From positions 124,001 through 188,000 of the forward strand of contig NZ_BAABIA010000010.1 of assembly GCF_039542385.1 (NCBI RefSeq): a stretch of 64,000 nucleotides of DNA. Reading direction: 5' to 3'. The notes under the pieces were generated by a model that saw only the letters and a list, made by a program, of their open reading frames with translations, was not told where the DNA came from and searched no databases. The DNA is from Prosthecobacter algae (GTDB lineage: Bacteria; Verrucomicrobiota; Verrucomicrobiia; Verrucomicrobiales; Verrucomicrobiaceae). Made by a program: the position numbers and the translations under genes. Shown here piece by piece: positions 1 to 64,000 of the stretch; position 1 is the first letter of the stretch; each line of letters begins with the position of its first letter.

Positions 1-1
1 C

Positions 2-316
2 ATCAAGATGGTGAAGGCTGCTAACAGCCCCTGGGCGGGCATCAATTTTGACAGCGGCAACTTTCACACAGAAGACCCGTATGCCGATCTGGCCAAGATC
101 GCCCCGTATTCCGTGAATGTGCAGCTCAAGATGGAAATCAGCCGCAAGGGGGCCGCCAAAGACGAGCATGAACCCAGCGACGTGGACCGTGTGTTGAAGA
201 TCCTGCGCGAGGCGAATTACCAGGGCTGGTTCACTCTGGAATACGAGGTGAAGAACACCGACCCGCTGGTGGAAGTACCGAAGATTCTTGAGATGCTGCG
301 GCCGAAGCTAGCTTGA
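2..316 (+). CDS. Sugar phosphate isomerase/epimerase, C-terminal part
   Basis: The reading frame is open from the window edge, so the N-terminus is missing. The visible 105 residues look like the last strands of a xylose-isomerase-like TIM barrel (AP endonuclease family 2 fold): a late-barrel segment with acidic and histidine residues (NFDSGNFHTEDPY) and the usual closing motif GWFTLEYEV followed by a helix. Such proteins isomerise or epimerise sugars or inositols. The stop lies two bases before the inverted-repeat element. If that element is set aside, the downstream MFS transporter would begin only about 17 bases later, so the two were probably one catabolic operon. The substrate cannot be inferred. 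Confidence 0.7.
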   Translation: MKMVKAANSPWAGINFDSGNFHTEDPYADLAKIAPYSVNVQLKMEISRKGAAKDEHEPSDVDRVLKILREANYQGWFTLEYEVKNTDPLVEVPKILEMLRPKLA

Positions 317-318
317 TA

Positions 319-372
319 GAAGTTGGCGATGGCTGAGCGGTGGCTGAACAATTGTTGAGCAATGGTTTAAGA
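319..372 (+). repeat. Left arm of 54-bp inverted repeat
   Basis: Pairs with 756-809 (49 of 54 positions identical after reverse complementing). Four degenerate 11-base units can be read in the arm, starting at 329, 340, 351 and 362, with consensus close to RTGGYTGARCA. In a plus-strand RNA the five mismatches would be four A-C oppositions and one G-U pair. Confidence 0.85.
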
Positions 373-383
373 GTCAGAAGACT

Positions 384-761
384 ATGAGAAAGCAGTTCCC
401 TTTCGAAAAACTGGAAGTCTGGCAGGATGCGCGCCGATTGGTTGGTGCGGTTTATGAACAGACGAGTTCGTTTCCAAAAACTGAGTTTTATGGGATCACA
501 AACCAGATCAATCGTGCCGCCGTTCCCGTGGCGAACAACTTGGCCGAAGGCTCAGTTCGCGCCAGCCTTAAAGATCAGGCCCATTTCTCCAATCAAGCCT
601 ATGGCTCATTGATGGAAACAGCATCGGACATGATCATCGCTACCGACCTGGGTTTCATTCCACCTGAGAAATCAGATGCAGTTCTCGATGCAGCTTTTGA
701 CCTTAGCGTCCGTATCAACAACCTCCGCGAATCCCAGCTAAGGCGCTCCCAAACTTCTTAA
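384..761 (+). CDS. Four-helix-bundle protein (23S rRNA IVS / S23 family)
   Basis: This 125-residue protein has the family pattern: FEKLEVWQDARRL near the N-terminus, FP..EFYGITNQINRAAVPVANNLAEGS in the centre, then HFSNQAYGSLMETASDM. Length and motifs match the TIGR02436/PF05635 four-helix-bundle family, whose members are encoded inside 23S rRNA intervening sequences and also as free genes. They form small helical oligomers; the related Avd protein of diversity-generating retroelements binds nucleic acid and reverse transcriptase, but no reverse transcriptase is present here. The 3' end, including the stop, lies within the right inverted repeat. By eye the gene is less GC-rich than its neighbours, consistent with acquisition. 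Its function in this setting is unknown. Confidence 0.85.
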   Translation: MRKQFPFEKLEVWQDARRLVGAVYEQTSSFPKTEFYGITNQINRAAVPVANNLAEGSVRASLKDQAHFSNQAYGSLMETASDMIIATDLGFIPPEKSDAVLDAAFDLSVRINNLRESQLRRSQTS

Positions 762-809
762 ACCACTGCTCAACAACTGTTCAGCCATCGCTCAACCACC
801 GCCAACTTC
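756..809 (-). repeat. Right arm of 54-bp inverted repeat
   Basis: Reverse complement of 319-372 with five mismatches. It overlaps the last codons and stop of the four-helix-bundle gene and ends 15 bases before the MFS start codon. A transcript running through would be able to fold into a long stem with the coding sequence in the loop. Confidence 0.85.
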
Positions 810-824
810 CTCCCTCCCCTCTCC

Positions 825-2294
<1,470 letters not shown>

Positions 2295-2323
2295 TCTTCG
2301 ACGATCATCACCATCATCCCACG

Positions 2324-2353
2324 AAAGGGCGGCAGCGATGCCGCCCTTTTTAT
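2324..2353 (+). terminator. Rho-independent terminator after MFS gene
   Basis: An 11-base perfect stem (AAAGGGCGGCA / TGCCGCCCTTT) with a GCGA loop runs straight into a T-run. It lies 29 bases after the MFS stop and between convergent genes. On the minus strand it lacks a good T-run, so it mainly serves the plus strand. Confidence 0.85.
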
Positions 2354-2399
2354 TTCAGTCTGGGTAGGGACGCGCTGCGCCCCGTCCGTGACTGGGATT

Positions 2400-3092
2400 T
2401 TATACCTCTTCAGGCATATCCAGCATCCGCCATTCGCCCGGGGCAAGATCGCCCAGGGTGTAGTCACCGAAGCGGCTGCGATGCAGCTTCTCCACATGCC
2501 AGCCCTGGCTGGCAAACATGCGGCGCACTTGATGGTACCTGCCCTCCATCAGCGTAAGCCTGGCAGTGAGAGGGCTGGTGATCTCGAGCTGCGCCGGCAG
2601 GCAGGGTTTGTCCTCACCGCGTAGCATGACGCCGCCGCTGGCAAAGGTGGCAACGAGGGCAGGGTCCAGTTCCCGGTCCACGGTGACTTCGTAGATTTTT
2701 TCCACCTCCGCCTTGGGGGAGGTGTAGCGGTGGACCAGGGGCCCCAGGTCCGTGATCAGGATCAGGCCACTGGTGTCCTTGTCCAGGCGGCCAATGCTGG
2801 TCACCGAGGGCTTGCGGGCCATCCAGCGCGGGGGCAGCAGTTCGTAAATCGTAGGGCCTTCGCCGTCGCTGTGAGTACACACATGGCCTAACGGTTTATG
2901 TAACAAGGCGAGTAAGCCGTGGGGCGCCTCCATAGCCTCATCGTCCAGAGTGACGTCTTCCGCCTGAACTTTCGTGTCCGCTTTTTTGACGACTTCCCCG
3001 CCAAGACGCACACGCCCGGATTTCACGAAATCCGCGACTTCCCGGCGCGAACCGTAGCCGAGGGAGGAGAGCAGTTGATCAAGGCGGGGCAC
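2400..3092 (-). CDS. RsuA/RluB-family rRNA pseudouridine synthase
   Basis: This 230-residue protein isomerises a uridine in rRNA to pseudouridine. An N-terminal S4 RNA-binding domain (RLDQLLSSLGYGSRREV..., residues 1-60) precedes the synthase domain. The catalytic-aspartate motif is SIGRLDKDTSGLILITDLG, and the late family motif is LMEGRYHQVRRMFAS. Length is typical of RsuA (about 231). It is last in a run of minus-strand genes, 48 bases after the zinc-ribbon membrane gene. A paralogue lies at 22514-23206, so the two may act on different positions; which one corresponds to RsuA itself cannot be decided here. Confidence 0.88.
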   Translation of the reverse strand: MPRLDQLLSSLGYGSRREVADFVKSGRVRLGGEVVKKADTKVQAEDVTLDDEAMEAPHGLLALLHKPLGHVCTHSDGEGPTIYELLPPRWMARKPSVTSIGRLDKDTSGLILITDLGPLVHRYTSPKAEVEKIYEVTVDRELDPALVATFASGGVMLRGEDKPCLPAQLEITSPLTARLTLMEGRYHQVRRMFASQGWHVEKLHRSRFGDYTLGDLAPGEWRMLDMPEEV

Positions 3093-3140
3093 GCCTTGAG
3101 GCTAGCGGCTGCGCGGCTTTGCGCAAGGCGGGAGGGCGCG

Positions 3141-4193
3141 TCAAAAAGCGCGCAGTTCGATGCCGCCGCAGTCCTGGCAGCGGCTCACTCCGGCCTGAAA
3201 CTGAGCTTGGCAGCCGGGACAGTAGAGCGCGGAGCCGGGTTGCTGGGCAGGCGCGGGCTCCAGGTCCGCCACCGCGAGGCCCTGCTGCCCAAGGAATGAC
3301 TCCAGTGCCCGGCTCTGCAGATCGGCTGTGGCGGCAGGCTGGTAGCGGGTCTGCTTCCACACCTGCGCCGCTAGCTTTTTCCAGGCTTCATCGCCTAGCA
3401 GGCTGCGGGCTGCCAGAGGGTGGCTGGGAAAGGGCATGGCCACCTGGCAAAAGTGGTCGGCTGCACGCATGGCATGCTGGGGCAGCAGGGCAATGGCGAG
3501 GGTCTTCCAGAAGCGGTAGGGAAGACCTCTGGCCCGGCGGAAAAAGACAACGGCCTGGGTGAATTGCAGCACGAAGAGAACGCCTGCTGCCCAGAGTATT
3601 TCCACATCATCGCCTAACCAACGATAGAGAGCGACGAGCACGCCGAAGGTCCAGAGGAAAATGAGGCTGGCCAGCCCGCGCAGCAGGCGCGTCTGGCCGG
3701 TGAGGGCCTCGGCATGCCCGATCAGCGGGTCGCTCTTCAGTGTGGCTTCTGCATGGCGGAGGAAGTCTGCTTCACGAGCTTCCTGGGCCAGGGGAGCCCA
3801 TTGTTGCACTTGTTGTTGGGCCTGCCGGGCGTGCTCCTCGCTGAGACAGCGGACACGATGCCCTGGGGCCAGGTGCAGGGTGCGGCCCTCGGTCCGTAGG
3901 GAAAGGCGCTCCCAGGGCAGCAGCAGCGGCCTCAGCCGGTCTGCCCGCACCTCCAGTCCGTCAGCAGCGGGAACGAGCAGCCAGGGCAGGGTGGTGACAT
4001 GGGCCTGCAAAGGCGGCAGAAAGGCGAGCAGGGCCGGGGACCCGCCCGCCAGCTCCACCGGCTGAAACGGGCGGCGGGCCTGCCAGCTAGATCCATGGCC
4101 CAGCAAAAGCAGGCTGCGAGGCGGCAGCCAGCGCAGGCACTCCAGCAGGTAAAGGGCCACGAAGAGCAGCAGCAGGGACTGGCCGTCGGTCAT
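3141..4193 (-). CDS. Membrane protein with C-terminal zinc ribbon, unknown function
   Basis: I do not recognise a named family for this 350-residue protein. It starts with a hydrophobic segment (residues 5-22), has a soluble middle part, then two adjacent membrane segments near residues 170-190 and 195-215. It ends in a compact zinc ribbon with two CxxC pairs (YCPGCQAQF ... CQDCGGIEL), placed at the extreme C-terminus. Such ribbons usually stabilise a fold or bind a protein or nucleic acid partner. Its start lies 6 bases after the DUF2167 gene, which makes co-transcription likely. It could be a membrane-quality-control or secretion accessory protein, but nothing in the sequence proves that. 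Confidence 0.6.
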   Translation of the reverse strand: MTDGQSLLLLFVALYLLECLRWLPPRSLLLLGHGSSWQARRPFQPVELAGGSPALLAFLPPLQAHVTTLPWLLVPAADGLEVRADRLRPLLLPWERLSLRTEGRTLHLAPGHRVRCLSEEHARQAQQQVQQWAPLAQEAREADFLRHAEATLKSDPLIGHAEALTGQTRLLRGLASLIFLWTFGVLVALYRWLGDDVEILWAAGVLFVLQFTQAVVFFRRARGLPYRFWKTLAIALLPQHAMRAADHFCQVAMPFPSHPLAARSLLGDEAWKKLAAQVWKQTRYQPAATADLQSRALESFLGQQGLAVADLEPAPAQQPGSALYCPGCQAQFQAGVSRCQDCGGIELRAF

Positions 4194-4199
4194 GGACGG

Positions 4200-5117
4200 T
4201 CAGATCTGTTCCTTCTTGCCGAAGAGCTTGCCGATGAGGCTTTTGAGGGCAATGCCGATACCAGCGATGACGACGATCACGGCTTTGCCCATCTTCGCGA
4301 AGAGGCCGCCCAGTTTGGCAAAGAGACCCATCTTGCCAGCAGCCACGGCAGCGCCACCGGCCACCAGGGCAGTGAGGCCGTATTTGGCCACCTTGTCACC
4401 TTCACGATACTCGGCATAGCTGTTGCCGGTGACATACTGGAAGCCGGCGATGATGCTCTGATACTGCGGCACCAGGGTGTCCATTTCTTCAGGTCCGCAG
4501 ACGAGGTCCACCTCCATCACCCCATGGCGGCCCAGGAGCCGGGTGCTGTAGTTGATTGACTGCCCGTTTTTGGAGCCGATCCGCAGGGCCCACTCCAGAT
4601 TTTTCGTCTTGTCGTTGAAGCGAGGGGGCACGGCCCAGCCCAGCAACTGAAGTTCCTCCAGGCCCATCTCACGGCGGCGCTCGTTGCCGATCTCTTGACC
4701 TTCCTTGAGGGATTTCAGCATGGCATCAGCATCCAGCTCGTTCTTCTCATCGTCTTTGACGTAACCGGAATCTTCAAACTCAAAGATGACCCAGGGGCCA
4801 TGGCCTTCGGTGGTCAGCATGCCCAGTTCGGAATCGCCCGGCAGGTTGCCATACATCTTCAGCAGGGAGCGGGTGCCGTTGCCATCGGTGAAGCGCCAGC
4901 CTTTGGGAATGGCCACCTCCGCCATGCTGCCCACCTTGGCCTTGCCTTCACGGGTCCAGCCCAGGGCCTCGATCTCGTTGAGGAACTCCTTTTCCCTGGC
5001 GGCCTGCTCTTCAGCCGTCGGCTCAGCGGCGGCGGGCTTGGTTTCCTGGGCGTTGAGGAAAGGGACGACGAGGCCCATGAGGAGACCTGCCAAGGTGAGG
5101 GTGCGTAGGGTTGACAT
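4200..5117 (-). CDS. DUF2167 family membrane-anchored protein
   Basis: This 305-residue protein has a Sec signal peptide (MSTLRTLTLAGLLMGLVVPF, cleaved near NAQ), a short Glu/Ala-rich linker, and the DUF2167 core. That core includes VAIPKGWRFTDGNGTRSLL, GPWVIFEFEDSGYVKDDEK and LLGRHGVMEVDLVCGPEEM. A Gly/Ala-rich hydrophobic C-terminal segment with a lysine-rich tail (SLIGKLFGKKEQI) would anchor it in the inner membrane with the main domain outside. The biochemical function of the family is not known. It is first of a tight pair with the downstream zinc-ribbon membrane gene. Confidence 0.82.
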   Translation of the reverse strand: MSTLRTLTLAGLLMGLVVPFLNAQETKPAAAEPTAEEQAAREKEFLNEIEALGWTREGKAKVGSMAEVAIPKGWRFTDGNGTRSLLKMYGNLPGDSELGMLTTEGHGPWVIFEFEDSGYVKDDEKNELDADAMLKSLKEGQEIGNERRREMGLEELQLLGWAVPPRFNDKTKNLEWALRIGSKNGQSINYSTRLLGRHGVMEVDLVCGPEEMDTLVPQYQSIIAGFQYVTGNSYAEYREGDKVAKYGLTALVAGGAAVAAGKMGLFAKLGGLFAKMGKAVIVVIAGIGIALKSLIGKLFGKKEQI

Positions 5118-5244
5118 AGGATCTCCAGTGGGAGTTGGAAAGAGACTAGCGGCGATCCAGAGCAGGCGTCAAGCCAAGGAAGATGGCGATTTGCAAACCT
5201 TCGTTAGGCAGGGGCCTCGCGTGTCAATCCCGCCGAAACGATCT

Positions 5245-7356
5245 TTACAGACCCAGATCTTCCCGCACTTCTGGATCCGCCAAAAGGCCTTCTTTAGCGG
5301 CATTGACCAGCGAACCCGCCTGGTTGGCGCGCCCGGCCATTTCATTGAACTTAGCCGCTGTACGTGCCGGGTTCAGCACCTCGGTACGGACGATCTGGCC
5401 ATAGTCCACCAGGGCGTCCACATAGGGCCAGACGCGGGGGTCCATGCGGGGGCGCAGGTTGCTCAGTCGATTCAGGGCACCGCCCAGTTCATCCTGCTTT
5501 AGGTTGCGCACAGCGCCTTTGAAATCGTTGCGAATGGAGGCCAGCAGAGCAAGGGCATTCGAGTCTGCAGCCTCGAGGGATCCGCCGATGGAAAGCATGC
5601 TGGGCATGCGGCCCTGGGCATAGAGCAGCAGGTGCTTGGCGGAGAGGCTGTTGGGGGCTTTTTCGAGAATGGCCTGCAGCCGGGCGACCGCCTGGGCGCT
5701 GCGCAGGATGGCGATCATCTGGCGTGGATCGCGCAGCAGCACGGTGCGGATGACATCGAATTCATCCAGCGCCTGTTGTAGCGTGGCCTGCCGCTGAAGC
5801 GAGGCGAGGTTGACGGCCTGGTCAAAGTTCTCCAAAGAGAAAACGTGGATGCCCGCCAGGGCGGCGGGGCCGTCCATCACCAGGATGTCAGAGACGGCGC
5901 GTTCGTTCTTGGCGGGGATGGCGATGATCTTGCAGGCCCCCTTGGTAGCACCCCGTAGCTTGGCGGAAACTCCGCCGATGGGCTGCACCGAGCCATCCGC
6001 ATTCATGTCGCCCGTGACGGCAAAGGCGGGGTCCCAGGTCTGACCCGTGTACATAGATTCCACCAGCAGGGCGCAGGCGACTGCGGCGGAGGGGCCGTCC
6101 TTGCCGGAGTATTTTTCTTCGAAGGCGATCTCCAGATCCAGGCCTCGGGGCATGCCCTCATGGCGCAGCAGGACAAATTTGTTCACCTCATTGAGGGCGG
6201 TCATCATGTCGGTGCCCACAGGCTGGTTGAAACGTATGTAAGAGTTGCCCGGAAGAGCCGTCATGTTCATGCGTGTCACCTGGCCGGCTTCTTTGCCAGA
6301 GGCCAGGGGCATCACCAGCAGGCCGTTGACGTGCGTCTGCTTCAGTTTCAGTTCTTTGCTGCTAGGCAGCGAGCTCGTGGAGGCAGTGCCCATCGAGTAT
6401 CCAGGGGAGGTGCCCTCCGCCACCGACTGCGGCAGGAATAGCGAGATGAGCTTTGGTTCTGTCTGGGTCAGGCCGTCCATGCTCAAAGCCCCATTTTCCA
6501 CCTTCGCCGTTAGGGAGCAGCCGCCGGAGATGGGCTGTTCCACCATCAAAACACCCACGCCATCGCCGATTTGGGTAGGTAGGGCAGCCGGAATGCTGTC
6601 CACCCAGCGGATGGGCATCATCACCATCGGTTTGGTCCCGCCGTTGCCGATGGGCGGCCGCTCACCAGAAAAAGAGCCCCGGCAGCGCTCAAAGGTGACC
6701 TGGGAGGACGTCAGCAAAATGGAAGCGTGGACGAAGCAGTTTTGAAAACGCGTGTAACGGATGTTCGGCCGGCGCGCCACGTCATCCAGCTTGTCCAGGG
6801 AGCCTGTCTCCAGACGCAGGCCGCCAATGCTGCTTTGCTGGCCGATGACCACACTGTCCATCATCTCCAGCCCCAGGCTGTTCATCGGCACCAACCAGGC
6901 ACCTGAGGAGACAATGCTGTTGATGATCCGCAGCTTGGCGGGCTCCGCACTCTGCGTGCCGTCGGCATTGAATTCACAGCGATCCATGGCGCAAGAGTCC
7001 AGTACGACTTCCGCCCCAGGGTCCAGAGAGATCTGGCACTCGCGCAGCAGAGCCCCGCGCACTCTCAGTTGGGCACCTTTGCGGATGATAAAGCGGATTT
7101 TTTCCACCACGGCGGCGGAATCGATTTCGAGCGTGCAAGTGGCGGAATTGGAGGGAGCGATGACCACCTCTCCCTCGCCGGAGTAAAAGTTCCCAGGCAG
7201 GCGGACAGATTCTGCTAGCACATGCCGTTTGGTCGAAAAATTCAGCCTCCTGTAGGTCTGCTGCTGGGCGTCGACACCTGGGACCAGGAGCAGGAATGTC
7301 AGGCAAAGCCCCAGACAGACGAGAGAGCTCCAGGGCCAATGAGGGTGTTTTTTCAT
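5245..7356 (-). CDS. Secreted Lon-like (S16) serine protease without ATPase domain
   Basis: 703 residues. A Sec signal peptide (to about residue 30, VDAQ) is followed by a region with short repeating beta strands (residues 60-230) resembling a parallel beta-helix, then an S16 protease domain (about 375-520). Catalytic Ser423 lies in GKDGPSAAVA and Lys466 in QPIGGVSAKLRGA. The Ser-Lys spacing of 43 equals that of E. coli Lon (679/722), and the GDMNADGSVQPIGG and IIAIPAKNE segments also match Lon. There is no AAA+ module, so it cannot unfold substrates with ATP, and the signal peptide puts it outside the cytoplasm. The C-terminal 180 residues are helical and unassigned. Fold assignment of the N-part is inference. 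Confidence 0.78.
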   Translation of the reverse strand: MKKHPHWPWSSLVCLGLCLTFLLLVPGVDAQQQTYRRLNFSTKRHVLAESVRLPGNFYSGEGEVVIAPSNSATCTLEIDSAAVVEKIRFIIRKGAQLRVRGALLRECQISLDPGAEVVLDSCAMDRCEFNADGTQSAEPAKLRIINSIVSSGAWLVPMNSLGLEMMDSVVIGQQSSIGGLRLETGSLDKLDDVARRPNIRYTRFQNCFVHASILLTSSQVTFERCRGSFSGERPPIGNGGTKPMVMMPIRWVDSIPAALPTQIGDGVGVLMVEQPISGGCSLTAKVENGALSMDGLTQTEPKLISLFLPQSVAEGTSPGYSMGTASTSSLPSSKELKLKQTHVNGLLVMPLASGKEAGQVTRMNMTALPGNSYIRFNQPVGTDMMTALNEVNKFVLLRHEGMPRGLDLEIAFEEKYSGKDGPSAAVACALLVESMYTGQTWDPAFAVTGDMNADGSVQPIGGVSAKLRGATKGACKIIAIPAKNERAVSDILVMDGPAALAGIHVFSLENFDQAVNLASLQRQATLQQALDEFDVIRTVLLRDPRQMIAILRSAQAVARLQAILEKAPNSLSAKHLLLYAQGRMPSMLSIGGSLEAADSNALALLASIRNDFKGAVRNLKQDELGGALNRLSNLRPRMDPRVWPYVDALVDYGQIVRTEVLNPARTAAKFNEMAGRANQAGSLVNAAKEGLLADPEVREDLGL

Positions 7357-7478
7357 AATAAAAACCTGCGATTTTAACTTAAATTCATCTCAGCGGCAGG
7401 CGGTTCTGTCCAGCACTTTGCGTGCCTGCCATGCAATCCTGGCCTTGCTTCTCGAAACGGCCCCGCTAAACGCACTGC

Positions 7479-8048
7479 ATGCCCCTTGAATCCGACCGCG
7501 CCGAACTCGCCCAAATCCTCCGCACCAAGTCCGTGAAGACGGGCAAATTCACCCTCGCCTCGGGCAAGGAGAGCGATCTTTATGTGGACTGTCGCGTGAC
7601 CACGCTGGATGCCCGTGGGGCCGTCCTGGTGGGCCGCGTGCTCCATGACCTGCTGCGCAAAGAGGAGGCTGCCAAGGGCCTCAGCATCGGCTCCTTGGGC
7701 GGACTGACCATGGGGGCAGACCCCATCACCCTGGCTGTGGCCATGACCTCCAGCCTCGCCGGTGAAACGAAGCTGATCCAGGCCTTCAATGTGCGCAAAG
7801 AGCCCAAGGGGCATGGCCGTGGCAAGCGCATCGAGGGCAACTTCGATCCTGCCCAGCCCGTCGTGGTGGTGGATGATGTCATCACCACCGGCGACTCCAC
7901 GCTGAAGGCCATCCAGGCCATCGAGGAAGAAGGCGGCAAAGTGGCCTTCGCCCTCATCCTGGTGGACCGCCAGGAAGGCGGCCGCCAGAACATCGAGAGC
8001 AAGGGTTACCCTGTCGTGGCCGCCTATACCCGGGCTGACCTGGTGTAG
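7479..8048 (+). CDS. pyrE: Orotate phosphoribosyltransferase
   Basis: This 189-residue cytosolic enzyme of de novo UMP synthesis joins orotate and PRPP to give orotidine 5'-phosphate. Visible motifs are the substrate part TGKFTLASGKESDLYVDCR, the KEPKGHGRGKRIEG loop region with its lysines, and the PRPP-binding motif PVVVVDDVITTGDST. Length is typical for short bacterial PyrE. It is divergent from the S16 protease gene with 122 bases between, and no other pyr genes are visible nearby. Confidence 0.93.
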   Translation: MPLESDRAELAQILRTKSVKTGKFTLASGKESDLYVDCRVTTLDARGAVLVGRVLHDLLRKEEAAKGLSIGSLGGLTMGADPITLAVAMTSSLAGETKLIQAFNVRKEPKGHGRGKRIEGNFDPAQPVVVVDDVITTGDSTLKAIQAIEEEGGKVAFALILVDRQEGGRQNIESKGYPVVAAYTRADLV

Positions 8049-8113
8049 TACTTTTCTCTCGGAGGCATTCAATTGACAGGCTCCCGGCTCGCTGGATGCT
8101 GGCGTCCGTGAGC

Positions 8114-10177
8114 ATGTTTCCACGCGGCCTCCGATTAGCGCTTTTCAGCTTGGCCATGCTCCATGCCCTCCAGGCCAGGGCGCAGATCACCTCGCGCAGC
8201 GATGCCGTGGGCAGGCTGCTGAATGAATGGCACCAGGCTGGCAGTGCCGCCGGGCTGGCCGACATCACGTATGAAAACCGCGATGGCCAGCATTCCCCCC
8301 TTGAGGCCGGGCTGTATCCGCAACTGCAAATTTTTCAGCCCGATGCTAAAAGCGGCCCGCCTGTCGGCCCAGCGGTGGCCTTGCGGCTGAAGCCGACGGT
8401 TGGCAATTGCTCCATGTCTGCCCCCGCGGATAAAGGCGGCAGCCTGCCGCGCATGTATCAGATGGACCCTTCCGGCCAGAAGTTCCTGATGATGCAGTAT
8501 CTGGCCAATAACCTGATGATCTACCCGGAGCATCAGGACCATGACATCGGGGCCAATGGGGTGGGCGGTTATGGCGACCTCTTTCCCGCCAACAACACCT
8601 GCGCCATCATTTCCCAAGGCTCCTCAGGCAGCGACCAGCCCTTTCTCAGGGCGGCCTTGGCCACTCTGGCGGCCTTTCCTGCGGAGACCCAGCAGCGGCT
8701 GATTGAAAAGCGCGTGTTGATGCCCACGCTCCAGTCCATTTTCAGGCAGGCGGGCAGGCAGGTAAAAAAGGAGGAAGACTACTTCACTGGGGCCGCCCAT
8801 CCGGTGGTGTTTGATGTCGCGAATCTGGATGAGGAGAAAATGGTGCGCCTAGCCCATGACATGCGTCCTCCCATGATTCCGCCCCTGGTGCAGATCGAGG
8901 TGCTGAAGGAGACCGAGATCACCGAGGGCAAAGACTTCTTTGAAGCGGGCAAGCCGCACCCCTTCCGTCTGGCGGACACACCCGTCTCCATCGCCCGCAT
9001 TCTGCGCGGCCGTTCTGGGGAGCATGCCATGGTCATCAGCGCCCGCAAGAGTGCGGATCTCATGGGCCGCCCAGTGAAGCTTCACTGGCATCTGCTCCAG
9101 GGAGATCCTCGCTTCGTCAGTGTTGAAGGCTCCGCCCAGGAACCGGAGGCGCGCCTGCGCATCCGCTGGCATCCGCCCGGGCAGACCGCCACCGGCATTC
9201 GCAGCCACCGGGTGGACATTGGCGTGTTTGCCTCCAATGGCATCAGCACCAGCGCCCCGGCCTTCATCACCTTCTACCTGCTGCCTAACGAAATGCATTT
9301 TTATGATGAGAAGGGCCGTCCCGCTGAAATTTGTTATCAGGCTCACAATCCGGATCTCGGCCTGCCCACAGCACCCCGCGATCCCCGCTGGCTGAAGGCC
9401 ATGCAGGCCGTCTCGCTGGCCGGGGATGGCCTGCGCAGCCGCCTGATGGGCAAACTTCTCACCGATCCTGAACGCCTGGCCATCCAGAAAATCTGGCAGC
9501 CCTTGAATGACCGATGGCAGGCCTGCCAAAAGCTGGAGGCCGATCCGGCGAAGAAAGACAGTGCTGAAAAGTTAAAAAACTTGTGGTTAGACGATCTGGC
9601 CAAGTCCCTGGACCTGCCGCTGCCAGGTGACCGTGGGCTGACGGTGCGCACCGCCATCGAGCGCTCCCTGCATGGGGTCGCCGCCTTCACCGAGCTCTTT
9701 CCCTCGTTCCAAAAAGATCTGCTCACCCTGGCTTCTCAATCCCCCAAGGCCACCGCCGTGGCGGACATCGCAGCGGACGTGCAGCGGCTGAAGCAGCTCA
9801 ATGTACTCTTGGAGGAGGCTGGCGGGATGGTGACCACCTCAGCCCCGCCTGATCGGCTTACCCCGGCGGACCGCTACTACCTCAGCGGGCTGAACCTCAC
9901 CCTGCTCAGCCAGGTGCTTTTCCCCGAAGTGCTGGAACGCTCCACCGCCCCAGCTTGGGTGGATCCCCGACTCACCACGCCAAAGGCTTGGCGGGATGTG
10001 AACCGCTACGGGGATGACGGTCGTCTCATTGGCTGGATCCGACATCAGGGCGGGCGCACCGCCTGGTTCGATGCCGAAGGGCGGCACCTACCCGAAGGCC
10101 CGGATCAGCCAGCCCTGGCCCGTCCGGTGATTTACGAACTTAAGGACAAAGGCGTGCTAGATTGGCGGGCCAAGTAG
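8114..10177 (+). CDS. Large secreted protein of unknown function
   Basis: I do not recognise a family. I chose the ATG at 8114 because it gives a clean Sec signal peptide (MFPRGLRLALFSLAMLHALQARAQ); an in-frame ATG also lies at 8096. The mature part is about 660 residues. The N-part (to about 230) contains several conserved-looking aromatic/His/Asp stretches (IYPEHQDHDIGANGVGGYGD). Around residues 240-430 it looks like beta-rich domains, with PVKLHWHLLQGDPRF and a likely Ig-like segment. The C-part is helical with a final beta strip (WIRHQGGRTAWFDAEGR). It ends 22 bases before a secreted FAD oxidoreductase gene in the same direction, so both probably act outside the cytoplasm and may be co-expressed. 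Confidence 0.6.
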   Translation: MFPRGLRLALFSLAMLHALQARAQITSRSDAVGRLLNEWHQAGSAAGLADITYENRDGQHSPLEAGLYPQLQIFQPDAKSGPPVGPAVALRLKPTVGNCSMSAPADKGGSLPRMYQMDPSGQKFLMMQYLANNLMIYPEHQDHDIGANGVGGYGDLFPANNTCAIISQGSSGSDQPFLRAALATLAAFPAETQQRLIEKRVLMPTLQSIFRQAGRQVKKEEDYFTGAAHPVVFDVANLDEEKMVRLAHDMRPPMIPPLVQIEVLKETEITEGKDFFEAGKPHPFRLADTPVSIARILRGRSGEHAMVISARKSADLMGRPVKLHWHLLQGDPRFVSVEGSAQEPEARLRIRWHPPGQTATGIRSHRVDIGVFASNGISTSAPAFITFYLLPNEMHFYDEKGRPAEICYQAHNPDLGLPTAPRDPRWLKAMQAVSLAGDGLRSRLMGKLLTDPERLAIQKIWQPLNDRWQACQKLEADPAKKDSAEKLKNLWLDDLAKSLDLPLPGDRGLTVRTAIERSLHGVAAFTELFPSFQKDLLTLASQSPKATAVADIAADVQRLKQLNVLLEEAGGMVTTSAPPDRLTPADRYYLSGLNLTLLSQVLFPEVLERSTAPAWVDPRLTTPKAWRDVNRYGDDGRLIGWIRHQGGRTAWFDAEGRHLPEGPDQPALARPVIYELKDKGVLDWRAK

Positions 10178-10199
10178 GGTATAACATGGCCCCCCAGCC

Positions 10200-11999
10200 A
10201 TGCGAATCCTTCCCCTCACCCTTTTCTTCGTGGCCAGCCTCCAGGCGGCTGATCTGCAAACGGATGTCTGCATCTACGGTGCCACTCCAGGAGGTGTCGC
10301 CGCCGCTTTGGCTGCCGCTCGCTCCGGTAGCGACGTAGTTTTGGTCGAGCCCACGGCTCGCATCGGCGGCCTGCTCACCAGCGGTCTTTCCCACACGGAC
10401 TTTCATTCCTTCGAATCCCTCACCGGCAGCTTTCTGGAGTTCAGCCAACGGGTGAAAGCCCATTACGTCAAAACTTACGGGGCCGATTCGGATCAGGTGA
10501 AGGCCAGCTTTGAAGGCACCTTTGGGGAACCGAAGGTCAATCTCCTCGTCCTGCAGCAGCTTCTCAAGGAGCAGCCGCGCATCACGCTCCGTGAAAAGGC
10601 GGTGCTGGTCTCGCTGGATATTGAAGATGCCGCCATCACCCAGGCCTCGTTCAAGTCGGGCGATGAAACGTTGAAGGTGAAGGCCAAAGTTTTCATTGAT
10701 GGCAGCTATGAGGGGGATCTGATGGCCAATGCAGGCGTAAAATACCACGTCGGCCGCGAAGGCCGTGACGTGTATGGCGAGTCCCTGGCCCCGGAGAAAG
10801 GGGACAGCGAGCTGCAGGCCTACAACTTCCGCTTTTGCGCCACGGATGATGCGAACAACCGCGTGCCCATCGCCGCGCCCAAAGGCTACCGCCGGGAGGA
10901 TTTTGTCGCGGTGCTGGACTTCCTGAAGCCCGGCAAGATTGATCGCGTCTTTGGCTATCCATCCCGCTGCATCGTCAAGGCGCAGACCCCGGCGCTGCCT
11001 AACAGAAAATATGATCTGAATGATGTCTCCCGTGGCCTCGTCCGCCTGTCCATGCCTGGGCACAACCTTGGCTGGCCGGAAGGTGATGAGGCCGTCCGCC
11101 AGGCCATCTTTGATGAGCACCTGCGCTACAACGTGGGCCTGCTGTATTTCCTCATCAATGACAAGGCCGTGCCGGAGGCCATCCAGCAGCCCGCGCGCGA
11201 GTGGGGCTGGTGCAAGGATGAGTTCACCGAGACCGGCCACCTGCCGCCCCAGCTCTATGTCCGCGAGGCTCGCCGCATGATCGGCCAGCATGTCTATGTC
11301 CAGCAGGACAGCGAGCACGCTCCAGGCGATGCCCGTGCAAAGCTGTTTACCGATTCCATCACCATGGGGGACTATGGTAACAACTGCCACGGCACCTCGC
11401 ATGAAGGCCCGCAAATCGGCGGCAAGCATGGCGGCGAGATGTACAATCCGGTGCCCCCTTACCAGGTGCCGTATGGGGCCCTGGTGGCCAAGGAGTGTAC
11501 CAATCTGCTGGTCCCCGTGGCCGTGTCCTCCTCCCATGTCGGTTTTTGTGCCCTTCGGCTGGAGCCCATTTGGATGTCTCTGGGCCAGGCTTCGGGCCAT
11601 GCCGCCGCCCTCGCCATTCAGACTAGCAAGCCCGTCCATGAAGTATCCATGTCCACCCTCCAGTCCCGTCTGCATCAGGACAAGTCGGCCACCATCTATG
11701 TGGCAGATGTGCTGCCCGGCCACCCCCTGTTTGAGGCTGTGCAATGGTGGGGCACGGCAGGGGGACTGCATGGCCTGAACCCCATGCCGGAAAAGCCCGG
11801 CCAGCGTGGCAAAAACCTGCATGGCCAATACTTTGAGGCCAATCCCGGCCATGCGGCAGAGCTGTCCAAACCGATGGATGCCTACACCCGCGACCTGTGG
11901 TTGGCCCTGACGGCTAAGCTAGGCATCCTCTCCAATGAGCTGCCCAAGGCCCCCACCCGGGGTGACTTCATCCAGGCGGCGTTTTCCAAAAAACAGTGA
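10200..11999 (+). CDS. Secreted FAD-dependent oxidoreductase (FAD_oxidored/xanthan-lyase-like)
   Basis: 599 residues. A short Sec signal peptide (MRILPLTLFFVASLQAAD) precedes a Rossmann FAD-binding start (VCIYGATPGGVAAALAAARSG) and the GGLLTSGLSHTD motif of the PF12831 FAD-dependent oxidoreductases that are abundant in Verrucomicrobia and Planctomycetes. Other family blocks: FIDGSYEGDLMANAGVKYHVGRE, YNFRFCAT, VREARRMIGQHV and the C-terminal FCALRLEPIWMSLGQASGHAAA. These enzymes are thought to oxidise sugars or polysaccharide-derived compounds, but the substrate is not established. A longer paralogue is at 59811-61838. The gene is preceded within 22 bases by the secreted unknown. Confidence 0.85.
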   Translation: MRILPLTLFFVASLQAADLQTDVCIYGATPGGVAAALAAARSGSDVVLVEPTARIGGLLTSGLSHTDFHSFESLTGSFLEFSQRVKAHYVKTYGADSDQVKASFEGTFGEPKVNLLVLQQLLKEQPRITLREKAVLVSLDIEDAAITQASFKSGDETLKVKAKVFIDGSYEGDLMANAGVKYHVGREGRDVYGESLAPEKGDSELQAYNFRFCATDDANNRVPIAAPKGYRREDFVAVLDFLKPGKIDRVFGYPSRCIVKAQTPALPNRKYDLNDVSRGLVRLSMPGHNLGWPEGDEAVRQAIFDEHLRYNVGLLYFLINDKAVPEAIQQPAREWGWCKDEFTETGHLPPQLYVREARRMIGQHVYVQQDSEHAPGDARAKLFTDSITMGDYGNNCHGTSHEGPQIGGKHGGEMYNPVPPYQVPYGALVAKECTNLLVPVAVSSSHVGFCALRLEPIWMSLGQASGHAAALAIQTSKPVHEVSMSTLQSRLHQDKSATIYVADVLPGHPLFEAVQWWGTAGGLHGLNPMPEKPGQRGKNLHGQYFEANPGHAAELSKPMDAYTRDLWLALTAKLGILSNELPKAPTRGDFIQAAFSKKQ

Positions 12000-12055
12000 G
12001 TCGGCGGGCTGCGACTATTGCTTGACGACTCCCCTGGCAGAGCCATCGAAAGGGA

Positions 12056-13171
12056 ATGTCCGCCCAGCCCGCCCTCAACCGCCGCATCCTGCACACCGAA
12101 TGGTCCCTCGGCTGGGGAGGACAGGAGATCCGCATCTTGCGTGAGATGGAGGCCTTTCGCGCCCGTGGCTGGCACATGCAGTTGGCCTGCCGGGAGACCT
12201 CCACCATTTCCAAAAGGGCGCTGGAGGCTGGTTTTCAGGTCACCCATTTGCCGTTTAAGTCGGCCTTACATCTGCCGACCGTCTTTGGGCTGGCCCGCCT
12301 CATCCGGCGCGAGCAAATCGCCCTCGTCCACACGCACAGTTCGGTGGATGGCTGGGTGGGCGGCATGGGGGCCAAGCTGGGCGGCGTGCCCATGGTGCGC
12401 AGCCGCCATCTCTCCTCGCCCGTGCGCCGGGGGCTGAATTCCAAGATCGTCTATGACCTGCTGCCCGAGGCCGTGATCTCCAGCGGTCGGCACATCCGGG
12501 ATCACCTCGTCCATGATGGCGGCTGTCACCCGGAGCGGCAGTATTCCGTGCCAGCGGGTGCGGATACGACCATCTTCCATCCGGACGTCCCCGTAGAGGG
12601 CCTGCGCGCCTCCTTCGGCTTTTCGGAGTCAGACCAGATCATCGGCATCGTCGCCGTTCTGCGAAGCTGGAAGGGGCATGAGATCCTGCTCGAAGCTTTC
12701 ACCGCCCTGGCCAAGGAGATGCCCCAGGCACGCCTGCTCATCGTGGGAGAAGGGCCTCAGCGGCCGACCCTGGTGCGGCGCATCAAAGAGGCCGGGCTGG
12801 AGGGCAGGGCCGTGCTCACCGGGCATCGGACCGATGTGGCCAATGTCATGCGCATCATGAATGTGTGCGTGCTGCCTTCGCTGAAAAATGAAGCCACATC
12901 CCAGGTGCTGCCCCAGGCCATGCTGGTGGGCACGCCAGTGGTATCATCCTCCGCAGGCGGGCTGACCGAGGTGGTGGCCGATGGCGTGTGGGGCCGGGTG
13001 GTGCCGCCGGGGGATGTGCCCGCACTCACCCAGGCTTTGCGGGCTGTCTTTGCCGAGCCCGAGGTGACCCGTCAGATGGCCGTCAAGGCCCGCGAACATG
13101 CGCTTGGGGAACTCACCTTCGAGACCCAGATTGACCGCACCGAAGCCGTTTACCGCAATCTCCTGGGTTAA
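12056..13171 (+). CDS. Glycosyltransferase family 4 (GT-B)
   Basis: 371 residues, the usual GT4 length. The N-domain opens with HTEWSLGWGGQEIRILREM (GG motif contacting the sugar nucleotide) and contains LVHTHSSVDGWVGGMGAK. The C-domain has IIGIVAVLRSWKGHEILLEAF, LLIVGEGPQRPTL and the donor-binding E-rich block LPSLKNEATSQVLPQAM followed by VVSSSAGGLTEVV. It is a cytosolic or membrane-associated enzyme that adds a sugar to a lipid-linked saccharide. It faces the initiating sugar transferase tail to tail; their stop codons overlap (TTAA at 13168-13171). Confidence 0.9.
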   Translation: MSAQPALNRRILHTEWSLGWGGQEIRILREMEAFRARGWHMQLACRETSTISKRALEAGFQVTHLPFKSALHLPTVFGLARLIRREQIALVHTHSSVDGWVGGMGAKLGGVPMVRSRHLSSPVRRGLNSKIVYDLLPEAVISSGRHIRDHLVHDGGCHPERQYSVPAGADTTIFHPDVPVEGLRASFGFSESDQIIGIVAVLRSWKGHEILLEAFTALAKEMPQARLLIVGEGPQRPTLVRRIKEAGLEGRAVLTGHRTDVANVMRIMNVCVLPSLKNEATSQVLPQAMLVGTPVVSSSAGGLTEVVADGVWGRVVPPGDVPALTQALRAVFAEPEVTRQMAVKAREHALGELTFETQIDRTEAVYRNLLG

Positions 13172-14562
13172 GAAGCCCCCACGCCGCGAAGGACAGCGGG
13201 CAGCGTGCGCAGCAGGATTTTCAGGTCCAGCCACAGGGACCAGTTGTCAATGTACTGGAGGTCCAGTTCCACCCACTCTTCAAAGTTGCGGATGCCATTG
13301 CGGCCTGTCACTTGCCACAGGCAGGTGAGGCCCGGCTTCACGCTCAGGCGCCGCCGCTGTGCATGCTTCTCGATCTTCTCGATCTCATAGACGGGCAGCG
13401 GGCGCGGGCCCACCAGGCTCATTTCACCCCGCAGCACGTTTAGCAACTGGGGCAGCTCATCAATGCTCATGCGCCGCAGCCAGCGGCCAAAGGGGAAGAT
13501 GCGCGGATCCGCCGTAATCTTGAACACTGGGCCGCTCATTTCATTGGCAGCCTCCAGTTCCGCTCGGCGTGCTTCGGCATCCGCATGCATGGTGCGGAAC
13601 TTCCACATGCGGAAGGCCTTGCCATAGTGGCCGGAACGTTCCTGCCGGAAAAAGATCGGCCCCTGGGAGGATAGCCGGATGCCGATGATGGCCACCAGCC
13701 ACATGGGCAGGGACAGCAGCAGCAGCACCGCTGCGCCCACACGGTCCACGATTTCTTTGAAACAAAGCGCCCAGGAAATTTGGGGGGTGCTGTGGAAAAC
13801 GAGCATCAGACGGCCGCCCAGCACATCCACCGTGGGCCGGGCGATGGCCGTTTGGAAAAAGTCTGCAGCGATCCAGGCCTCCACACCTTCCGTTTCGCAG
13901 GCCTGCACCGCCTCTTCGATCTTGCTGAAATGCACATGCTGCGCGGCAAAGATCACCCGTGCCACGGAGTGCCGGTGCATCGCCGCCACCAGATCCCCCA
14001 GAGGCTGCACTGTAATGTCAATGAGGTCGCTGATCTCCAGGCTGGCCCGTTGCTCCGCAGGCAGCCTGGCCAAAAAGGTCTCCATGTCCGATTTCATCCC
14101 GGCCAGCAGCACCCGCTCGCGGCCTTTGCCGGAGGCGATTCGGTGGCGTAGCTTGCTTTTTTGCACCGTTTCGCGGATCAGCAGCGCCAGACCTGCCAGG
14201 GCCACCGCCAGGATGACCACGGAACGGCTGGGCACTTCCCACTTCAGGAAAACCACCAAAGACCCGATGACCATGCCGATGATCACCAAACCCTCGCCCA
14301 ACTGGCGCAGGCTTTGGCCCAGTGACTTATGATAGAGATGCGTGTAAAAGCCCCGTGCTTCCAGCACCAGCGGCGTGAACGGACCCACCACGGCCATGAT
14401 CCAATACAGCTTTTCCATTGGCGGGATTTCCACCAGATCCGGCCAAACGTGGGCGAGGACCGAGGATCGAAGAAAGTAGGCCAGCCAGAGGCAAAAGATC
14501 AGCAATGCGCTGTCCAGCAACTGAGTGAGCTGCAAATTGATTTCCTGTCGGCGGCCAATCAT
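13168..14562 (-). CDS. Initiating undecaprenyl-phosphate sugar phosphotransferase (WcaJ/PssY-like)
   Basis: 464 residues. Four N-terminal membrane helices (to about 130) are followed by a cytosolic Rossmann-like region (about 145-265, GRERVLLAGMKSDMETFL) and a further helix (AAVLLLLSLPMWLVAIIGI). The C-terminal bacterial sugar transferase domain shows GPIFFRQERSGHYGKAFRMW, the catalytic DELPQLLNVLRGEMSLVGPR and KPGLTCLWQVTGR. It transfers a sugar-1-phosphate to undecaprenyl phosphate, the first step of exopolysaccharide or O-unit assembly, and is the expected partner of the nearby GT4, GT2, WbpA-like and O-antigen-ligase genes. Its 5' end faces aroD across an AT-rich spacer. Confidence 0.9.
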   Translation of the reverse strand: MIGRRQEINLQLTQLLDSALLIFCLWLAYFLRSSVLAHVWPDLVEIPPMEKLYWIMAVVGPFTPLVLEARGFYTHLYHKSLGQSLRQLGEGLVIIGMVIGSLVVFLKWEVPSRSVVILAVALAGLALLIRETVQKSKLRHRIASGKGRERVLLAGMKSDMETFLARLPAEQRASLEISDLIDITVQPLGDLVAAMHRHSVARVIFAAQHVHFSKIEEAVQACETEGVEAWIAADFFQTAIARPTVDVLGGRLMLVFHSTPQISWALCFKEIVDRVGAAVLLLLSLPMWLVAIIGIRLSSQGPIFFRQERSGHYGKAFRMWKFRTMHADAEARRAELEAANEMSGPVFKITADPRIFPFGRWLRRMSIDELPQLLNVLRGEMSLVGPRPLPVYEIEKIEKHAQRRRLSVKPGLTCLWQVTGRNGIRNFEEWVELDLQYIDNWSLWLDLKILLRTLPAVLRGVGAS

Positions 14563-14626
14563 AATCTGAGTATTACTATCCTACACGATTACTTTAATTC
14601 TATTAAAATTATAACAATCCTAGCAA
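14563..14626. promoter_or_regulatory. AT-rich divergent promoter region
   Basis: The 64 bases between the divergent sugar transferase and aroD genes are strikingly AT-rich compared with the surroundings (runs such as TTAATTCTATTAAAATTATAAC). This is the obvious place for the promoters of both genes, but I cannot define a unique -35/-10 pair. Confidence 0.4.
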
Positions 14627-15337
14627 ATGCCTCAACTCCTTTCCTCGAGCAACCTGCTCCTTTCCTCGCGGCCTCTCACCGTCGGGGTCATCCCAGATCC
14701 GGGCACACTTCAGCTCTGGGCTTCCCTGTCCCCCGCCCAGCGCGAGGCTTCTTGCGATGTCATCGAGCTCCGCCTCGACACGCTGAAAACTCCGGCTGCC
14801 GAGCTCCGCACCGCCTTGGCTGGAAATAGCACGCCCATTTTGCTGACGGCCCGCCATCCCGCCGAAGGCGGCCAGGGCAGTGAAGCCGCCGCCGGTCGCA
14901 TCGCCCAGCTTGAGCCTCTTCTGGACCTCGCCACCCTCATGGACATCGAGCTGCGCAGCGCCATGGACATGCGTTCCTTGGTACAAAAGGCCCAGGGCAT
15001 GGGCGTTCGCGTCATCGGTTCCTTCCATGATTTCCAGGCCACCCCGGGGGAGGAAGTCCTGCGCGGTGCCATCAACTTCGCCCAGCCTGCCGGGCTGGAT
15101 GCCGTAAAGCTGGCCACCTTTCTCAACAGTTCGGCAGATTTGAACCGCCTCATCACCCTCACTTCAGAGGTTCATCGCCTGCGACTTTCCAGCATGGGCA
15201 TGGGACCTTTGGGGCGAGTCTCGCGGTTGGTCCTTGCAAAGTGTGGCAGCCTGCTCAACTACGGCTATCTTGGCGAGGCGAACGCTCCTGGGCAGTGGCC
15301 TGCCGCCCGGTTGAAGGAACTCCTGGCTGAACTGTGA
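14627..15337 (+). CDS. aroD: Type I 3-dehydroquinate dehydratase
   Basis: This 236-residue cytosolic enzyme performs the third shikimate-pathway step, 3-dehydroquinate to 3-dehydroshikimate, through a Schiff base. Type I hallmarks are visible: IELRLD at 46-51 (substrate Glu/Arg), SFHDF with catalytic His134, and AVKLATF with Schiff-base Lys161. The closing part includes SSMGMGPLGRVSRL. Length fits type I (about 220-250). It is followed after one base by the lipoprotein carboxypeptidase gene, then a methyltransferase and GT2, a tight four-gene plus-strand run. Confidence 0.9.
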   Translation: MPQLLSSSNLLLSSRPLTVGVIPDPGTLQLWASLSPAQREASCDVIELRLDTLKTPAAELRTALAGNSTPILLTARHPAEGGQGSEAAAGRIAQLEPLLDLATLMDIELRSAMDMRSLVQKAQGMGVRVIGSFHDFQATPGEEVLRGAINFAQPAGLDAVKLATFLNSSADLNRLITLTSEVHRLRLSSMGMGPLGRVSRLVLAKCGSLLNYGYLGEANAPGQWPAARLKELLAEL

Positions 15338-15338
15338 T

Positions 15339-16388
15339 ATGACCACTTTCCCAAAAACCACATTCCGCCGGTGGATCGCTCTGCTGGCCCTGCTGCCCCT
15401 CACCGGCTGTGAAGACCCCCAGCGCGAACTGAAACTCCAGTGGCGCGAAGACGAGGTCAACAAAAAGGAGGCCGCCATCATCCAGCGCGAGCTCGCCCTC
15501 ACCAAGGAAAAGCAGGTGATGGAAGGCAACCGCCTGGACCTCCTCGCCAAGGAAAAGAGCGTTGCCCTTTTGCAGAAGCAGCTCGCCGTTGAGGTGGAAA
15601 AAACTAAGCGCGTGCGCCATGAGGTGGAGATCCGCGAGCTGCGCGGCCCCATCCCCCAGGTCAGTGCGGACCGCGTCATCGTGGTGGATGCCGCCTCGGA
15701 CGAGATCCTCTTTGAAAAAAACCCGGACAAGCGGGGTGCCATCGCCAGCACCACCAAGCTGCTGACCGCCCTGCTGGTGGTGGAAGCCGGTGACCTGGAC
15801 AAAATCGTGACGGTGGAGTTGAGCGATACCCAGTGCTCCCCCGTGCGCCTCGGCTTGAAAGTGGGCGAGCAGTTCACCCGCCGCCAGTTGCTGACCGCCA
15901 TGCTGGTGAAAAGCTCCAACGACATCGCCCAGGCCCTGGCCCGTGACAATGCGGGCAGCGTCGAGGCCTTTGCCGCCAAGATGAACGAGAAGTGCCTCGC
16001 TCTCGGCCTGCAGGACAGCCATTACGTGAACCCTCACGGCCTGCCTTCCCGCAATGATGACGAGCCCTTCAGCACCGCCCGGGATCTCAGCCGCATCGCC
16101 AAGGCCTGTGACGTGAGGCCCGAGATCCGCGAGATCGTGAAGCTGCAAAAGTACAGCTTCAAGTGGCCCAATGGCCGCGTGACGGAGCTCTCCAACACCA
16201 ACCGGGTGCTGCGCAGTGCAGGCTACTGCGACGGCATGAAGACAGGCTACACCGATGCCGCCGGCTATTGCCTGGTGGCCAGCGGGGAGCGCAATGGCCG
16301 CCGCCGCATCGTCGTCGTGCTCAATGATACCGAAGGCGGTGTCTGGAAAGATGCTCAAGCCCTCCTGGACTGGGCATTGAAGGCCTAA
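15339..16388 (+). CDS. Lipoprotein D-alanyl-D-alanine carboxypeptidase (S11) with coiled coil
   Basis: 349 residues. A lipoprotein signal with lipobox LTGC (Cys24) is followed by a charged, heptad-like coiled coil (about 28-98) and an S11 penicillin-binding domain. Active-site motifs are S137-T-T-K140, S192-S-N194 and K301-T-G, in the right order and spacing. It would trim the terminal D-Ala from peptidoglycan stem peptides while anchored to a membrane by lipid and held away from it by the coiled coil. Typical DacA proteins instead carry a cleaved signal and a C-terminal amphipathic anchor, so this is an inverted anchoring arrangement. It lies one base after aroD. Confidence 0.88.
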   Translation: MTTFPKTTFRRWIALLALLPLTGCEDPQRELKLQWREDEVNKKEAAIIQRELALTKEKQVMEGNRLDLLAKEKSVALLQKQLAVEVEKTKRVRHEVEIRELRGPIPQVSADRVIVVDAASDEILFEKNPDKRGAIASTTKLLTALLVVEAGDLDKIVTVELSDTQCSPVRLGLKVGEQFTRRQLLTAMLVKSSNDIAQALARDNAGSVEAFAAKMNEKCLALGLQDSHYVNPHGLPSRNDDEPFSTARDLSRIAKACDVRPEIREIVKLQKYSFKWPNGRVTELSNTNRVLRSAGYCDGMKTGYTDAAGYCLVASGERNGRRRIVVVLNDTEGGVWKDAQALLDWALKA

Positions 16389-16405
16389 CCAAAGATTCAT
16401 CCATC

Positions 16406-17104
16406 ATGCCCGACTCTCCTGCCGCCGAATTCGATGCCTACGCGGGCGACTACGATGCCGCCTTGAACCGCGGGTTGAAATTCACCGGGGAGACCAAGGA
16501 ATACTTTGCCGAAACCCGCATCCGCTGGCTGAAGGACCGCCTCAGCGCGCAAGGTGCGCACCCGCGCACCTGCCTGGACTTTGGCTGCGGCACGGGCACC
16601 TCCGCCTCGCTGCTGATGGAGGGCCTGCATCTGGACCAGTACATCGGCTACGATCCCTCCAGTGAATCCGTGGCTGAGGCGGCCAAGGACCACCCGAACG
16701 GCAACTACGCCTTTGTGCATGAGCCGGACCTTCTGCCGAAAGACCACTTCGACCTCGCCTTCTGCAACGGCGTCTTTCATCACATCCCGGTCGCTGCTCG
16801 AGCCGAGGCCTTCCGCCGCGTTTATCAGAGCGTCAAGCCCGGCGGCTGGTTTGCTTTTTGGGAGAACAACAAGTGGAACCCCATCGTGCATCTGCTGATG
16901 AGCCGCGTGCCTTTTGACCGCGATGCCATCATGCTTTTCCCAGGCGAGGCCGCTGGGCAAATGAAGGCGGCTGGTTTCAGCATCACCCTCCGCGATTATC
17001 TCTTTGTCTTTCCCGCCAGCCTGAAGTTCCTGCGCCCGCTGGAACCCGCCCTCTGCAAGCTGCCTGCGGGTGGGCAGTATCTGGTTTTGGCCCGCAAGAA
17101 CTGA
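16406..17104 (+). CDS. Class I SAM-dependent methyltransferase
   Basis: 232 residues. The opening FDAYAGDYDAALNRGLKFTGE is typical of small-molecule methyltransferases of this type. SAM motif I is CLDFGCGTGTSASLL, an acidic post-II strand is YIGYDPSSESV, then FDLAFCNGVFHHIP and VKPGGWFAFWENN. It sits between the D,D-carboxypeptidase and a GT2 gene (4 bases before the latter), so a role in methylating a sugar or lipid carrier intermediate of surface polysaccharide is plausible. The substrate is not readable. Confidence 0.85.
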   Translation: MPDSPAAEFDAYAGDYDAALNRGLKFTGETKEYFAETRIRWLKDRLSAQGAHPRTCLDFGCGTGTSASLLMEGLHLDQYIGYDPSSESVAEAAKDHPNGNYAFVHEPDLLPKDHFDLAFCNGVFHHIPVAARAEAFRRVYQSVKPGGWFAFWENNKWNPIVHLLMSRVPFDRDAIMLFPGEAAGQMKAAGFSITLRDYLFVFPASLKFLRPLEPALCKLPAGGQYLVLARKN

Positions 17105-17108
17105 GCTC

Positions 17109-18254
17109 ATGTGGCTGCTGCTTCTGCTCACCTGCCTGCTGCTCATCGCCTACGCGCATGTCGGTTACCCGGTGCTGATGGGCCTTCTCGCCCGGGTGAA
17201 ATCCAGCCCCGTCTCGGCAGATGGAAGCCTGCCGTCTGGTATCAGTGTGGTGATGAGCGTTTACAATGCGGAGTCCCGCATCCAGGACCGCCTGCGCAAC
17301 CTGCTGGCCTGCCGCTGGCCCGGTGAGCTGGAGATCGTGGTCTTCTGCGATGGCTGCACGGATGCCACGGCTGAAAAGGTGGCCGCCCTGGGAGATCCCC
17401 GTCTGCGGGTGATGAGCCACCGCCAGCAGCGAGGCAAGGCCACCGCGCTGAATGAAGCCGTGCCTTCCTGCCGGTATCCGTTGGTCGTTTTGTGCGACGC
17501 CCGCCAGGATTTCCACCCCGAGGCCCTGGTGGAACTCGTCACTCCTTTCTCCGACCCCGCCGTGGGGGCCGTCAGCGGATTGCTGGAGATCGCCGCTTCT
17601 GCCTCCGGCAGCGGCCAGGGGGTGGATCTTTATTGGAAGATCGAAAAGAAGCTGCGCGAGTGGGAAGGCCGGTTTGATTCGGTCATTGGCTGTACTGGGG
17701 CCATCTATGCCATCCGGCAGGCGCTGTTTCAGCCGCTGCATCCGGCCACCATTCTGGATGATGTCGTGGTTCCCATGCGCATCGCGGTGGCGGGGCATCG
17801 GGTGCTGTATTCGGCCACGGCCATTGCGTATGATCCCCAGACGCTTGATCCAGCCCTGGAGAAAAAGCGCAAGCTGCGGACCCTCGCTGGCAATTATCAG
17901 ATGATCGAGCAGTTCCCCGGCTGGCTTCTGCCCTGGCGCAACCGCACTTGGTGGCAGCTCATCTCGCACAAATACCTCCGCTTGGCCGTGCCCTGGCTGC
18001 TTCTGGCTGTGCTGGCACTGTCGGTCCTGACACCGCCTACACCCTTCACCCTGCTGCTGCTGGCCGGACAGGTATTGGCCTATGGCGCAGCCGCCCTGGG
18101 GCTGCTGTTTCCTCAGGTGAAAGTGAAGGCTCTTTCCATTCCAGCCGGGTTTCTCCTGCTGCAGGTCGCCTGCCTGCGGGCCCTCGGCGCTTATCTCCAG
18201 GCCCGGCGGGATGCGCTCAGCCTCTGGCAGGCGGCCCCGGTCAAGGGTTCCTGA
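17109..18254 (+). CDS. Membrane glycosyltransferase family 2
   Basis: 381 residues from the ATG at 17109, which follows the methyltransferase stop by 4 bases; an in-frame ATG at 17070 lies inside the methyltransferase. An N-terminal membrane segment (MWLLLLLTCLLLIAYAHVGY) precedes the GT2 domain: ISVVMSVYNAESRI, IVVFCDGCTDAT, VVLCDARQDFHP (DxD-like), and the later GAIYAIRQALF and acceptor/QxxRW-like region. Two or three C-terminal membrane helices follow (about 295-365). It would use a nucleotide sugar on the cytosolic face. Its last 14 bases overlap the end of the convergent EEP gene. Confidence 0.88.
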   Translation: MWLLLLLTCLLLIAYAHVGYPVLMGLLARVKSSPVSADGSLPSGISVVMSVYNAESRIQDRLRNLLACRWPGELEIVVFCDGCTDATAEKVAALGDPRLRVMSHRQQRGKATALNEAVPSCRYPLVVLCDARQDFHPEALVELVTPFSDPAVGAVSGLLEIAASASGSGQGVDLYWKIEKKLREWEGRFDSVIGCTGAIYAIRQALFQPLHPATILDDVVVPMRIAVAGHRVLYSATAIAYDPQTLDPALEKKRKLRTLAGNYQMIEQFPGWLLPWRNRTWWQLISHKYLRLAVPWLLLAVLALSVLTPPTPFTLLLLAGQVLAYGAAALGLLFPQVKVKALSIPAGFLLLQVACLRALGAYLQARRDALSLWQAAPVKGS

Positions 18255-19290
18255 GGACCAGGGTGGAGGTCAGGGCGCGGTGTTGGGAGGGGCGGTCGGC
18301 CTCAGTGATGCATTGCACCGCCTCCCAGTGACGGCTGAAAAAGACGTAATCAATGCGCAGCCAAGGGCCGCCCATGCTCAGCGGATTGTGGGTGCTGCCA
18401 GGAAAGCTCCAGCCGAATCCCTGGCCAGCGCTGTCGTGGGAATCGCCCAGATCGCGGGTGATCAGGCGGTGGACATAGCCGACATGGGGGGAATTGAAGT
18501 CTCCGGCCACGATGACTGGCAGGGGGTCTTCGCGCACGGCTTTCAGCACGATCTCCGCATCGGCGATCTGACCATCCCAGAAAGTCTGCATCTGCTTGCG
18601 TTTGGCGGCCCAGGGTGTGCCCGGCAGGCCCAGGATGCCGTAAAGGAATCCACCGCGCACCTGGTAGCCCAGCACCTCGCGTGGGGTCTGCAAATGCACG
18701 CTGTAGATGGCCACCTGCCTGCCGTTCCAATCAATCACAAAGCGTACCGCTTTCGGCGACTGGCCGGGGAGGGCGGGCAGCATCTTTTCCTCCAGCACCG
18801 GGTAGCGGCTGAGGATGGTGTGCTCGCCCAGGCTGCGGGTTTGGATAAATTCGCCATAGTCCGGGTCTGCGGCATACCCGGCGGCACGGCCATAGGCTTC
18901 CTGAAAAAGGATCACATCAGGCCGGGTGGCCTCTTTGAAAGGCTTCAGGCTCTGGTTCATGTGCTGCCCGCGGTTGTAGGTCATCACCTTCAGTGCAGCC
19001 GTCTCAGGCGCAGGGGCGGCATGGCGGCGCCAGCCCAGGAAATCATAGCCAAACCACAGCAGCACCAGCAGCAGGAGCAGAAACGCCCGCCGATGTAGCA
19101 GCAGGGCCGCCAGGGCCAGGGGCAGGGCGGGCAGCCACCACAGGGAAGGGGGGAGGAACAGGAGGAAGGCCGTGGTGACATTCCGTTCGCCAGCCCAGCT
19201 CAGTGCCAGGACCATGCCCACCAGCCCAATCACATACAGCAGGATGGACCAAAAGGTGAGTCTGCGCAGCCACCGCAGCAGAATGGGCAT
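18241..19290 (-). CDS. Membrane-anchored endonuclease/exonuclease/phosphatase family protein
   Basis: I prefer the ATG at 19290 (MPILLRWLRRLTFWS) because a GAGG-like ribosome site precedes it; in-frame ATGs at 19380 and 19416 lack one. Three membrane helices occupy about residues 10-95. The EEP domain follows: VMTYNRG, ILFQEA, HTILSRYPVLEEK, IYSVHLQTP, VIVAGDFNSPH, IDYVFFSR and SQHRALTS (usual SDHR, here SQHR). These Mg-dependent enzymes cleave phosphodiesters or phosphomonoesters. The N-terminal helices put the catalytic domain at the membrane surface, probably outside, as in putative phospholipid or undecaprenyl phosphatases. The Asp-to-Gln change in the last motif may weaken activity. Confidence 0.78.
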   Translation of the reverse strand: MPILLRWLRRLTFWSILLYVIGLVGMVLALSWAGERNVTTAFLLFLPPSLWWLPALPLALAALLLHRRAFLLLLLVLLWFGYDFLGWRRHAAPAPETAALKVMTYNRGQHMNQSLKPFKEATRPDVILFQEAYGRAAGYAADPDYGEFIQTRSLGEHTILSRYPVLEEKMLPALPGQSPKAVRFVIDWNGRQVAIYSVHLQTPREVLGYQVRGGFLYGILGLPGTPWAAKRKQMQTFWDGQIADAEIVLKAVREDPLPVIVAGDFNSPHVGYVHRLITRDLGDSHDSAGQGFGWSFPGSTHNPLSMGGPWLRIDYVFFSRHWEAVQCITEADRPSQHRALTSTLVLRNP

Positions 19291-19444
19291 GCAACCCTCG
19301 TTTTCAGAGGCCGCAATCAGCGCCTTGCCCGTGCGGGCGAGAAGGGCATTCGGTGCAGACGTGCTCGGTTCAGAATCCATGAGCAGGGCATCTTTCAGAT
19401 GGGAGCGGCCACGCATGGATGGCTCGTTCGCCTGGGCCAGCCGT

Positions 19445-19699
19445 TTACTGCGGCTGCCCGATGGGTGACTTTAGCGGTGGGTCCGGGACGATGAGGACTG
19501 GATTGTCCACCTCGCGGAAGGCGGGAACGAAGGTAGATTCAACCTGTTCCCATACACCAGGTCCCTTGCGTGCAGGGTCGGTCTCTTTCAGATAAATGCC
19601 CCAGGTCATCAGAGCCAGGACGGTCACCAAAGAAATCATCAGGAGGGACTCCAGGATGGTGAAGCCCCTGTGAGGAAGGGAGGCAGCGAAAGAACGCAT
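19445..19699 (-). CDS. Isolated type IV pilin-like (prepilin) small protein
   Basis: 84 residues from ATG 19699 (an upstream in-frame start at 19744 is possible). The N-terminus is a class III prepilin signal: short basic leader ending HRG, cleavage before FTILES with Glu at +5, then an unbroken hydrophobic helix (LLMISLVTVLALMTWGIYL). The remaining 45 residues are Pro-rich and too short for a full pilin globular domain. It could be a minor pseudopilin or a pilin-like protein of a secretion system, but no other pilus or T2SS gene is nearby. A tiny lipoprotein gene lies 81 bases upstream in the same direction. Confidence 0.65.
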   Translation of the reverse strand: MRSFAASLPHRGFTILESLLMISLVTVLALMTWGIYLKETDPARKGPGVWEQVESTFVPAFREVDNPVLIVPDPPLKSPIGQPQ

Positions 19700-19780
19700 G
19701 TAAGGTAAGAAACGGAGAAAAGACAGCCTGACCTGGGCCAGCAACAGGTGGAGAAAAAACGGGAGGCAGCCAGTGGCTGC

Positions 19781-19948
19781 TTAGAACATCGAGCGTTCTC
19801 TCTGCACTTCTTTCGGCACTCGGGTGCGTGGGCCGGTACCCATGCCCTGACCACCGTAGTAGTTGCCGTTTTTGCTATGACCAAAAGGATACGCACAGTT
19901 GCTCAGCAGAGCACCAGCCACAAAAAGAAGTGTAAGACGGAGGATCAT
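19781..19948 (-). CDS. Small lipoprotein, 55 residues
   Basis: A short frame with a clear lipoprotein signal: MILRLTLLFVAGALLSNC, lipobox LLSNC with Cys18, so about 38 mature residues. The mature part is Gly/Tyr/Asn-rich (YPFGHSKNGNYYGGQGMG) with a basic/Glu tail. ATG at 19948, TAA at 19781-19783. The length, signal and lipobox support a real gene; the function is unknown. Confidence 0.6.
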   Translation of the reverse strand: MILRLTLLFVAGALLSNCAYPFGHSKNGNYYGGQGMGTGPRTRVPKEVQRERSMF

Positions 19949-20162
19949 AGATTGCGCAGGCTTGAATTTAACTCACGGCCCATGCTATGAAAGCTATAGG
20001 CCGGTTGACAATTCCCCACGGGTTGATCTTTGCAAGCATCAAGAATGGCTGGCAGCAGGAGTTTCTGGAGCCTTGAGACCACGTATTTCCTGGGAAAGTG
20101 GTGGCAAGCCACGGACATTTCCGCCATAGACTGGCCACTCACGCTTCCTGCTCCCTTCTGTC

Positions 20163-21461
20163 ATGTCTTCAGGCTCACTCATTGGCATCATCGGTCTTGG
20201 TTATGTCGGACTCCCCCTCAGCTTGCGCTTCGCCCAATGTGGCAGCCAGGTTCTGGGACTCGATATTGACCCTACAAAAGTGGAGAAACTCACCGCAGGT
20301 GAGAGTTATATCCTGCACATCCCGGAAAAGGACATCGCAGCGGCCGTCAGCGAAGGCCGATTCCGCGCCACAACGGATTTTTCCCAGGCCCGTGACTGCA
20401 CGGCCCTCATCATCTGTGTGCCCACCCCGCTGGCAGCCGGCAATGAGCCAGATCTCAGCTACGTGCTAAATACCGGCCGGGCCATCGCCCCACATCTTCA
20501 GAAAGGCCAGCTTGTGGTGTTGGAGTCCACCACCTATCCCGGTACTACCGATGGGGAGCTGCGCGAGGTGTTGGAAGCTGGATCTGGCCTGACAGCCGGC
20601 GTGGATTTTCACCTCGCCTTTTCTCCGGAGCGCGAAGATCCCGGCAACCCCCTGAGTGATGTTTCCCGCATCCCCAAGGTCATCGGCGGCCTCACCCCGG
20701 CTTGCCAGCAGCGGGCCATGGAAATCTATGGCCGCGCCATCCAGACCCTGGTGCCCGTGGATTCCTGCCGCATCGCCGAGGCGGTGAAACTCACCGAAAA
20801 CATCTTCCGCGCCGTCAACATCGCCATGGTGAACGAGCTCAAGATTGTCTATGACAAGATGGGCATCGATATCTGGGAGGTCATCGCTGCCGCCAAGACC
20901 AAGCCCTTTGGTTTCATGCCTTTCTATCCTGGGCCCGGCCTCGGCGGGCACTGCATCCCCATCGATCCCTTTTATCTCACCTGGAAAGCCCGCCAATATG
21001 GCCAGGAGACGCGGTTTATCGAGCTCGCCGGCCAGGTCAATACCGCCATGCCTGCCTATGTGATCCAGCGCTGCGGAGAAGCCCTCGCCGCACAGGGCAA
21101 GGAGTTGAAGGGCAGCCAGGTCCTTCTGCTGGGCATCGCCTATAAACCCAATGTGGACGACGATCGCGAAAGCCCCGCCTACGTTCTCTGGGAAATGCTG
21201 GAAGAGGCCGGATCCACCGTTGCCTATCACGATCCGCACGTGCCTGTTATCCGCCCATCACGCGAGCACGGCCACTTCGCCGGACGGCTCAGCACCGACC
21301 TGACGGCTGAAAGCCTTGCCGGATATGACCTCGTCCTTTTGGCCACGAACCACCAGGCGGTGGACTATGACCTGATCGCCGCGAATGCCCGCCTCGTTGT
21401 CGATACACGCAATGCCCTCGGCCAGTTGCTGAAGGGCCAATCTCATTATTACAAAGCCTAG
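20163..21461 (+). CDS. wbpA: UDP-N-acetyl-D-glucosamine 6-dehydrogenase (WbpA/VipA-like)
   Basis: 432 residues. NAD-binding start [20 protein letters not shown], then the nucleotide-sugar dehydrogenase blocks [32 protein letters not shown] and the catalytic cysteine motif [19 protein letters not shown], whose IPIDP form is typical of the UDP-GlcNAc/GalNAc branch rather than UDP-glucose dehydrogenase. The C-domain contains [19 protein letters not shown]. It oxidises UDP-GlcNAc to the uronic acid for surface polysaccharide. An epimerase gene follows after 101 bases, as in Vi-antigen or Pseudomonas O-antigen pathways (VipA-VipB, WbpA-WbpP), which supports the assignment. Confidence 0.85.
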
Positions 21462-21562
21462 TGGAGCACTCCCCTCGGATAACGAGGATGTGGCCGCATT
21501 GAAACCATCTGCCCATTGCGATTTGCCTTATTCGCCGCCAACGACTCACGATTTCTTCTTCT

Positions 21563-22498
21563 ATGAAAGCTCTCATCACCGGCGGTGCCGGATTCATCGG
21601 TTCCCACATTGCCCAAGCCCTGTGCGCCCGCGGGGCGAGTGTAGTCGTGCTGGACAATCTTAGCCTTGGCAACATTGAGAACTTGGCCTGGAAAAAGCCT
21701 GGCGATGACCTGGAATTCGTCCAGGGAGACATTGGCGATGAAGCCCTGCTGGCCAAAATCACCCCGGGCTGTGACTGGGTGTTTCATGAAGGTGCCCTCC
21801 CCTCCGTGCCGCGCTCCGTGGCACAGCCGCTGGAAAGCAACGCGCAGAACCTGGATGGCACGCTGAAGGTCCTCATCGCGGCCCGGGATGCCGGGGTGAA
21901 GCGTTTCATGTTTGCCAGTTCCTCCTCGATCTATGGCGATTCCGATGCCCCTTCCAAATACGAAGGCCTGCCGCCCAACCCGCTTTCACCTTATGCCCTG
22001 CAGAAATACGCGAGCGAGAAGTACGGCCAGCTTTTCCACCGCCTGTATGGCCTGGAAACCGTCGGCCTGCGTTATTTCAATGTCTTTGGCCCGCGCCAGG
22101 CCTTTGATTCGCCCTACTCCGGAGTGATCGCCAAGTACTGCACCGCCATGCTCAAGGGCGAGCGCCCGCTGGTGTTTGGGGACGGCCTCCAGGCCCGCGA
22201 CTTCACCTATGTGGACAACGCCGTTTCCGCCAACCTGCTGGCCGCCGAAGCCCCCGCAGAGAAAGTGGCCGGCAAATTCTTCAACACCGCGGCCGGAGAT
22301 TCCATCTCCCTGCTCCAGCTCATTGAAGAACTGAACCAGCTCACCAACCAGAAGCTGGAACCCGAATTCCAGCCGCCGCGTGTGGGCGATGTCCGCAACT
22401 CGCTGGCCGATATTTCGGCTGCGCGCGAGGCCATGGGTTATGAAGTGCTCGTTGACTGGAAGGACGGCGTGGCCCGCACGCTCGACTTCTACCGTTGA
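21563..22498 (+). CDS. NAD-dependent UDP-sugar 4-epimerase (WbpP/VipB-like)
   Basis: 311 residues, extended short-chain dehydrogenase/reductase. NAD motif ALITGGAGFIGSHIAQAL, catalytic Ser in FASSSSIYGDS and YxxxK in SPYALQKYASEKYGQLF, with LRYFNVFGPRQAFDSPYSGV and the late FGDGLQARDFTYVDN block characteristic of UDP-GlcNAc 4-epimerases. It would interconvert UDP-GlcNAc(A) and UDP-GalNAc(A). It is cytosolic and probably paired with the preceding WbpA-like dehydrogenase. It could instead act on UDP-glucuronate; the sequence does not settle the substrate. Confidence 0.85.
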   Translation: MKALITGGAGFIGSHIAQALCARGASVVVLDNLSLGNIENLAWKKPGDDLEFVQGDIGDEALLAKITPGCDWVFHEGALPSVPRSVAQPLESNAQNLDGTLKVLIAARDAGVKRFMFASSSSIYGDSDAPSKYEGLPPNPLSPYALQKYASEKYGQLFHRLYGLETVGLRYFNVFGPRQAFDSPYSGVIAKYCTAMLKGERPLVFGDGLQARDFTYVDNAVSANLLAAEAPAEKVAGKFFNTAAGDSISLLQLIEELNQLTNQKLEPEFQPPRVGDVRNSLADISAAREAMGYEVLVDWKDGVARTLDFYR

Positions 22499-22513
22499 GA
22501 TCTCCGGCCGTTT

Positions 22514-23206
22514 CTAAAAAGCGGCGATTTCTGCCGGTGTCAGTGCTCGCCACTGGCCCGGCTGCAAATCCGCGGGCAGGTGCAGGCTGCCGATGCTTTC
22601 CCGGTGCAGGGCAGTGACCCGATTTTGCACCCGGTGAAACATGCGCTTCACTTGATGATAGCGTCCTTCGTAAAGCGTCAGCCGCGCTTGGCGGGGGGCC
22701 AAAATCTGCAGCTCCGCAGGCTGGGTGGTGATGTCTTCGGTGTGGAAATAAAACCCGGCGGCAAAAGCGGCGATGGCCTCCGGTATGATGTCTTCCGCTG
22801 TCTCCACAAGATAAACTTTGGGCACTCGCTCCACAGGTTCCATCAGGCGTTTGGACCAGCGGCCATCGTTGGTCAGCAGCACCAGGCCGGAGGTGCCCCG
22901 GTCCAGTCTGCCGGCGATGTGCAGGGTGTGCTTGTCGGGATCATCCAGCAGATCAATGACGGTCGGGTGAACGGGGTCTGTCGTGGCGCTGAGGATGCCC
23001 ACGGGCTTGTTCAGCATCAGATACAGCGCCCGCTCTGGCTGTTGCAGCACGGTTTCATCCAGCTCGATGCGCGTGAAGCGATCCACCTCCTGCTGGTTGT
23101 TGGCACAGACCTCCCCATCCACCCGCACACGCTTGGCCGCGATCAGCCGATGGGCGGCAGTGCGGCCCATGGAGGATTGTTTGGCCAGGAAACGGTCCAG
23201 CTTCAT
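22514..23206 (-). CDS. RsuA-family 16S rRNA pseudouridine synthase
   Basis: 230 residues from the internal ATG at 23206 (MKLDRFLAKQ), which starts the S4 domain; upstream in-frame codons to 23521 do not look like protein of this family. The S4 domain MGRTAAHRLIAAKRVRVDGEV is followed by ALYLMLNKPVGILSATTDPV, the catalytic IAGRLDRGTSGLVLLTNDG and LYEGRYHQVKRMFHRVQNRV. The MLNKPVG and GRYHQVKRMF forms fit RsuA (U516 of 16S rRNA) better than the paralogue at 2400-3092. It is convergent with the epimerase gene, 15 bases apart. Confidence 0.87.
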   Translation of the reverse strand: MKLDRFLAKQSSMGRTAAHRLIAAKRVRVDGEVCANNQQEVDRFTRIELDETVLQQPERALYLMLNKPVGILSATTDPVHPTVIDLLDDPDKHTLHIAGRLDRGTSGLVLLTNDGRWSKRLMEPVERVPKVYLVETAEDIIPEAIAAFAAGFYFHTEDITTQPAELQILAPRQARLTLYEGRYHQVKRMFHRVQNRVTALHRESIGSLHLPADLQPGQWRALTPAEIAAF

Positions 23207-23308
23207 CGGGCCGATGAGTAGCTCGGATCTTGGCCACGCGCGAGTCTTGAAGCCACAAGGCCAAGGAAACTCTTTGAGCCCACGTGCGCCTGACGTAGTA
23301 CAAGGCGG

Positions 23309-23644
23309 ATGCTCCCACCCAATCCCACGGATCCCGATACCCCCGGCGGCTATGACCGCGAGGTGGTGGAGCGTGTCTGGAGCCTGGCCCAGGTCATCCC
23401 GGGCAACGATCCTGCCGTCTGGCGCAAGGACGAATTCGGGGCCTGGATCCACCGGCACGACTATCGCCACCGCCACAGCGAGTTTGGCTGGGAGATCGCG
23501 GACTACGGCTATCGCCGCCAACTCGGCGGGCTCGCTTCACTGCGCCCCATGCAGTGGCAAAACCACGTGGACTTCCTGGTTGCCGCGCGGAACCCCGCCG
23601 TGATGACCGCCGATGGCCTGCGCAATGCGCGGCAGTTGGTGTGA
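23309..23644 (+). CDS. Degenerate HNH-endonuclease-like small protein
   Basis: 111 residues. The order of blocks follows the common bacterial HNH family of this size: VWSLAQVIPGNDPAVWRKDE, GAWIHRHDY, SEFGWEI, LGGLASLRPMQWQNHVDF. In active members the segment after GWE reads IDH and the end reads NLQPLQW.NN. Here IDH is replaced by IADY and the final NN by NH, so the catalytic His and metal-binding residues appear to be lost. It is probably a non-nucleolytic relative. The family call rests on my recollection of the pattern. It is divergent from the RsuA-type gene. Confidence 0.55.
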   Translation: MLPPNPTDPDTPGGYDREVVERVWSLAQVIPGNDPAVWRKDEFGAWIHRHDYRHRHSEFGWEIADYGYRRQLGGLASLRPMQWQNHVDFLVAARNPAVMTADGLRNARQLV

Positions 23645-23679
23645 CCCGCACAGACTTTGTCGCTAGTCTCAAGCTGGCG

Positions 23680-24108
23680 TCATGAGAACCGAGGCCGATA
23701 CAAAGGCAGATCATCCATCCAGGAATCATCAGGTTCATCAGGTTCATCTTCAACGGGCAAAGGATCGCCCAGAAACGGCAAAGGGTGCCTTGATGCCAGC
23801 CATGAGAAGCCGTCTTCCAACTGTTTGACGTGCCAGAGGATATGGCCGTTGGTCGAGTTGAGTTCTTCCACGCAGAAAGGAGGCAGCCAGATGGCGGTGA
23901 CCAGGCCATCGCCTGCCCAACCGCGTTCCAGCCAGCCTTTTTTCAAAGCTTCAATGAAGAGCTCCGCTTGCGACCAGCCTTGAAGCACATCCACGGCAGG
24001 TTTGAGGAAATCGTAGAAATCAATGTACTCGTAGAAGTAGAAATAGAAGCTTCCGACGCTTTCGGGAGCGCCATATTTCTCTTCCCACGAATCATCAATC
24101 GCATTCAT
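23680..24108 (-). CDS. Small acidic protein of unknown function, coupled to xylB
   Basis: 142 residues from ATG 24108, which overlaps the xylB stop by one base (TGATG), so translation is probably coupled; a GTG at 24111 is also in frame. The protein is acidic and rich in aromatic residues (FYFYFYEYIDFYDFL), with a middle part WSQAELFIEALKKGWLERGWAGDG and a proline/aspartate-rich tail. It has no signal peptide or membrane segment. I do not recognise the family; the composition resembles some immunity-type proteins, but no toxin gene is next to it. Confidence 0.55.
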   Translation of the reverse strand: MNAIDDSWEEKYGAPESVGSFYFYFYEYIDFYDFLKPAVDVLQGWSQAELFIEALKKGWLERGWAGDGLVTAIWLPPFCVEELNSTNGHILWHVKQLEDGFSWLASRHPLPFLGDPLPVEDEPDEPDDSWMDDLPLYRPRFS

Positions 24109-25607
24109 CACAGCCAGCCAGTTTGGTTCAGCCGCCCGGTCAGCTCCATCTGGCGCTCCAGTTGCTGCGCATAAAGCGCGGCATTTTCCGGATTGGGTTT
24201 GCAGCGGGTGGACTCATCCAGCGTCACCAGTTTGGCGCAGAGAGCTTCATAGCTCACCGTCTCGCCTTTCTCGTTCGCCTGGGCATAGGAGGCCTGGATG
24301 GCAGAACCCAGGGCGGCACCTTCACTGGTGTTGAGGGTCACGACTTCGGCATTGAAACAATCCGCGGCGATCTGTCTCCAGGTACTGCTCTTGCTGCCGC
24401 CCCCGGTGAGGCGGATCTCGGTCGGGTTCAGTCCCAGATCGCGGAAGCGTTTCAGGCCATAGGCCAGGCCCAGCGTTGCACCTTCCACCGCCGCGCGGGC
24501 GATGTTTTGCGGCGTCATGTTGGTGGGTCGCAGGCCATGGATCACGCCGCTGCCATTCGGCAGGTTGGGCGTGCGCTCACCATTGAGGTAGGGCAGGAAC
24601 ATCACCCCTTCGGCCCCAGCGGGCGCGGCTTTGACGGCGTCTTCCAGTTGAGTCAAATCCCAGCCGTACATCTCGCGCACCTGCTCCGTCACGACGGTGA
24701 CATTCATCGTGCAGACGAGGGGCAGCCACTGGTCCGTGCTGTCGCAAAAGGCAGCCACTTCGCCCTGGCCATCCACCACTGGAGAGGCGGCTACCCCATA
24801 CAGAGTCCCGCTGGTGCCAAAGCTGGCTGTGACGACGCCTGGCTTGATGTTGCCGGTGCCGATGGCACCCATCATGTTGTCACCGCCGCCAGCGCTGATG
24901 ATGACGTTTTCACTCAGACCCCAGGCCTGGGCCAGCTCGGGACGCAGACGGCCATGCACGCTGCGGCTGGAGCCAAGCTCCGGCAGCATGGAGCGCACGC
25001 GGGTGTCGATGTAATCGCAGAGTTCATAGCACCACTCGCGGGTGTTCACGTTCAGGATGCCCATGCCGGAAGCGTCGCCGTATTCCATGCGTTTCACGCC
25101 ACTCAGCCAGAAGTTGATGTAATCATGCGGCAGCAGGATAGACGTCGTTTTCGCAAAGTTTTCCGGCTCATTCTGCTTCATCCACAGCAGCTTCGGGATG
25201 GTGTAGCCGGGCAGCATGGCATTGCCTGCCAGGGCGATGATGCCGGGCTGACCGCCGAATTCATGGGCCAGCTCTGCGCACTGGGCCTGGGTGGAGGTGT
25301 CGCACCACAGCTTGGCCGGGCGCACAGGCTTGTCATCGGCCCCGAGGGCGACGAGGCCGTGCTGCTGACCGCTGACGCCGATGCCGGCGACCTTGGCCTT
25401 ATCCGCACCCAGTTTTTCCAGGCACTGCTTCACACTGCTCTCCACCGCATCCAACCAGTCTTGAGGATTTTGCTCTAGGTGGCCAGGAGGCAGGCCTTCG
25501 ATCAGCTCGTAGCTGCTGTGGCCAGAGGCGAGAATCTTGCCCGTGTCGAGATCGAGAACGATGGCCTTCGTGCTCTGCGTGCCGCTGTCAATGCCGAGAA
25601 AATACAT
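24108..25607 (-). CDS. xylB: Xylulokinase
   Basis: 499 residues from ATG 25607 (MYFLGIDSGTQSTKAIVLD); codons upstream do not fit the family. It phosphorylates D-xylulose to xylulose 5-phosphate for the pentose phosphate pathway. FGGY kinase features: the N-terminal ATP-site GIDSGTQSTKA, VAGIGVSGQQHGLVALG (QQHG substrate motif), catalytic-Asp segment SAGGGDNMMGAIGTG, PYLNGERTPNLPNGSG and the C-terminal signature EIRLTGGGSKSSTWRQIAADC. Xylose isomerase and transporter genes are not visible nearby, so xylulose supply must come from elsewhere. A small unknown gene is translationally coupled downstream. Confidence 0.9.
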   Translation of the reverse strand: MYFLGIDSGTQSTKAIVLDLDTGKILASGHSSYELIEGLPPGHLEQNPQDWLDAVESSVKQCLEKLGADKAKVAGIGVSGQQHGLVALGADDKPVRPAKLWCDTSTQAQCAELAHEFGGQPGIIALAGNAMLPGYTIPKLLWMKQNEPENFAKTTSILLPHDYINFWLSGVKRMEYGDASGMGILNVNTREWCYELCDYIDTRVRSMLPELGSSRSVHGRLRPELAQAWGLSENVIISAGGGDNMMGAIGTGNIKPGVVTASFGTSGTLYGVAASPVVDGQGEVAAFCDSTDQWLPLVCTMNVTVVTEQVREMYGWDLTQLEDAVKAAPAGAEGVMFLPYLNGERTPNLPNGSGVIHGLRPTNMTPQNIARAAVEGATLGLAYGLKRFRDLGLNPTEIRLTGGGSKSSTWRQIAADCFNAEVVTLNTSEGAALGSAIQASYAQANEKGETVSYEALCAKLVTLDESTRCKPNPENAALYAQQLERQMELTGRLNQTGWL

Positions 25608-25695
25608 GGTGCTGGGTGGGGTTGGGGAATAAATTATCTTTGGCAGGCGGAAGGCCCGCCAGCAATGGTAAAACGCGACGGAAAGCGGCGGGGGC

Positions 25696-26430
25696 TCAAC
25701 GGGTGAGTAAGCCCCAAAGATGCGCGACTTCTTCTTCGCTGATGGCGGGGTCCAGCTTCTCGCGGGCCAGATCGCTGAAGTGCAGGCGGGCTTGCTCCCG
25801 CAGCCGAACAAGATGGGCCTTGAGTCTCAAGGCCGTGGTGCCTATCTGTTCTGCAATAATTTTTTGCCCGGGACCATCGGCGGGCCATCCACCCAGTAGG
25901 GCAGGCTCCAGGGCGGTGAAAAGTTCTTGTCGGTCCCGCAGACGATATTTTTCGCGGAGATGTGGCAGCAATTCGCGCCACAGTTCTATTGCCTGCGCTA
26001 AGTCGCAGGCCCTCGCGGGATCGCTTTGAGTGAGGGCGACATCCGTGAGTAGTCGCTCGGCCTCACTGAAATCGAGCGTGATGAGGCCGTTTTTGCCTCC
26101 GCGTTTTTGGGCGAGTTGGCGTTGTTTCCAGTGGCTCATCTCATTGAGAAACACCCGCACGATCCATGAGCGCATCCTGCCTTTTTGTTGCTGGAGGGTC
26201 TTAAAGGATTCCTGAGCCAAAAGACGCGCAAAGAGGCTCTGCACCAAGTCTTCGGCATCGGGGCGGCTCAAACCTAAACCTCGAGCATAGACATAGAGGG
26301 GGCGATGATAAGCGCGACAGAGTTGCTCTAGAGCGATGTCCGCCGTGCGTGAATCCGGAGAATTCAGCAGATGCACCAGCGTCCAGCGTGTCTGGGGAAA
26401 GAGTGAGCTGGATGTAGAAGGCTCGGCCAT
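25696..26430 (-). CDS. ECF-type RNA polymerase sigma factor (Planctomycetes/Verrucomicrobia type)
   Basis: 244 residues. Region 2 is recognisable in QLCRAYHRPLYVYARGLGLSRPDAEDLVQSLFARLL (family DAEDLVQ motif) and the WIVRVFLNEMSHWKQRQ helix. Region 4 is more divergent (IIAEQIGTTALRLKAHLVRLREQARLHF). The opening TRWTLVHLL is characteristic of sigma factors in PVC bacteria that neighbour serine/threonine kinases. It is divergent from a secreted Ig/NHL gene that is followed by a kinase, so the three may form one regulatory unit in which phosphorylation replaces a classical anti-sigma factor. That last point is inference. Confidence 0.85.
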   Translation of the reverse strand: MAEPSTSSSLFPQTRWTLVHLLNSPDSRTADIALEQLCRAYHRPLYVYARGLGLSRPDAEDLVQSLFARLLAQESFKTLQQQKGRMRSWIVRVFLNEMSHWKQRQLAQKRGGKNGLITLDFSEAERLLTDVALTQSDPARACDLAQAIELWRELLPHLREKYRLRDRQELFTALEPALLGGWPADGPGQKIIAEQIGTTALRLKAHLVRLREQARLHFSDLAREKLDPAISEEEVAHLWGLLTR

Positions 26431-26564
26431 TCGGTGGAGTGCAGGGTCAAGGGCGCAATGGCGACTGCATTTTTCAGGGTCTGACGGTCGGGGAAAAAAG
26501 AAACGATTTTTTCATCACCACCCAAGGCGGGTTGGTTTTTCCCTTCAGATACGCCTTATCCCAG

Positions 26565-29500
26565 ATGAAATTACTCGCCCACCTGATTTTCACCTCTTTC
26601 CTGTTCCTGCCTCAATGGGGGATGGCAGCGCCTGAAGTTTCTTTTTATTCCTCTCATCAAATCGTGCGGAATAATTCCTCCACGGAGTTTTTTTTCGATG
26701 CCACGGGAACTGGTCAGGTAACTTGTCAATGGCAGAAGGACGGGGTGGACATTCCAGCGCCCGCAGGCACTCGCACGGTTCTGAGCCTAAGTACGGTGGA
26801 TCTGGAGGATGCGGGACTTTATCGGGTAACGGTGACGGACAGCACTGGCAGTGTGACTTTAGATCCCAGGCGGTTGGCTGTGGTCGGTGAAGGAAATCCA
26901 GAGGCCATTACTGTTGACGAAGGCGGCAACATTGAACTGTTCTGTGAAGTCGCGGGTCCGGACCTGAGCTATGAATGGAGACTGGGTGAAACGTTGATCA
27001 AAAACAGCTCTCGTATCTCTGGTGCCACGACGGCGGCTCTGCGCATCTCGAAGGCCACTCTTGCCGATGCTGCAGATTTTGGTGCTTACCGCCTGACCGT
27101 GAAGATGCCTGGTGTGGGCGATGCGGTGTTGACGTACGATTATCAGTTGGTGGAGGTCGCCGTCATCACCCGACCCGTGGTGAGCACCAGCAACTTCTCC
27201 ACTTACATGACTGGTCAGGCCGTAGATATTCAGCTCTCAGCCGCGCCGGAGACTATTCTGGGTTACCGAGCCAGTGGTCTCCCTGCTGGGCTTAGCATGA
27301 GTTCCTCTGGGAGGATCACCGGGCGGCCAACCAAACCTGGTAACTACAAGGTCCAGGTGACAGCCACGAATCGTCTTGGCACGGGTCCGGCCAAGGCCAT
27401 TCCGTTGACCATCCTTTCCCTGAATGAAGATCTTGTGGGAATCTATCGTGGCGTTGTGGAGCTCGCGGCCAAATTCGGTGGACAGGTGGGGGGCTCTGGT
27501 CTGGGGGGCAGCGTGGTCCTGACGTTGAGTTCCACCGGCACGTATTCAGGCTATCTCTATTACCACGGCGTAAAGCTTTCCTTCAAAGGCTCCTTGGAGG
27601 TGGATGCCTCCGGTGAAGTGGCGAGCGGGACTGCACGCATGACTGCTAATAAGCTGAAACCCGGGGCCCTGGTTTTGCGGTTCCGGGTGGATCCTGCTGA
27701 GGATGACCTGACTGGCATCCTCAGCGATGAATCGCTGCCTAATTTTGAGACCACGGATCAGATCGGTCTTGGCGAAGGAGACACCAATGGCGACTTAGCG
27801 GCGGCACGATTTAAAGACCCAGGGGCCATCTTGATGAAGCCTGATGGCGAATGGGCCATTTTGGATCGCGGGAATTTTACCATCCGCGCGACTGGCAGCT
27901 TAAACAGCCTTCAATTCATTGACCGCATCGCTGGGCAATCTGGGACCTCCGGCTATCAGGATGGAGGCAGTGCCCTTTTTTCTGAAATGAATGACCTTGT
28001 GTTGAGTCCGAGCAATCAATTGATCATCGCCGACACCCTGAATCATTGCTTGCGGCGGACACCGAGTGCCATCGGAGGTAGCTTAGAGCCGACCACCTTT
28101 GCTGGTTCTGCGAGTGAAGCCATGACGACCAATGGAACCTTGGCTCAGGCTCGTTTCCGCGAGCCCCATGGTCTGGCCTACGGACCGAAAGGGGACCTTT
28201 ACGTCACAGATCGTTTGGCCCATACGCTAAGGCGGATCACGACCGCCGGTCTCGTCAGCACCCTCGCTGGTGTGGATCTTCAATCCGGTGCCGTCGAAGG
28301 TAGTGGAGCGAAGGCACGCTTTAATCAACCGCGTGGCATCGTGGCAGACAAGGCGGGTAATCTTTACATCGCCGATACCGGGAACCACGCCATCCGCAAG
28401 GTGACCTCCACTGGGACGGTCAGTACCTATGCAGGTATCTTGGGCAATCCAGGTACGGAGGATGGGCCACTCAAACATAGCCGGTTCAGCGGACCTACGG
28501 AGATCTCTCTGGCGGCCGATGGCGCGTTGCTCGTCGTGGACAATGCTGGGGCCTGCATCCGCCGTATTTCAGTCACCGGATTGGTGACCACCATTTTCCC
28601 AGTCGCGCCTGGGGGCATCGCCCGTGGAGTATCTACGGCTGTGATCAGCCATGTCACACCGCAGGTCGATGGCTCACTGTGGATTTCGGACCTAACGAAT
28701 GATGTGATTCAGGTGCTGACTCAGCCCGAGGCGTCTATGGATGGAGAGCCTTACCTCAGCGCGGAAATAGAGGGAGATCGTACACCCTGGTCCAGCAAGC
28801 AACCGGTGCCGACTTCCTACCTGGGCAATCACCACACCTTGATTTATGGGGGATTGGAACAGCCAGGCGGGATCCCTGATGGAGATGGCTGGCTGGTCAC
28901 GACCGTAGGCAAAACGGGGTCGGTCATCTGGAAGGGCCGCTTGGCCGATGGCACGGCGGTGACAGGTGCTGGCGCACTGGAGCAAGCCCTCTTTTATGAC
29001 ATGCATACTCCGCTGTATAAAGGCACGGGTATGCTGCAAGGCCGCATCCGTATCACCGAAGACTCCAATCGGCCCATCACGGGTACTGTCAATTGGGGCA
29101 AACTGCCGCAGCCCTTGAGCCCCTTCACCCGCTCTTACGCCAATGGATTTCCGGCAATCTCGCGCGGCGTTAATGGAGGGAAATATGTGGCTCCAGTCTC
29201 CGGGACTCGACTCTTTGGCATCACTCAGGCTGAGCCAGCCAACGCCCAGATCACTGTCTCGACAGAACAAACGGAACCGTCCTTCACGCAACTTCTCGGT
29301 CTAACTGATAAGAATGTCATGGTCGTCCCCAAGGGGGCTGAAAATCCAAAGGCCTTCAAAATCAGCTTCAATGCAAAGACTGGCAGCCTGGTCGGCAGCT
29401 TCATTCTCACGGAAAATAATCCGATCAATGGGGGTAAACCGCAGACCCTTCAACGAGTCGGCACTTTCAGCGGTTTGTTCTTCTCCGATTCCAATCTCGC

Positions 29501-29606
29501 CACTGGACATGTTTTGCTTCCAGATGCGCCAGACGAGGACCAGCCTGATCCGAAGAAAACGGCGATTCGCTCCGTGCTCTTTGAGCTGGGATCTCGTCCA
29601 GACTAG
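26565..29606 (+). CDS. Secreted Ig-like / NHL-repeat beta-propeller protein
   Basis: 1013 residues from the ATG at 26565, which gives a Sec signal (MKLLAHLIFTSFLFLPQWGMAA). Two Ig-like domains follow (about 25-110 and 110-205; CQWQKDGVDI...DAGLYRVTV and CEVAGPDLSYEW), then a He_PIG-type putative Ig domain (GYRASGLPAGLSMSSSGRIT). About residues 425-720 carry NHL repeats forming a beta-propeller, e.g. FREPHGLAYGPKGDLYVTD, FNQPRGIVADKAGNLYIADT and GNHAIRKVTS. The C-terminal part is beta-rich and unassigned. It is probably an extracellular binding or adhesion protein. By eye this gene and the following kinase are less GC-rich than the rest of the window. Confidence 0.8.
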   Translation: MKLLAHLIFTSFLFLPQWGMAAPEVSFYSSHQIVRNNSSTEFFFDATGTGQVTCQWQKDGVDIPAPAGTRTVLSLSTVDLEDAGLYRVTVTDSTGSVTLDPRRLAVVGEGNPEAITVDEGGNIELFCEVAGPDLSYEWRLGETLIKNSSRISGATTAALRISKATLADAADFGAYRLTVKMPGVGDAVLTYDYQLVEVAVITRPVVSTSNFSTYMTGQAVDIQLSAAPETILGYRASGLPAGLSMSSSGRITGRPTKPGNYKVQVTATNRLGTGPAKAIPLTILSLNEDLVGIYRGVVELAAKFGGQVGGSGLGGSVVLTLSSTGTYSGYLYYHGVKLSFKGSLEVDASGEVASGTARMTANKLKPGALVLRFRVDPAEDDLTGILSDESLPNFETTDQIGLGEGDTNGDLAAARFKDPGAILMKPDGEWAILDRGNFTIRATGSLNSLQFIDRIAGQSGTSGYQDGGSALFSEMNDLVLSPSNQLIIADTLNHCLRRTPSAIGGSLEPTTFAGSASEAMTTNGTLAQARFREPHGLAYGPKGDLYVTDRLAHTLRRITTAGLVSTLAGVDLQSGAVEGSGAKARFNQPRGIVADKAGNLYIADTGNHAIRKVTSTGTVSTYAGILGNPGTEDGPLKHSRFSGPTEISLAADGALLVVDNAGACIRRISVTGLVTTIFPVAPGGIARGVSTAVISHVTPQVDGSLWISDLTNDVIQVLTQPEASMDGEPYLSAEIEGDRTPWSSKQPVPTSYLGNHHTLIYGGLEQPGGIPDGDGWLVTTVGKTGSVIWKGRLADGTAVTGAGALEQALFYDMHTPLYKGTGMLQGRIRITEDSNRPITGTVNWGKLPQPLSPFTRSYANGFPAISRGVNGGKYVAPVSGTRLFGITQAEPANAQITVSTEQTEPSFTQLLGLTDKNVMVVPKGAENPKAFKISFNAKTGSLVGSFILTENNPINGGKPQTLQRVGTFSGLFFSDSNLATGHVLLPDAPDEDQPDPKKTAIRSVLFELGSRPD

Positions 29607-29648
29607 CCAAAGTGCCAGACACCGTTTAGTCTGCCTGCCTCACGAGGC

Positions 29649-32600
29649 ATGGCAGACACACATGATGAAGGTGACCCTCCAGTGCCGGCCTGGCTCATCG
29701 AGCTGGGCTGGCAGGAGCGATATCTGGTGCGTGAAATGGTCGCACGCGGGGGGATGGGACGTGTTTACGAAGCTTGGCACCGTGAGCTCGGTTTAAAGAC
29801 GGCGCTGAAAATCATTGATCCCGGGTTGATGAATGACGAGCGTGCCCTGGCTCGCTTTGAAACGGAAGCTCTCACTCTGCGTCGTCTTCAAGAGCCGACA
29901 CCGCACCCCAATCTTGCCCGTGTTCTAGATTTTAAAATCACACAGGGGGTGGGTTGTCTAGCGATGGCCTTCGTGCAGGGCCCTGATCTGAAGACCTGGT
30001 GCCAGCAGCAAACCTTGGATCTAAAAGCCCGGGCCCGCCTTCTACAGAAGGTGTCCCGCGCAGCGGGCTACATGCATAGCCATGGGGTGGTACATCGAGA
30101 TTTAAAACCCTCCAATATTTTAGTTCATGAGCAGACCCAGGAGCCTGTGATTGTGGACTTTGGAATCGTCAAACCGGAGGGTGAATTGACGCTCACACTG
30201 ACTCGTGAAGCCATTGGCACCGCACATTACATGGCGCCCGAGCAGCTCCGCACAGACCGCTGTGAAGTTGGTCCCCAGGCAGATGTCTATGCTTTAGGCG
30301 TGGTACTTTATGAATTGATTACAGACAGGCTACCTTACCCGGGAACCCTGGCGGAGGTCATGCGTTCTCATGCTTCTGAGGAGTTGCCGCACCGCCCTTC
30401 TTTTTATCAAAGAGACCTTCCTCGTGAACTGGAAGTCATTTGTCTGAAAGCACTGTCATTACGCCGCGCAGAACGCTACGCCAATGGCTCAGAATTGGCC
30501 GAGGACTTGGATCGCTGGTTGCGTGATACAGCCATCCGGGCTCGTCCGCTCTCCCCGTCCATCCATTGGCTGCGCCGCGCCAGTCACCACCCCGCATTGA
30601 TCTTGGCATTGACCGCTTGTGTCGTTTTTGCGGCTGTGGGTCTTTGGCATGGGTGGGTGACCCATCACGAAGCCGCTTTAGCCGCAAAACGTCAGCAAAT
30701 CAGCGAAACTCTAACTTCGATCGTGTGGTCTGTCCCAGCATTGGAAGCGGTCGCGCATCAAGTCAGCCAATTGCCTTCGCTAGAAGCGGAAGTCTATCTT
30801 CACAAACTACGTAATGCGGCCTTTCACCAAGTGGAGGAAGCCTTGGAGGAACCTCGCCTGCTTGATGAGCAGGTGCCTGCCCTTCAGTCCATTCTCGCCT
30901 GGTGTGCTGAGGGTGAGGCATCGCGTGCGCAGGCACTCAACCGCCTCTTAGCAGATCGGCAATCTCGCTGGGAGACACGGGTGGCGCTGACTCCTCCCTT
31001 CGTTGAAGTGCAGGAAGCGTTTTCGCTGGGGCAGGTCCGTGTCGAGGCGGATGCTCTCTATTCGGTGTCTCAGCCTGGGCGTGAGAATTTAGACCGCGTG
31101 TTTATAAAAGGGTCTGTCCCACGGCAATTGGAGGTGAAAGCCACTTTTCATCCACCTGCGACACTCAAGCGCTACGTGGGTTTCTGCCTGCGATCTTCTC
31201 ATACCCGTCATTTCGTCCGCCTTTATGGTCGTGAGGCTGCCCAAAATCTTCCCCAAGCAACCCATGTGGCAGGGATGCAGCGCGCTGACTTTGCAGGGCT
31301 TCTTTGTCTCATGCGGGAGGAGACTCTGCTAGCGACCACGCCGGTCTTTCGTTCAAAACCTTTATCAGGCCCATTGCAGATCACTGCCCGGGTGGAGGGA
31401 AGTTTGCTGAGTGGAGAAATATCAGGAGGAGTGCGCGTGGAATATCGGGACCTCTACATGATCGCTGGTCCTTGTGATCTAGGCTTGGACTGGCCTTCAC
31501 GCATTCGACTGACTGCACTCACTCTCCAAACTCGTGATTTGCCGCGCCAACCCACACCCCTTGAAAGCGGAGATGCCCTCGCTGTCCAAGGCCAGTGGCT
31601 AGAGGCTCAAGGGGCCTATGCGGCCCTTTTGGGAGATCCGCAGCACGGAGCTGAGGCTGCGTACAAAATTGGGGAATGCCAATCCGCCCAGGGACGAATG
31701 ACAGAAGCGGCCGAGACCTGGGCGACCCTGCTCTCACGTCAGTTACGGCCCTGGAGTTCACTCGCCTGTTTTCGTCTTTGGCAGCATCAGGCTACCGCTG
31801 GTCATCTAGATGCCGCTGCCCCTTATTTGCAGCACCTCATGTCGGCTGGGCCAGAGACCCTTGCCATGCTGCGGGATCTCCGGGCAGAGCAGAAACAGCG
31901 CATCGCCAACGCCTATCGGCGTCAGTCTTCTAGCTTGCGCATCATGCAGCGGAATCCCGAGGTGGAAATGGCCATTCAGGCCCATCATTTGTTAGGCTAT
32001 TTGCCAGTGGAGGTGGCGATGAACTTTGGCTTCGCGCGTCATTTCAATGGAACGGATGAAACGGCGCGTATGCTTTTCCAACAGGCCTTGAAAGGCGTGA
32101 GTATCGTTCCTTTGAGCCGGGCTGATCGGCATCAGATGCTGCTTTGTCTAGACATGGCCTGCTGGCTGGATCACCCGGAGAAAACAGCGTGGATAGGAAA
32201 CCTCATCCAGCGCTGGAATAATAGTCTCGCCGAAGAAGAACCCGAGCGTGGTTTTCTCCAGTTGGAACTGGCGCGTGGGCATGCCCGCCAAGGCAGGGTT
32301 CTGGAAGCCCTCGAGATCACCCGAAAATGGCGCGCAGCCCCTCTGAGCCCTCCTCGCCTAAAGATCGCTGCCTGTCTCCTAGAGGCAGCACTGGTCATGG
32401 AGAATCCCACCGCTTTTTCAGCTCGGCTGGAAGAGGCCCTTTCAGTCTTAAACCTCCGCCGTCATGCTGCCCCGACGACCCTCATTGTAGATGGGGCGAT
32501 GTTAGGCTGTGCAGCGCGGGCATGGACGCCCGAGCTGATGGCTGACATCCTTGCTCGTCTACTGACAGGCCCAGAGGAGTCGATGGCCGCAGGTCATGGT

Positions 32601-33020
32601 CCCGGTCTGCTCGCCCGTGCTTTTTTGCAGGATCGGGCTCTTGTCACCTCCCTGAATCAGTTGATTCAAGGCTCCGAAGGAAAAGCTCTCTTCAGAGATT
32701 ATTGCCTGCGGAGTCGCCCACTCCGGGAACTGGCGGAGGAGGCTTTCCACCGCATTCTCGATGGCTATTTGCAGGTCATCTTGCAGGCTCCACCCTCAGA
32801 GATACAGCGGGACCAGATTCATGACTGTGTGAGTTGTATTGTGCAGGGATTTCGGGGCGGAAAATTCACCGAAACAGACCTTTTGAGTTTGATCACGGGA
32901 CTGCGTTCTGTGGAAGCTCGGCAAGCTCTCGTCCAAGATGCAGGGAAACAGTGGGGCCCAAAGCTGCAAACGGCACTTCGCACCCTTTTTCAAAACTCTC
33001 CAAAAGCTGCTGTTCAGTAA
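29649..33020 (+). CDS. Transmembrane Ser/Thr protein kinase with long sensor/TPR-like region
   Basis: 1123 residues. Kinase domain about 25-295: glycine loop ARGGMGRVYEA (33-42), ATP-binding Lys54, catalytic HRDLKPSN (Asp151), DFG at 170-172 and GTAHYMAPEQL. All catalytic residues are present, so it should be active. One membrane helix (about 314-335, ALILALTACVVFAAVGLWHG) is followed by some 780 outward residues: a beta-rich part (about 450-620) and helical TPR-like repeats (about 630 onward, VQGQWLEAQGAYAALL, AAYKIGECQSAQGRMTEAAE). It lies 42 bases after the Ig/NHL gene and near the divergent sigma factor. Confidence 0.9.
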   Translation: MADTHDEGDPPVPAWLIELGWQERYLVREMVARGGMGRVYEAWHRELGLKTALKIIDPGLMNDERALARFETEALTLRRLQEPTPHPNLARVLDFKITQGVGCLAMAFVQGPDLKTWCQQQTLDLKARARLLQKVSRAAGYMHSHGVVHRDLKPSNILVHEQTQEPVIVDFGIVKPEGELTLTLTREAIGTAHYMAPEQLRTDRCEVGPQADVYALGVVLYELITDRLPYPGTLAEVMRSHASEELPHRPSFYQRDLPRELEVICLKALSLRRAERYANGSELAEDLDRWLRDTAIRARPLSPSIHWLRRASHHPALILALTACVVFAAVGLWHGWVTHHEAALAAKRQQISETLTSIVWSVPALEAVAHQVSQLPSLEAEVYLHKLRNAAFHQVEEALEEPRLLDEQVPALQSILAWCAEGEASRAQALNRLLADRQSRWETRVALTPPFVEVQEAFSLGQVRVEADALYSVSQPGRENLDRVFIKGSVPRQLEVKATFHPPATLKRYVGFCLRSSHTRHFVRLYGREAAQNLPQATHVAGMQRADFAGLLCLMREETLLATTPVFRSKPLSGPLQITARVEGSLLSGEISGGVRVEYRDLYMIAGPCDLGLDWPSRIRLTALTLQTRDLPRQPTPLESGDALAVQGQWLEAQGAYAALLGDPQHGAEAAYKIGECQSAQGRMTEAAETWATLLSRQLRPWSSLACFRLWQHQATAGHLDAAAPYLQHLMSAGPETLAMLRDLRAEQKQRIANAYRRQSSSLRIMQRNPEVEMAIQAHHLLGYLPVEVAMNFGFARHFNGTDETARMLFQQALKGVSIVPLSRADRHQMLLCLDMACWLDHPEKTAWIGNLIQRWNNSLAEEEPERGFLQLELARGHARQGRVLEALEITRKWRAAPLSPPRLKIAACLLEAALVMENPTAFSARLEEALSVLNLRRHAAPTTLIVDGAMLGCAARAWTPELMADILARLLTGPEESMAAGHGPGLLARAFLQDRALVTSLNQLIQGSEGKALFRDYCLRSRPLRELAEEAFHRILDGYLQVILQAPPSEIQRDQIHDCVSCIVQGFRGGKFTETDLLSLITGLRSVEARQALVQDAGKQWGPKLQTALRTLFQNSPKAAVQ

Positions 33021-33083
33021 TCCGGGACATGGTCAGTTGCGAGGTGGTGCGGCCTGTGGCATAGGGCAATCCACAGCTTTTTT

Positions 33084-33461
33084 ATGGTCACCAAACTCCT
33101 TCACACCCGCTATCGCGTGAACGATCTGAGCAAAACGGTCTCGTTTTACAAAGACGTGCTCGGCCTGGAAGAGATCAAACGGCACAAGTCCCCGCGTGGT
33201 TCGGAACTGGTCTTCCTGAAGACCCCGAACAGCGATGAGCTCATCGAAATTTGCTCCTTTCCCGCCAGCGGCCCCGTCACCCTTGGGCCGGATGTCACCC
33301 ACCTGGCCTTTGAGGTGGAAGATTTGGAGGCCTTTGCCAAACACGCGGAGGAAAAAGGCTATCCCCTTTCAGATGGGCCTACGGAAAGCTCCAGCGGCAC
33401 GTTTGCATTCATAGATGCCCCGGAGGGCTATGAAATAGAACTGATCCAATATCGGAAATAG
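33084..33461 (+). CDS. gloA: Lactoylglutathione lyase-like VOC protein (glyoxalase I)
   Basis: 125 residues with two beta-alpha-beta-beta-beta units. Metal ligands of glyoxalase I can be placed: His in KLLHTRYRVNDL, Glu in ELIEICSF, His in DVTHLAFEVEDL and Glu in YEIELIQYR. DLSKTVSFYKDVLGLEE is the usual helix region. It would isomerise the methylglyoxal hemithioacetal to S-lactoyl-thiol in the cytosol. The thiol cofactor in this phylum may not be glutathione. Other VOC enzymes have similar sequences, so the name is a best guess. Confidence 0.78.
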   Translation: MVTKLLHTRYRVNDLSKTVSFYKDVLGLEEIKRHKSPRGSELVFLKTPNSDELIEICSFPASGPVTLGPDVTHLAFEVEDLEAFAKHAEEKGYPLSDGPTESSSGTFAFIDAPEGYEIELIQYRK

Positions 33462-33511
33462 GAGCGAAAGTGGATGCTCTCATGGCGTTGATGCTCAATA
33501 GATAACAAATT

Positions 33512-33790
33512 ATGGACTTCGACTGGCTTGGCGTTGCTTTTGACCTCACGAAACTGCCTCCCAAGGATATTGAGGAGTCATTTGAGGATCCTTTTTCGCT
33601 GAAGCTGCTGCCCGATGACAATGGCGACGGCACCAGCGCCCGTTATTATAATCTCGGCAAAGCCCTGAGCGGCCGGGCCGTGTTTGGAGTTTTCTGGACA
33701 GACGGCAAGCGTTACCGGGTCATTTATGCCCGTGACATGACGCATACCGAGGCGGACTTTTTCGAGCGCAAAAAAGCTGAGGACATGTAA
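33512..33790 (+). CDS. BrnT-family toxin-like protein
   Basis: 92 residues. Pattern of BrnT (RelE-like RNase fold): N-terminal FDWLGVAFDLTKL, the SFEDPFSLKLLPDD block, RYYNLGKALSGRAVFGVFW and RYRVIYARDMTHTEADFFE, corresponding to the usual RIISAR...E end. BrnT toxins cleave RNA in the absence of their antitoxin. The CopG-type gene starts two bases downstream, the normal toxin-antitoxin order for BrnT/BrnA. The opening is less typical than in canonical BrnT (no KHGV), so activity is uncertain. Confidence 0.7.
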   Translation: MDFDWLGVAFDLTKLPPKDIEESFEDPFSLKLLPDDNGDGTSARYYNLGKALSGRAVFGVFWTDGKRYRVIYARDMTHTEADFFERKKAEDM

Positions 33791-33792
33791 CC

Positions 33793-34119
33793 ATGGAAGC
33801 ACCACGACGCAAAGTTGAGACCACGCAGATCCCCCGGTTCAGTGATGAACTGCCGGCCATCCATGCGTGGAAGGAGGTGCCGGCCTTTGACACGGCCGAG
33901 GCCGAGGGCCAGTTCTGGGCGGCGCATCAGGTGGATCCCCGCCTCATGCAGATGTCCATTCACCGGTCGGACGTACGCGAATCCACCACCATCACCCTGC
34001 GGTTTGATCCGCGCATGCTCAGCCGCATCAAGCGCATCGCCCGCCGCCGCTACCTGAACTATCAGAGCATGATCAAGCAGTGGCTCAGCGAACGGATGGA
34101 GCAGGAAATGCGCGAGTAG
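33793..34119 (+). CDS. CopG/BrnA-type ribbon-helix-helix antitoxin
   Basis: 108 residues. The C-terminal third is a ribbon-helix-helix DNA-binding unit (ESTTITLRFDPRMLSRIKRI, then YQSMIKQWLSERM), with a beta strand and two helices in the usual spacing. The N-part (AEGQFWAAHQVDPRLM) matches the CopG-antitoxin pattern in which FW precedes the RHH and would cover the toxin. It is translated two bases after the BrnT-like gene and probably represses the pair. No extra copy of either gene is seen in the window. Confidence 0.75.
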   Translation: MEAPRRKVETTQIPRFSDELPAIHAWKEVPAFDTAEAEGQFWAAHQVDPRLMQMSIHRSDVRESTTITLRFDPRMLSRIKRIARRRYLNYQSMIKQWLSERMEQEMRE

Positions 34120-34159
34120 TTCGGGGTTGAGCCAAGCGGCAGATGGGCTATGGCAGCCC

Positions 34160-34594
34160 ATGGTCGCTGCCCTTTCCTCCTTGCTTGTCCGCCTCACCTC
34201 CCAGCGCTGGCTTTGGTGGCTGGGGGGGGGCATTTGGGGCGTGGTCCTGTTCACGCTTTCTTCGCGGAGCAGGCTGCCCACCGGGCCGGAGATTCCGTTT
34301 CAGGACAAGATCGTCCACTTCCTCTACTTCAGCGGTGGTGGTTTCTGCTTTGCGCTGGCTTTGTTTCTTCCGCAGGTGCCTTTGCGGGGCCGCTGGGTCT
34401 GGCTGGCAGCCGGGGCTGCCTTTGGCGCTGTCATCGGCGCGGTGGATGAGTATCACCAGACCTTCACTCCGGGGCGCAGCGGCAATGACCTGGGCGACTG
34501 GCTGGCCGATTTCACCGGAGCCAGCACCGGGGCACTGGTAGCGTGGGTCTTCCTGGCCTGGATCAGGCGGCAGAACGGGAAGTCACCTGCATGA
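34160..34594 (+). CDS. VanZ family membrane protein
   Basis: 144 residues from ATG 34160; an in-frame TTG at 34127 would add 11. Four membrane helices are visible: WLWWLGGGIWGVVLFTL, HFLYFSGGGFCFALALFL, RWVWLAAGAAFGAVIGAV and DFTGASTGALVAWVFLAW. The conserved VanZ blocks are DKIVHFLYF and DEYHQTFTPGRSGNDLGDWLADFTGA. In other bacteria VanZ-like proteins confer slight teicoplanin resistance or act in envelope processes; the biochemical role is unknown. The 3' end overlaps the convergent O-antigen ligase gene by 32 bases. Confidence 0.85.
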   Translation: MVAALSSLLVRLTSQRWLWWLGGGIWGVVLFTLSSRSRLPTGPEIPFQDKIVHFLYFSGGGFCFALALFLPQVPLRGRWVWLAAGAAFGAVIGAVDEYHQTFTPGRSGNDLGDWLADFTGASTGALVAWVFLAWIRRQNGKSPA

Positions 34595-35933
34595 ATCTCG
34601 CAGAAGCGATCACCAGCGGTGTCCAAAACAGCAACGGCTCATAGCGGGCGACGCTGATCAGCGCCCAGACGCTGTCACCGTCGAAAAGCAGGCCAGTGAG
34701 ACCAAAGCCGCTCAGCATCAGCCAGGCAGGCTCTCCGTTCCGGGCCAGGAAATACGCTCTTTTAAGGCCCCAGGTGGCCAGCGCCAGCAGGCCGAGAATG
34801 CCCGGCAGCCCGCCATGAACGAAGGTGTCCCAAAAGACGCCGTGCAGATGCTCAGGATACCAGTGCAGGGAGCAGGACCAGCAGTCATCATCTGCCCACA
34901 TACCCTTGCCCAGCAACCAGTCCTGCCAGGTGGTCATGCAGCCGATCGCAGCGGCGTAAATCAGAAAACGTCCGTTGTCAGACCGCGCCATCGCCTTCTG
35001 CATGGGATTGGAGGAAACCACACTGTCGCCCAATTCCAGCGAGGCGGCCGATTCATTGGCGATCCCACGGCGTTTCAGGGCATCCTTGGCGGCTAGGTCG
35101 GCGATCAGGGGGGCGGAGATTTGGAACAGGGCCAGGATACCAGCCAGGACAGCCACGGGCCGCCACCCGCGCCTCCAACCGATGACAACAAACAGCATGA
35201 GATGCGCTGCCAGAAGGGCAAAGAGGGCACCGCGGCTCAGCGTCAGCACCGTGGCGGCATCCAGCAGCACCAGGGCCAGCAGCCAGCGGCGGCGGTTGCG
35301 CGTTCCAGTGGCGGCCATCCAGCCACTGGCGGCCCAGCAGGCGGCGAAACCAAAGGTGAGGCCGGAATTGACCGAGTTCCACCCGCCATAGACAAACCAA
35401 TTGCGCAGCCGTGCGCCAAAGACGGCCTCGGGATGCACGGTGTAAAACACCCCCAGACTCACACAGGCGGCCACGGCGGCCATGGCCACCAGCGGCTTGC
35501 CCAGTGCCATCACGGCATCCGCACGTTTGGCGGCCTGCCACAGCGTCAGCAGAAAGCCCAAGAGCAAAAGGCTGTTGCCCCAGCCCAGCCATAGGGTGGA
35601 AAGTGCGGCCCCGGGAGAATCAAAGATGGAACTGCGCAGCAGCAGCAGAGACCAAAGCGCGGCGACTCCCTGCATCCAGCGGTCCCGTTTCAGGGCTTCG
35701 GCCAAGTCTGCATGCCCGCCTGCCAGCATCCACAGCACTGCCAGGACCAGTCCCCAGGTGAGCTGTAGCCACTGGTTGTACATGACAAAGTAGCCGCCCA
35801 AAAAGCCCGCCATGTTTGCCAGCAGCAGGGACTGCCGCCAGGAAAAAGCCTGATCACCGGCCATCACCTCGGTCGGGTCATTGAGCCGCCAAGTCGTAGC
35901 GCCGACGGCGGATAGTGGCGGGCGTTCAGGCAT
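34563..35933 (-). CDS. O-antigen ligase family protein (Wzy/WaaL-like)
   Basis: 456 residues from ATG 35933 (MPERPPLSAVG); in-frame codons extend to 36071 but lie in the recA upstream region. About 12 membrane helices in the pattern of the PF04932 family, with the long periplasmic loop bearing MTTWQDWLLGKGMWADDDCW and EHLHGVFWDTFVHGGLPG, the GxG...H..y..t....G block expected in ligases. It would polymerise or ligate undecaprenyl-linked glycans outside the inner membrane, fitting with the polysaccharide genes at 12-22.5 kb. Ligase and polymerase cannot be told apart by sequence alone. Confidence 0.8.
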   Translation of the reverse strand: MPERPPLSAVGATTWRLNDPTEVMAGDQAFSWRQSLLLANMAGFLGGYFVMYNQWLQLTWGLVLAVLWMLAGGHADLAEALKRDRWMQGVAALWSLLLLRSSIFDSPGAALSTLWLGWGNSLLLLGFLLTLWQAAKRADAVMALGKPLVAMAAVAACVSLGVFYTVHPEAVFGARLRNWFVYGGWNSVNSGLTFGFAACWAASGWMAATGTRNRRRWLLALVLLDAATVLTLSRGALFALLAAHLMLFVVIGWRRGWRPVAVLAGILALFQISAPLIADLAAKDALKRRGIANESAASLELGDSVVSSNPMQKAMARSDNGRFLIYAAAIGCMTTWQDWLLGKGMWADDDCWSCSLHWYPEHLHGVFWDTFVHGGLPGILGLLALATWGLKRAYFLARNGEPAWLMLSGFGLTGLLFDGDSVWALISVARYEPLLFWTPLVIASARFMQVTSRSAA

Positions 35934-36083
35934 CAGAAGGGAAACTGATCTTAAGCGCACTTTGGTGTTTCGCCAAGGTGTTCCTGCATGGGTGCGTCTG
36001 CGCGCTTGCTTCCGTAGCGCCTCCTGCTTTAAATCCGGGCATTCCCGTAAAAGTGCTTTACGAGAGAACAATTATGCTTCAAG

Positions 36084-36097
36084 TGTTCGCCCGAACA
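36084..36097. promoter_or_regulatory. LexA-type SOS operator upstream of recA
   Basis: TGTTCGCCCGAACA is a 6+6 base palindrome with a two-base centre, 20 bases before the recA start codon. It fits TGTTC-N4-GAACA, which I recall as the LexA-binding motif reported for Verrucomicrobia. Location before recA, the classic SOS gene, supports it strongly. lexA itself is not in the window. Confidence 0.8.
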
Positions 36098-36117
36098 TTT
36101 AATCACGACCTACCACC

Positions 36118-37215
36118 ATGGCCAAGTCCCCAGCAAAAGAATCCTCTGCCGAGCCCAACGCCAACAAGATTGCCGAGGCCCGGTCCCGCAATCTGGACAT
36201 CGCCATCCAGCAGATCCAGAAAGACTTTGGCGAGGGGTCCATCCTGCGCATGGCAGGCAATGAAAAGGTGGATGTGGCCGTCATTCCTACGGGGAACGTC
36301 TTGATTGACCAGGCCCTTGGCGTCGGCGGTTTCGCCCGCGGCCGTGTGGTGGAAGTTTACGGCCCGGAATCCTCGGGTAAGACCACACTCACGCTCACCG
36401 TCATTGCCCAGGCCCAGAAGACCGGGGGTCTAGCCGCTTTCATTGACGTCGAGCACGCACTCGATCCCAACTATGCGCGCCGTCTGGGTGTGAAGATGGA
36501 TGAACTGCTCGTCTCCCAGCCTAGTTCGGGTGAAGAAGCCCTGCGCATTTGCGAAACGCTCGTCCGTTCCAATGCCCTCGACGTCATCGTCATCGACTCC
36601 GTGGCCGCCCTCGTCACCCGCCAGGAACTGGAAGGCGACATTGGCGACTCCACCGTCGGTGCCCAGGCCCGTCTCATGAGCGCCGCGCTGAGAAAGCTCA
36701 CCGCCATCATCTCCAAGGCCCGCACCTGCGTCATCTTCACGAACCAGATCCGTGAAAAGATCGGCGTCATGTTCGGCAACCCAGAAACCACCCCTGGCGG
36801 CAAGGCCCTGAAATTCTACTCCAGCGTCCGTGTGGACATCCGCCGCATCGGCGCAATCAAGAGCAGCGACGGTACCGTCACCGGTAACCGCACGAAGCTG
36901 AAGGTCGTCAAAAACAAGCTCGCCCCTCCTTACACCGAGGCTGAGTTCGACATCATGTACAACGAGGGCATCTCCAATGTCGGGTCCATGCTGGATCTGG
37001 CCATGGAAAACGACATCCTGCAGAAGCGCGGTTCCTGGATCAGCTACAAAGGCACCCAGCTCGCCCAGGGCCGTGATGCCGCCAAGGAAGCCCTGAAGGC
37101 GGATGCAGCTCTTTACACAGAGATCGAAACCGCCGTGAAGGCGAAGCTGGCTGAAAAAGGCGTCTCTACCGGTGGTGGTGGCAGCCCGGCGAGTGCCGCA
37201 CCCGCAGCCGAATAG
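36118..37215 (+). CDS. recA: Recombinase RecA
   Basis: 365 residues. It forms ATP-dependent filaments on single-stranded DNA for homologous recombination and stimulates LexA self-cleavage. Walker A is GPESSGKTT (82-90). Other landmarks: [38 protein letters not shown], the [24 protein letters not shown] strand (written here in part), [15 protein letters not shown] and [14 protein letters not shown]. The N-terminus carries an extra 15-20 residues rich in Ala/Glu/Ser, and the C-terminal tail is Ala-rich rather than strongly acidic. Probably SOS-regulated through the palindrome 20 bases upstream. Confidence 0.97.
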
Positions 37216-37292
37216 TCTGAAAGCCCCTCACCTTGGCGCTTACCCCCGCACTCCGGGAAGGTTTGCCTCAAGGTGAGTGAAGGTGGTCGGCT

Positions 37293-37328
37293 CCCCCTTG
37301 GGGGCAGGCCGCGTGGCCTTACTTTTTC
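37293..37328. terminator. Candidate terminator between convergent recA and sulfatase
   Basis: Two small stems lie in the recA-sulfatase gap: CCCCC-TT-GGGGG (37293-37304) and AGGCC-GCGT-GGCCT (37306-37319), followed by a TACTTTTTCT stretch that reaches into the end of the sulfatase gene. A further inverted repeat, CTCACCTTG (37227-37235) with CAAGGTGAG (37269-37277), lies just upstream. Together they could stop transcription from both sides. Confidence 0.5.
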
Positions 37329-38797
37329 TTATTCTTTGACTTGGCCGCAGCCCCGGGCAGTCGTCCGCTGGGCTGGCTGGCATCATAACCGGGGTTCGGT
37401 GTGGGCATGAGGGCACCGACGTCTTTGCGCCAAGCCTCCAGTTTGGCTGCCAGGGCGGTGACTTGATCAGGGTTTGAGGTGGCCAAGTCCTTCTGCTCGC
37501 CCAGATCTTCGCGCAGGTTGAAGAGCTCCCGCCTGCCGTCCTCGTACCATTCGATGAGTTTCCAGTCGCCCATGCGAATGGCCGCGCCTGGGGCTCCCCC
37601 TTGGTTGCCGTAATGAGGGTAGTGCCAGTAGAGGGCGCGCTCTGGCAGGCTACCACCTTTGAGGAGGGGAAGCAGGCTCACGCCATCCACCTGCGCGGCG
37701 GTTTTTCCCTGGGCCACCTCCAGGGCGGTGGCAAAGTAGTCTGGACTGCACACGGGGGTCTCGATGACGGTGCCTGCTTTCAGCACAGCGGGCCAGCGGA
37801 TGACGAGGGGCTCGCGGATGCCGCCTTCATACATCCAGCCTTTGCCGCCGCGCAGGGGCAGGTTGGAGGTGGGGGAACCTTCACTGGTGGAGAGGCCGCC
37901 ATTGTCTGAGGTGAAGATGACCAGCGTGTTTTCAGCGAGGCCCAGTTCGTCCAGCTTGGCCAGCACCTTGCCGACGGCCAGATCCATCGCCTCCACCATG
38001 CCTGCATACACGGCATGTTCCTGGACGAGACGCACCTCCCGGCTGTCTTCTCGGCCCCACTGGGCTTCCAGTCCCAGGCGGTGGCGTTTTTCCTGATACT
38101 TTTTCTCCAGGTCTGGCCGCGACTGGAGCGGTGTGTGGACGGAGTAAAAGGAGAAGAAGGCAAAGAAGGGCTTGTCCCGGTTGGCCTCCATGAATTTGCC
38201 GGTTTCCGTGGCGAGGCGGTCTGGCAGGTGTTCGCCGGGCGGGCCATCGGGGAGGCGTGGGTTGTCATAGGGCACGAAGTATTTGCCGCGTCCGTAAGGG
38301 CCGCCCTTGTCCACGCCGCCCAGGTTGTGATCGTAACCCTGGTTTTCCGGCCACCAGCCTTCAGGGCCCAGGTGCCATTTGCCGGCAAAAAAGGTGGCAT
38401 AGCCAGCGGACTTCAGCATCTCGGCCATCGTTACTTCCTCGTGCGCCAGCCGATCACTGTAGGGGGCGGGCAGCAGCTTGGTATTGCGCTTCCACAGCTC
38501 CGGTTTTAGGGCCGCGCCGATGTAGTCGGTCACGCCCGTGCGCTGGGGCCAGCGTCCGGTTTGCACCGCCGCGCGTGTGGGGGAGCACACCGGGCAGGCG
38601 GCATACGCATCGGTGAAGCGGGCACCTTCTTTGGCCAGCCGATCCACGTGGGGAGTTTCGTAAAAGGTGCTGCCATAACAGCCGATGTCCTGACGGCCCA
38701 GATCATCCACCAAGAAAAAGACGATGTTGGGGCGGGTCTCGGCTCCGGCGGCCAGAGCGACCGCCATCAGGGACCAGGAGAAGAGGAAGGCTTTCAT
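37319..38797 (-). CDS. Secreted arylsulfatase, formylglycine-dependent
   Basis: 492 residues with a Sec signal peptide (MKAFLFSWSLMAVALAAGA). The start of the mature chain, RPNIVFFLVDDLGRQDIGCYG, supplies the metal-binding DD pair. The active-site motif is C71-S-P-T-R75 (in ACPVCSPTRAAVQTG), whose Cys must be converted to formylglycine by an FGE-type enzyme. GKWHLGPEGWWPENQGYD and FTSDNGGLST are further sulfatase landmarks, and the tail is lysine-rich. It hydrolyses sulfate esters, probably on algal or host polysaccharides, outside the cytoplasm. The only FGE-like domain in the window is part of the fusion at 53549-55510, which may not be the maturation enzyme. Confidence 0.92.
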   Translation of the reverse strand: MKAFLFSWSLMAVALAAGAETRPNIVFFLVDDLGRQDIGCYGSTFYETPHVDRLAKEGARFTDAYAACPVCSPTRAAVQTGRWPQRTGVTDYIGAALKPELWKRNTKLLPAPYSDRLAHEEVTMAEMLKSAGYATFFAGKWHLGPEGWWPENQGYDHNLGGVDKGGPYGRGKYFVPYDNPRLPDGPPGEHLPDRLATETGKFMEANRDKPFFAFFSFYSVHTPLQSRPDLEKKYQEKRHRLGLEAQWGREDSREVRLVQEHAVYAGMVEAMDLAVGKVLAKLDELGLAENTLVIFTSDNGGLSTSEGSPTSNLPLRGGKGWMYEGGIREPLVIRWPAVLKAGTVIETPVCSPDYFATALEVAQGKTAAQVDGVSLLPLLKGGSLPERALYWHYPHYGNQGGAPGAAIRMGDWKLIEWYEDGRRELFNLREDLGEQKDLATSNPDQVTALAAKLEAWRKDVGALMPTPNPGYDASQPSGRLPGAAAKSKNKKK

Positions 38798-38894
38798 AGG
38801 CAGGAAGCATCACAACGAAGGCCGCGGCGGCATCTCACAGCAAACATCCACGCTGGACGCCTGGGCCGGGCCGGGGAAAAGTGCGGTTTCCGTG

Positions 38895-40169
38895 ATGAAG
38901 CGCCTCTTGTCCTCCCATTTCAGCGATCTGGCCCTGCTGCTGCGCTGGACGCTGCTGGCGTTGCCTGTGGGCCTGGTGGGTGGCTCTGCCAGCGCCCTGT
39001 TTCTTTGGTCGCTGGACTGGACGACTCGGACGCATGCAACGCACCCGGAACTGCTCTGGGGACTGCCGGTCGGGGGCGTTCTGGTGGGTTGGCTTTACCA
39101 TCGTTTTGGGAAAGGCGCCGAACGTGGAAACAATCTGCTCATTGATGAAATCCATCAGCCTGGTGGCGGGGTTCCCGCCCGAATGGCTCCACTCGTTTTG
39201 CTAGGCACGTTGGTGACGCATTTGTTCGGTGGCTCTGCGGGCCGAGAAGGAACGGCGGTGCAGATGGGCGGCAGTTTGGCGGGTCTGCTGGCGCGGTGGT
39301 TTCGTGTGGATTCACCAAACCGGCGGCTGATGCTCATGTGCGGCATCGCGGCGGGCTTTGGCGCAGTCTTCGGCACGCCGTTGACCGGGGCCATTTTTGC
39401 CATGGAAGTGCTGATCATCGGCCGGGTGAATTATGAGGCCCTCATCCCGGTGCTGGTGGCCAGCATCGTGGGAGATGCCACTTGCACCGCCTGGGGCATT
39501 CATCACACGCTGTATCACCTGGAGGTGGCCCCGGAGGCCGGTTTGCGCGCTTCTTTGGACGGAGTGCTGCTGTTGAAGGCAGGGCTGGCGGCGGTGGCCT
39601 TTGGCCTCATGGCCCGTTTTTTTGCCGGGTTCACTCATGCCATCCAGCGTGGGCTGGCCCGTCTGGTCAGTTACCCGCCGCTGCGGCCTGCCGTGGGCGG
39701 GCTGGTGGTCATCGCGCTGGTGTTCCTTTTGGGGACGCGGGATTATTTGGGATTGGGGGTCGAGGCCACCCGTGAAGGCGGGGTGAGTATCGTGTCCTCG
39801 TTCGAGTCAGGGGGCGTTACGCCCTGGAGCTGGCTATGGAAGACGCTGTTGACCTCGGTGACGTTGGGCAGTGGATTCAAGGGCGGGGAGGTGACGCCCT
39901 TGTTCTTCATCGGCTCCACTCTGGGCCATGTGCTAGGGCTTCTGTTGCAAGAGCCCGTCGCGCTATTTGCCGCATTGGGTTTCATCGCCGTGTTTGCCGG
40001 GGCGGCCAATACGCCGCTGGCTTGCACGATCATGGGCATCGAATTGTTCGGTGCCCACTACTCGGTTTACTTCGGCGTGGCCTGCTTTGTGGCTTACTTC
40101 GTCAGCGGCCCGTCGGGCATTTATGCGGCGCAGAGAACCGGAGTGCCCAAACGGCAGCCGGAGAATTAG
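38895..40169 (+). CDS. CLC-family anion transporter, CLC-F-like filter
   Basis: 424 residues from ATG 38895 (codons to 38724 upstream are in frame but run into the sulfatase promoter side). About ten membrane helices. The gating-glutamate block is GSAGREGTAVQMGG (Glu118), and FGTPLTGAIFAMEVL and GGEVTPLFFIGSTLG are further conserved. The usual GSGIP chloride-filter motif is replaced by GNNLLIDEIH (about 78-87), as I recall for the fluoride/proton antiporter branch. It therefore probably exports fluoride or another halide. No fluoride riboswitch could be recognised in the 97 bases upstream. It is divergent from the sulfatase gene and shares its stop bases with the convergent DPBB-like gene. 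Confidence 0.8.
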   Translation: MKRLLSSHFSDLALLLRWTLLALPVGLVGGSASALFLWSLDWTTRTHATHPELLWGLPVGGVLVGWLYHRFGKGAERGNNLLIDEIHQPGGGVPARMAPLVLLGTLVTHLFGGSAGREGTAVQMGGSLAGLLARWFRVDSPNRRLMLMCGIAAGFGAVFGTPLTGAIFAMEVLIIGRVNYEALIPVLVASIVGDATCTAWGIHHTLYHLEVAPEAGLRASLDGVLLLKAGLAAVAFGLMARFFAGFTHAIQRGLARLVSYPPLRPAVGGLVVIALVFLLGTRDYLGLGVEATREGGVSIVSSFESGGVTPWSWLWKTLLTSVTLGSGFKGGEVTPLFFIGSTLGHVLGLLLQEPVALFAALGFIAVFAGAANTPLACTIMGIELFGAHYSVYFGVACFVAYFVSGPSGIYAAQRTGVPKRQPEN

Positions 40170-41059
40170 CGGATCCGCTGATCCGAGTTTCCGCTCTGCT
40201 TGAAGTAGGCATCGCGGGCCTTGCGCAGCTCTTCCAGCCGGGAGGCCACATCGGCCTTGCGCTGTGTTTGCTGCTGCACCTGCGCTTTGACGAAATGATT
40301 GTTATTCCCGAGCGTGCGCCAGGGGCCCACGGGGACTTCGTGGACGTCCACAAAGCGCCAATCGCATTTTCCATTGCTGTTCATGCCCAGGTAGTCACGC
40401 ACGGCCGGGCTGACATCGATGCCCGCGCCACGGTTGCTGGTGTTCTTGGGCTTGGCATTGCCAAAGACATACTCGTGATCGTCCGTGACGAAGGGGCCGC
40501 AGTCTTCCCACTGGGCGTAGCACACGCGGTTGCCATAACGGATCGCCACCCAGGTGCCACGGAGGACGGTCTTGCCGGACTTGGTGAAGCGCTGCTTGAA
40601 CCACGGGATCACGCGGGAGGCTTCCGGCTTGTGCGTGGAGTAGTCCAGACAGTCGTTATAAGGCAGCGCAATGTAGAAAGGGTTCAGGCCCGGGGTGAAA
40701 TTCAGCGGGCAGAAGTTGTTGCCGCGTTTGAGGGGATCTGGATCATCGTAGCCGCCGAAGTTTTTTTCCCATTCCGTGTCCCAGGAGCTCTTGTTATTCG
40801 GCGTCGGGTTGTTTTCCGTGGGCTGTTCACCGACCCAAAAGACGGTGGCCATGATGTCGGTCTTCCACGGGTACTTGGAGTAGCTCAGGCGCGGCATGGT
40901 GGGTGAGTTCACCCGTGGCACGGCGATGGAGGACGGCGGGTTGGCCACGGCGCTGCCGGTGGCACTGACTTTAGGCAATGACTGGCCCATAGCCGGTATG
41001 GCTGCTGAAGCTAACAGCAGCAGAAAGATGAAAGAGCGTCGTGGGGGGGCGGCGGTCAT
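40166..41059 (-). CDS. Secreted protein, probable DPBB/RlpA-like fold
   Basis: 297 residues from ATG 41059, which opens a Sec signal (TAAPPRRSFIFLLLLASAAI, cleaved near MGQ). The mature chain has VFWVGEQPTENN, FCPLNFTPGLNPFYIALPYND, then WVAIRYGNRVCYAQWEDCGPF and RGAGIDVSPAVRDYLGMN. The last two blocks resemble the barwin-like double-psi beta-barrel in which an Asp follows GP/GIDVS, as in RlpA and related glycan-binding or lytic proteins. The C-terminus is a basic amphipathic helix (about 255-290). I do not know a characterised homologue. Stop overlaps that of the convergent CLC gene (TTAG). Confidence 0.6.
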   Translation of the reverse strand: MTAAPPRRSFIFLLLLASAAIPAMGQSLPKVSATGSAVANPPSSIAVPRVNSPTMPRLSYSKYPWKTDIMATVFWVGEQPTENNPTPNNKSSWDTEWEKNFGGYDDPDPLKRGNNFCPLNFTPGLNPFYIALPYNDCLDYSTHKPEASRVIPWFKQRFTKSGKTVLRGTWVAIRYGNRVCYAQWEDCGPFVTDDHEYVFGNAKPKNTSNRGAGIDVSPAVRDYLGMNSNGKCDWRFVDVHEVPVGPWRTLGNNNHFVKAQVQQQTQRKADVASRLEELRKARDAYFKQSGNSDQRIR

Positions 41060-41209
41060 GCTTTCTTCAAAAGGACGGGTGACAAGTCTAACCGACAATC
41101 CCTGGCTAAGGCAATCTTAAAAGACACTGTTCATTTGAAAATGCCTTTACGGTGGTGACAACGCCCGCTTTCAGGTGGCAGGCCAGGGACTTTCCGAGTA
41201 AAAAGCCGC

Positions 41210-41926
41210 ATGACCTCTGAGCCCGCCGCCCAAGCCGCGTCTGCCCTGCCTGGCAGCTTTCATGCGGCCGACTACGAATTTGCCCAGGATCTGCTGGACG
41301 GTGATAAGGCTGCCTGGGCCCGTTTTGATCAGGAACTGAAACCGGCCATGCTGGCGAAGTTGGGCGCGGCTGGTGCCACGGATGCGGATGCCAAGGAAGT
41401 GGTGGGAATCGTGACGGAAAAGCTCTGGGCCCAGAAAAAACTGGAGGCTTATTCTGGCAGCGGCCCCTTGGTGGGTTTTGTGCGCACCATGGCGGCGAAT
41501 GCTTGGCTGGAATACCTGCGCAAGCACCGCCGCATGGTGCCAGCGACGAACCTAACGCATGAAGACAGCGACGCTGATCCGCTGGACACCTTGTCAAAAG
41601 AGGAGCGGCCAGCCCCCCAGGAGACTCCGCTGGCCCAACTGCTGCGGGACGCCCTGCTGCATGCGCTGGCCCAGACCGATGCCGAGGCCCTGCTGGTCTT
41701 GAGGCTGTCCCTGCTGCAGGAAGTCAAACAGAGGGACCTTTGTGCCGTGTGGGGTGGCTGCCATGAGGGCACCATCTCACGCAAAAAGACGGAGGCCATG
41801 GAGCAGATCCGTGATGCCACGCTGACTTACCTAGCAGAAAAGGAGCCTTCCTTGCAGATCTCCTGGCAGGACCTCCTGGAAGCCTGTGGCGAAGGGGCGG
41901 AGGCCATTCTGGGGCCTTCCGAATAA
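41210..41926 (+). CDS. RNA polymerase sigma-70 family factor, divergent
   Basis: 238 residues. Region 2 is recognisable as DYEFAQDLLDGDKAAWARFDQELKP and VTEKLWAQKKLEAYSG, with the WLEYLRKHRR helix; region 4 is LLVLRLSLLQEVKQRDLCAVWGG...TISRKKTEAMEQI. The polypeptide is more divergent than the factor at 25696-26430 and carries a distinctive C-terminal extension (LQISWQDLLEACGEGAE). A 76-residue gene follows after 61 bases. Then come an S8 protease, a GAF protein and a kinase-receiver fusion, a probable signalling neighbourhood. Confidence 0.72.
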   Translation: MTSEPAAQAASALPGSFHAADYEFAQDLLDGDKAAWARFDQELKPAMLAKLGAAGATDADAKEVVGIVTEKLWAQKKLEAYSGSGPLVGFVRTMAANAWLEYLRKHRRMVPATNLTHEDSDADPLDTLSKEERPAPQETPLAQLLRDALLHALAQTDAEALLVLRLSLLQEVKQRDLCAVWGGCHEGTISRKKTEAMEQIRDATLTYLAEKEPSLQISWQDLLEACGEGAEAILGPSE

Positions 41927-41987
41927 AAAAGACCAGTTTCTGCGCAAGTTTACCTTTTCACCTGCATCAACGGACAGACACACCGCC

Positions 41988-42218
41988 ATGAATGCCGAAC
42001 ACGACCTTTCCATCCTCTCCCAGTTCCTCCGCCGCATGGCGCCCGACGTGGAAGGCCACGACATGGGTGATCCGCCTGCGGAAGTGATGCCGCGTTTGGA
42101 TGCCTTTGCCGCAGGCCAGGCCGATGCCAAAGAGCGGTCCGCCTTGGCTCAATTGCTCAAGGAACACCCCGAGTATCTGCGCTACCTGGGCAAGGCCATC
42201 CGCAATCGCGCGGCCTAA
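41988..42218 (+). CDS. Small helical protein downstream of sigma factor, unknown
   Basis: 76 residues from ATG 41988 (codons back to 41886 are in frame but do not read as protein start). The sequence is helical and charged (LSILSQFLRRMAPDVEG, DAKERSALAQLLKEHPEYLRYLGKA), with no Cys/His zinc-binding site and no signal peptide. The position directly after the sigma gene suggests a regulator such as an anti-sigma, which is inference only. Its stop shares four bases (CTAA) with the convergent protease gene. Confidence 0.5.
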   Translation: MNAEHDLSILSQFLRRMAPDVEGHDMGDPPAEVMPRLDAFAAGQADAKERSALAQLLKEHPEYLRYLGKAIRNRAA

Positions 42219-42964
42219 CGCTTCTCCGTCAGGGGAAGGGGAGGCGCCAGCGTGCGCATGAGTTCTTTCGCACTTTCCACGCTGAGGTCTGGCCGCAAGG
42301 AGAGCAGCCGTGCCAGCCAGCCAGTGACGCGCGGGGCGGCAAAGCTGCTGCCGGTTACCACCTTCCACCCGCCCTGCCAGGGCACTCGCACCTGATGTCC
42401 ATGGGCGAGAAATTCCACCATGCTGCCTGGGCGGTGGGCCCAGGGCTGGTCGGGCAGATCGGCCAAGTTCACCGTGATGGCGGTGGGGAACCAGCCCGGC
42501 CACTCGCGCAGGTTGGCATCCTCATTGCTGCACGCGGCCACTAGGTGGGTGCGGCGCAGGTAGGCCTCGTCCGTCCATTCCTTGTAGGGCATGACAAAGC
42601 GTGCCTCGCCTGGGCTGCCAAAGCTACAGTTCAGGATGTGATAGCCGCGCTGCATGGCCAGCCGGGCGGCCTCCCAGATGATGGTGGTGCGGCTGCGGAG
42701 ATCACCATCCAGGACGCGGAAGCTGCCGATTTCTGCTTCGGGGGCCAGATTGCGGATGATCCAGGCGATGGCGGTGCCATGCCCCATCACATCTCCGGCA
42801 CCTTCGGTGACTTTGAGAAAAGAGCCTTCGCGGGCAAAGGTGACGTCGTCCCTCAGCGTCAGCCCAGCCAGGGCCGGGTGCGTCACCTCCACCCCGGAGT
42901 CCAGGATGGCGATGCGCACACCTTTGCCGGTGGCATGTTGGAGGTCAGAGAGGGTCATGGTCAT
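42215..42964 (-). CDS. Compact subtilisin-like serine protease (S8)
   Basis: 249 residues, short for S8 and with no signal peptide or propeptide, so probably intracellular. The triad is complete: Asp22 in AILDSGVEVTHP, His62 in GHGTAIAW and Ser207 in GSSFAAPRVTGW. Asn147 in AACSNED is the oxyanion-hole residue. The gene starts with an ATGA overlap on the GAF-protein stop (42961-42964), so the two are translated together. It may be a processing protease of the neighbouring sigma/kinase module, perhaps under the control of the GAF protein. That relation is inference from gene order. Confidence 0.88.
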   Translation of the reverse strand: MTMTLSDLQHATGKGVRIAILDSGVEVTHPALAGLTLRDDVTFAREGSFLKVTEGAGDVMGHGTAIAWIIRNLAPEAEIGSFRVLDGDLRSRTTIIWEAARLAMQRGYHILNCSFGSPGEARFVMPYKEWTDEAYLRRTHLVAACSNEDANLREWPGWFPTAITVNLADLPDQPWAHRPGSMVEFLAHGHQVRVPWQGGWKVVTGSSFAAPRVTGWLARLLSLRPDLSVESAKELMRTLAPPLPLTEKR

Positions 42965-43608
42965 TCTTCCGTGCCAAGGACCCAGGCCGTCAGCCGATGC
43001 TCGATCAGTCTTCCAGCGGCTGCGGCCACTGTTTCCATCGCCTGCAGGTCCGCGATGGCGAAGGCTGGCGGCGTAAGGTAGCCAGGTGGAAAGTCGGCCT
43101 GTGATTCGGGCACTTGAGCCAGATCGGGCAGATCTTTTAGGCGGATCAGGCGCACGGCTGTGATCACGCCACGCAGCTCACCTGCGAATTTCAGCGGCAC
43201 AGCCAGCATGGCCCACGTCAGCACACTCAGGCTGCGGTCAAGTTCCCGGTTTTGCCGTTGGTGAAAGCAGACTTCGCTCTCGCTCGCAGCCAGGCCGCTG
43301 GTGAAGACCATGCCTGTGATGCCCTGCGTGGCCGGTAGGCGGAAGCTGCCGACAAAACGTGCGGCATCCGGGCCATTGTTCCAAACGGGAACCAGCACCT
43401 GGGATTGCTCCATCGCCAGCCAGACGCTGCCTTCATCGGCCAGGATGCCGTCCAGAGTCTGCTGGATCAGACGAGCAGGCAGCCCTTCGATGAGGGCGGC
43501 CGGGCTTTGCTGGAGCGCGTGCTGGGCAAACTGTTCCCGGCGGGCCGCCAGTTTCTCTTCCAGAGAACTCAGTTCTGGGTCTGCAAAGCTGGAAAACGGC
43601 GCGGCCAT
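42961..43608 (-). CDS. GAF-domain sensor protein
   Basis: 215 residues. A helical N-part (SLEEKLAARREQFAQHALQQ) leads into a GAF domain (about 50-185): ADEGSVWLAMEQSQVLVPVWNN, QGITGMVFTSGLAASESEV and LAVPLKFAGELRGVITAVRL. No enzymatic output domain is attached, so the domain is presumably a small-molecule or protein-binding switch. It is translated just before the S8 protease with overlapping codons (ATGA), and divergent from the kinase-receiver gene 96 bases away. Confidence 0.8.
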   Translation of the reverse strand: MAAPFSSFADPELSSLEEKLAARREQFAQHALQQSPAALIEGLPARLIQQTLDGILADEGSVWLAMEQSQVLVPVWNNGPDAARFVGSFRLPATQGITGMVFTSGLAASESEVCFHQRQNRELDRSLSVLTWAMLAVPLKFAGELRGVITAVRLIRLKDLPDLAQVPESQADFPPGYLTPPAFAIADLQAMETVAAAAGRLIEHRLTAWVLGTEE

Positions 43609-43704
43609 CCTTTAGGCTAACATGAAGACGGCGGTTTGAGAAGAGAACGCTTGCGGGAGGGGGACAATCTTCGGACTGTTCGGACCCTTTAGATCTCTGG
43701 CCAC

Positions 43705-45072
43705 ATGAAGCGTTTTTTCTCCTTCGGCAAACGTTCGAAGCCGTCTCCAGCGGCTCCTTCGGCGTCCGAAGGCGTGGCGGGCTGGCCTCCGCAGCAGATT
43801 TATCCTTCGCCAGCCGAGTTGACGAGCATGATGCCAGCTGGGGAGTACGCCTTTGATGCCCTCATCGGTCAGGGTGGCATGGGGGCCGTCTATCGTGGGC
43901 AGCAGATGAAGCTGGACCGCTCCGTCGCTATCAAGATTCTGCATCGCCAGCACGGCACCGACTATGCCTATGCGGAAAGGTTCCGCCGGGAAGCGCAGTC
44001 GCTGGCCCAGATGAACCACCCCAACATCGTCAGCGTCTATGATTTTGGCGTGGTGGGGGATTACCTCTACTACGTGATGGAGTTCATTGAGGGCACCGAT
44101 CTGCACCACTTGCTCAGCACCCGGCAGATGACGCCGGCCCGGGCAGTGGAAATCGTGCCCGCACTTTGTGATGCGTTGTTTTATGCGCATTCCAAAGGTC
44201 TGGTCCATCGGGACATCAAGCCGGCTAATGTGTTGATCGCCCAGGATGGCCGGGTGAAGCTGGCCGACTTTGGCCTGGCCAAGCGATTTGACAGACCCAG
44301 CACGCTTCTCACCCAGAGCCACATGGCCATGGGCACCCCGGACTATGCTGCGCCTGAGCAGTATGACACCCGGGCCGTGATCGACCACCGTGCGGACATT
44401 TACGCCCTCGGTGTCGTCTTTTACCAGATGCTCACCGGTACAGTCCCGCGCGGAGCCTGGCAGCCGCCTTCGGCCATGGTCGGCACGGATCCGCGGCTGG
44501 ACATGGTCATCGTGCGTGCCCTGCTACCCGACCGGAACCAGCGCTACGCCTCGGCGGCCGAGTTCAAGCAGACCCTTCTCGCCAGCCTCACCACCGCTCC
44601 GGAAACCACATCCGTTCCGGTGCAGACCACACCCGCTTCCTCCACCCGCCCGCTCCAGGGCCGGGTGCTGGTGCTGGAGGATGACCTGCTGCTGCGCCAG
44701 CTCATCGTGCGCAATCTCAAGCAGGAAGGTTTTGAGATCGTGGAGACCGGGGACGGGGTGGACACGGTGCGCTGTTACAGCGAGGCCATGCTCGCCGGCC
44801 AGCCTTTCGATCTGGTTCTGATTGATCTCACCATTCCCATGGGCATGGGCGGAGCCCGAGCCATGGAACTGCTGCGGCAACTGGACCCGCAGGTGGATGC
44901 GATTGTTTCCAGCGGTTATCGCAGCGATCCCGCCATGTTGCATCCCCGTGCGCACGGCTTTGCGGATGTTTTGCCCAAGCCCTATGACAGCGCCGACCTC
45001 ACCCGGATTGTGCGGGAGGTGCTGCACAAGCGCCGCCAGCGTCTCGGCACGGCGGCTGGCATGCAGGGGTAA
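43705..45072 (+). CDS. Ser/Thr protein kinase fused to a response-regulator receiver domain
   Basis: 455 residues. Kinase domain about 47-295: GQGGMGAVYRG, Lys77 in VAIKIL, catalytic HRDIKPAN (Asp170), DFG at 188-190, and GTPDYAAPEQY; all active-site residues are kept. A Pro/Thr-rich linker leads to a receiver domain (about 319-441) with acidic pocket EDD (325-327), phospho-acceptor Asp374 in VLIDLTIP, SSGY and Lys425 in LPKPY. There is no membrane segment, so it is cytosolic. Aspartyl phosphorylation by a histidine kinase could therefore control the Ser/Thr kinase. It is the centre of the 41.2-45.1 kb signalling cluster. Confidence 0.9.
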   Translation: MKRFFSFGKRSKPSPAAPSASEGVAGWPPQQIYPSPAELTSMMPAGEYAFDALIGQGGMGAVYRGQQMKLDRSVAIKILHRQHGTDYAYAERFRREAQSLAQMNHPNIVSVYDFGVVGDYLYYVMEFIEGTDLHHLLSTRQMTPARAVEIVPALCDALFYAHSKGLVHRDIKPANVLIAQDGRVKLADFGLAKRFDRPSTLLTQSHMAMGTPDYAAPEQYDTRAVIDHRADIYALGVVFYQMLTGTVPRGAWQPPSAMVGTDPRLDMVIVRALLPDRNQRYASAAEFKQTLLASLTTAPETTSVPVQTTPASSTRPLQGRVLVLEDDLLLRQLIVRNLKQEGFEIVETGDGVDTVRCYSEAMLAGQPFDLVLIDLTIPMGMGGARAMELLRQLDPQVDAIVSSGYRSDPAMLHPRAHGFADVLPKPYDSADLTRIVREVLHKRRQRLGTAAGMQG

Positions 45073-45142
45073 AATGAAGCACCGCCCGCCAGGTGACCAG
45101 CGTGCGGTGCGACGTGGGTGGCTGAACCACCGGAGTTAAGTC

Positions 45143-45319
45143 TTAGTGCTTGTGACCCTTTTTGGAGTCGCAGCAGGCGCTCTTGTCTTTCGAGCAGCAC
45201 GCCGCCGCAGCTTTTTTGCTGCCGGCAGCGTCGCAGGAGGAGCATTCAGCCTTTTTGCTGGCGCAGGAAGCGAGCAGCAGGGAGGCGGAAGCGAGGCCAA
45301 TGGAGAGAAGACGGATCAT
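45143..45319 (-). CDS. Small cysteine-rich lipoprotein
   Basis: 58 residues. A lipoprotein signal MIRLLSIGLASASLLLASC with lipobox LASC (Cys19) precedes a Lys/Ala/Cys-rich mature chain containing CSSC, CC and CC, and ending KKGHKH. Six cysteines beyond the acylated one and a His-containing tail suggest metal binding (copper, zinc or similar). Periplasmic or outer-membrane location is predicted. ATG 45319 and TAA 45143-45145 frame the gene. Confidence 0.65.
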   Translation of the reverse strand: MIRLLSIGLASASLLLASCASKKAECSSCDAAGSKKAAAACCSKDKSACCDSKKGHKH

Positions 45320-45376
45320 AGAGAGAGTGTCGGTTGGAAACAGGTAGTCTATGAGACGACCTCCAAACCATTCAAA

Positions 45377-45490
45377 TTACTTGCTCATCTGCACCGGCGC
45401 TGGTGGTGGCGGTGGGGGAGCCTTGGAAGCGCAGGAGACGAGACCACCGGCGATGACCGATGCTGCGAGAGCGAGGAGGGCGTATTTCAT
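45377..45490 (-). CDS. Very small proline-rich lipoprotein
   Basis: 37 residues: MKYALLALAASVIAGGLVSC (lipobox LVSC, Cys20) and a mature tail of 17 residues with six consecutive prolines. Similar entericidin-like or short PVC lipoproteins are known, but no function can be assigned. It lies 57 bases upstream of the cysteine-rich lipoprotein gene and in the same direction, so the two may share a transcript. Confidence 0.55.
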   Translation of the reverse strand: MKYALLALAASVIAGGLVSCASKAPPPPPPAPVQMSK

Positions 45491-45636
45491 AGTGTGTTTT
45501 GTAACGTGTTTGTTTGAATGCTACAGCATCCACAAGTGAGACTGAGCGACGCGAGGCTAACGACAATTCCAGTGTTTGCAACGGGCCAAATCGCAATGTT
45601 CAGGGCGTCCGGTTCGCAGGACTGAGAAGGGCCTGG

Positions 45637-47088
45637 CTAGGCTAGGAGGTCTTTCACCACATGGCCATGCACATCGGTGAGGCGGTAATTGCGGCCCTGG
45701 AAGCGGTAGGTGAAGCGCTCATGGTCAAAGCCCAGGAGGTGCATCACGGTGGCCTGGAAGTCATGAACGTGGACCTTTTTTTCAGCCACGCTGAAACCCA
45801 GCTCATCCGTGCTGCCATAGTCAAAGCCGGACTTCACCCCGCCCCCGGCCATGAAGAGCGTGAAGCAGTCTGGGTAGTGGTCCCGCCCCAGCACCTTGCT
45901 GGCGGCAGTGCGGCCTTCGCGGAAAGGCGTGCGGCCGAATTCGCCGCCCCAAATGATCAGGGTGTCCTCCAGAAGCCCACGCTGTTTCAGGTCCTTGATC
46001 AGCGCAGCTACGGGCTTGTCAGTTTCGGCCATCTTTTTGGTTAGGCCGTCGGTGATGCCTGAGGCTTCCGAGGTGCCATGAAAGTCCCAGCCCCAGTCAA
46101 AGAGCTGCACAAAGCGCACGCCTTTTTCCACCAGGCGACGTGCCAGCAGGCAGTTATTGGCAAAGCTGGCCTCGCCGGGCTTGGCCCCATAGTCTTCAAT
46201 GACCTTGGCCGGCTCTTTGGAGATATCCATGACCTCCGGTACACTCATCTGCATGCGATAGGCCAGTTCGTATTGGGCGATGCGGGTCACCGTTTCCGCA
46301 TGGCCCAGTTCGGCTGCCTGCTGTTCATTGAGTTCCTTCAGCGCATCCAGCGTGCGACGGCGCAGGTTTCGGCTCATCCCGGCGGGATCAGAGGCATACA
46401 ATACCGGGTCGCCTTTGCTGCGGCACTGCACCCCCTGATAGACGGAGGGGATGAACCCGCTACCCCACAGGCCCTGGCCGCCGCTGGGCTGAGTACCACT
46501 GGAGATCAGGGTCACAAACCCTGGCAGATCCTGGTTTTCCGTGCCCAGCCCATAGGTTGCCCAGGAGCCCATGGAAGGCCGTCCCTGCCGCGTGTGGCCG
46601 GTGAAAAGCAGCAGCTCTGCCGGGGCGTGGTTGAACTGGTCCGTGTGCATGGACCGCACCATGGTGATCTCATCGGCGATGGTGTGGAAGTTCGGGCAGG
46701 CATCGCTCATCCACATGCCCGCCTTGCCATACTGTTTAAAGCTGCGCGGGGTGCCCATCAGCTTGGGCACGCCCGTGGTGAAGGCGAAGGTGCGGCCTTT
46801 GAGAATGGAGTCCGGGCAGTTCTGCCCATCGTGCTTCACCAGCTCCGGTTTATAATCAAACAGGTCCAGATGCGGCGGTGCCCCGGACATGTGCAGGTAG
46901 ATGACGCGCTTGGCCTTGGCCGCATGGTGGGTGACGCGCGGTGCCATGGGATTGTCCGTGACCGGCATCGCCGTGCTGGTGCCTTGCAGGGCCTGGAGGG
47001 CGATCGCCCCCAGGCTGAACTGCCCGGCCCCGCTGAGGAAGGTGCGGCGCGTGGTGAACTGGAGGCTGTCGTGGCGGACGGGATTCAT
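45637..47088 (-). CDS. DUF1501 family secreted protein
   Basis: 483 residues. A twin-arginine signal is visible (TTRRTFLSGAGQFSLGAIAL), followed by the DUF1501 chain typical of Planctomycetes/Verrucomicrobia: RVIYLHMSGAPPHLDLFDYK, TDQFNHAPAELLLFTGHTR, GTENQDLPGFVTLIS, IIWGGEFGRTPF and DYGSTDELGFSVAEKKVHV. The fold is related to alkaline-phosphatase/sulfatase-like proteins, and members are almost always encoded beside PSD1/DUF1549 genes, as here (23 bases after one). The joint function is not established; export by Tat implies a folded, possibly cofactor-bearing protein. Confidence 0.88.
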   Translation of the reverse strand: MNPVRHDSLQFTTRRTFLSGAGQFSLGAIALQALQGTSTAMPVTDNPMAPRVTHHAAKAKRVIYLHMSGAPPHLDLFDYKPELVKHDGQNCPDSILKGRTFAFTTGVPKLMGTPRSFKQYGKAGMWMSDACPNFHTIADEITMVRSMHTDQFNHAPAELLLFTGHTRQGRPSMGSWATYGLGTENQDLPGFVTLISSGTQPSGGQGLWGSGFIPSVYQGVQCRSKGDPVLYASDPAGMSRNLRRRTLDALKELNEQQAAELGHAETVTRIAQYELAYRMQMSVPEVMDISKEPAKVIEDYGAKPGEASFANNCLLARRLVEKGVRFVQLFDWGWDFHGTSEASGITDGLTKKMAETDKPVAALIKDLKQRGLLEDTLIIWGGEFGRTPFREGRTAASKVLGRDHYPDCFTLFMAGGGVKSGFDYGSTDELGFSVAEKKVHVHDFQATVMHLLGFDHERFTYRFQGRNYRLTDVHGHVVKDLLA

Positions 47089-47111
47089 GGGGAACAGTCA
47101 GGGCAAGGGGG

Positions 47112-49556
47112 TTATCTCCGCATCACAAACTCATCCAGGTTCATCACCACATTGGCCACAGTGGTCCAGGCGGCGAGTTCGGCGATGTCTGCGTCTTTGG
47201 GGGCAGGCCCCAGGGGATCCGTGGCCATTTTCACGGCTTCATTCGGGTGGGAGCGATAGTCGGCCAGGGCTTCGTCATGGAGCTTTTGCAGGGTGCTGCG
47301 CTCCTGCGTCGTGGGAGCCCGGGAAACGCAGAGCTGGTACAGGAGGGCGATCTTGTCATCCACGCCCATCAGACGCCGGGCCATGGCCTGATGGGCCTCG
47401 ATGAAGACGGGGTCATTGAGCGTGACGAAGGCCTGGAGCGGGGTGTTGGTGCGGCCCCGGCGGACGGTACACACTTCGCGGTTAGGCGCATCGAAGGTGC
47501 TGAAGCTGGGGTAGGGGCTGTTGCGCCGCATCTCGGTGTAGAGGCTGCGGCGGTGCTTGTCCTCACCTTCGCTCAGCGTCCAGTCATTGCTGCGGCCAAA
47601 GGCGGTGGTCAGGCCCATGTTCGGGGCCATGGGCCGCACGGAAGGGCCGCCCATTTTGGCACTCAGCAGGCCGCTCACGGCCAGGGCCTGGTCGCGCAGC
47701 AGTTCACCCGTGGCACGGAAGCGGGGGCCCCGGGCCAGCAGGCGGTTTTCAGGATCGCGCTCATTGAGTTCCGCGTTGCTGCGGGAGTCCTGGCGGTAAG
47801 CCTGGGAAGTGACCATGAGCCGCAGCATGTGTTTCAGGTCCCAGCCTTTGTCCATGAATTCGGCAGCCAGCCAGTCCAGCAGCTCTGGGTGGAAGGGCAG
47901 CTCCCCTTGGCTGCCAAATTCCTCACTGGTGCGCACCAGGCCGATGCCGAACAAACTTTCCCACAACCGGTTGACGGTCACACGGGCTGTCAGCGGATTA
48001 TCATGGCTCACCAGCCAGCGGGCCAATGTCAGACGATTGCGGGGTGCCCCTGCCGGCAGGGGAGGGAAAGTGGCAGGTGTGCCTTCCTGCACCTCTTCGC
48101 CCAGGGCCTGCCAGTTGCCACGGAGCTGGATGTAGGTCTTGCGACGTTCCTTGGCAGGCAGGTCCAGCATCACAGGCACGGTGACGGGTTTGGTGCGGTT
48201 CAATTCCTTGTTCAGGAGATTAAGCTTGGCGCGTTCCGTCTTGGCTTCGGGAGCGACGAAACGCACGTAGTAGGTTTGCAGCGTCTTTTTCTGTTCCGCC
48301 GTGCGTTTTTCTGCCATCACGGCCAGGGCCTCGGCGGCTTTTTTGTCCTTGAGGGCAGGTTTGGTCGCCAGCCAGGCATCATAGCCTTTCATCCAGCCCT
48401 CGGGGTTTTTGGCAAACTGGGCCTCCAGCTTGGCGAGTTCCTGCTTCCATTGCTGGCGCTGCTGCTTCACTTCGGCGGGGAGGATTTCATGGAAAGGGGC
48501 TTCGTCCTTTTTGTCGGCATCGGCGCTTTGATTCAGGAAGGCATAGGCCTGGAAATATTCCTTGTGGGTCAGGGGATCGTACTTGTGCGTGTGGCACTGG
48601 GCGCAGGCCATGGTGGTACCCATCCAGACGGCAAAGGTGGTGTTCACGCGGTCCACCACGGCGGCGATGCGGAATTCCTCATCGCTGGTGCCGCCTTCGT
48701 TTTGCGTCATGGTGTTGCGGTGAAAGGCGGTGGCGATGAGCTGGTCATCGGTGGGGTTGGGCAGCAGGTCGCCGGCGATCTGTTCGATGGTGAACTGGTC
48801 AAACGGCATGTTCTGGTTCAGGGACCGCACCACCCAGTCCCGGAAGGCCCAGATTTCGCGTGGCTGATCGCTGGGATAGCCGGAACTGTCCGCATAACGG
48901 GCGAGATCCAGCCATTGGCGTGCCCAGTGCTCGCCATAGGCTGGTTTGGCCAGAAAGTGGTCCACCATCTTTTCGTAAGGGGCCTTTTTGAAGGTCTCCA
49001 GTTCTTGTAGGGTGGGTGGCAGGCCGGTGAGATCAAGGGCCAAGCGACGGATCAGGGTGGCCGAGTCGGCCTGCGACTGGAAGCCCAGTTTCTCTTCGGC
49101 CAGCCGCTTCAGCAGAAAGGCATCCACGGCACTGGTCTCGCTTGTCGGAGCTGCGGGGATGGCTGGCCTAACCACCTTTTCATAACTCCAGTGTCCGCCC
49201 CATTTGGCTCCTTCCTGGATCCATTGTTTGAGCAGGGCCACTTGCGCTGGAGGGATGACCTTGTGCTGCTTGGGTGGGGGCATCACCTCGTCCTTGTCGG
49301 TGGAGAGGATGCGTTGAAGGAGGGCGCTTTGGTCGGGGTTGCCCGGCACGATGGCCCGCACGCCTTCATTGTCAGCCTTGGCGGCCTTTTCATCGTCCAG
49401 CCGAAGGCCGGCTTCGCGCTTGGCTTCATCCGGCCCATGGCAGAAGAAACAGTTCTCCGAGAGGATGGGGCGGATCTGCCGGGAAAAGTCCACTGCGGGC
49501 AGTTCCTTTTCGGGGAGAACAGCCAGGAGACAGAAAATGGGAAGAAGCCGGGGCAT
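47112..49556 (-). CDS. PSCyt1-PSCyt2(DUF1549)-PSD1(DUF1553) protein
   Basis: 814 residues from ATG 49556 (MPRLLPIFCLLAVLP, a Sec signal); in-frame codons upstream do not fit. Near the N-terminus is a cytochrome-like CFFCH motif (Cys36, Cys39, His40) and the GLRLDD segment of PSCyt1. DUF1549 contains the PADFLAKPAYGEHWARQWLD-like [18 protein letters not shown] block and CAQCHTHKYDP near residue 318. The C-terminal DUF1553 has [18 protein letters not shown] and RRGRTNTPLQAFVTLNDPVF. These are predicted extracytoplasmic heme-binding proteins of uncertain redox role. It is followed by DUF1501 and divergent from a second PSD1 gene. Confidence 0.88.
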   Translation of the reverse strand: MPRLLPIFCLLAVLPEKELPAVDFSRQIRPILSENCFFCHGPDEAKREAGLRLDDEKAAKADNEGVRAIVPGNPDQSALLQRILSTDKDEVMPPPKQHKVIPPAQVALLKQWIQEGAKWGGHWSYEKVVRPAIPAAPTSETSAVDAFLLKRLAEEKLGFQSQADSATLIRRLALDLTGLPPTLQELETFKKAPYEKMVDHFLAKPAYGEHWARQWLDLARYADSSGYPSDQPREIWAFRDWVVRSLNQNMPFDQFTIEQIAGDLLPNPTDDQLIATAFHRNTMTQNEGGTSDEEFRIAAVVDRVNTTFAVWMGTTMACAQCHTHKYDPLTHKEYFQAYAFLNQSADADKKDEAPFHEILPAEVKQQRQQWKQELAKLEAQFAKNPEGWMKGYDAWLATKPALKDKKAAEALAVMAEKRTAEQKKTLQTYYVRFVAPEAKTERAKLNLLNKELNRTKPVTVPVMLDLPAKERRKTYIQLRGNWQALGEEVQEGTPATFPPLPAGAPRNRLTLARWLVSHDNPLTARVTVNRLWESLFGIGLVRTSEEFGSQGELPFHPELLDWLAAEFMDKGWDLKHMLRLMVTSQAYRQDSRSNAELNERDPENRLLARGPRFRATGELLRDQALAVSGLLSAKMGGPSVRPMAPNMGLTTAFGRSNDWTLSEGEDKHRRSLYTEMRRNSPYPSFSTFDAPNREVCTVRRGRTNTPLQAFVTLNDPVFIEAHQAMARRLMGVDDKIALLYQLCVSRAPTTQERSTLQKLHDEALADYRSHPNEAVKMATDPLGPAPKDADIAELAAWTTVANVVMNLDEFVMRR

Positions 49557-49683
49557 GGGGTCTGGGCTAAATACGCCGCTCAAGGGGGCATCTTCCCGGA
49601 TGTGCGAGGATAGTCCATTGGCTGAGCAGGGAGTTCCGGTAAGGATGGAAAGCTGGGGTGGGCCGTCATCGTTCTGAGAAGGC

Positions 49684-52590
49684 GTGAACCGTCTGTTGCT
49701 TTCTTTCTGCCTCCTGGCTTCTCCAGCCCTGGCGCTGGACTTTGCCCAGGAGGTGCTGCCGGTGCTGCAGCGCGCCTGCTTTGAATGCCACGGCGGCGAG
49801 GTGGCCAAGGCGGGCCTGCGCCTGCATGAGAAGGCCGTTGCGCTGAAAGGGGGAGAGCATGGGGCGGTCATCGTGCCCGGCCAGCCCGAGGCCAGCGAAC
49901 TTCTGCGCCGGGTCTCTCTGCCTCGGTCTGACAAGCAGGCCATGCCCAGGCGCGGGAACGCGCTGACCGCCATGGAAATCCAAGGGCTGCGCGAATGGAT
50001 CGCTGCTGGAGCCGTGTGGCCCGAGACGGTCTCGGCGGCCCGGCACTGGGCCTACGTGCCACCTGTGAAGCCGAAGCTGCCTGACACCCAAGGCCAGCAC
50101 CCGGTGGATGCCTGGGTGGGCGAAAAGTTGAAGCAGGTAGGCTTGACCCCTTCCGCTGTAGCTCCCGCGCATACTTTGGTGCGGCGCCTGTTTCAGGATC
50201 TCACCGGCCTGCCACCTGCTGAGGAAGACCTGGCCCGCTTTCTTCCAGATCTCCGGCTGCAAAACCTCTCTGAGGACACCTATGAAAAGCTGGTGGACCA
50301 CCTGTTGGCATCGCCAGAATTTGGGGTCAAGTGGGCACGTCATTGGCTGGATCTGGCCCGGTATGCGGATTCGCATGGCTTTCAGCGGGATGACCTGCGC
50401 GAGGTCTGGGGTTACCGGGACTGGGTGGTGGAGGCTTTGAACAAGGATATGCCGTTTGACCAGTTCACCATTGAGCAGATCGCCGGGGACCTGTTGCCCA
50501 ATGCTACTCCGGCACAGATCATCGCCACTGGCTTTCACCGCTGCACGCCGACGAATGTGGAGGCCGGAACGGAGCCGGAAGAAAGCCGAATCAACCAGGT
50601 GATCGACCGCGTGAACACCACAGGGGCGGTGTGGATGGGCAGCACTCTAGAATGCGCCCAGTGCCATCACCACAAGTATGACCCGTTCAGCCAGAAGGAT
50701 TATTACCAGTTGCTGGCCTACTTCAACAACACCGAGAAAGAGGCGGAACGCACCAACCCAAAAACGCCTGGTTCGATCCGGTTTGACGGCGTGCCTTACG
50801 CCATGTCCGACGCGGGACAGGATGAGGCGCGGGAGGCTCTAACCCAGCGGCTGAAAAGCGTGCAGGCTCGCCTGGCCAAGGCTGAAGCCGTTGCGTCGCC
50901 ATCGGTCCAAAACGCAGCGGGCAAGCCGTCGGTGAGGGTGCTGAAACCTGCCGAGGTGGACTCCGCCTCCGGCTCTGAGGCCGAAGTGCAGGGAGACCAG
51001 AGTGTGCTCTTCATCGGGGCCGTGCCGGATGTGGACACCTATACGCTGACCTATGATCTCAGCCCTGGCAGTGTCACTGGGTTCCTGCTCGAAGCCTTGA
51101 CCGATTCTTCGCTGCCTGGAGACGGGCCGGGCAGGGGTGATGCCACGCGGCCTAACTTTGTATTGCAACACCTGGAGGTCTCCGTGCAGGACACAGCAGG
51201 CAAGGTCTTGCCGCTCAGCTTTAAGCAGGCCTTCGCCAGCTTTTCCCAAAGCCGGTTTGATGTTGGCGGGCTGATTGACCAGGATCCGAAGACGGGGTGG
51301 GCCATCAATCCGCAGTTTCATCAGGCCCACTGGGCCGCCTTGGCCCTGAAGGAGCCGCTGGTGATCACGGCGGGCATGAAGCTGAAACTGAAGCTGGTGC
51401 AGGAGTTTGGTGCAGGCCGCATGATTGGCCGGCTGCGTTTCTCCGCCATGGCTGGTGAGGTGGAGGCCAGCCTCCCTGCGGTCAGCGCGCCCTTGGCCGG
51501 CAAAGCCCGCCCAAAGAACCCAGCCGTCGTGGCTCTGACGCGGGAAGCAAAGGCCCTTCAAAAGGAGCTGGAGGGGCTGAAGCCAGCGACCACCGAAGTC
51601 ATGCGTGAAATGCCTCAGCCACGCATGACCGCCGTTTTTAAACGCGGAGTGTACACTGATCCGGCGGAACCTGTGAAGGCAGCGACGCCATCCATCTTCG
51701 ACCTCCAGGTGAAGGGCCCGCCCAACCGCCTAACACTCGCCCGCTGGCTGGTGGCCCGAAACAATCCGCTGACGGCCCGCGTGACCGTGAACCGTTTGTG
51801 GGCGGAGATCTTCGGCCAGGGCCTTGTGACCACGGTCGAGGACTTCGGCATCAAGGGCGCGCCACCGTCTCATCCAGAGCTGCTGGACTGGCTGGCCGTG
51901 GAGTTCATGGATCAGGGCTGGAGCCTGAAGAAGATCCTGAAACAAATCGTCATGTCCCGCACCTACCGGCAGAGCTCCGCGTTCCAGGCTGGCAGCAGGA
52001 ATGCCGAGACGGATGCCGCGAATGTCCTGCTGTGGCGGGGGCCGCGCTTCCGGTTGGATGCCGAGGCTATCCGCGACAATGCTCTGGCCGTATCCGGCCT
52101 GCTGAGCCTGAAAAAGGGCGGAGCCCCCATCCGACCACCGCAGCCGGACGGCCTGTGGGCGAAGGTGGGCGGGCAGCAATACAAGTATGAAGTCAGCAGG
52201 GGCGAGATGCGTTACCGGCGCGGTCTCTACGTGGTGCTGAAACGTGGTGCCCCTTATCCCAGCTTCATCAACTTCGATGCCAGTGCACGCATGGCCTGCG
52301 TGGTGAGGCGCGGCCGCAGCAACACCCCGTTGCAAGCGCTGACCTTGCTCAATGACCCCGTCTTCGTGGAGGCCACGCAGGCCCTGGCAGCACGCCTGCA
52401 AAAGGTGCCGGATGTCTTGTCACGCCTTCGGTTAGGCTTTCGCCTGGTGCTGGCAAGGGAGGCTGCGCCGGAGGAGCTGGAGGTGATGCGTCAGCTTTAC
52501 GAGGCCCAGGTTTCTCAGGGAGAAACCAAGGCCTTGGAGGCTGTGGCCAGCGCCCTGATGAATCTGGACGAAGCCATCACCAAAGGGTGA
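49684..52590 (+). CDS. PSD1-family protein with PSCyt1/DUF1549 and inserted domain
   Basis: 968 residues from GTG 49684, with a Sec signal ([16 protein letters not shown]). CFECH (Cys32, Cys35, His36) and GLRLHEK identify PSCyt1. [18 protein letters not shown] and [12 protein letters not shown] (near residue 326) belong to DUF1549. A beta-rich insertion of about 150 residues (about 430-590: [21 protein letters not shown]) is lacking in the shorter paralogue and looks like a carbohydrate-binding or discoidin-like module. DUF1553 follows ([38 protein letters not shown]). It starts 128 bases from the divergent paralogue, and no DUF1501 gene follows it. Confidence 0.87.
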
Positions 52591-52599
52591 AGCCGAAGC

Positions 52600-53472
52600 T
52601 TACTCCAGGCCGGGAGGTTTTTCAGACACCTTGCGTCCGCCTGTGCCCTTGGTCGGTTCTGCGGGTTTGTTCGGGTCGAAATACTCACCGCCACGAATCT
52701 CCGTATCGCCTTTAGAATTCAGGGCCATCTGAGGGCGGTCGCCATTCTTTTCAAGGTAGTAGGAACGTTTTTTCAAGGAACCGTCCGGTGCCACAATGCA
52801 GTGGGCATAGATATGCGGCTGCGCCAGAAACAAGGCATGCAGCTTGTTCTCCCGGTCCAGGGTGATCTGGGGATCATGCGCCATGCTGATGGGGCCTAAC
52901 CGATAGGTCTGCATGCGCATGTTGGTCTTGTCATCAACCAGGCGGACGTAGAGCGAGGTGGTGTCCAGGTCCGTAAACAGGATGACAGCATAGCGGCGTG
53001 CCTGCCCGGCCCCTTTGTAGCCTTCAGGCACCCCAAAGGATTGCTCCCACATCGGTTTGTTGTCGGTGATATTGAAGCGCACACGGGTGCTCGCGTAAAA
53101 CTGCCCGGAAGGCACATGCGCCACACGGGCGGTCAGGCCATAGTTACCAATGTCGGTGGGGGAGTAGGCATCGGTGACAGTGACTTTTTTCTGAATGGTG
53201 CCGCCTGCCGGAATCTGCACAAGTTCCACGCCGGAGACCTCAATGGGGGCCAGCGGGCGGCCCGTGGTATCGGTCATTTCAAAGGAGAGCCACACGGCCC
53301 GGCCTGGACCGCCGAGAACGACATCCGCTCCAGATCGGTTGGTGATGGTCACCGAGGCGGGAATGGCCTCCAAGGCCAGATAATTGGTGCGTGGCAGCGT
53401 CAGGCCGACCTGAAACTGTGCCTGGGCGGCAAGCGCCAGGGTGAAGAAAATGAGGGGGGTGAGATAGCGCAT
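52600..53472 (-). CDS. Secreted protein of unknown function
   Basis: 290 residues from ATG 53472, which gives a Sec signal (MRYLTPLIFFTLALAAQAQF); an ORF to 53628 is possible upstream but unlikely. The mature part begins with an Ig-like or transthyretin-like beta domain (about 20-120: NYLALEAIPASVTITNRSGADV). The C-half has SLYVRLVDDKTNMRMQTYRLGP, DPQITLDRENKLHALFLAQP and a glycine/proline-rich tail. I do not recognise a family. It is convergent with the PSD1 gene and downstream of the receiver-pseudokinase-FGE gene. Confidence 0.6.
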   Translation of the reverse strand: MRYLTPLIFFTLALAAQAQFQVGLTLPRTNYLALEAIPASVTITNRSGADVVLGGPGRAVWLSFEMTDTTGRPLAPIEVSGVELVQIPAGGTIQKKVTVTDAYSPTDIGNYGLTARVAHVPSGQFYASTRVRFNITDNKPMWEQSFGVPEGYKGAGQARRYAVILFTDLDTTSLYVRLVDDKTNMRMQTYRLGPISMAHDPQITLDRENKLHALFLAQPHIYAHCIVAPDGSLKKRSYYLEKNGDRPQMALNSKGDTEIRGGEYFDPNKPAEPTKGTGGRKVSEKPPGLE

Positions 53473-53548
53473 GACTGATTGAAAGCGGAAAACGGGGGAA
53501 CAGAAAACTCTAAAATGCGCACAAAGCCTTCCTAGAGAGCCCGTCCCG

Positions 53549-55510
53549 TCACTTTTTCGGGGTTTGGGCCACGTCACTGGCGGTGCGGAAGCCGCGAGCC
53601 AGGGTGGATTCGGAGGCGGATTCGGCAAAAAAGCGGGTGGTGAGAAGGTCGTTGCTGCCTTTCAGGGCAAAGTGGCCGCCACGGACGACGGGCACACGCA
53701 GGTCGGGGTAGTCCGGGTGGGAAGGCCACAGCTCGCCGCTGCGCTCGCTAGCGGTCCACTCGGAGACGTTGCCTGCCATATCGCAGACGCCGTAGGGGCT
53801 GACATCGGTGGATTTGCGGTCGGCCGGTGCCCAGAGGTTGTAGCCATCTTTGCTGCCGCCCTTGCCGTTGCTGTCGTAGTCATCGCCCAGGTTGGCGGCG
53901 GCTTTATCGGCCTTGTTGCCCCAGGGGAAGAGCTGGCCTTTGTCGCCGCGCGCGGCTTTTTCCCATTCTTCTTCGGTGGGCAGGCGCTGGCCCTTCCACT
54001 TGGCATAGGCATATGCATCCCACCAGTCCACCTGGGTCACAGGGGTGTTCAGGCTCATCGGTTGGCCGTTGAAGGTGGCTCCGGCTTTGGCTGCGGCATA
54101 GGTTTCCATCCACTTCGCCGGGGTGTGGCTCGTTTTGGTCTTCGGCTGGTCGGGGTGGTCAAAAGCGGTCGAAGGGCTGTCTTCGAGGGCTTTGAGAAAC
54201 TCGCCATATTGGCCGATGGTGACTTCGTGCTTGCTGATGTTGTAGGCAGGCAGGTTGCGCGGCTCCTTTTTCTGATAAACAAAACTCCCGGCGGGGATGG
54301 TGATCATTTCCTCCTTCAGCAGGGGGGTGGTCGCCGGGGTAGCTGTGCCGACCAGGTTGCCCAGGCCAAAAACGGCAGCGAGGGCCGCTGCTGCCACCGC
54401 CCAGGCCCACCAAGGCGTGGGGCGCTTGCTGGCGGAGGCTCCTTCTTCAGCCTCAATCCGGCGCATGATGCTGCGTTCCCGCATGGCATCGCGCACATCG
54501 TCCAGAGCTTCCAAAAGACCGTTCCAGTCATGGCCGGTCTCTCCCAAAGTGGCGAGCAGGCCCCTGGCCTTGCCTTCGCTGGCCAGCGGTTGCACAAGGT
54601 CCAGCAGGGCGGCCACTTCTTCCACGGCCACCCGGGGGCGACTGCCTGCGGGGCGGAAGATGTTCACGATGCTGGCCTGGTTTTCCGCATCCAGGTAGAT
54701 GTCCCGCGCATTCAGGCGGCGATGATGGTTGCCGCGTTCGACGGCGTATTGCATGGCCTCGGCCACACCGAAGAGAAGCTCTGCGATTTTCCGCTCGGAC
54801 AGGTGTTCCCCGGCGGCCTCTATTTCCTCGAGGTTGCGCCCGCGCGGCAGCTCACGGGTGTAGAAAATGAGCCCATTGACCGAACCCGCCTCATAGAGAG
54901 GAGCGATGCGGGGGTGGGAAATGGAGGCCTTGAGGCGCTCGCGTTCCTTGAAGCCCTGGATCGCCTCCGGTTGGCTCAGCAAATCAGGGCGAAGAAGCAC
55001 GAGGGCGACCGGGCGCTGTACGGTGACCTGAATGGCGCGGTAGGTTTCAGATTCGGTCTCCTGGGTCAACCGATCCTGCACCTGGTAATTGCCCAGGATA
55101 GTGCCGGGAGCCAGGAAGGGTGGCAGTTCCACACAGCAGGGCGGTGGAGGCGCGGCGAGGGCGGCCTGGGCTTTGACCCGCAGCTTTTCGCCCGTGTAGG
55201 GCGCATCCAGCAGCACTGGCCAGCCGGCGATTTGGGACTCAAAGCCGGTCAGGTCATAACGGGTGGTGAACAGCACCTTGGCCAGGGGGAAGCGAGCGAG
55301 TGCGGCGTCCCGGAGGTTGAATCCAGTGTCGCCACTGGCGGAGGGGATGGCCTCCGTGATCAGCAGGTCCAGGGCGGCGGCACGGCCCAGCCAAGTGCGG
55401 GCCTCCGTGACACCGGCCACACTGTGGATGGTCCAGTCAGGTTGTTGTCGGAGGGCTTCAGTTCGGGGGCCGCGTGTATCGGCGTTGGCATCGAGAAAAA
55501 GGATCGTCAT
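53549..55510 (-). CDS. Receiver-like / pseudokinase / FGE-sulfatase fusion, membrane-anchored
   Basis: 653 residues. Part 1 (1-115) has a receiver fold, but the phospho-acceptor position is Glu53 (DLLITEAIP) and the final Lys is Ala (LLDAPY). Part 2 (about 138-345) aligns with a Hanks kinase (GNYQVQDRLTQETESETYRA), yet the glycine loop, the ATP-binding Lys (PVALVLL), the catalytic Asp (HHRRLNARD) and DFG (VNIFR) are all absent. One membrane helix (about 366-386) follows, then a formylglycine-generating-enzyme-like domain (about 400-645: MITIPAGSF, RLPTEEEWEKAARG, YGVCDMAGNVSEWT, VVRGGHF). This domain also serves as a binding module in other proteins. It is transcribed with the proline-rich gene upstream (21 bases). 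Confidence 0.8.
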   Translation of the reverse strand: MTILFLDANADTRGPRTEALRQQPDWTIHSVAGVTEARTWLGRAAALDLLITEAIPSASGDTGFNLRDAALARFPLAKVLFTTRYDLTGFESQIAGWPVLLDAPYTGEKLRVKAQAALAAPPPPCCVELPPFLAPGTILGNYQVQDRLTQETESETYRAIQVTVQRPVALVLLRPDLLSQPEAIQGFKERERLKASISHPRIAPLYEAGSVNGLIFYTRELPRGRNLEEIEAAGEHLSERKIAELLFGVAEAMQYAVERGNHHRRLNARDIYLDAENQASIVNIFRPAGSRPRVAVEEVAALLDLVQPLASEGKARGLLATLGETGHDWNGLLEALDDVRDAMRERSIMRRIEAEEGASASKRPTPWWAWAVAAAALAAVFGLGNLVGTATPATTPLLKEEMITIPAGSFVYQKKEPRNLPAYNISKHEVTIGQYGEFLKALEDSPSTAFDHPDQPKTKTSHTPAKWMETYAAAKAGATFNGQPMSLNTPVTQVDWWDAYAYAKWKGQRLPTEEEWEKAARGDKGQLFPWGNKADKAAANLGDDYDSNGKGGSKDGYNLWAPADRKSTDVSPYGVCDMAGNVSEWTASERSGELWPSHPDYPDLRVPVVRGGHFALKGSNDLLTTRFFAESASESTLARGFRTASDVAQTPKK

Positions 55511-55531
55511 CGTATCGGGGGGGCGGGGCCG

Positions 55532-56833
55532 TCAGTTCGTCAACGGCGGGAGCAGCGGGTTCACGCCGCCCGGAACGGACTGGGGCGCGCGTGAGCCGAA
55601 GTCCAGGAGGTCGCGCGGTTCGGCGGCCACGTCCTGGAGCTTGTGCTGGTAATACAGCCGGACGACGTAGCCGTGGTAAGAACGGCGGCCGTGGGCGGCG
55701 ATTTCTCCCGGTGTGAGTGCCGGCAGGAAATAGGTTACATCAAGGGGTTCTTCACCGATGCCGCTCCAGTCCACAGGCGCAGCGGCCCAGGCGGAGACGG
55801 GTTCATCGGCGATGGTCTGGGCGATTTTTTCGCCGTTCACTCGGTCAAAGAAATACACGTCAATGTCCACCTGGCTGGGGTCCACATTGGTGTTTCCCTG
55901 GCGGAGAATGGGGATGCGCAGCACCACCTTCTCACCATTGAGGGTGGCGGTGTCGCGCATGGTCTGGCAGGCACCCAGAGACAGCATTTTGCCGCCGTCC
56001 CCACCCGTCAGGGCAGAGAAAGCCGTGCCTGCCGAGCTGGCCGGGGCGGCTGCAGGGGCATTGAGCCTGCGTTTGGCCAGATCGCGAAAGCCGGCGGCGC
56101 GGGCTGGGTCCATGGATTCCAGTTGTCTCCAGAGATTGGCGGCCTTGTCGGTCAGTCCCATGGTTTCATAACATTGGGCCGTCTCCGCCATCACCTCTGG
56201 GCGGGCGGGATATTGAAGATCTGCGCGTCTCAGCACTTCCAGGGCTCCTTGCATGTCACCCAGCCCACGCACTTGTTTGGCCAACTCGATCATTTCTTCG
56301 AGGGACATGGTGGCGGCAGGGTCTGCCGGGGCTTTTTTCGCGGTGGGAGCTTGCCCTGGAGGAGGCAGATTGGCCAAAGCGCCACTCGGCGCAGGTGGGT
56401 TGGCCGAAGGAGGCGGTGCGGCGGGCGCTACTGCTACACCAGGAGCCGCGGTGGGCACCTGCGGTGCGGGCCGGGGGGCGGCTGGCACGGGGGGGCTGCC
56501 CGTAGGCGGGGCAAAGGAACCAATGGCCGGAGGGGCAAACTCAGTCGCAGTCGGGGTGGGCGACGATGCTGCCGGAGGGGCAGCCTGGGCGATCTGGCCC
56601 ACGGGAGGCGGGCTGAAGCTCACCGTGGGTTTCACTGGGGCGGCAGGCGCTTCTAAAGGATTCGCACGGGATGGGTGGGGCGCTTTGGCCACGGGTGCGG
56701 GCCGTCGGGAACTGTCCCAAACAACTTTGGAGACGAGCAAAACCTGCACCGCAGCAAGCAGGCAGAGAACACCAAGGGCCGTCGCACTGGCACGGCCCCG
56801 GTCAGCGTTGAGAATGGAAGGGGCTTGAGCCAT
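55532..56833 (-). CDS. Membrane-anchored proline-rich TPR-like protein, unknown
   Basis: 433 residues. An N-terminal anchor (about 18-38, ATALGVLCLLAAVQVLLVS) is followed by a 130-residue Pro/Ala-rich linker (about 45-175), then helical repeats (about 180-260: MIELAKQVRGLGDMQGALEVL, AQCYETMGLTDKAANLWRQL, TPR-like) and a C-terminal beta-rich domain (about 290-420: NGEKVVLRIPILRQGNTNVD). The layout resembles a periplasmic or extracytoplasmic scaffold. It is the first gene of a pair with the receiver-pseudokinase-FGE fusion, so the two products probably work together. It has no known family. Confidence 0.6.
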   Translation of the reverse strand: MAQAPSILNADRGRASATALGVLCLLAAVQVLLVSKVVWDSSRRPAPVAKAPHPSRANPLEAPAAPVKPTVSFSPPPVGQIAQAAPPAASSPTPTATEFAPPAIGSFAPPTGSPPVPAAPRPAPQVPTAAPGVAVAPAAPPPSANPPAPSGALANLPPPGQAPTAKKAPADPAATMSLEEMIELAKQVRGLGDMQGALEVLRRADLQYPARPEVMAETAQCYETMGLTDKAANLWRQLESMDPARAAGFRDLAKRRLNAPAAAPASSAGTAFSALTGGDGGKMLSLGACQTMRDTATLNGEKVVLRIPILRQGNTNVDPSQVDIDVYFFDRVNGEKIAQTIADEPVSAWAAAPVDWSGIGEEPLDVTYFLPALTPGEIAAHGRRSYHGYVVRLYYQHKLQDVAAEPRDLLDFGSRAPQSVPGGVNPLLPPLTN

Positions 56834-56878
56834 GCCGATTGCCGCAGGAAATTCGTATGGTAAGTTCCGCGCTCCGAA

Positions 56879-58147
56879 GTGTCAATGCTCCAGCCCCTTT
56901 CCGCCGATTCTCAGCCCGAAAAAGGAAGATCGTGGACACGAGTTGCCACTCCTTTGGGTTCGCCTGTCGAAATTGGCAGCCAACTGGCCCAGGCTCCGGG
57001 TTTTGTCTGGCTGGACAGTGCGGTCACGATTCCAGGCTCGGTTTCCCTGCTCACCGCGTGGCCGGAAACCTTGCTGCAAGGAAATATGGCCCAGGATTGG
57101 TCCCAGGTGGAAAAAGCCCTTCAGGATGGAACGGCTGCCGGGTGTGGGGGCGGGCTGTTCGGCTGGGTGGGGTATGATGGGCAGTTCGTTCTGGGCGTTT
57201 ATCCGCATGCGCTGCTGTATGACCACGCCCGGGATGAATGGTTCGAATCTGGCGATTTTTGCCAAAAATGGGCTTCCAAAGGCCCATTTCGGTCAGAAAT
57301 GGCCCCTAGCGATCTGCCGAAGCTGCCTTTTACCCCTCTCGTTTCCCGGTGCGATTTTCTGACCCAGGTCCGGCAAGCGCAGGAGTACATCAGTGCGGGG
57401 GACATTTATCAGGTAAATCTTTCCCAGCCCTGGCGGGCTGATTGGCCATCGGGGACGCCATTTTTCCCGTATTACGAGCGTCTGCGCCGCATTTCTCCCG
57501 CCCCTCATGCTGCCTGCCTCCATTTGGGGGGGACTACGCTGCTTTCGGCCTCGCCCGAGCTTTTTCTCAAGCTCTCCGGCCGCACCATCGCCACCCATCC
57601 GATCAAGGGCACCCGCCCACGGTTTCCGGCGGATCCCGAAAAAGATGCTGCTTCAGCTAGGGAACTCCTGGCCTGTGACAAAGAGCGGGCGGAGCTGCTG
57701 ATGATTACCGATCTGGAACGCAATGACCTGGGGCAGGTCTGCGAGTTTGGCAGCGTGAAGGTGCCGGATCTCTGGCGGGTGGAAAGTTTTGCGCAGGTTT
57801 ACCATCTTGTTTCCACCGTCACGGGCACCTTGCGTCCTGGCATCAGCCATGCGGCCGCTTTCCGGGCCTGTTTCCCCGGCGGTAGCATCACAGGCGCACC
57901 GAAAAAACGCGCTGCCGAGATCATTGCGGAACTGGAGCCGCATCCACGGGGCCCCTATACCGGGGCCGTGGGTTATTTTGGTTTTGAGGGTGAAAGCCAG
58001 TGGAACATCGTCATCCGCACGGCGGTGCAAACAGGCGACGAGATCCGCTTTCATGCCGGTTCAGGCATTGTGGCGGACAGCATCCCTGAGAAAGAGTGGG
58101 AGGAGACGCTGCACAAGGCATCGGGCATTCTGGCTGCGTGGAGTTGA
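56879..58147 (+). CDS. pabB: Aminodeoxychorismate synthase component I
   Basis: 422 residues, reading from GTG 56879 (next ATG at 56885). Folate pathway: together with a PabA-type glutaminase it converts chorismate to 4-amino-4-deoxychorismate. The N-part is the usual variable domain (AGCGGGLFGWVGYDGQFVLGV). The chorismate-utilising domain starts with AQEYISAGDIYQVNLSQPW and includes ATHPIKGTRPRF (PIKGT, the PabB Lys instead of the TrpE Ala), MITDLERNDLGQVCEFGSV, SITGAPKKRAAEIIAELEP and GPYTGAVGYFGFEG. It is divergent from the proline-rich membrane gene. Confidence 0.87.
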   Translation: MSMLQPLSADSQPEKGRSWTRVATPLGSPVEIGSQLAQAPGFVWLDSAVTIPGSVSLLTAWPETLLQGNMAQDWSQVEKALQDGTAAGCGGGLFGWVGYDGQFVLGVYPHALLYDHARDEWFESGDFCQKWASKGPFRSEMAPSDLPKLPFTPLVSRCDFLTQVRQAQEYISAGDIYQVNLSQPWRADWPSGTPFFPYYERLRRISPAPHAACLHLGGTTLLSASPELFLKLSGRTIATHPIKGTRPRFPADPEKDAASARELLACDKERAELLMITDLERNDLGQVCEFGSVKVPDLWRVESFAQVYHLVSTVTGTLRPGISHAAAFRACFPGGSITGAPKKRAAEIIAELEPHPRGPYTGAVGYFGFEGESQWNIVIRTAVQTGDEIRFHAGSGIVADSIPEKEWEETLHKASGILAAWS

Positions 58148-58383
58148 AGGTGGAGGGCTTTTCTGAGAGAGGACGCTCCATCGTGCAAAAATCCCCGGTC
58201 AGACCTTTTTCTTGGTGCAAAGGGCATGTCGGCCGAGATGTTTTAGCGAAGGGAATAATCTTATAAAGAGTTCATTATCAATAGAATAGGTTGATGTGAT
58301 CAGGCGGGGCACGGCTTTCGCTAGGTGAGGGGATAAGGCCGTCCACGTGACGGCAAGATCTCAAAATCAACCGTCCCACCCTT

Positions 58384-58701
58384 ATGAAACGCACTTTCCA
58401 AATCCTCTGCCTGGCCGTGGCAGCCCTCGGACTGTCCAGTTGCACCACTTACGTCGAAGAAAGGGGCTATGTGGCCACTCATCCAGGGCACGTTTATCGC
58501 AGCGGCCCACGCCACAATCACGGCCCCTACTACGGCAGCAGCCGCTATTCTCACAACCGTCCGGTTTCCTATCGCAGCAGCTCCCGCTACCGCCCGGGCT
58601 ACCGCGACTACGACCGCAATGTGCGGTATGACCGCTACGACAGCCGTCATCGCAGCACGCTGGACACCCGCGTGAGGGCCGATGTGGGCCTCTTCCGTTA
58701 A
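58384..58701 (+). CDS. Small basic lipoprotein
   Basis: 105 residues. Lipoprotein signal MKRTFQILCLAVAALGLSSC (lipobox LSSC, Cys20) and a mature chain dominated by Tyr, Arg, His and Ser (RYSHNRPVSYRSSSRYRPG), ending DTRVRADVGLFR. A sister gene 35 bases downstream ends with the related DTRVKANVGASVGL. It is probably an outer-membrane surface protein. The 236 bases before it are AT-rich near 58250-58300 and presumably hold the promoter. Function unknown. Confidence 0.7.
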   Translation: MKRTFQILCLAVAALGLSSCTTYVEERGYVATHPGHVYRSGPRHNHGPYYGSSRYSHNRPVSYRSSSRYRPGYRDYDRNVRYDRYDSRHRSTLDTRVRADVGLFR

Positions 58702-58736
58702 CGCTCGAAAACAACCTCAACTCCTGATCTCCCCTT

Positions 58737-58919
58737 ATGAAATCCATCGTTTATCTGACTCTCGCGGCCATACTGGCCCTCGTCGTTCCTAGCTGTAGCA
58801 CTCATGTGAATGCAGGCGGCGGTGCTAGCGTCAATCGCGGCAAGGCCAAACACTCGCATCATCACCAACGTTCCGACACCCGTGTGAAGGCCAACGTGGG
58901 TGCTTCTGTGGGCCTTTAA
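58737..58919 (+). CDS. Small lipoprotein paralogue
   Basis: 60 residues. Signal MKSIVYLTLAAILALVVPSC (lipobox VPSC, Cys20), a His/Gly/Ser-rich mature part (HSHHHQR) and the end DTRVKANVGASVGL, shared with the preceding gene's DTRVRADVG. It is in the same transcript as the preceding gene, followed 17 bases later by a strong terminator. Function unknown. Confidence 0.68.
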   Translation: MKSIVYLTLAAILALVVPSCSTHVNAGGGASVNRGKAKHSHHHQRSDTRVKANVGASVGL

Positions 58920-58936
58920 AACTCTTTAAATCCCCC

Positions 58937-58979
58937 CAGGGTGCAGGTGGATATTCTTCCATCTGCACCCTGTTTTTTT
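58937..58979 (+). terminator. Rho-independent terminator after lipoprotein pair
   Basis: Stem CAGGGTGCAG (58937-58946) with CTGCACCCTG (58963-58972), a further partial extension inside the loop (GTGGA / TCCAT), then seven T. It is bidirectional in position, serving the lipoprotein pair on the plus strand and lying near the 3' end of the AraC gene on the other. Confidence 0.85.
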
Positions 58980-58996
58980 GGAGAGGTCGGCGGAGG

Positions 58997-59740
58997 CTAC
59001 TTTTCCGCATGTTGCTGGCGAAATTGTCGCGGCGTCATGCCAGTGCGTTTGCGGAACTGCTGGGTAAAGGCGCTTTGGTCACAGAAACCGTGGTCGAGGG
59101 CGATGTCGGCAATGGAAGTGCCCGTTTGGGTCAAGGCTTCGGCAGCGGCCTGGATGCGCAGCCTGAGAATGAGCTCATGCGGCGTGGTGCCCAGGCACTC
59201 GCGCAGCTTGCGGTGCAGGTGCCGTTCGGACAAACCGGTGGCCTGGGCCAGATCGGCGGCGGTGAGGCTTTCGTGCAGGTGCGCCTGAATGTAGGCTACG
59301 GCAGCAGCCACTTCGCGCACGGCATGCTGGGCACCTTTTTCTTCGCAGCGCCGGCTCATGCCCATGATGCCAATGATGTCTCCCTCTTTGCCCTGAATGG
59401 GCAGCTTGGTGGTCATGAACCAGTTCAGTGCGCGTTGTTCATCCAGCCACAACTCCAGTCGGTTCACCACAGCCCTGCCTGTGCGGATGATTTCCTGGTC
59501 GTCCTTGCGAAAGGCCAGTGCCACATCGGGAGGGAAAAAGGCATCGTCCGTCGCTCCCACAATGTCCTTTTCTTGCTTCAGCCCTAGGCGCTCCAGCTTA
59601 GCTGCGTTGGCTGTGATCATCCGGCCTTGCGCATCTTTGACGAAAAAGAAAACGCCTGGCAGGTGGTCAAACATCGTCCTCAGGATCTGCGGATCGGACA
59701 TGCGGGCGAAGAACTCGGCTTGGAGGCGCGGACGGCTCAT
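58997..59740 (-). CDS. AraC-family transcription regulator with PAS sensor domain
   Basis: 247 residues. A PAS domain (about 13-130: LPGVFFFVKDAQGRMITANAAKLERLG, and FMTTKLPIQGKEGDIIGIMG) precedes a two-helix-turn-helix AraC/HTH_18 domain (about 145-245: LAQATGLSERHLHRKLREC, IADIALDHGFCDQSAFTQQFR, GMTPRQFR). The cytosolic sensor would detect a ligand or redox state. It is divergent from a secreted FAD oxidoreductase gene (71 bases between 59740 and 59811), a likely target. Confidence 0.88.
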   Translation of the reverse strand: MSRPRLQAEFFARMSDPQILRTMFDHLPGVFFFVKDAQGRMITANAAKLERLGLKQEKDIVGATDDAFFPPDVALAFRKDDQEIIRTGRAVVNRLELWLDEQRALNWFMTTKLPIQGKEGDIIGIMGMSRRCEEKGAQHAVREVAAAVAYIQAHLHESLTAADLAQATGLSERHLHRKLRECLGTTPHELILRLRIQAAAEALTQTGTSIADIALDHGFCDQSAFTQQFRKRTGMTPRQFRQQHAEK

Positions 59741-59810
59741 GGCAGGGATTTAACAAAAGATGGCGCTCACTCACAAGACGCCAGCCGTTTCCTTCGGCTA
59801 TTCTATCCCC

Positions 59811-61838
59811 ATGCGCACGTTGCTTCTTCCTTTGCTTCTCGTCCTGCCGGTCATCGCGACCGCCAAGACGGACCTCGTCATTTATGGCGGCACACCGGCC
59901 GGCCTCAGTGCGGGCATCACCGCCGCCAGGGAAGGGGTCTCCGTGGTCATCATCGAACCCACAAAGTGGATCGGCGGCCTGGTCACAGGCGGTCTCTGCC
60001 GCACCGATGTTGGGCGGGAGCAGACCATCGGCGGATTTCCGCGTGAGTTCTTCGGCCGTGCTGCCGCCCTGAATCCCGATACCCCCATGTGGTATGCCGA
60101 ACCAAAGACCAACCTCGCCGCCTTTCAGGCGATGCTCCAGGAAGCCGGCGTGAAGGTGGTGACCGGGCAGACGCTGAAGTCGGTGAGCAAGGAAGGGGCC
60201 CGCATCACTGGCCTAACCACGAATGACGGAACGGTTTATGAGGGACGGATGTTTGTGGATGCAACCTATGAGGGAGACCTCATGGCCGCTGCCAAGGTGA
60301 GCTACATCGTGGGTCGTGAAAGCCGGGCCCAGTATGGCGAGGCGCTGGCCGGCTATTACCCCATGCCCATCCGCCCGCGCACGGTCGAGGTCATGGAAAG
60401 CGACTGTCCCAACATCGGTGGTACTGGCCCCAGCTACATTCATGGTACGCCGATTGCCATCTCCGGCTTGGACAAGGCGGGCAAGCCCATTTTTGGCGTC
60501 TATGAAGCGCCGAAGCTGGAACCTGGCAGCGCGGACAACCGAACGCAGTCCTACAACTTTCGCATCTGCGTCACCCAGCGGCCCGATATCAAGGTGCCGT
60601 TCCCCAAACCTGCCACTTATGACCCCGCCAAATACGAGCTGTTGCTGCGTCTCATCCAGGCCTTTCCGGGGGTGCGCTTTGGCCGCCTCTTCCACCTCGG
60701 TGCAGTGGCCAATGGCAAGTATGACCTAAATGCCCAGGGCTTTTTCTCCACGGACTATCCCGGGGCTAACACGGCCTATCCGGATGGGGATGCGGCGACC
60801 CGAGCCCAGATCTGGCAGGATCATGTGGACTTCATCCAGGGCATGCTCTGGTTCCTCGGCCATGATGAGCGTGTGCCGCAAAGCCTGCGTGACCAGTGCA
60901 ACTCCTGGGGCCTGTGCAAAGACGAGTTTGCCGACAACCAATGCTGGCCCTATGCCCTCTACGTGCGCGAAGGCCGCCGCATGATTGGCGAATACGTCAT
61001 GGTGCAGAAGGACCTGCAAAACGACATCTTCAAGGAAGATACGGTGGGCATGGGTTCCTTCGTCATCGACTGCCACATTGTGCAGCGCATCCTGGCAAAA
61101 GATGGCACGGTGCGGGATGAAGGCAGCTTTCCGGATGCACCCGCCCTGCCTTATCAGATCGCCTACCGCAGCCTCACGCCAAAGCGGGCGGAGTGTGAAA
61201 ACCTCCTCGTCCCAGTCTGCCTTTCCGCCAGCCACATCGCCTACTGCTCCCTGCGCATGGAGCCTGTTTACATGGCGCTGGGCCAGGCCAGCGGGCTCGC
61301 CGCCGTCATGGCCATCCAAGGCCAGACCTCCGTGCAGGCCATTGACGTAAAAGCTCTACAGGCCAAGCTGCTGGCCCAGAAGGCCGTGTTGGAACTGGCC
61401 GAGCTCGCCACCATGGCGCGCTCTTCCAAGCTGCCTGGCACTGTCATGGACGATCAGGATGCCGAGCGTGTGGGCCACTGGCAGGGCAGCACCTATGGCA
61501 GCCCAGTGGATGGCTCCAGCCGCCACGATGAGAACCTGGAAAAGGGAGCCAAGAAGGTGGTTTACACGCTCAGCCTGCCGGCCACCGGGCGCTATGAAGT
61601 CCGTGTTTCTTATGCCCATGCGCCCAATCGGGCCAGCAATGTGCCCGTGACGATTGATCACGCGGGCGGCAGCAGCACGGTGAAGGTGAACCAGAAGAAA
61701 GTGCCGCCGGTGGACAAGCTTTTCATCAGCCTCGGCAGCTTTGAGTTTAGCGCGGTCAAGCCTGCGGTCATCACCATCGGCAACGAGGGAACGGATGGCA
61801 TTGTCGGCGCGGATGCTGTGCAGTTGCTGAAGCAGTGA
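59811..61838 (+). CDS. Secreted FAD-dependent oxidoreductase with C-terminal beta domain
   Basis: 675 residues from ATG 59811 (Sec signal MRTLLLPLLLVLPVIATA); the ATG at 59760 lies upstream in frame but without a signal. FAD-binding start DLVIYGGTPAGLSAGITAAR, GGLVTGGLCRTDVG, then FVDATYEGDLMAAAKVSYIVG, YNFRICVT, VREGRRMIGEYV and YCSLRMEPVYMALGQASGLA. About 150 extra residues at the C-terminus (after about 525) form a beta-rich module (EVRVSYAHAPNRASNVPVTI), perhaps carbohydrate-binding, absent from the shorter paralogue at 10200-11999. It is divergent from the PAS-AraC gene and probably controlled by it. Confidence 0.86.
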   Translation: MRTLLLPLLLVLPVIATAKTDLVIYGGTPAGLSAGITAAREGVSVVIIEPTKWIGGLVTGGLCRTDVGREQTIGGFPREFFGRAAALNPDTPMWYAEPKTNLAAFQAMLQEAGVKVVTGQTLKSVSKEGARITGLTTNDGTVYEGRMFVDATYEGDLMAAAKVSYIVGRESRAQYGEALAGYYPMPIRPRTVEVMESDCPNIGGTGPSYIHGTPIAISGLDKAGKPIFGVYEAPKLEPGSADNRTQSYNFRICVTQRPDIKVPFPKPATYDPAKYELLLRLIQAFPGVRFGRLFHLGAVANGKYDLNAQGFFSTDYPGANTAYPDGDAATRAQIWQDHVDFIQGMLWFLGHDERVPQSLRDQCNSWGLCKDEFADNQCWPYALYVREGRRMIGEYVMVQKDLQNDIFKEDTVGMGSFVIDCHIVQRILAKDGTVRDEGSFPDAPALPYQIAYRSLTPKRAECENLLVPVCLSASHIAYCSLRMEPVYMALGQASGLAAVMAIQGQTSVQAIDVKALQAKLLAQKAVLELAELATMARSSKLPGTVMDDQDAERVGHWQGSTYGSPVDGSSRHDENLEKGAKKVVYTLSLPATGRYEVRVSYAHAPNRASNVPVTIDHAGGSSTVKVNQKKVPPVDKLFISLGSFEFSAVKPAVITIGNEGTDGIVGADAVQLLKQ

Positions 61839-61864
61839 GGCCGGGTCAGCGGATTGAAGGGAGG

Positions 61865-61906
61865 CTTCTGGTCTCGATGTGAGACCAGAAGAAGCGGTTA
61901 TTTTTT
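61865..61906 (+). terminator. Hairpin after FAD oxidoreductase
   Basis: Perfect 11-base stem CTTCTGGTCTC (61865-61875) / GAGACCAGAAG (61881-61891) with a GATGT loop, lying 26 bases after the oxidoreductase stop. A run of seven T occurs at 61900-61906, spaced eight bases from the stem, so termination may be incomplete. It could alternatively be a leader structure of the next gene, whose start is 49 bases on. Confidence 0.55.
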
Positions 61907-61939
61907 GGCCCGCAAAGGACGTTTGTTTCAGACGCCCTT

Positions 61940-63370
61940 ATGAAACTGCTGCTCACCTCCGCCCTTTTGCTTTCCACGGCACTGCTCTCTGCGGCAGAGC
62001 CCGTCAAGCCGCTCGACATCGGTTCCCGCTGGGAGCTGTTTGTGGATTCCCAGCTCATCGCCAGCCGCAGCGGGGTGGCCCTGAAGCTGCATGAGCCCGT
62101 GCGCCGGGAAGTGGTGCTGGTGACGGACCAGCCCTGGGAAGGGCCCACTTGCGGCTACTTTTCGGCCATCCAGGATGGCAAGAAGGTGCGTCTTTATTAC
62201 CGGGGTTCTGCTGGGGGCTCCGATCATTCAGAAGACCAGGTGACCTGCGTGGTGGAAAGCGAGGACGGCATCCACTTCACCCGGCCTAAGCTGGGCCTCA
62301 TCGAAGCGGGCGGCACCAAGGCCAACAACGTCATCTGGCGTGGAGTGGAGTCGCACAATTTCGCCGCCTTTCTGGATACGAATCCCGCCACCAAACCCGC
62401 CGAACGTTACAAAGCCCTCGGCGGCGTTAAGCAGCCTGGAAAGAATTGGATGACGGGTGAAACCCCGGGCGGCCTTTATGCCTTCGCCTCGGCGGATGGC
62501 CTGCACTGGAACAAAATGCGGCCGGAGACGGTGATGACCAAAGGGGCCTTTGACTCGCAGAACATCGCCTTTTGGGATGCACCGAAAAATCGCTACACCA
62601 GCTACACGCGCATTTTTACCAACAAGATCCGCGACATTCAGAGCAGCCCCTCCACCGACTTTCTCGCCTGGGGGGAGGCCAGCCTGAACCAGTATGCTGC
62701 GGAGGTGCCGAGGGAGCATTTTTACACCTCGGCCACCATTCCCTGTCCCACCGCTCCGCACCTCTACCTCGCCTTTCCCAAACGCTACACGCCTGCCCGC
62801 AAAAAGGTGGCTGAACACAAGTTCCCTGGCGTTTCAGACACGGTCTTTATGACGAGCCGCGATGGCCTGAACTGGGACCGCAGCTTTCTCGAGGCCTGGC
62901 TGCGTCCTGGGCCTGACCCGCTAAACTGGACGGACCGCAACAACATGGTGGCCTCCGGCATCATCGAAACGGGCCCTGGGGAATGGTCCCTCTATGCCAG
63001 TGAGCACTATCGTTACCCGGACCACCGCATCCGCCGCCTCAGCCTTCGCAAGCAGGGGTTTGCCTCCGTTCATGCCGATGCACGCGGAGGTGAGTTTGTG
63101 ACACCCCCGCTGACCTTCAACGGTGAAAAGCTGCTGCTGAACTATGCTACCTCCGGCACTGGCAGCGTGCAGGTGGAGATCCAGGATGCGGAGGGCCAGG
63201 CCCTGCCCGGTTTTGCCCTGGCCGACATGCCGGAACTCTATGGAGATGAGTTCGAGGCCGCAGTCGCCTGGAAAAAAGGCCCGGGTGTCAGTAGCCTGAT
63301 AGGCAAGCCCGTGCGGCTGCGCATCGTCATGAAGGATGCAGATCTTTACGCCCTCCGCTTTGCCCGATAA
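61940..63370 (+). CDS. Secreted glycosidase-like beta-propeller protein
   Basis: 476 residues. Sec signal MKLLLTSALLLSTALLSAA. The mature protein shows repeated SADGLHWNKM- and SRDGLNWDRS-like segments and CVVESEDGIHFTRP, which are typical of five-bladed-propeller glycoside hydrolases and related sugar-binding proteins (GH32/43/130-type folds and the many uncharacterised PVC relatives). It carries Asp-rich patches consistent with acidic catalytic residues, but I cannot identify a definite nucleophile/acid pair. The C-terminus (about 385-476) is a beta-sandwich accessory domain (NGEKLLLNYATSGTGSVQVEI). Probable role in outer polysaccharide use. It follows a hairpin after the oxidoreductase gene. 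Confidence 0.75.
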   Translation: MKLLLTSALLLSTALLSAAEPVKPLDIGSRWELFVDSQLIASRSGVALKLHEPVRREVVLVTDQPWEGPTCGYFSAIQDGKKVRLYYRGSAGGSDHSEDQVTCVVESEDGIHFTRPKLGLIEAGGTKANNVIWRGVESHNFAAFLDTNPATKPAERYKALGGVKQPGKNWMTGETPGGLYAFASADGLHWNKMRPETVMTKGAFDSQNIAFWDAPKNRYTSYTRIFTNKIRDIQSSPSTDFLAWGEASLNQYAAEVPREHFYTSATIPCPTAPHLYLAFPKRYTPARKKVAEHKFPGVSDTVFMTSRDGLNWDRSFLEAWLRPGPDPLNWTDRNNMVASGIIETGPGEWSLYASEHYRYPDHRIRRLSLRKQGFASVHADARGGEFVTPPLTFNGEKLLLNYATSGTGSVQVEIQDAEGQALPGFALADMPELYGDEFEAAVAWKKGPGVSSLIGKPVRLRIVMKDADLYALRFAR

Positions 63371-63458
63371 TTCTTCGGTAGTCGGTGGCGTATGCTGCGT
63401 TTGTCTTTTTTGACACCCTGCGTGGTCAGCACCGCCGCCTTTTCAGACCCTTTCCCCA

Positions 63459-64000
63459 ATGAAATTACGCCCCTCCCGAATCCTTCGCGAACTTCGCGCC
63501 GGCCAGTCCTCGACGGTCCTCAAGCTCAACCTGATTGACCCGCGCATCATCGAACTCGCCGGTCTCGCCGGGGCCTCCGCCGTGTGGCTGTGCAATGAGC
63601 ATGTGCCCAATGACTGGCTGAACCTGGAGCATCAGATCCGTGCGGCCAAGCTCTATGACATGGACACCATCGTGCGGGTGAACAAGGGCGGTTACAGCGA
63701 GTATGTGAAACCCTTCGAGTGCGATGCCACTGGCATCATGGTCCCGCACATCACCAGCGCGGAGGAGGCCCGGCAGGTGGTGGACATGGTGCGCTGCCGC
63801 CCGATTGGCAGCAAGGCGCTCGACGGCGGCAACATGGACGGCCTCTTTTGTCAGGTGTCGCTGGCTGAGTATGTGCACCACTGCAATACCGAAAAGTTGG
63901 TTATTCTTCAGATCGAATCTCCAGAGGCCCTCGAACAGGTCGAGGAAATCGCCGCTGTGCCCGGTTACGATGCCCTGCTGTTTGGGGCAGGGGACTACAG
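63459..64000 (+). CDS. HpcH/HpaI aldolase family protein (partial)
   Basis: The gene opens with ATG 63459 and runs off the window end; 180 residues are visible. A TIM-barrel aldolase/citrate-lyase family start: RILRELRAGQSSTVLKLNLIDPRIIELAGLAG, the AVWLCNEHVPNDW segment, IVRVNKGGYSEYVKPFECDATGIMVPHI and VVDMVRCRPIGSKALDGG, ending LVILQIESPEALEQVEEIAAV. Members cleave or form 4-hydroxy-2-oxo acids with a divalent metal; in this family ...PHI and QIES supply metal and substrate contacts. The C-terminus is missing. It is probably involved in sugar-acid or aromatic catabolism, consistent with the preceding extracellular degradation genes. Confidence 0.78.
   Translation, partial: MKLRPSRILRELRAGQSSTVLKLNLIDPRIIELAGLAGASAVWLCNEHVPNDWLNLEHQIRAAKLYDMDTIVRVNKGGYSEYVKPFECDATGIMVPHITSAEEARQVVDMVRCRPIGSKALDGGNMDGLFCQVSLAEYVHHCNTEKLVILQIESPEALEQVEEIAAVPGYDALLFGAGDY

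Follow-up and report, generated by a model that had tools for sequence, protein, structure and literature searches.

RAYT proteins (TnpA-REP) are HUH/Y1 nucleases whose gene lies between inverted short elements, and many gene-less hairpins of the same sequence are dispersed in intergenic positions. The STRRs of cyanobacteria, another kind of short repeat, date from 1990. STRR hairpins are found between hupS and hupL, without an assigned function in the excerpted report (PMC2670836), and for the GGGAATC repeats of Xanthomonas two genomes are reported to have 70 and 75 inverted pairs; these lie between co-oriented neighbours and have no role assigned in the excerpts of the paper (PMC4692102). 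The intervening sequence (IVS) in the 23S rRNA of Coxiella burnetii has, according to excerpts of its description, a 28-bp stem with three GACAGAT heptamers before the ORF and is excised by RNase III in vitro; its authors consider S23p probably not expressed and the ORF decaying (PMC4990558). Apart from this Coxiella paper, we found none in the open-licence PMC literature that ties PF05635 genes to repeats.

We analysed a 64,000-nt stretch of the Prosthecobacter algae genome (the window), in which a PF05635 gene lies between two inverted arms inside a protein operon:

2..316, + strand: 3' end of the upstream gene, xylose-isomerase-like (PF01261); host context, outside the element
319..372, + strand: left arm, made of 9 nt, four tandem 11-nt units and 1 nt
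328-338, 339-349, 350-360 and 361-371, + strand: the 11-nt units of the left arm
384..761, + strand: four-helix-bundle gene (PF05635 / TIGR02436), 125 aa
756..809, + strand: right arm, an inverted copy of the left arm (49/54)
825..2294, + strand: downstream MFS transporter gene; host context, outside the element

An earlier, sequence-only reading of this DNA had claimed a 54-nt inverted repeat around exactly one gene of the 23S-IVS family, set into a tight operon gap, and all of this was confirmed. The arms are complementary at 49 of 54 positions, and the enclosed gene scores 97.5 bits with PF05635 (cut-off 33.8), its sole Pfam match at E 0.001, and 88.8 bits with TIGR02436 (cut-off 24). The upstream frame ends with the stop codon at 314-316, 2 nt before the left arm, and 15 nt separate the right arm from the MFS start at 825. 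Absent from that reading was the tandem 11-nt build of both arms: the right arm consists of inverted units matching the four of the left arm, which are C-poor on the strand of the gene. The stop codon of the gene (759-761) falls within the right arm. A PDB relative of the protein is 2gsc_A (E 3e-18); this nearest solved structure, of XCC0516, is a homopentamer of four-helix bundles in the excerpted text of PMC4990558. Within the first 2.5 kb, the runners-up among inverted repeats measure 31 nt at 77%, an out-of-register match of these arms, and 21 nt at 86%. Elsewhere in the window, inverted repeats that are long but imperfect (97 nt at 75% and 57 nt at 70%) lie at 48889-50369 and may represent two related genes facing opposite ways, and 23726-23748 holds about 2.5 copies of a 9-nt unit without an inverted partner.

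The element shares with the 23S IVS the protein family and the complementary ends that form a stem around an S23/PF05635 ORF. Unlike the IVS, it lies in a protein operon, has gene-less relatives and carries arms of 11-nt units. The single 23S match of its own genome covers 2845 nt over model positions 1-2925, spanning the whole model. With REP/BIME-RAYT systems it has in common one gene between inverted elements and dispersed gene-less palindromes of its unit, but the protein is a four-helix bundle and not an HUH/Y1 nuclease, and the arms are tandem arrays. The published heptamers, in excerpts of PMC4692102, likewise lie between co-oriented genes, often as inverted pairs; the unit here is 11 nt, not 7, although 7 is the commonest period of the family as a whole (33 of 54 armed loci in the wide set described below). 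The Avd protein of DGRs belongs to a related fold family, and two relatives gave weak NF033474/PF22296 matches; however, these scores lie far below the Avd cut-offs and the element has no reverse transcriptase. We consider, with a probability of roughly 60%, that the element is a gene-bearing member of an IVS-like and REP/RAYT-like class of dispersed hairpin elements. On this reading, its build is that of a 23S rRNA IVS located in a protein operon. We also lean, again by analogy, towards the view that the gene relates to gene-less copies of its repeat as RAYT genes do to REP hairpins. The sequence-only reading knew of no description of this form, but one exists in part: heptamers at the 5' arm and in vitro excision by RNase III had already been described for the Coxiella IVS (PMC4990558, in excerpt).

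We located the MFS gene in 46 genomes out of 48, and 27 loci were examined closely (G067 had no usable match). The isomerase adjoins it in 19 genomes, and the occupancy of the site between them was as follows:

Full element (12 genomes): G000 (the genome of the window), G003, G005, G006, G010, G018, G019, G024, G025, G057, G060, G061
Gene fragments (2 genomes): G034, G064
Arms only (1 genome): G065
Element absent (4 genomes): G007, G020, G063, G056 (in G056 a possible arm trace)

In addition, G059 has arms at a contig edge. The isomerase-MFS pair thus occurs with and without the element, the comparison that the sequence-only reading had proposed, and the claim of a discrete element is borne out by occupied, decayed, arms-only and empty sites and by the inverted flanks of family members in general. 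Since empty sites exist and free-standing family genes have such flanks, two of the three outcomes that it had named as arguing against an element are absent.

In quick trees with SH-aLRT support only, the MFS gene of the window groups with that of G019 (97), as does the isomerase (87). The element gene groups with that of G018 (100) and G019 is placed elsewhere. Between G000 and G019, the identity of about 82-97% in the flanks drops to 25-77% inside the element, and the fall begins at the arms. The conflict between flank and gene trees, together with this fall, indicates that the element was swapped as a unit between conserved flanks. For the element gene of G000 and G018, dN is 0.027 and dS, near saturation, is 1.53. 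Across congeners, the MFS genes that follow the element (825-2294 in the window) come from distinct clades that split deeply, with the isomerase constant, and the partner downstream has therefore changed.

PF05635 was found in 51 of the 56 genomes searched from the order, with five matches in the genome of the window, one of them below the cut-off. The 164 loci among the matches listed gave 129 family ORFs, 115 of them distinct and with usable flanks. The left flank was aligned locally with the reverse complement of the right flank, and loci scoring at least 30 were counted as armed. Among these listed order loci, 77 of 115 reached 30 and 58 of 115 reached 36, compared with 15 and 8 of 570 mismatched flank pairs and with none of the 313 other ORFs of these loci at either threshold. 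Together with the wide set below (54 of 79, from the top 80 among 585 or more relatives), this agrees with the expectation that free-standing family members have inverted flanks. At score 30, 38 of the 115 listed order loci are without arms, and the conserved site 1 has none either.

The arms are short tandem repeats whose unit varies by locus and also between elements within one genome. Clustering by tblastx over the 56 genomes, with the best member taken from each cluster, gave about 52 sites, an approximate figure since clusters 2, 5, 6, 8, 9 and 10 proved loose. Of these, 34 were armed at a score of at least 34, with periods of 7 (21 clusters), 8 (5), 14 (4), 11 (2), 10 (1) and 15 (1). Arm scores were higher within than between elements at nine of the twelve clusters, the exceptions being sites 1, 4 and 7; as this comparison for concerted evolution rests on loose clusters, it carries little weight. 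The gene-bearing elements hold stable positions across the genus, and the host operons differ from site to site and are mutually unrelated. Among the 115 listed order genes we found no recent jump of a whole element, and close pairs were nearly all orthologous by position, which speaks against strong mobility. The four-helix-bundle gene is under purifying selection at most sites tested (median dN/dS 0.063-0.106 at five sites), with less constraint at sites 1 and 7 (0.26 and 0.34). Site 1 (L004, G000:C7:26357-26662, and its orthologues) is conserved in 11 genomes, mostly without arms and under weaker constraint. At L023 and L158 the flanks are homologous and the four-helix-bundle genes between them share just 33% identity, which looks like two separate uses or refillings of the site.

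Such arms could be a mutational by-product, in which quasi-palindrome correction and replication slippage make arrays around a tolerant gene. Both processes are known, and the differences between arms are point changes and changes in the number of units. However, such processes would not be expected to spare all 313 other ORFs of the same loci, and we consider this explanation very improbable.

The recurrence extends far beyond the order. For the wide set, a scan of genome contigs gave at least 585 relatives, of which the 80 best were kept; 79 of these had flanks, 54 being armed at a score of at least 30 and 25 not. At this threshold, arms were scored for 11 of 467 mismatched pairs, for none of 79 shuffles and for 6 of 89 other genes; these six were three PF05635 genes, two GxxExxY genes and one PIN-domain gene. 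Armed loci come from Bacteroidota, Acidobacteria, Planctomycetota, relatives of Nitrospira, Chloroflexota, cyanobacteria, proteobacteria and Clostridia, and the single archaeal locus (Methanophagales) scored 29, just under the threshold. The period is 7 in 33 of the 54, 8 in eight, 14 in four, 9 in three, 10 in two and 15 in one, with three unassignable. On plasmids, 19 records were found and arms were present at nine of the ten loci examined, with none found at the locus on the Pseudanabaena PCC 7367 plasmid. On viral contigs, 26 of 34 loci, several of them near-duplicates, scored at least 30. The 5' arm is C-poor: G exceeds C at 56 of 62 loci in the order set and at 51 of 54 in the wide set. 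In a blastn comparison, the 23S gene of the window's genome matched none of the 80 wide loci (best 80 of at least 585).

Placement inside an operon, proposed for the element in the window, is supported as well. By a crude gene caller, the element gene lies in sense between two co-oriented neighbours (+[+]+) at 53 wide loci and 38 order sites. The other arrangements, -[+]+, +[+]- and -[+]-, were found at 9, 8 and 1 wide loci (71 callable of 80) and at 1, 5 and 5 order sites (49 callable of 52), so that elements are mostly sense and rarely antisense between co-oriented genes (53 vs 1 and 38 vs 5). Of nine annotated plasmid loci, seven are sense and two antisense, the latter in Nostoc edaphicum (nrdB/nrdA) and Calothrix PCC 7716. 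In two cyanobacteria the gap between cas6 and cas4 holds elements with different units.

The sense position, the stable positions across the genus and the purifying selection would all suit a domesticated regulatory cassette, in which the protein would bind the arms of its own element and adjust operon expression, and whose apparent spread would reflect vertical inheritance and recombination between similar arms. On the other hand, a regulator would hardly be expected in an unrelated host operon at each of about 52 sites in 56 genomes, to be lost and to decay as it does at the isomerase-MFS site, or to differ in unit between elements of one genome. We regard this alternative as quite improbable.

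The sense bias also bears on what happens in the RNA, where self-excision or a tuning of the transporter, as the sequence-only reading suggested, would be hypothetical. The fold prediction that the sequence-only reading had proposed gave a structure far more stable than its shuffles: region 300-830 folds at -192.4 kcal/mol (z = -7.1), and 0 of 100 shuffles were as good. Transitions in arm mismatches were G-U compatible in 98 cases and incompatible in 136 (p = 0.015 in the opposite direction), with 59 vs 77 in the order and 39 vs 59 in the wide set. G-U pairs are thus not preferentially tolerated, and in neither set does this test favour selection acting on an RNA stem. This lack of an RNA signature would agree with the mutational by-product.

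The element could nevertheless be IVS-like at the RNA level only, with RNase III cutting the stem, no action on DNA and gene-less arrays as slippage products; the repeats would be retained since a stem built of equal units stays paired after slippage. The stable fold and the sense bias are in line with this, as are the heptamers at the 5' arm of the Coxiella IVS and its in vitro removal by RNase III (excerpts of PMC4990558). The absence of G-U tolerance counts against it. It also fails to explain why gene-less arrays share the unit of the resident element and why the period depends on the enclosed gene, two observations given below, and we judge it unlikely.

Gene-less copies of the repeat occur in the genome of the window itself. 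A dimer pattern of the 11-nt unit had 11 matches there and its reversed control none, and the unit is found at four places outside the element:

G000:C14:8454-8559, between two genes (by eye): gene-less hairpin with a short loop, made of the window's 11-nt unit
G000, C2: small gene-less hairpin of the window's unit
G000, C4 and C6: single gene-less arrays of the window's unit

With a stricter 11-nt pattern over 47 congeneric genomes, G000 had nine matches, G018 five (two of them outside its element), G012 and G033 one each, and 43 genomes none. More than one match was found only in G000 and G018, the two genomes that have the gene type of the window. A related 10-nt unit occurs in 42 of the 47 genomes, with up to 197 matches and at most 10 in controls. 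Its median count is 47 in the 18 genomes with the matching gene type and 7 in 27 others (p = 0.0002), gene type being judged among the matches listed. Many 10-nt arrays were also counted in G002 (85), G008 (60), G021 (52), G067 (55) and G030 (51), which lack the gene type among those matches. A stricter array detector found eight arrays and no inverted pair in 464 kb of the window's genome; it undercounts, because it missed the degenerate arms of the window itself.

At the C14 site, which is also in an operon, the gene-less hairpins of G000, G019 and G034 differ in unit, and each resembles the arms at the isomerase-MFS element of its own genome. The G000 hairpin mixes new outer units with old inner ones. 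G064 has kept one arm, G009, G025 and G062 have a short gap with no hairpin, and G065 has other sequence. In G018 (L429) about 440 nt of unrelated sequence take the place of the hairpin.

A second gene family is packaged in the same way. GxxExxY genes (TIGR04256, PF13366, PD-(D/E)XK superfamily) are present in 47 of the 56 genomes of the same order sample, including that of the window (G000:C2:676797-677144). Inverted arms flank 26 of 30 of their loci (L395-L424), compared with 66 of 870 mismatched pairs. The 20 clear periods are 9 (14 loci), 8 (4), 10 (1) and 11 (1), and six are ambiguous or self-palindromic. A period of 7 or 14 was seen at 0 of these 20 and at 25 of 34 four-helix-bundle sites (p = 5e-8). 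Both families share their hosts, so the period follows the gene inside the arms, which suggests that the protein and not the host polymerase sets the unit length. The same difference within the same genomes further weakens the mutational by-product, which was already disfavoured.

In 400 kb of Nostoc mirabile we counted 116 arrays and 22 inverted pairs, of which only one surrounds a four-helix-bundle gene; some loops of the inverted pairs are long enough for other genes. Five of seven Nostoc elements with clear 7-nt arms have their unit among 104 gene-less 7-nt arrays, and the matched units include the commonest gene-less one. For period-7 arms of other genomes, 9 of 85 units were found among the Nostoc gene-less arrays (p = 0.0007). 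A MITE-like common loop for the gene-less Nostoc hairpins was mostly rejected, as the loops are mostly unrelated; there is one copied loop pair. In a sample of 369 genomes of the gammaproteobacterial class, GGGAATC three times in a row occurs in one (G445, eight matches). In that genome, inverted arms of GGGAATC type surround the sole PF05635 match (profile positions 1-64 of 106), whose neighbours resemble, by eye, biotin carboxyl carrier and biotin carboxylase genes. The four-helix-bundle family PF05635 is not named in the excerpts of the heptamer reports PMC4692102 and PMC4679880. Nostoc and the GGGAATC gammaproteobacterium suggest a link between the published heptamers and this gene family.

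Taking the element as a gene-bearing member of a dispersed hairpin class, we propose the following mechanism. To judge from its orientation, the element would be transcribed by read-through from the host operon. Following the IVS precedent, the arms would pair in the RNA and RNase III would cut the stem, so that the neighbouring cistrons would be parted and not damaged. The protein, a relative of a homopentameric four-helix bundle, may act in trans on arms or hairpins, because the gene type matches the dispersed arrays and the period is cargo-specific. It would help new hairpins form and retune existing arms to its own unit.

The phenomenon is real and broader than the sequence-only reading had proposed; it is a variant of the IVS-like and REP-like kinds, and possibly a class of its own. 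A more far-reaching proposal, tentative and taken as a whole at somewhat less than even odds, is a widespread class of mobile hairpins whose ends are inverted short-tandem arrays. It would carry small genes from two or more unrelated families (four-helix bundle, mostly with period 7, and GxxExxY, mostly with period 9), whose protein sets or reads the period. The resident gene would maintain and retune gene-less copies in trans, and the class would include, as members or as relics, the STRRs of cyanobacteria, the heptamers of GGGAATC type and the IVSs of rRNA.

Such a class would unite three things described separately and left unexplained: free-standing S23/four-helix-bundle genes, rRNA IVSs and dispersed heptamers. 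It would make the origin of the repeats testable, since for every type of repeat a resident gene carrying those arms would be expected. The arms would be a candidate substrate for the protein family, and gene-less copies may explain short repeats that were reported elsewhere without an explanation.
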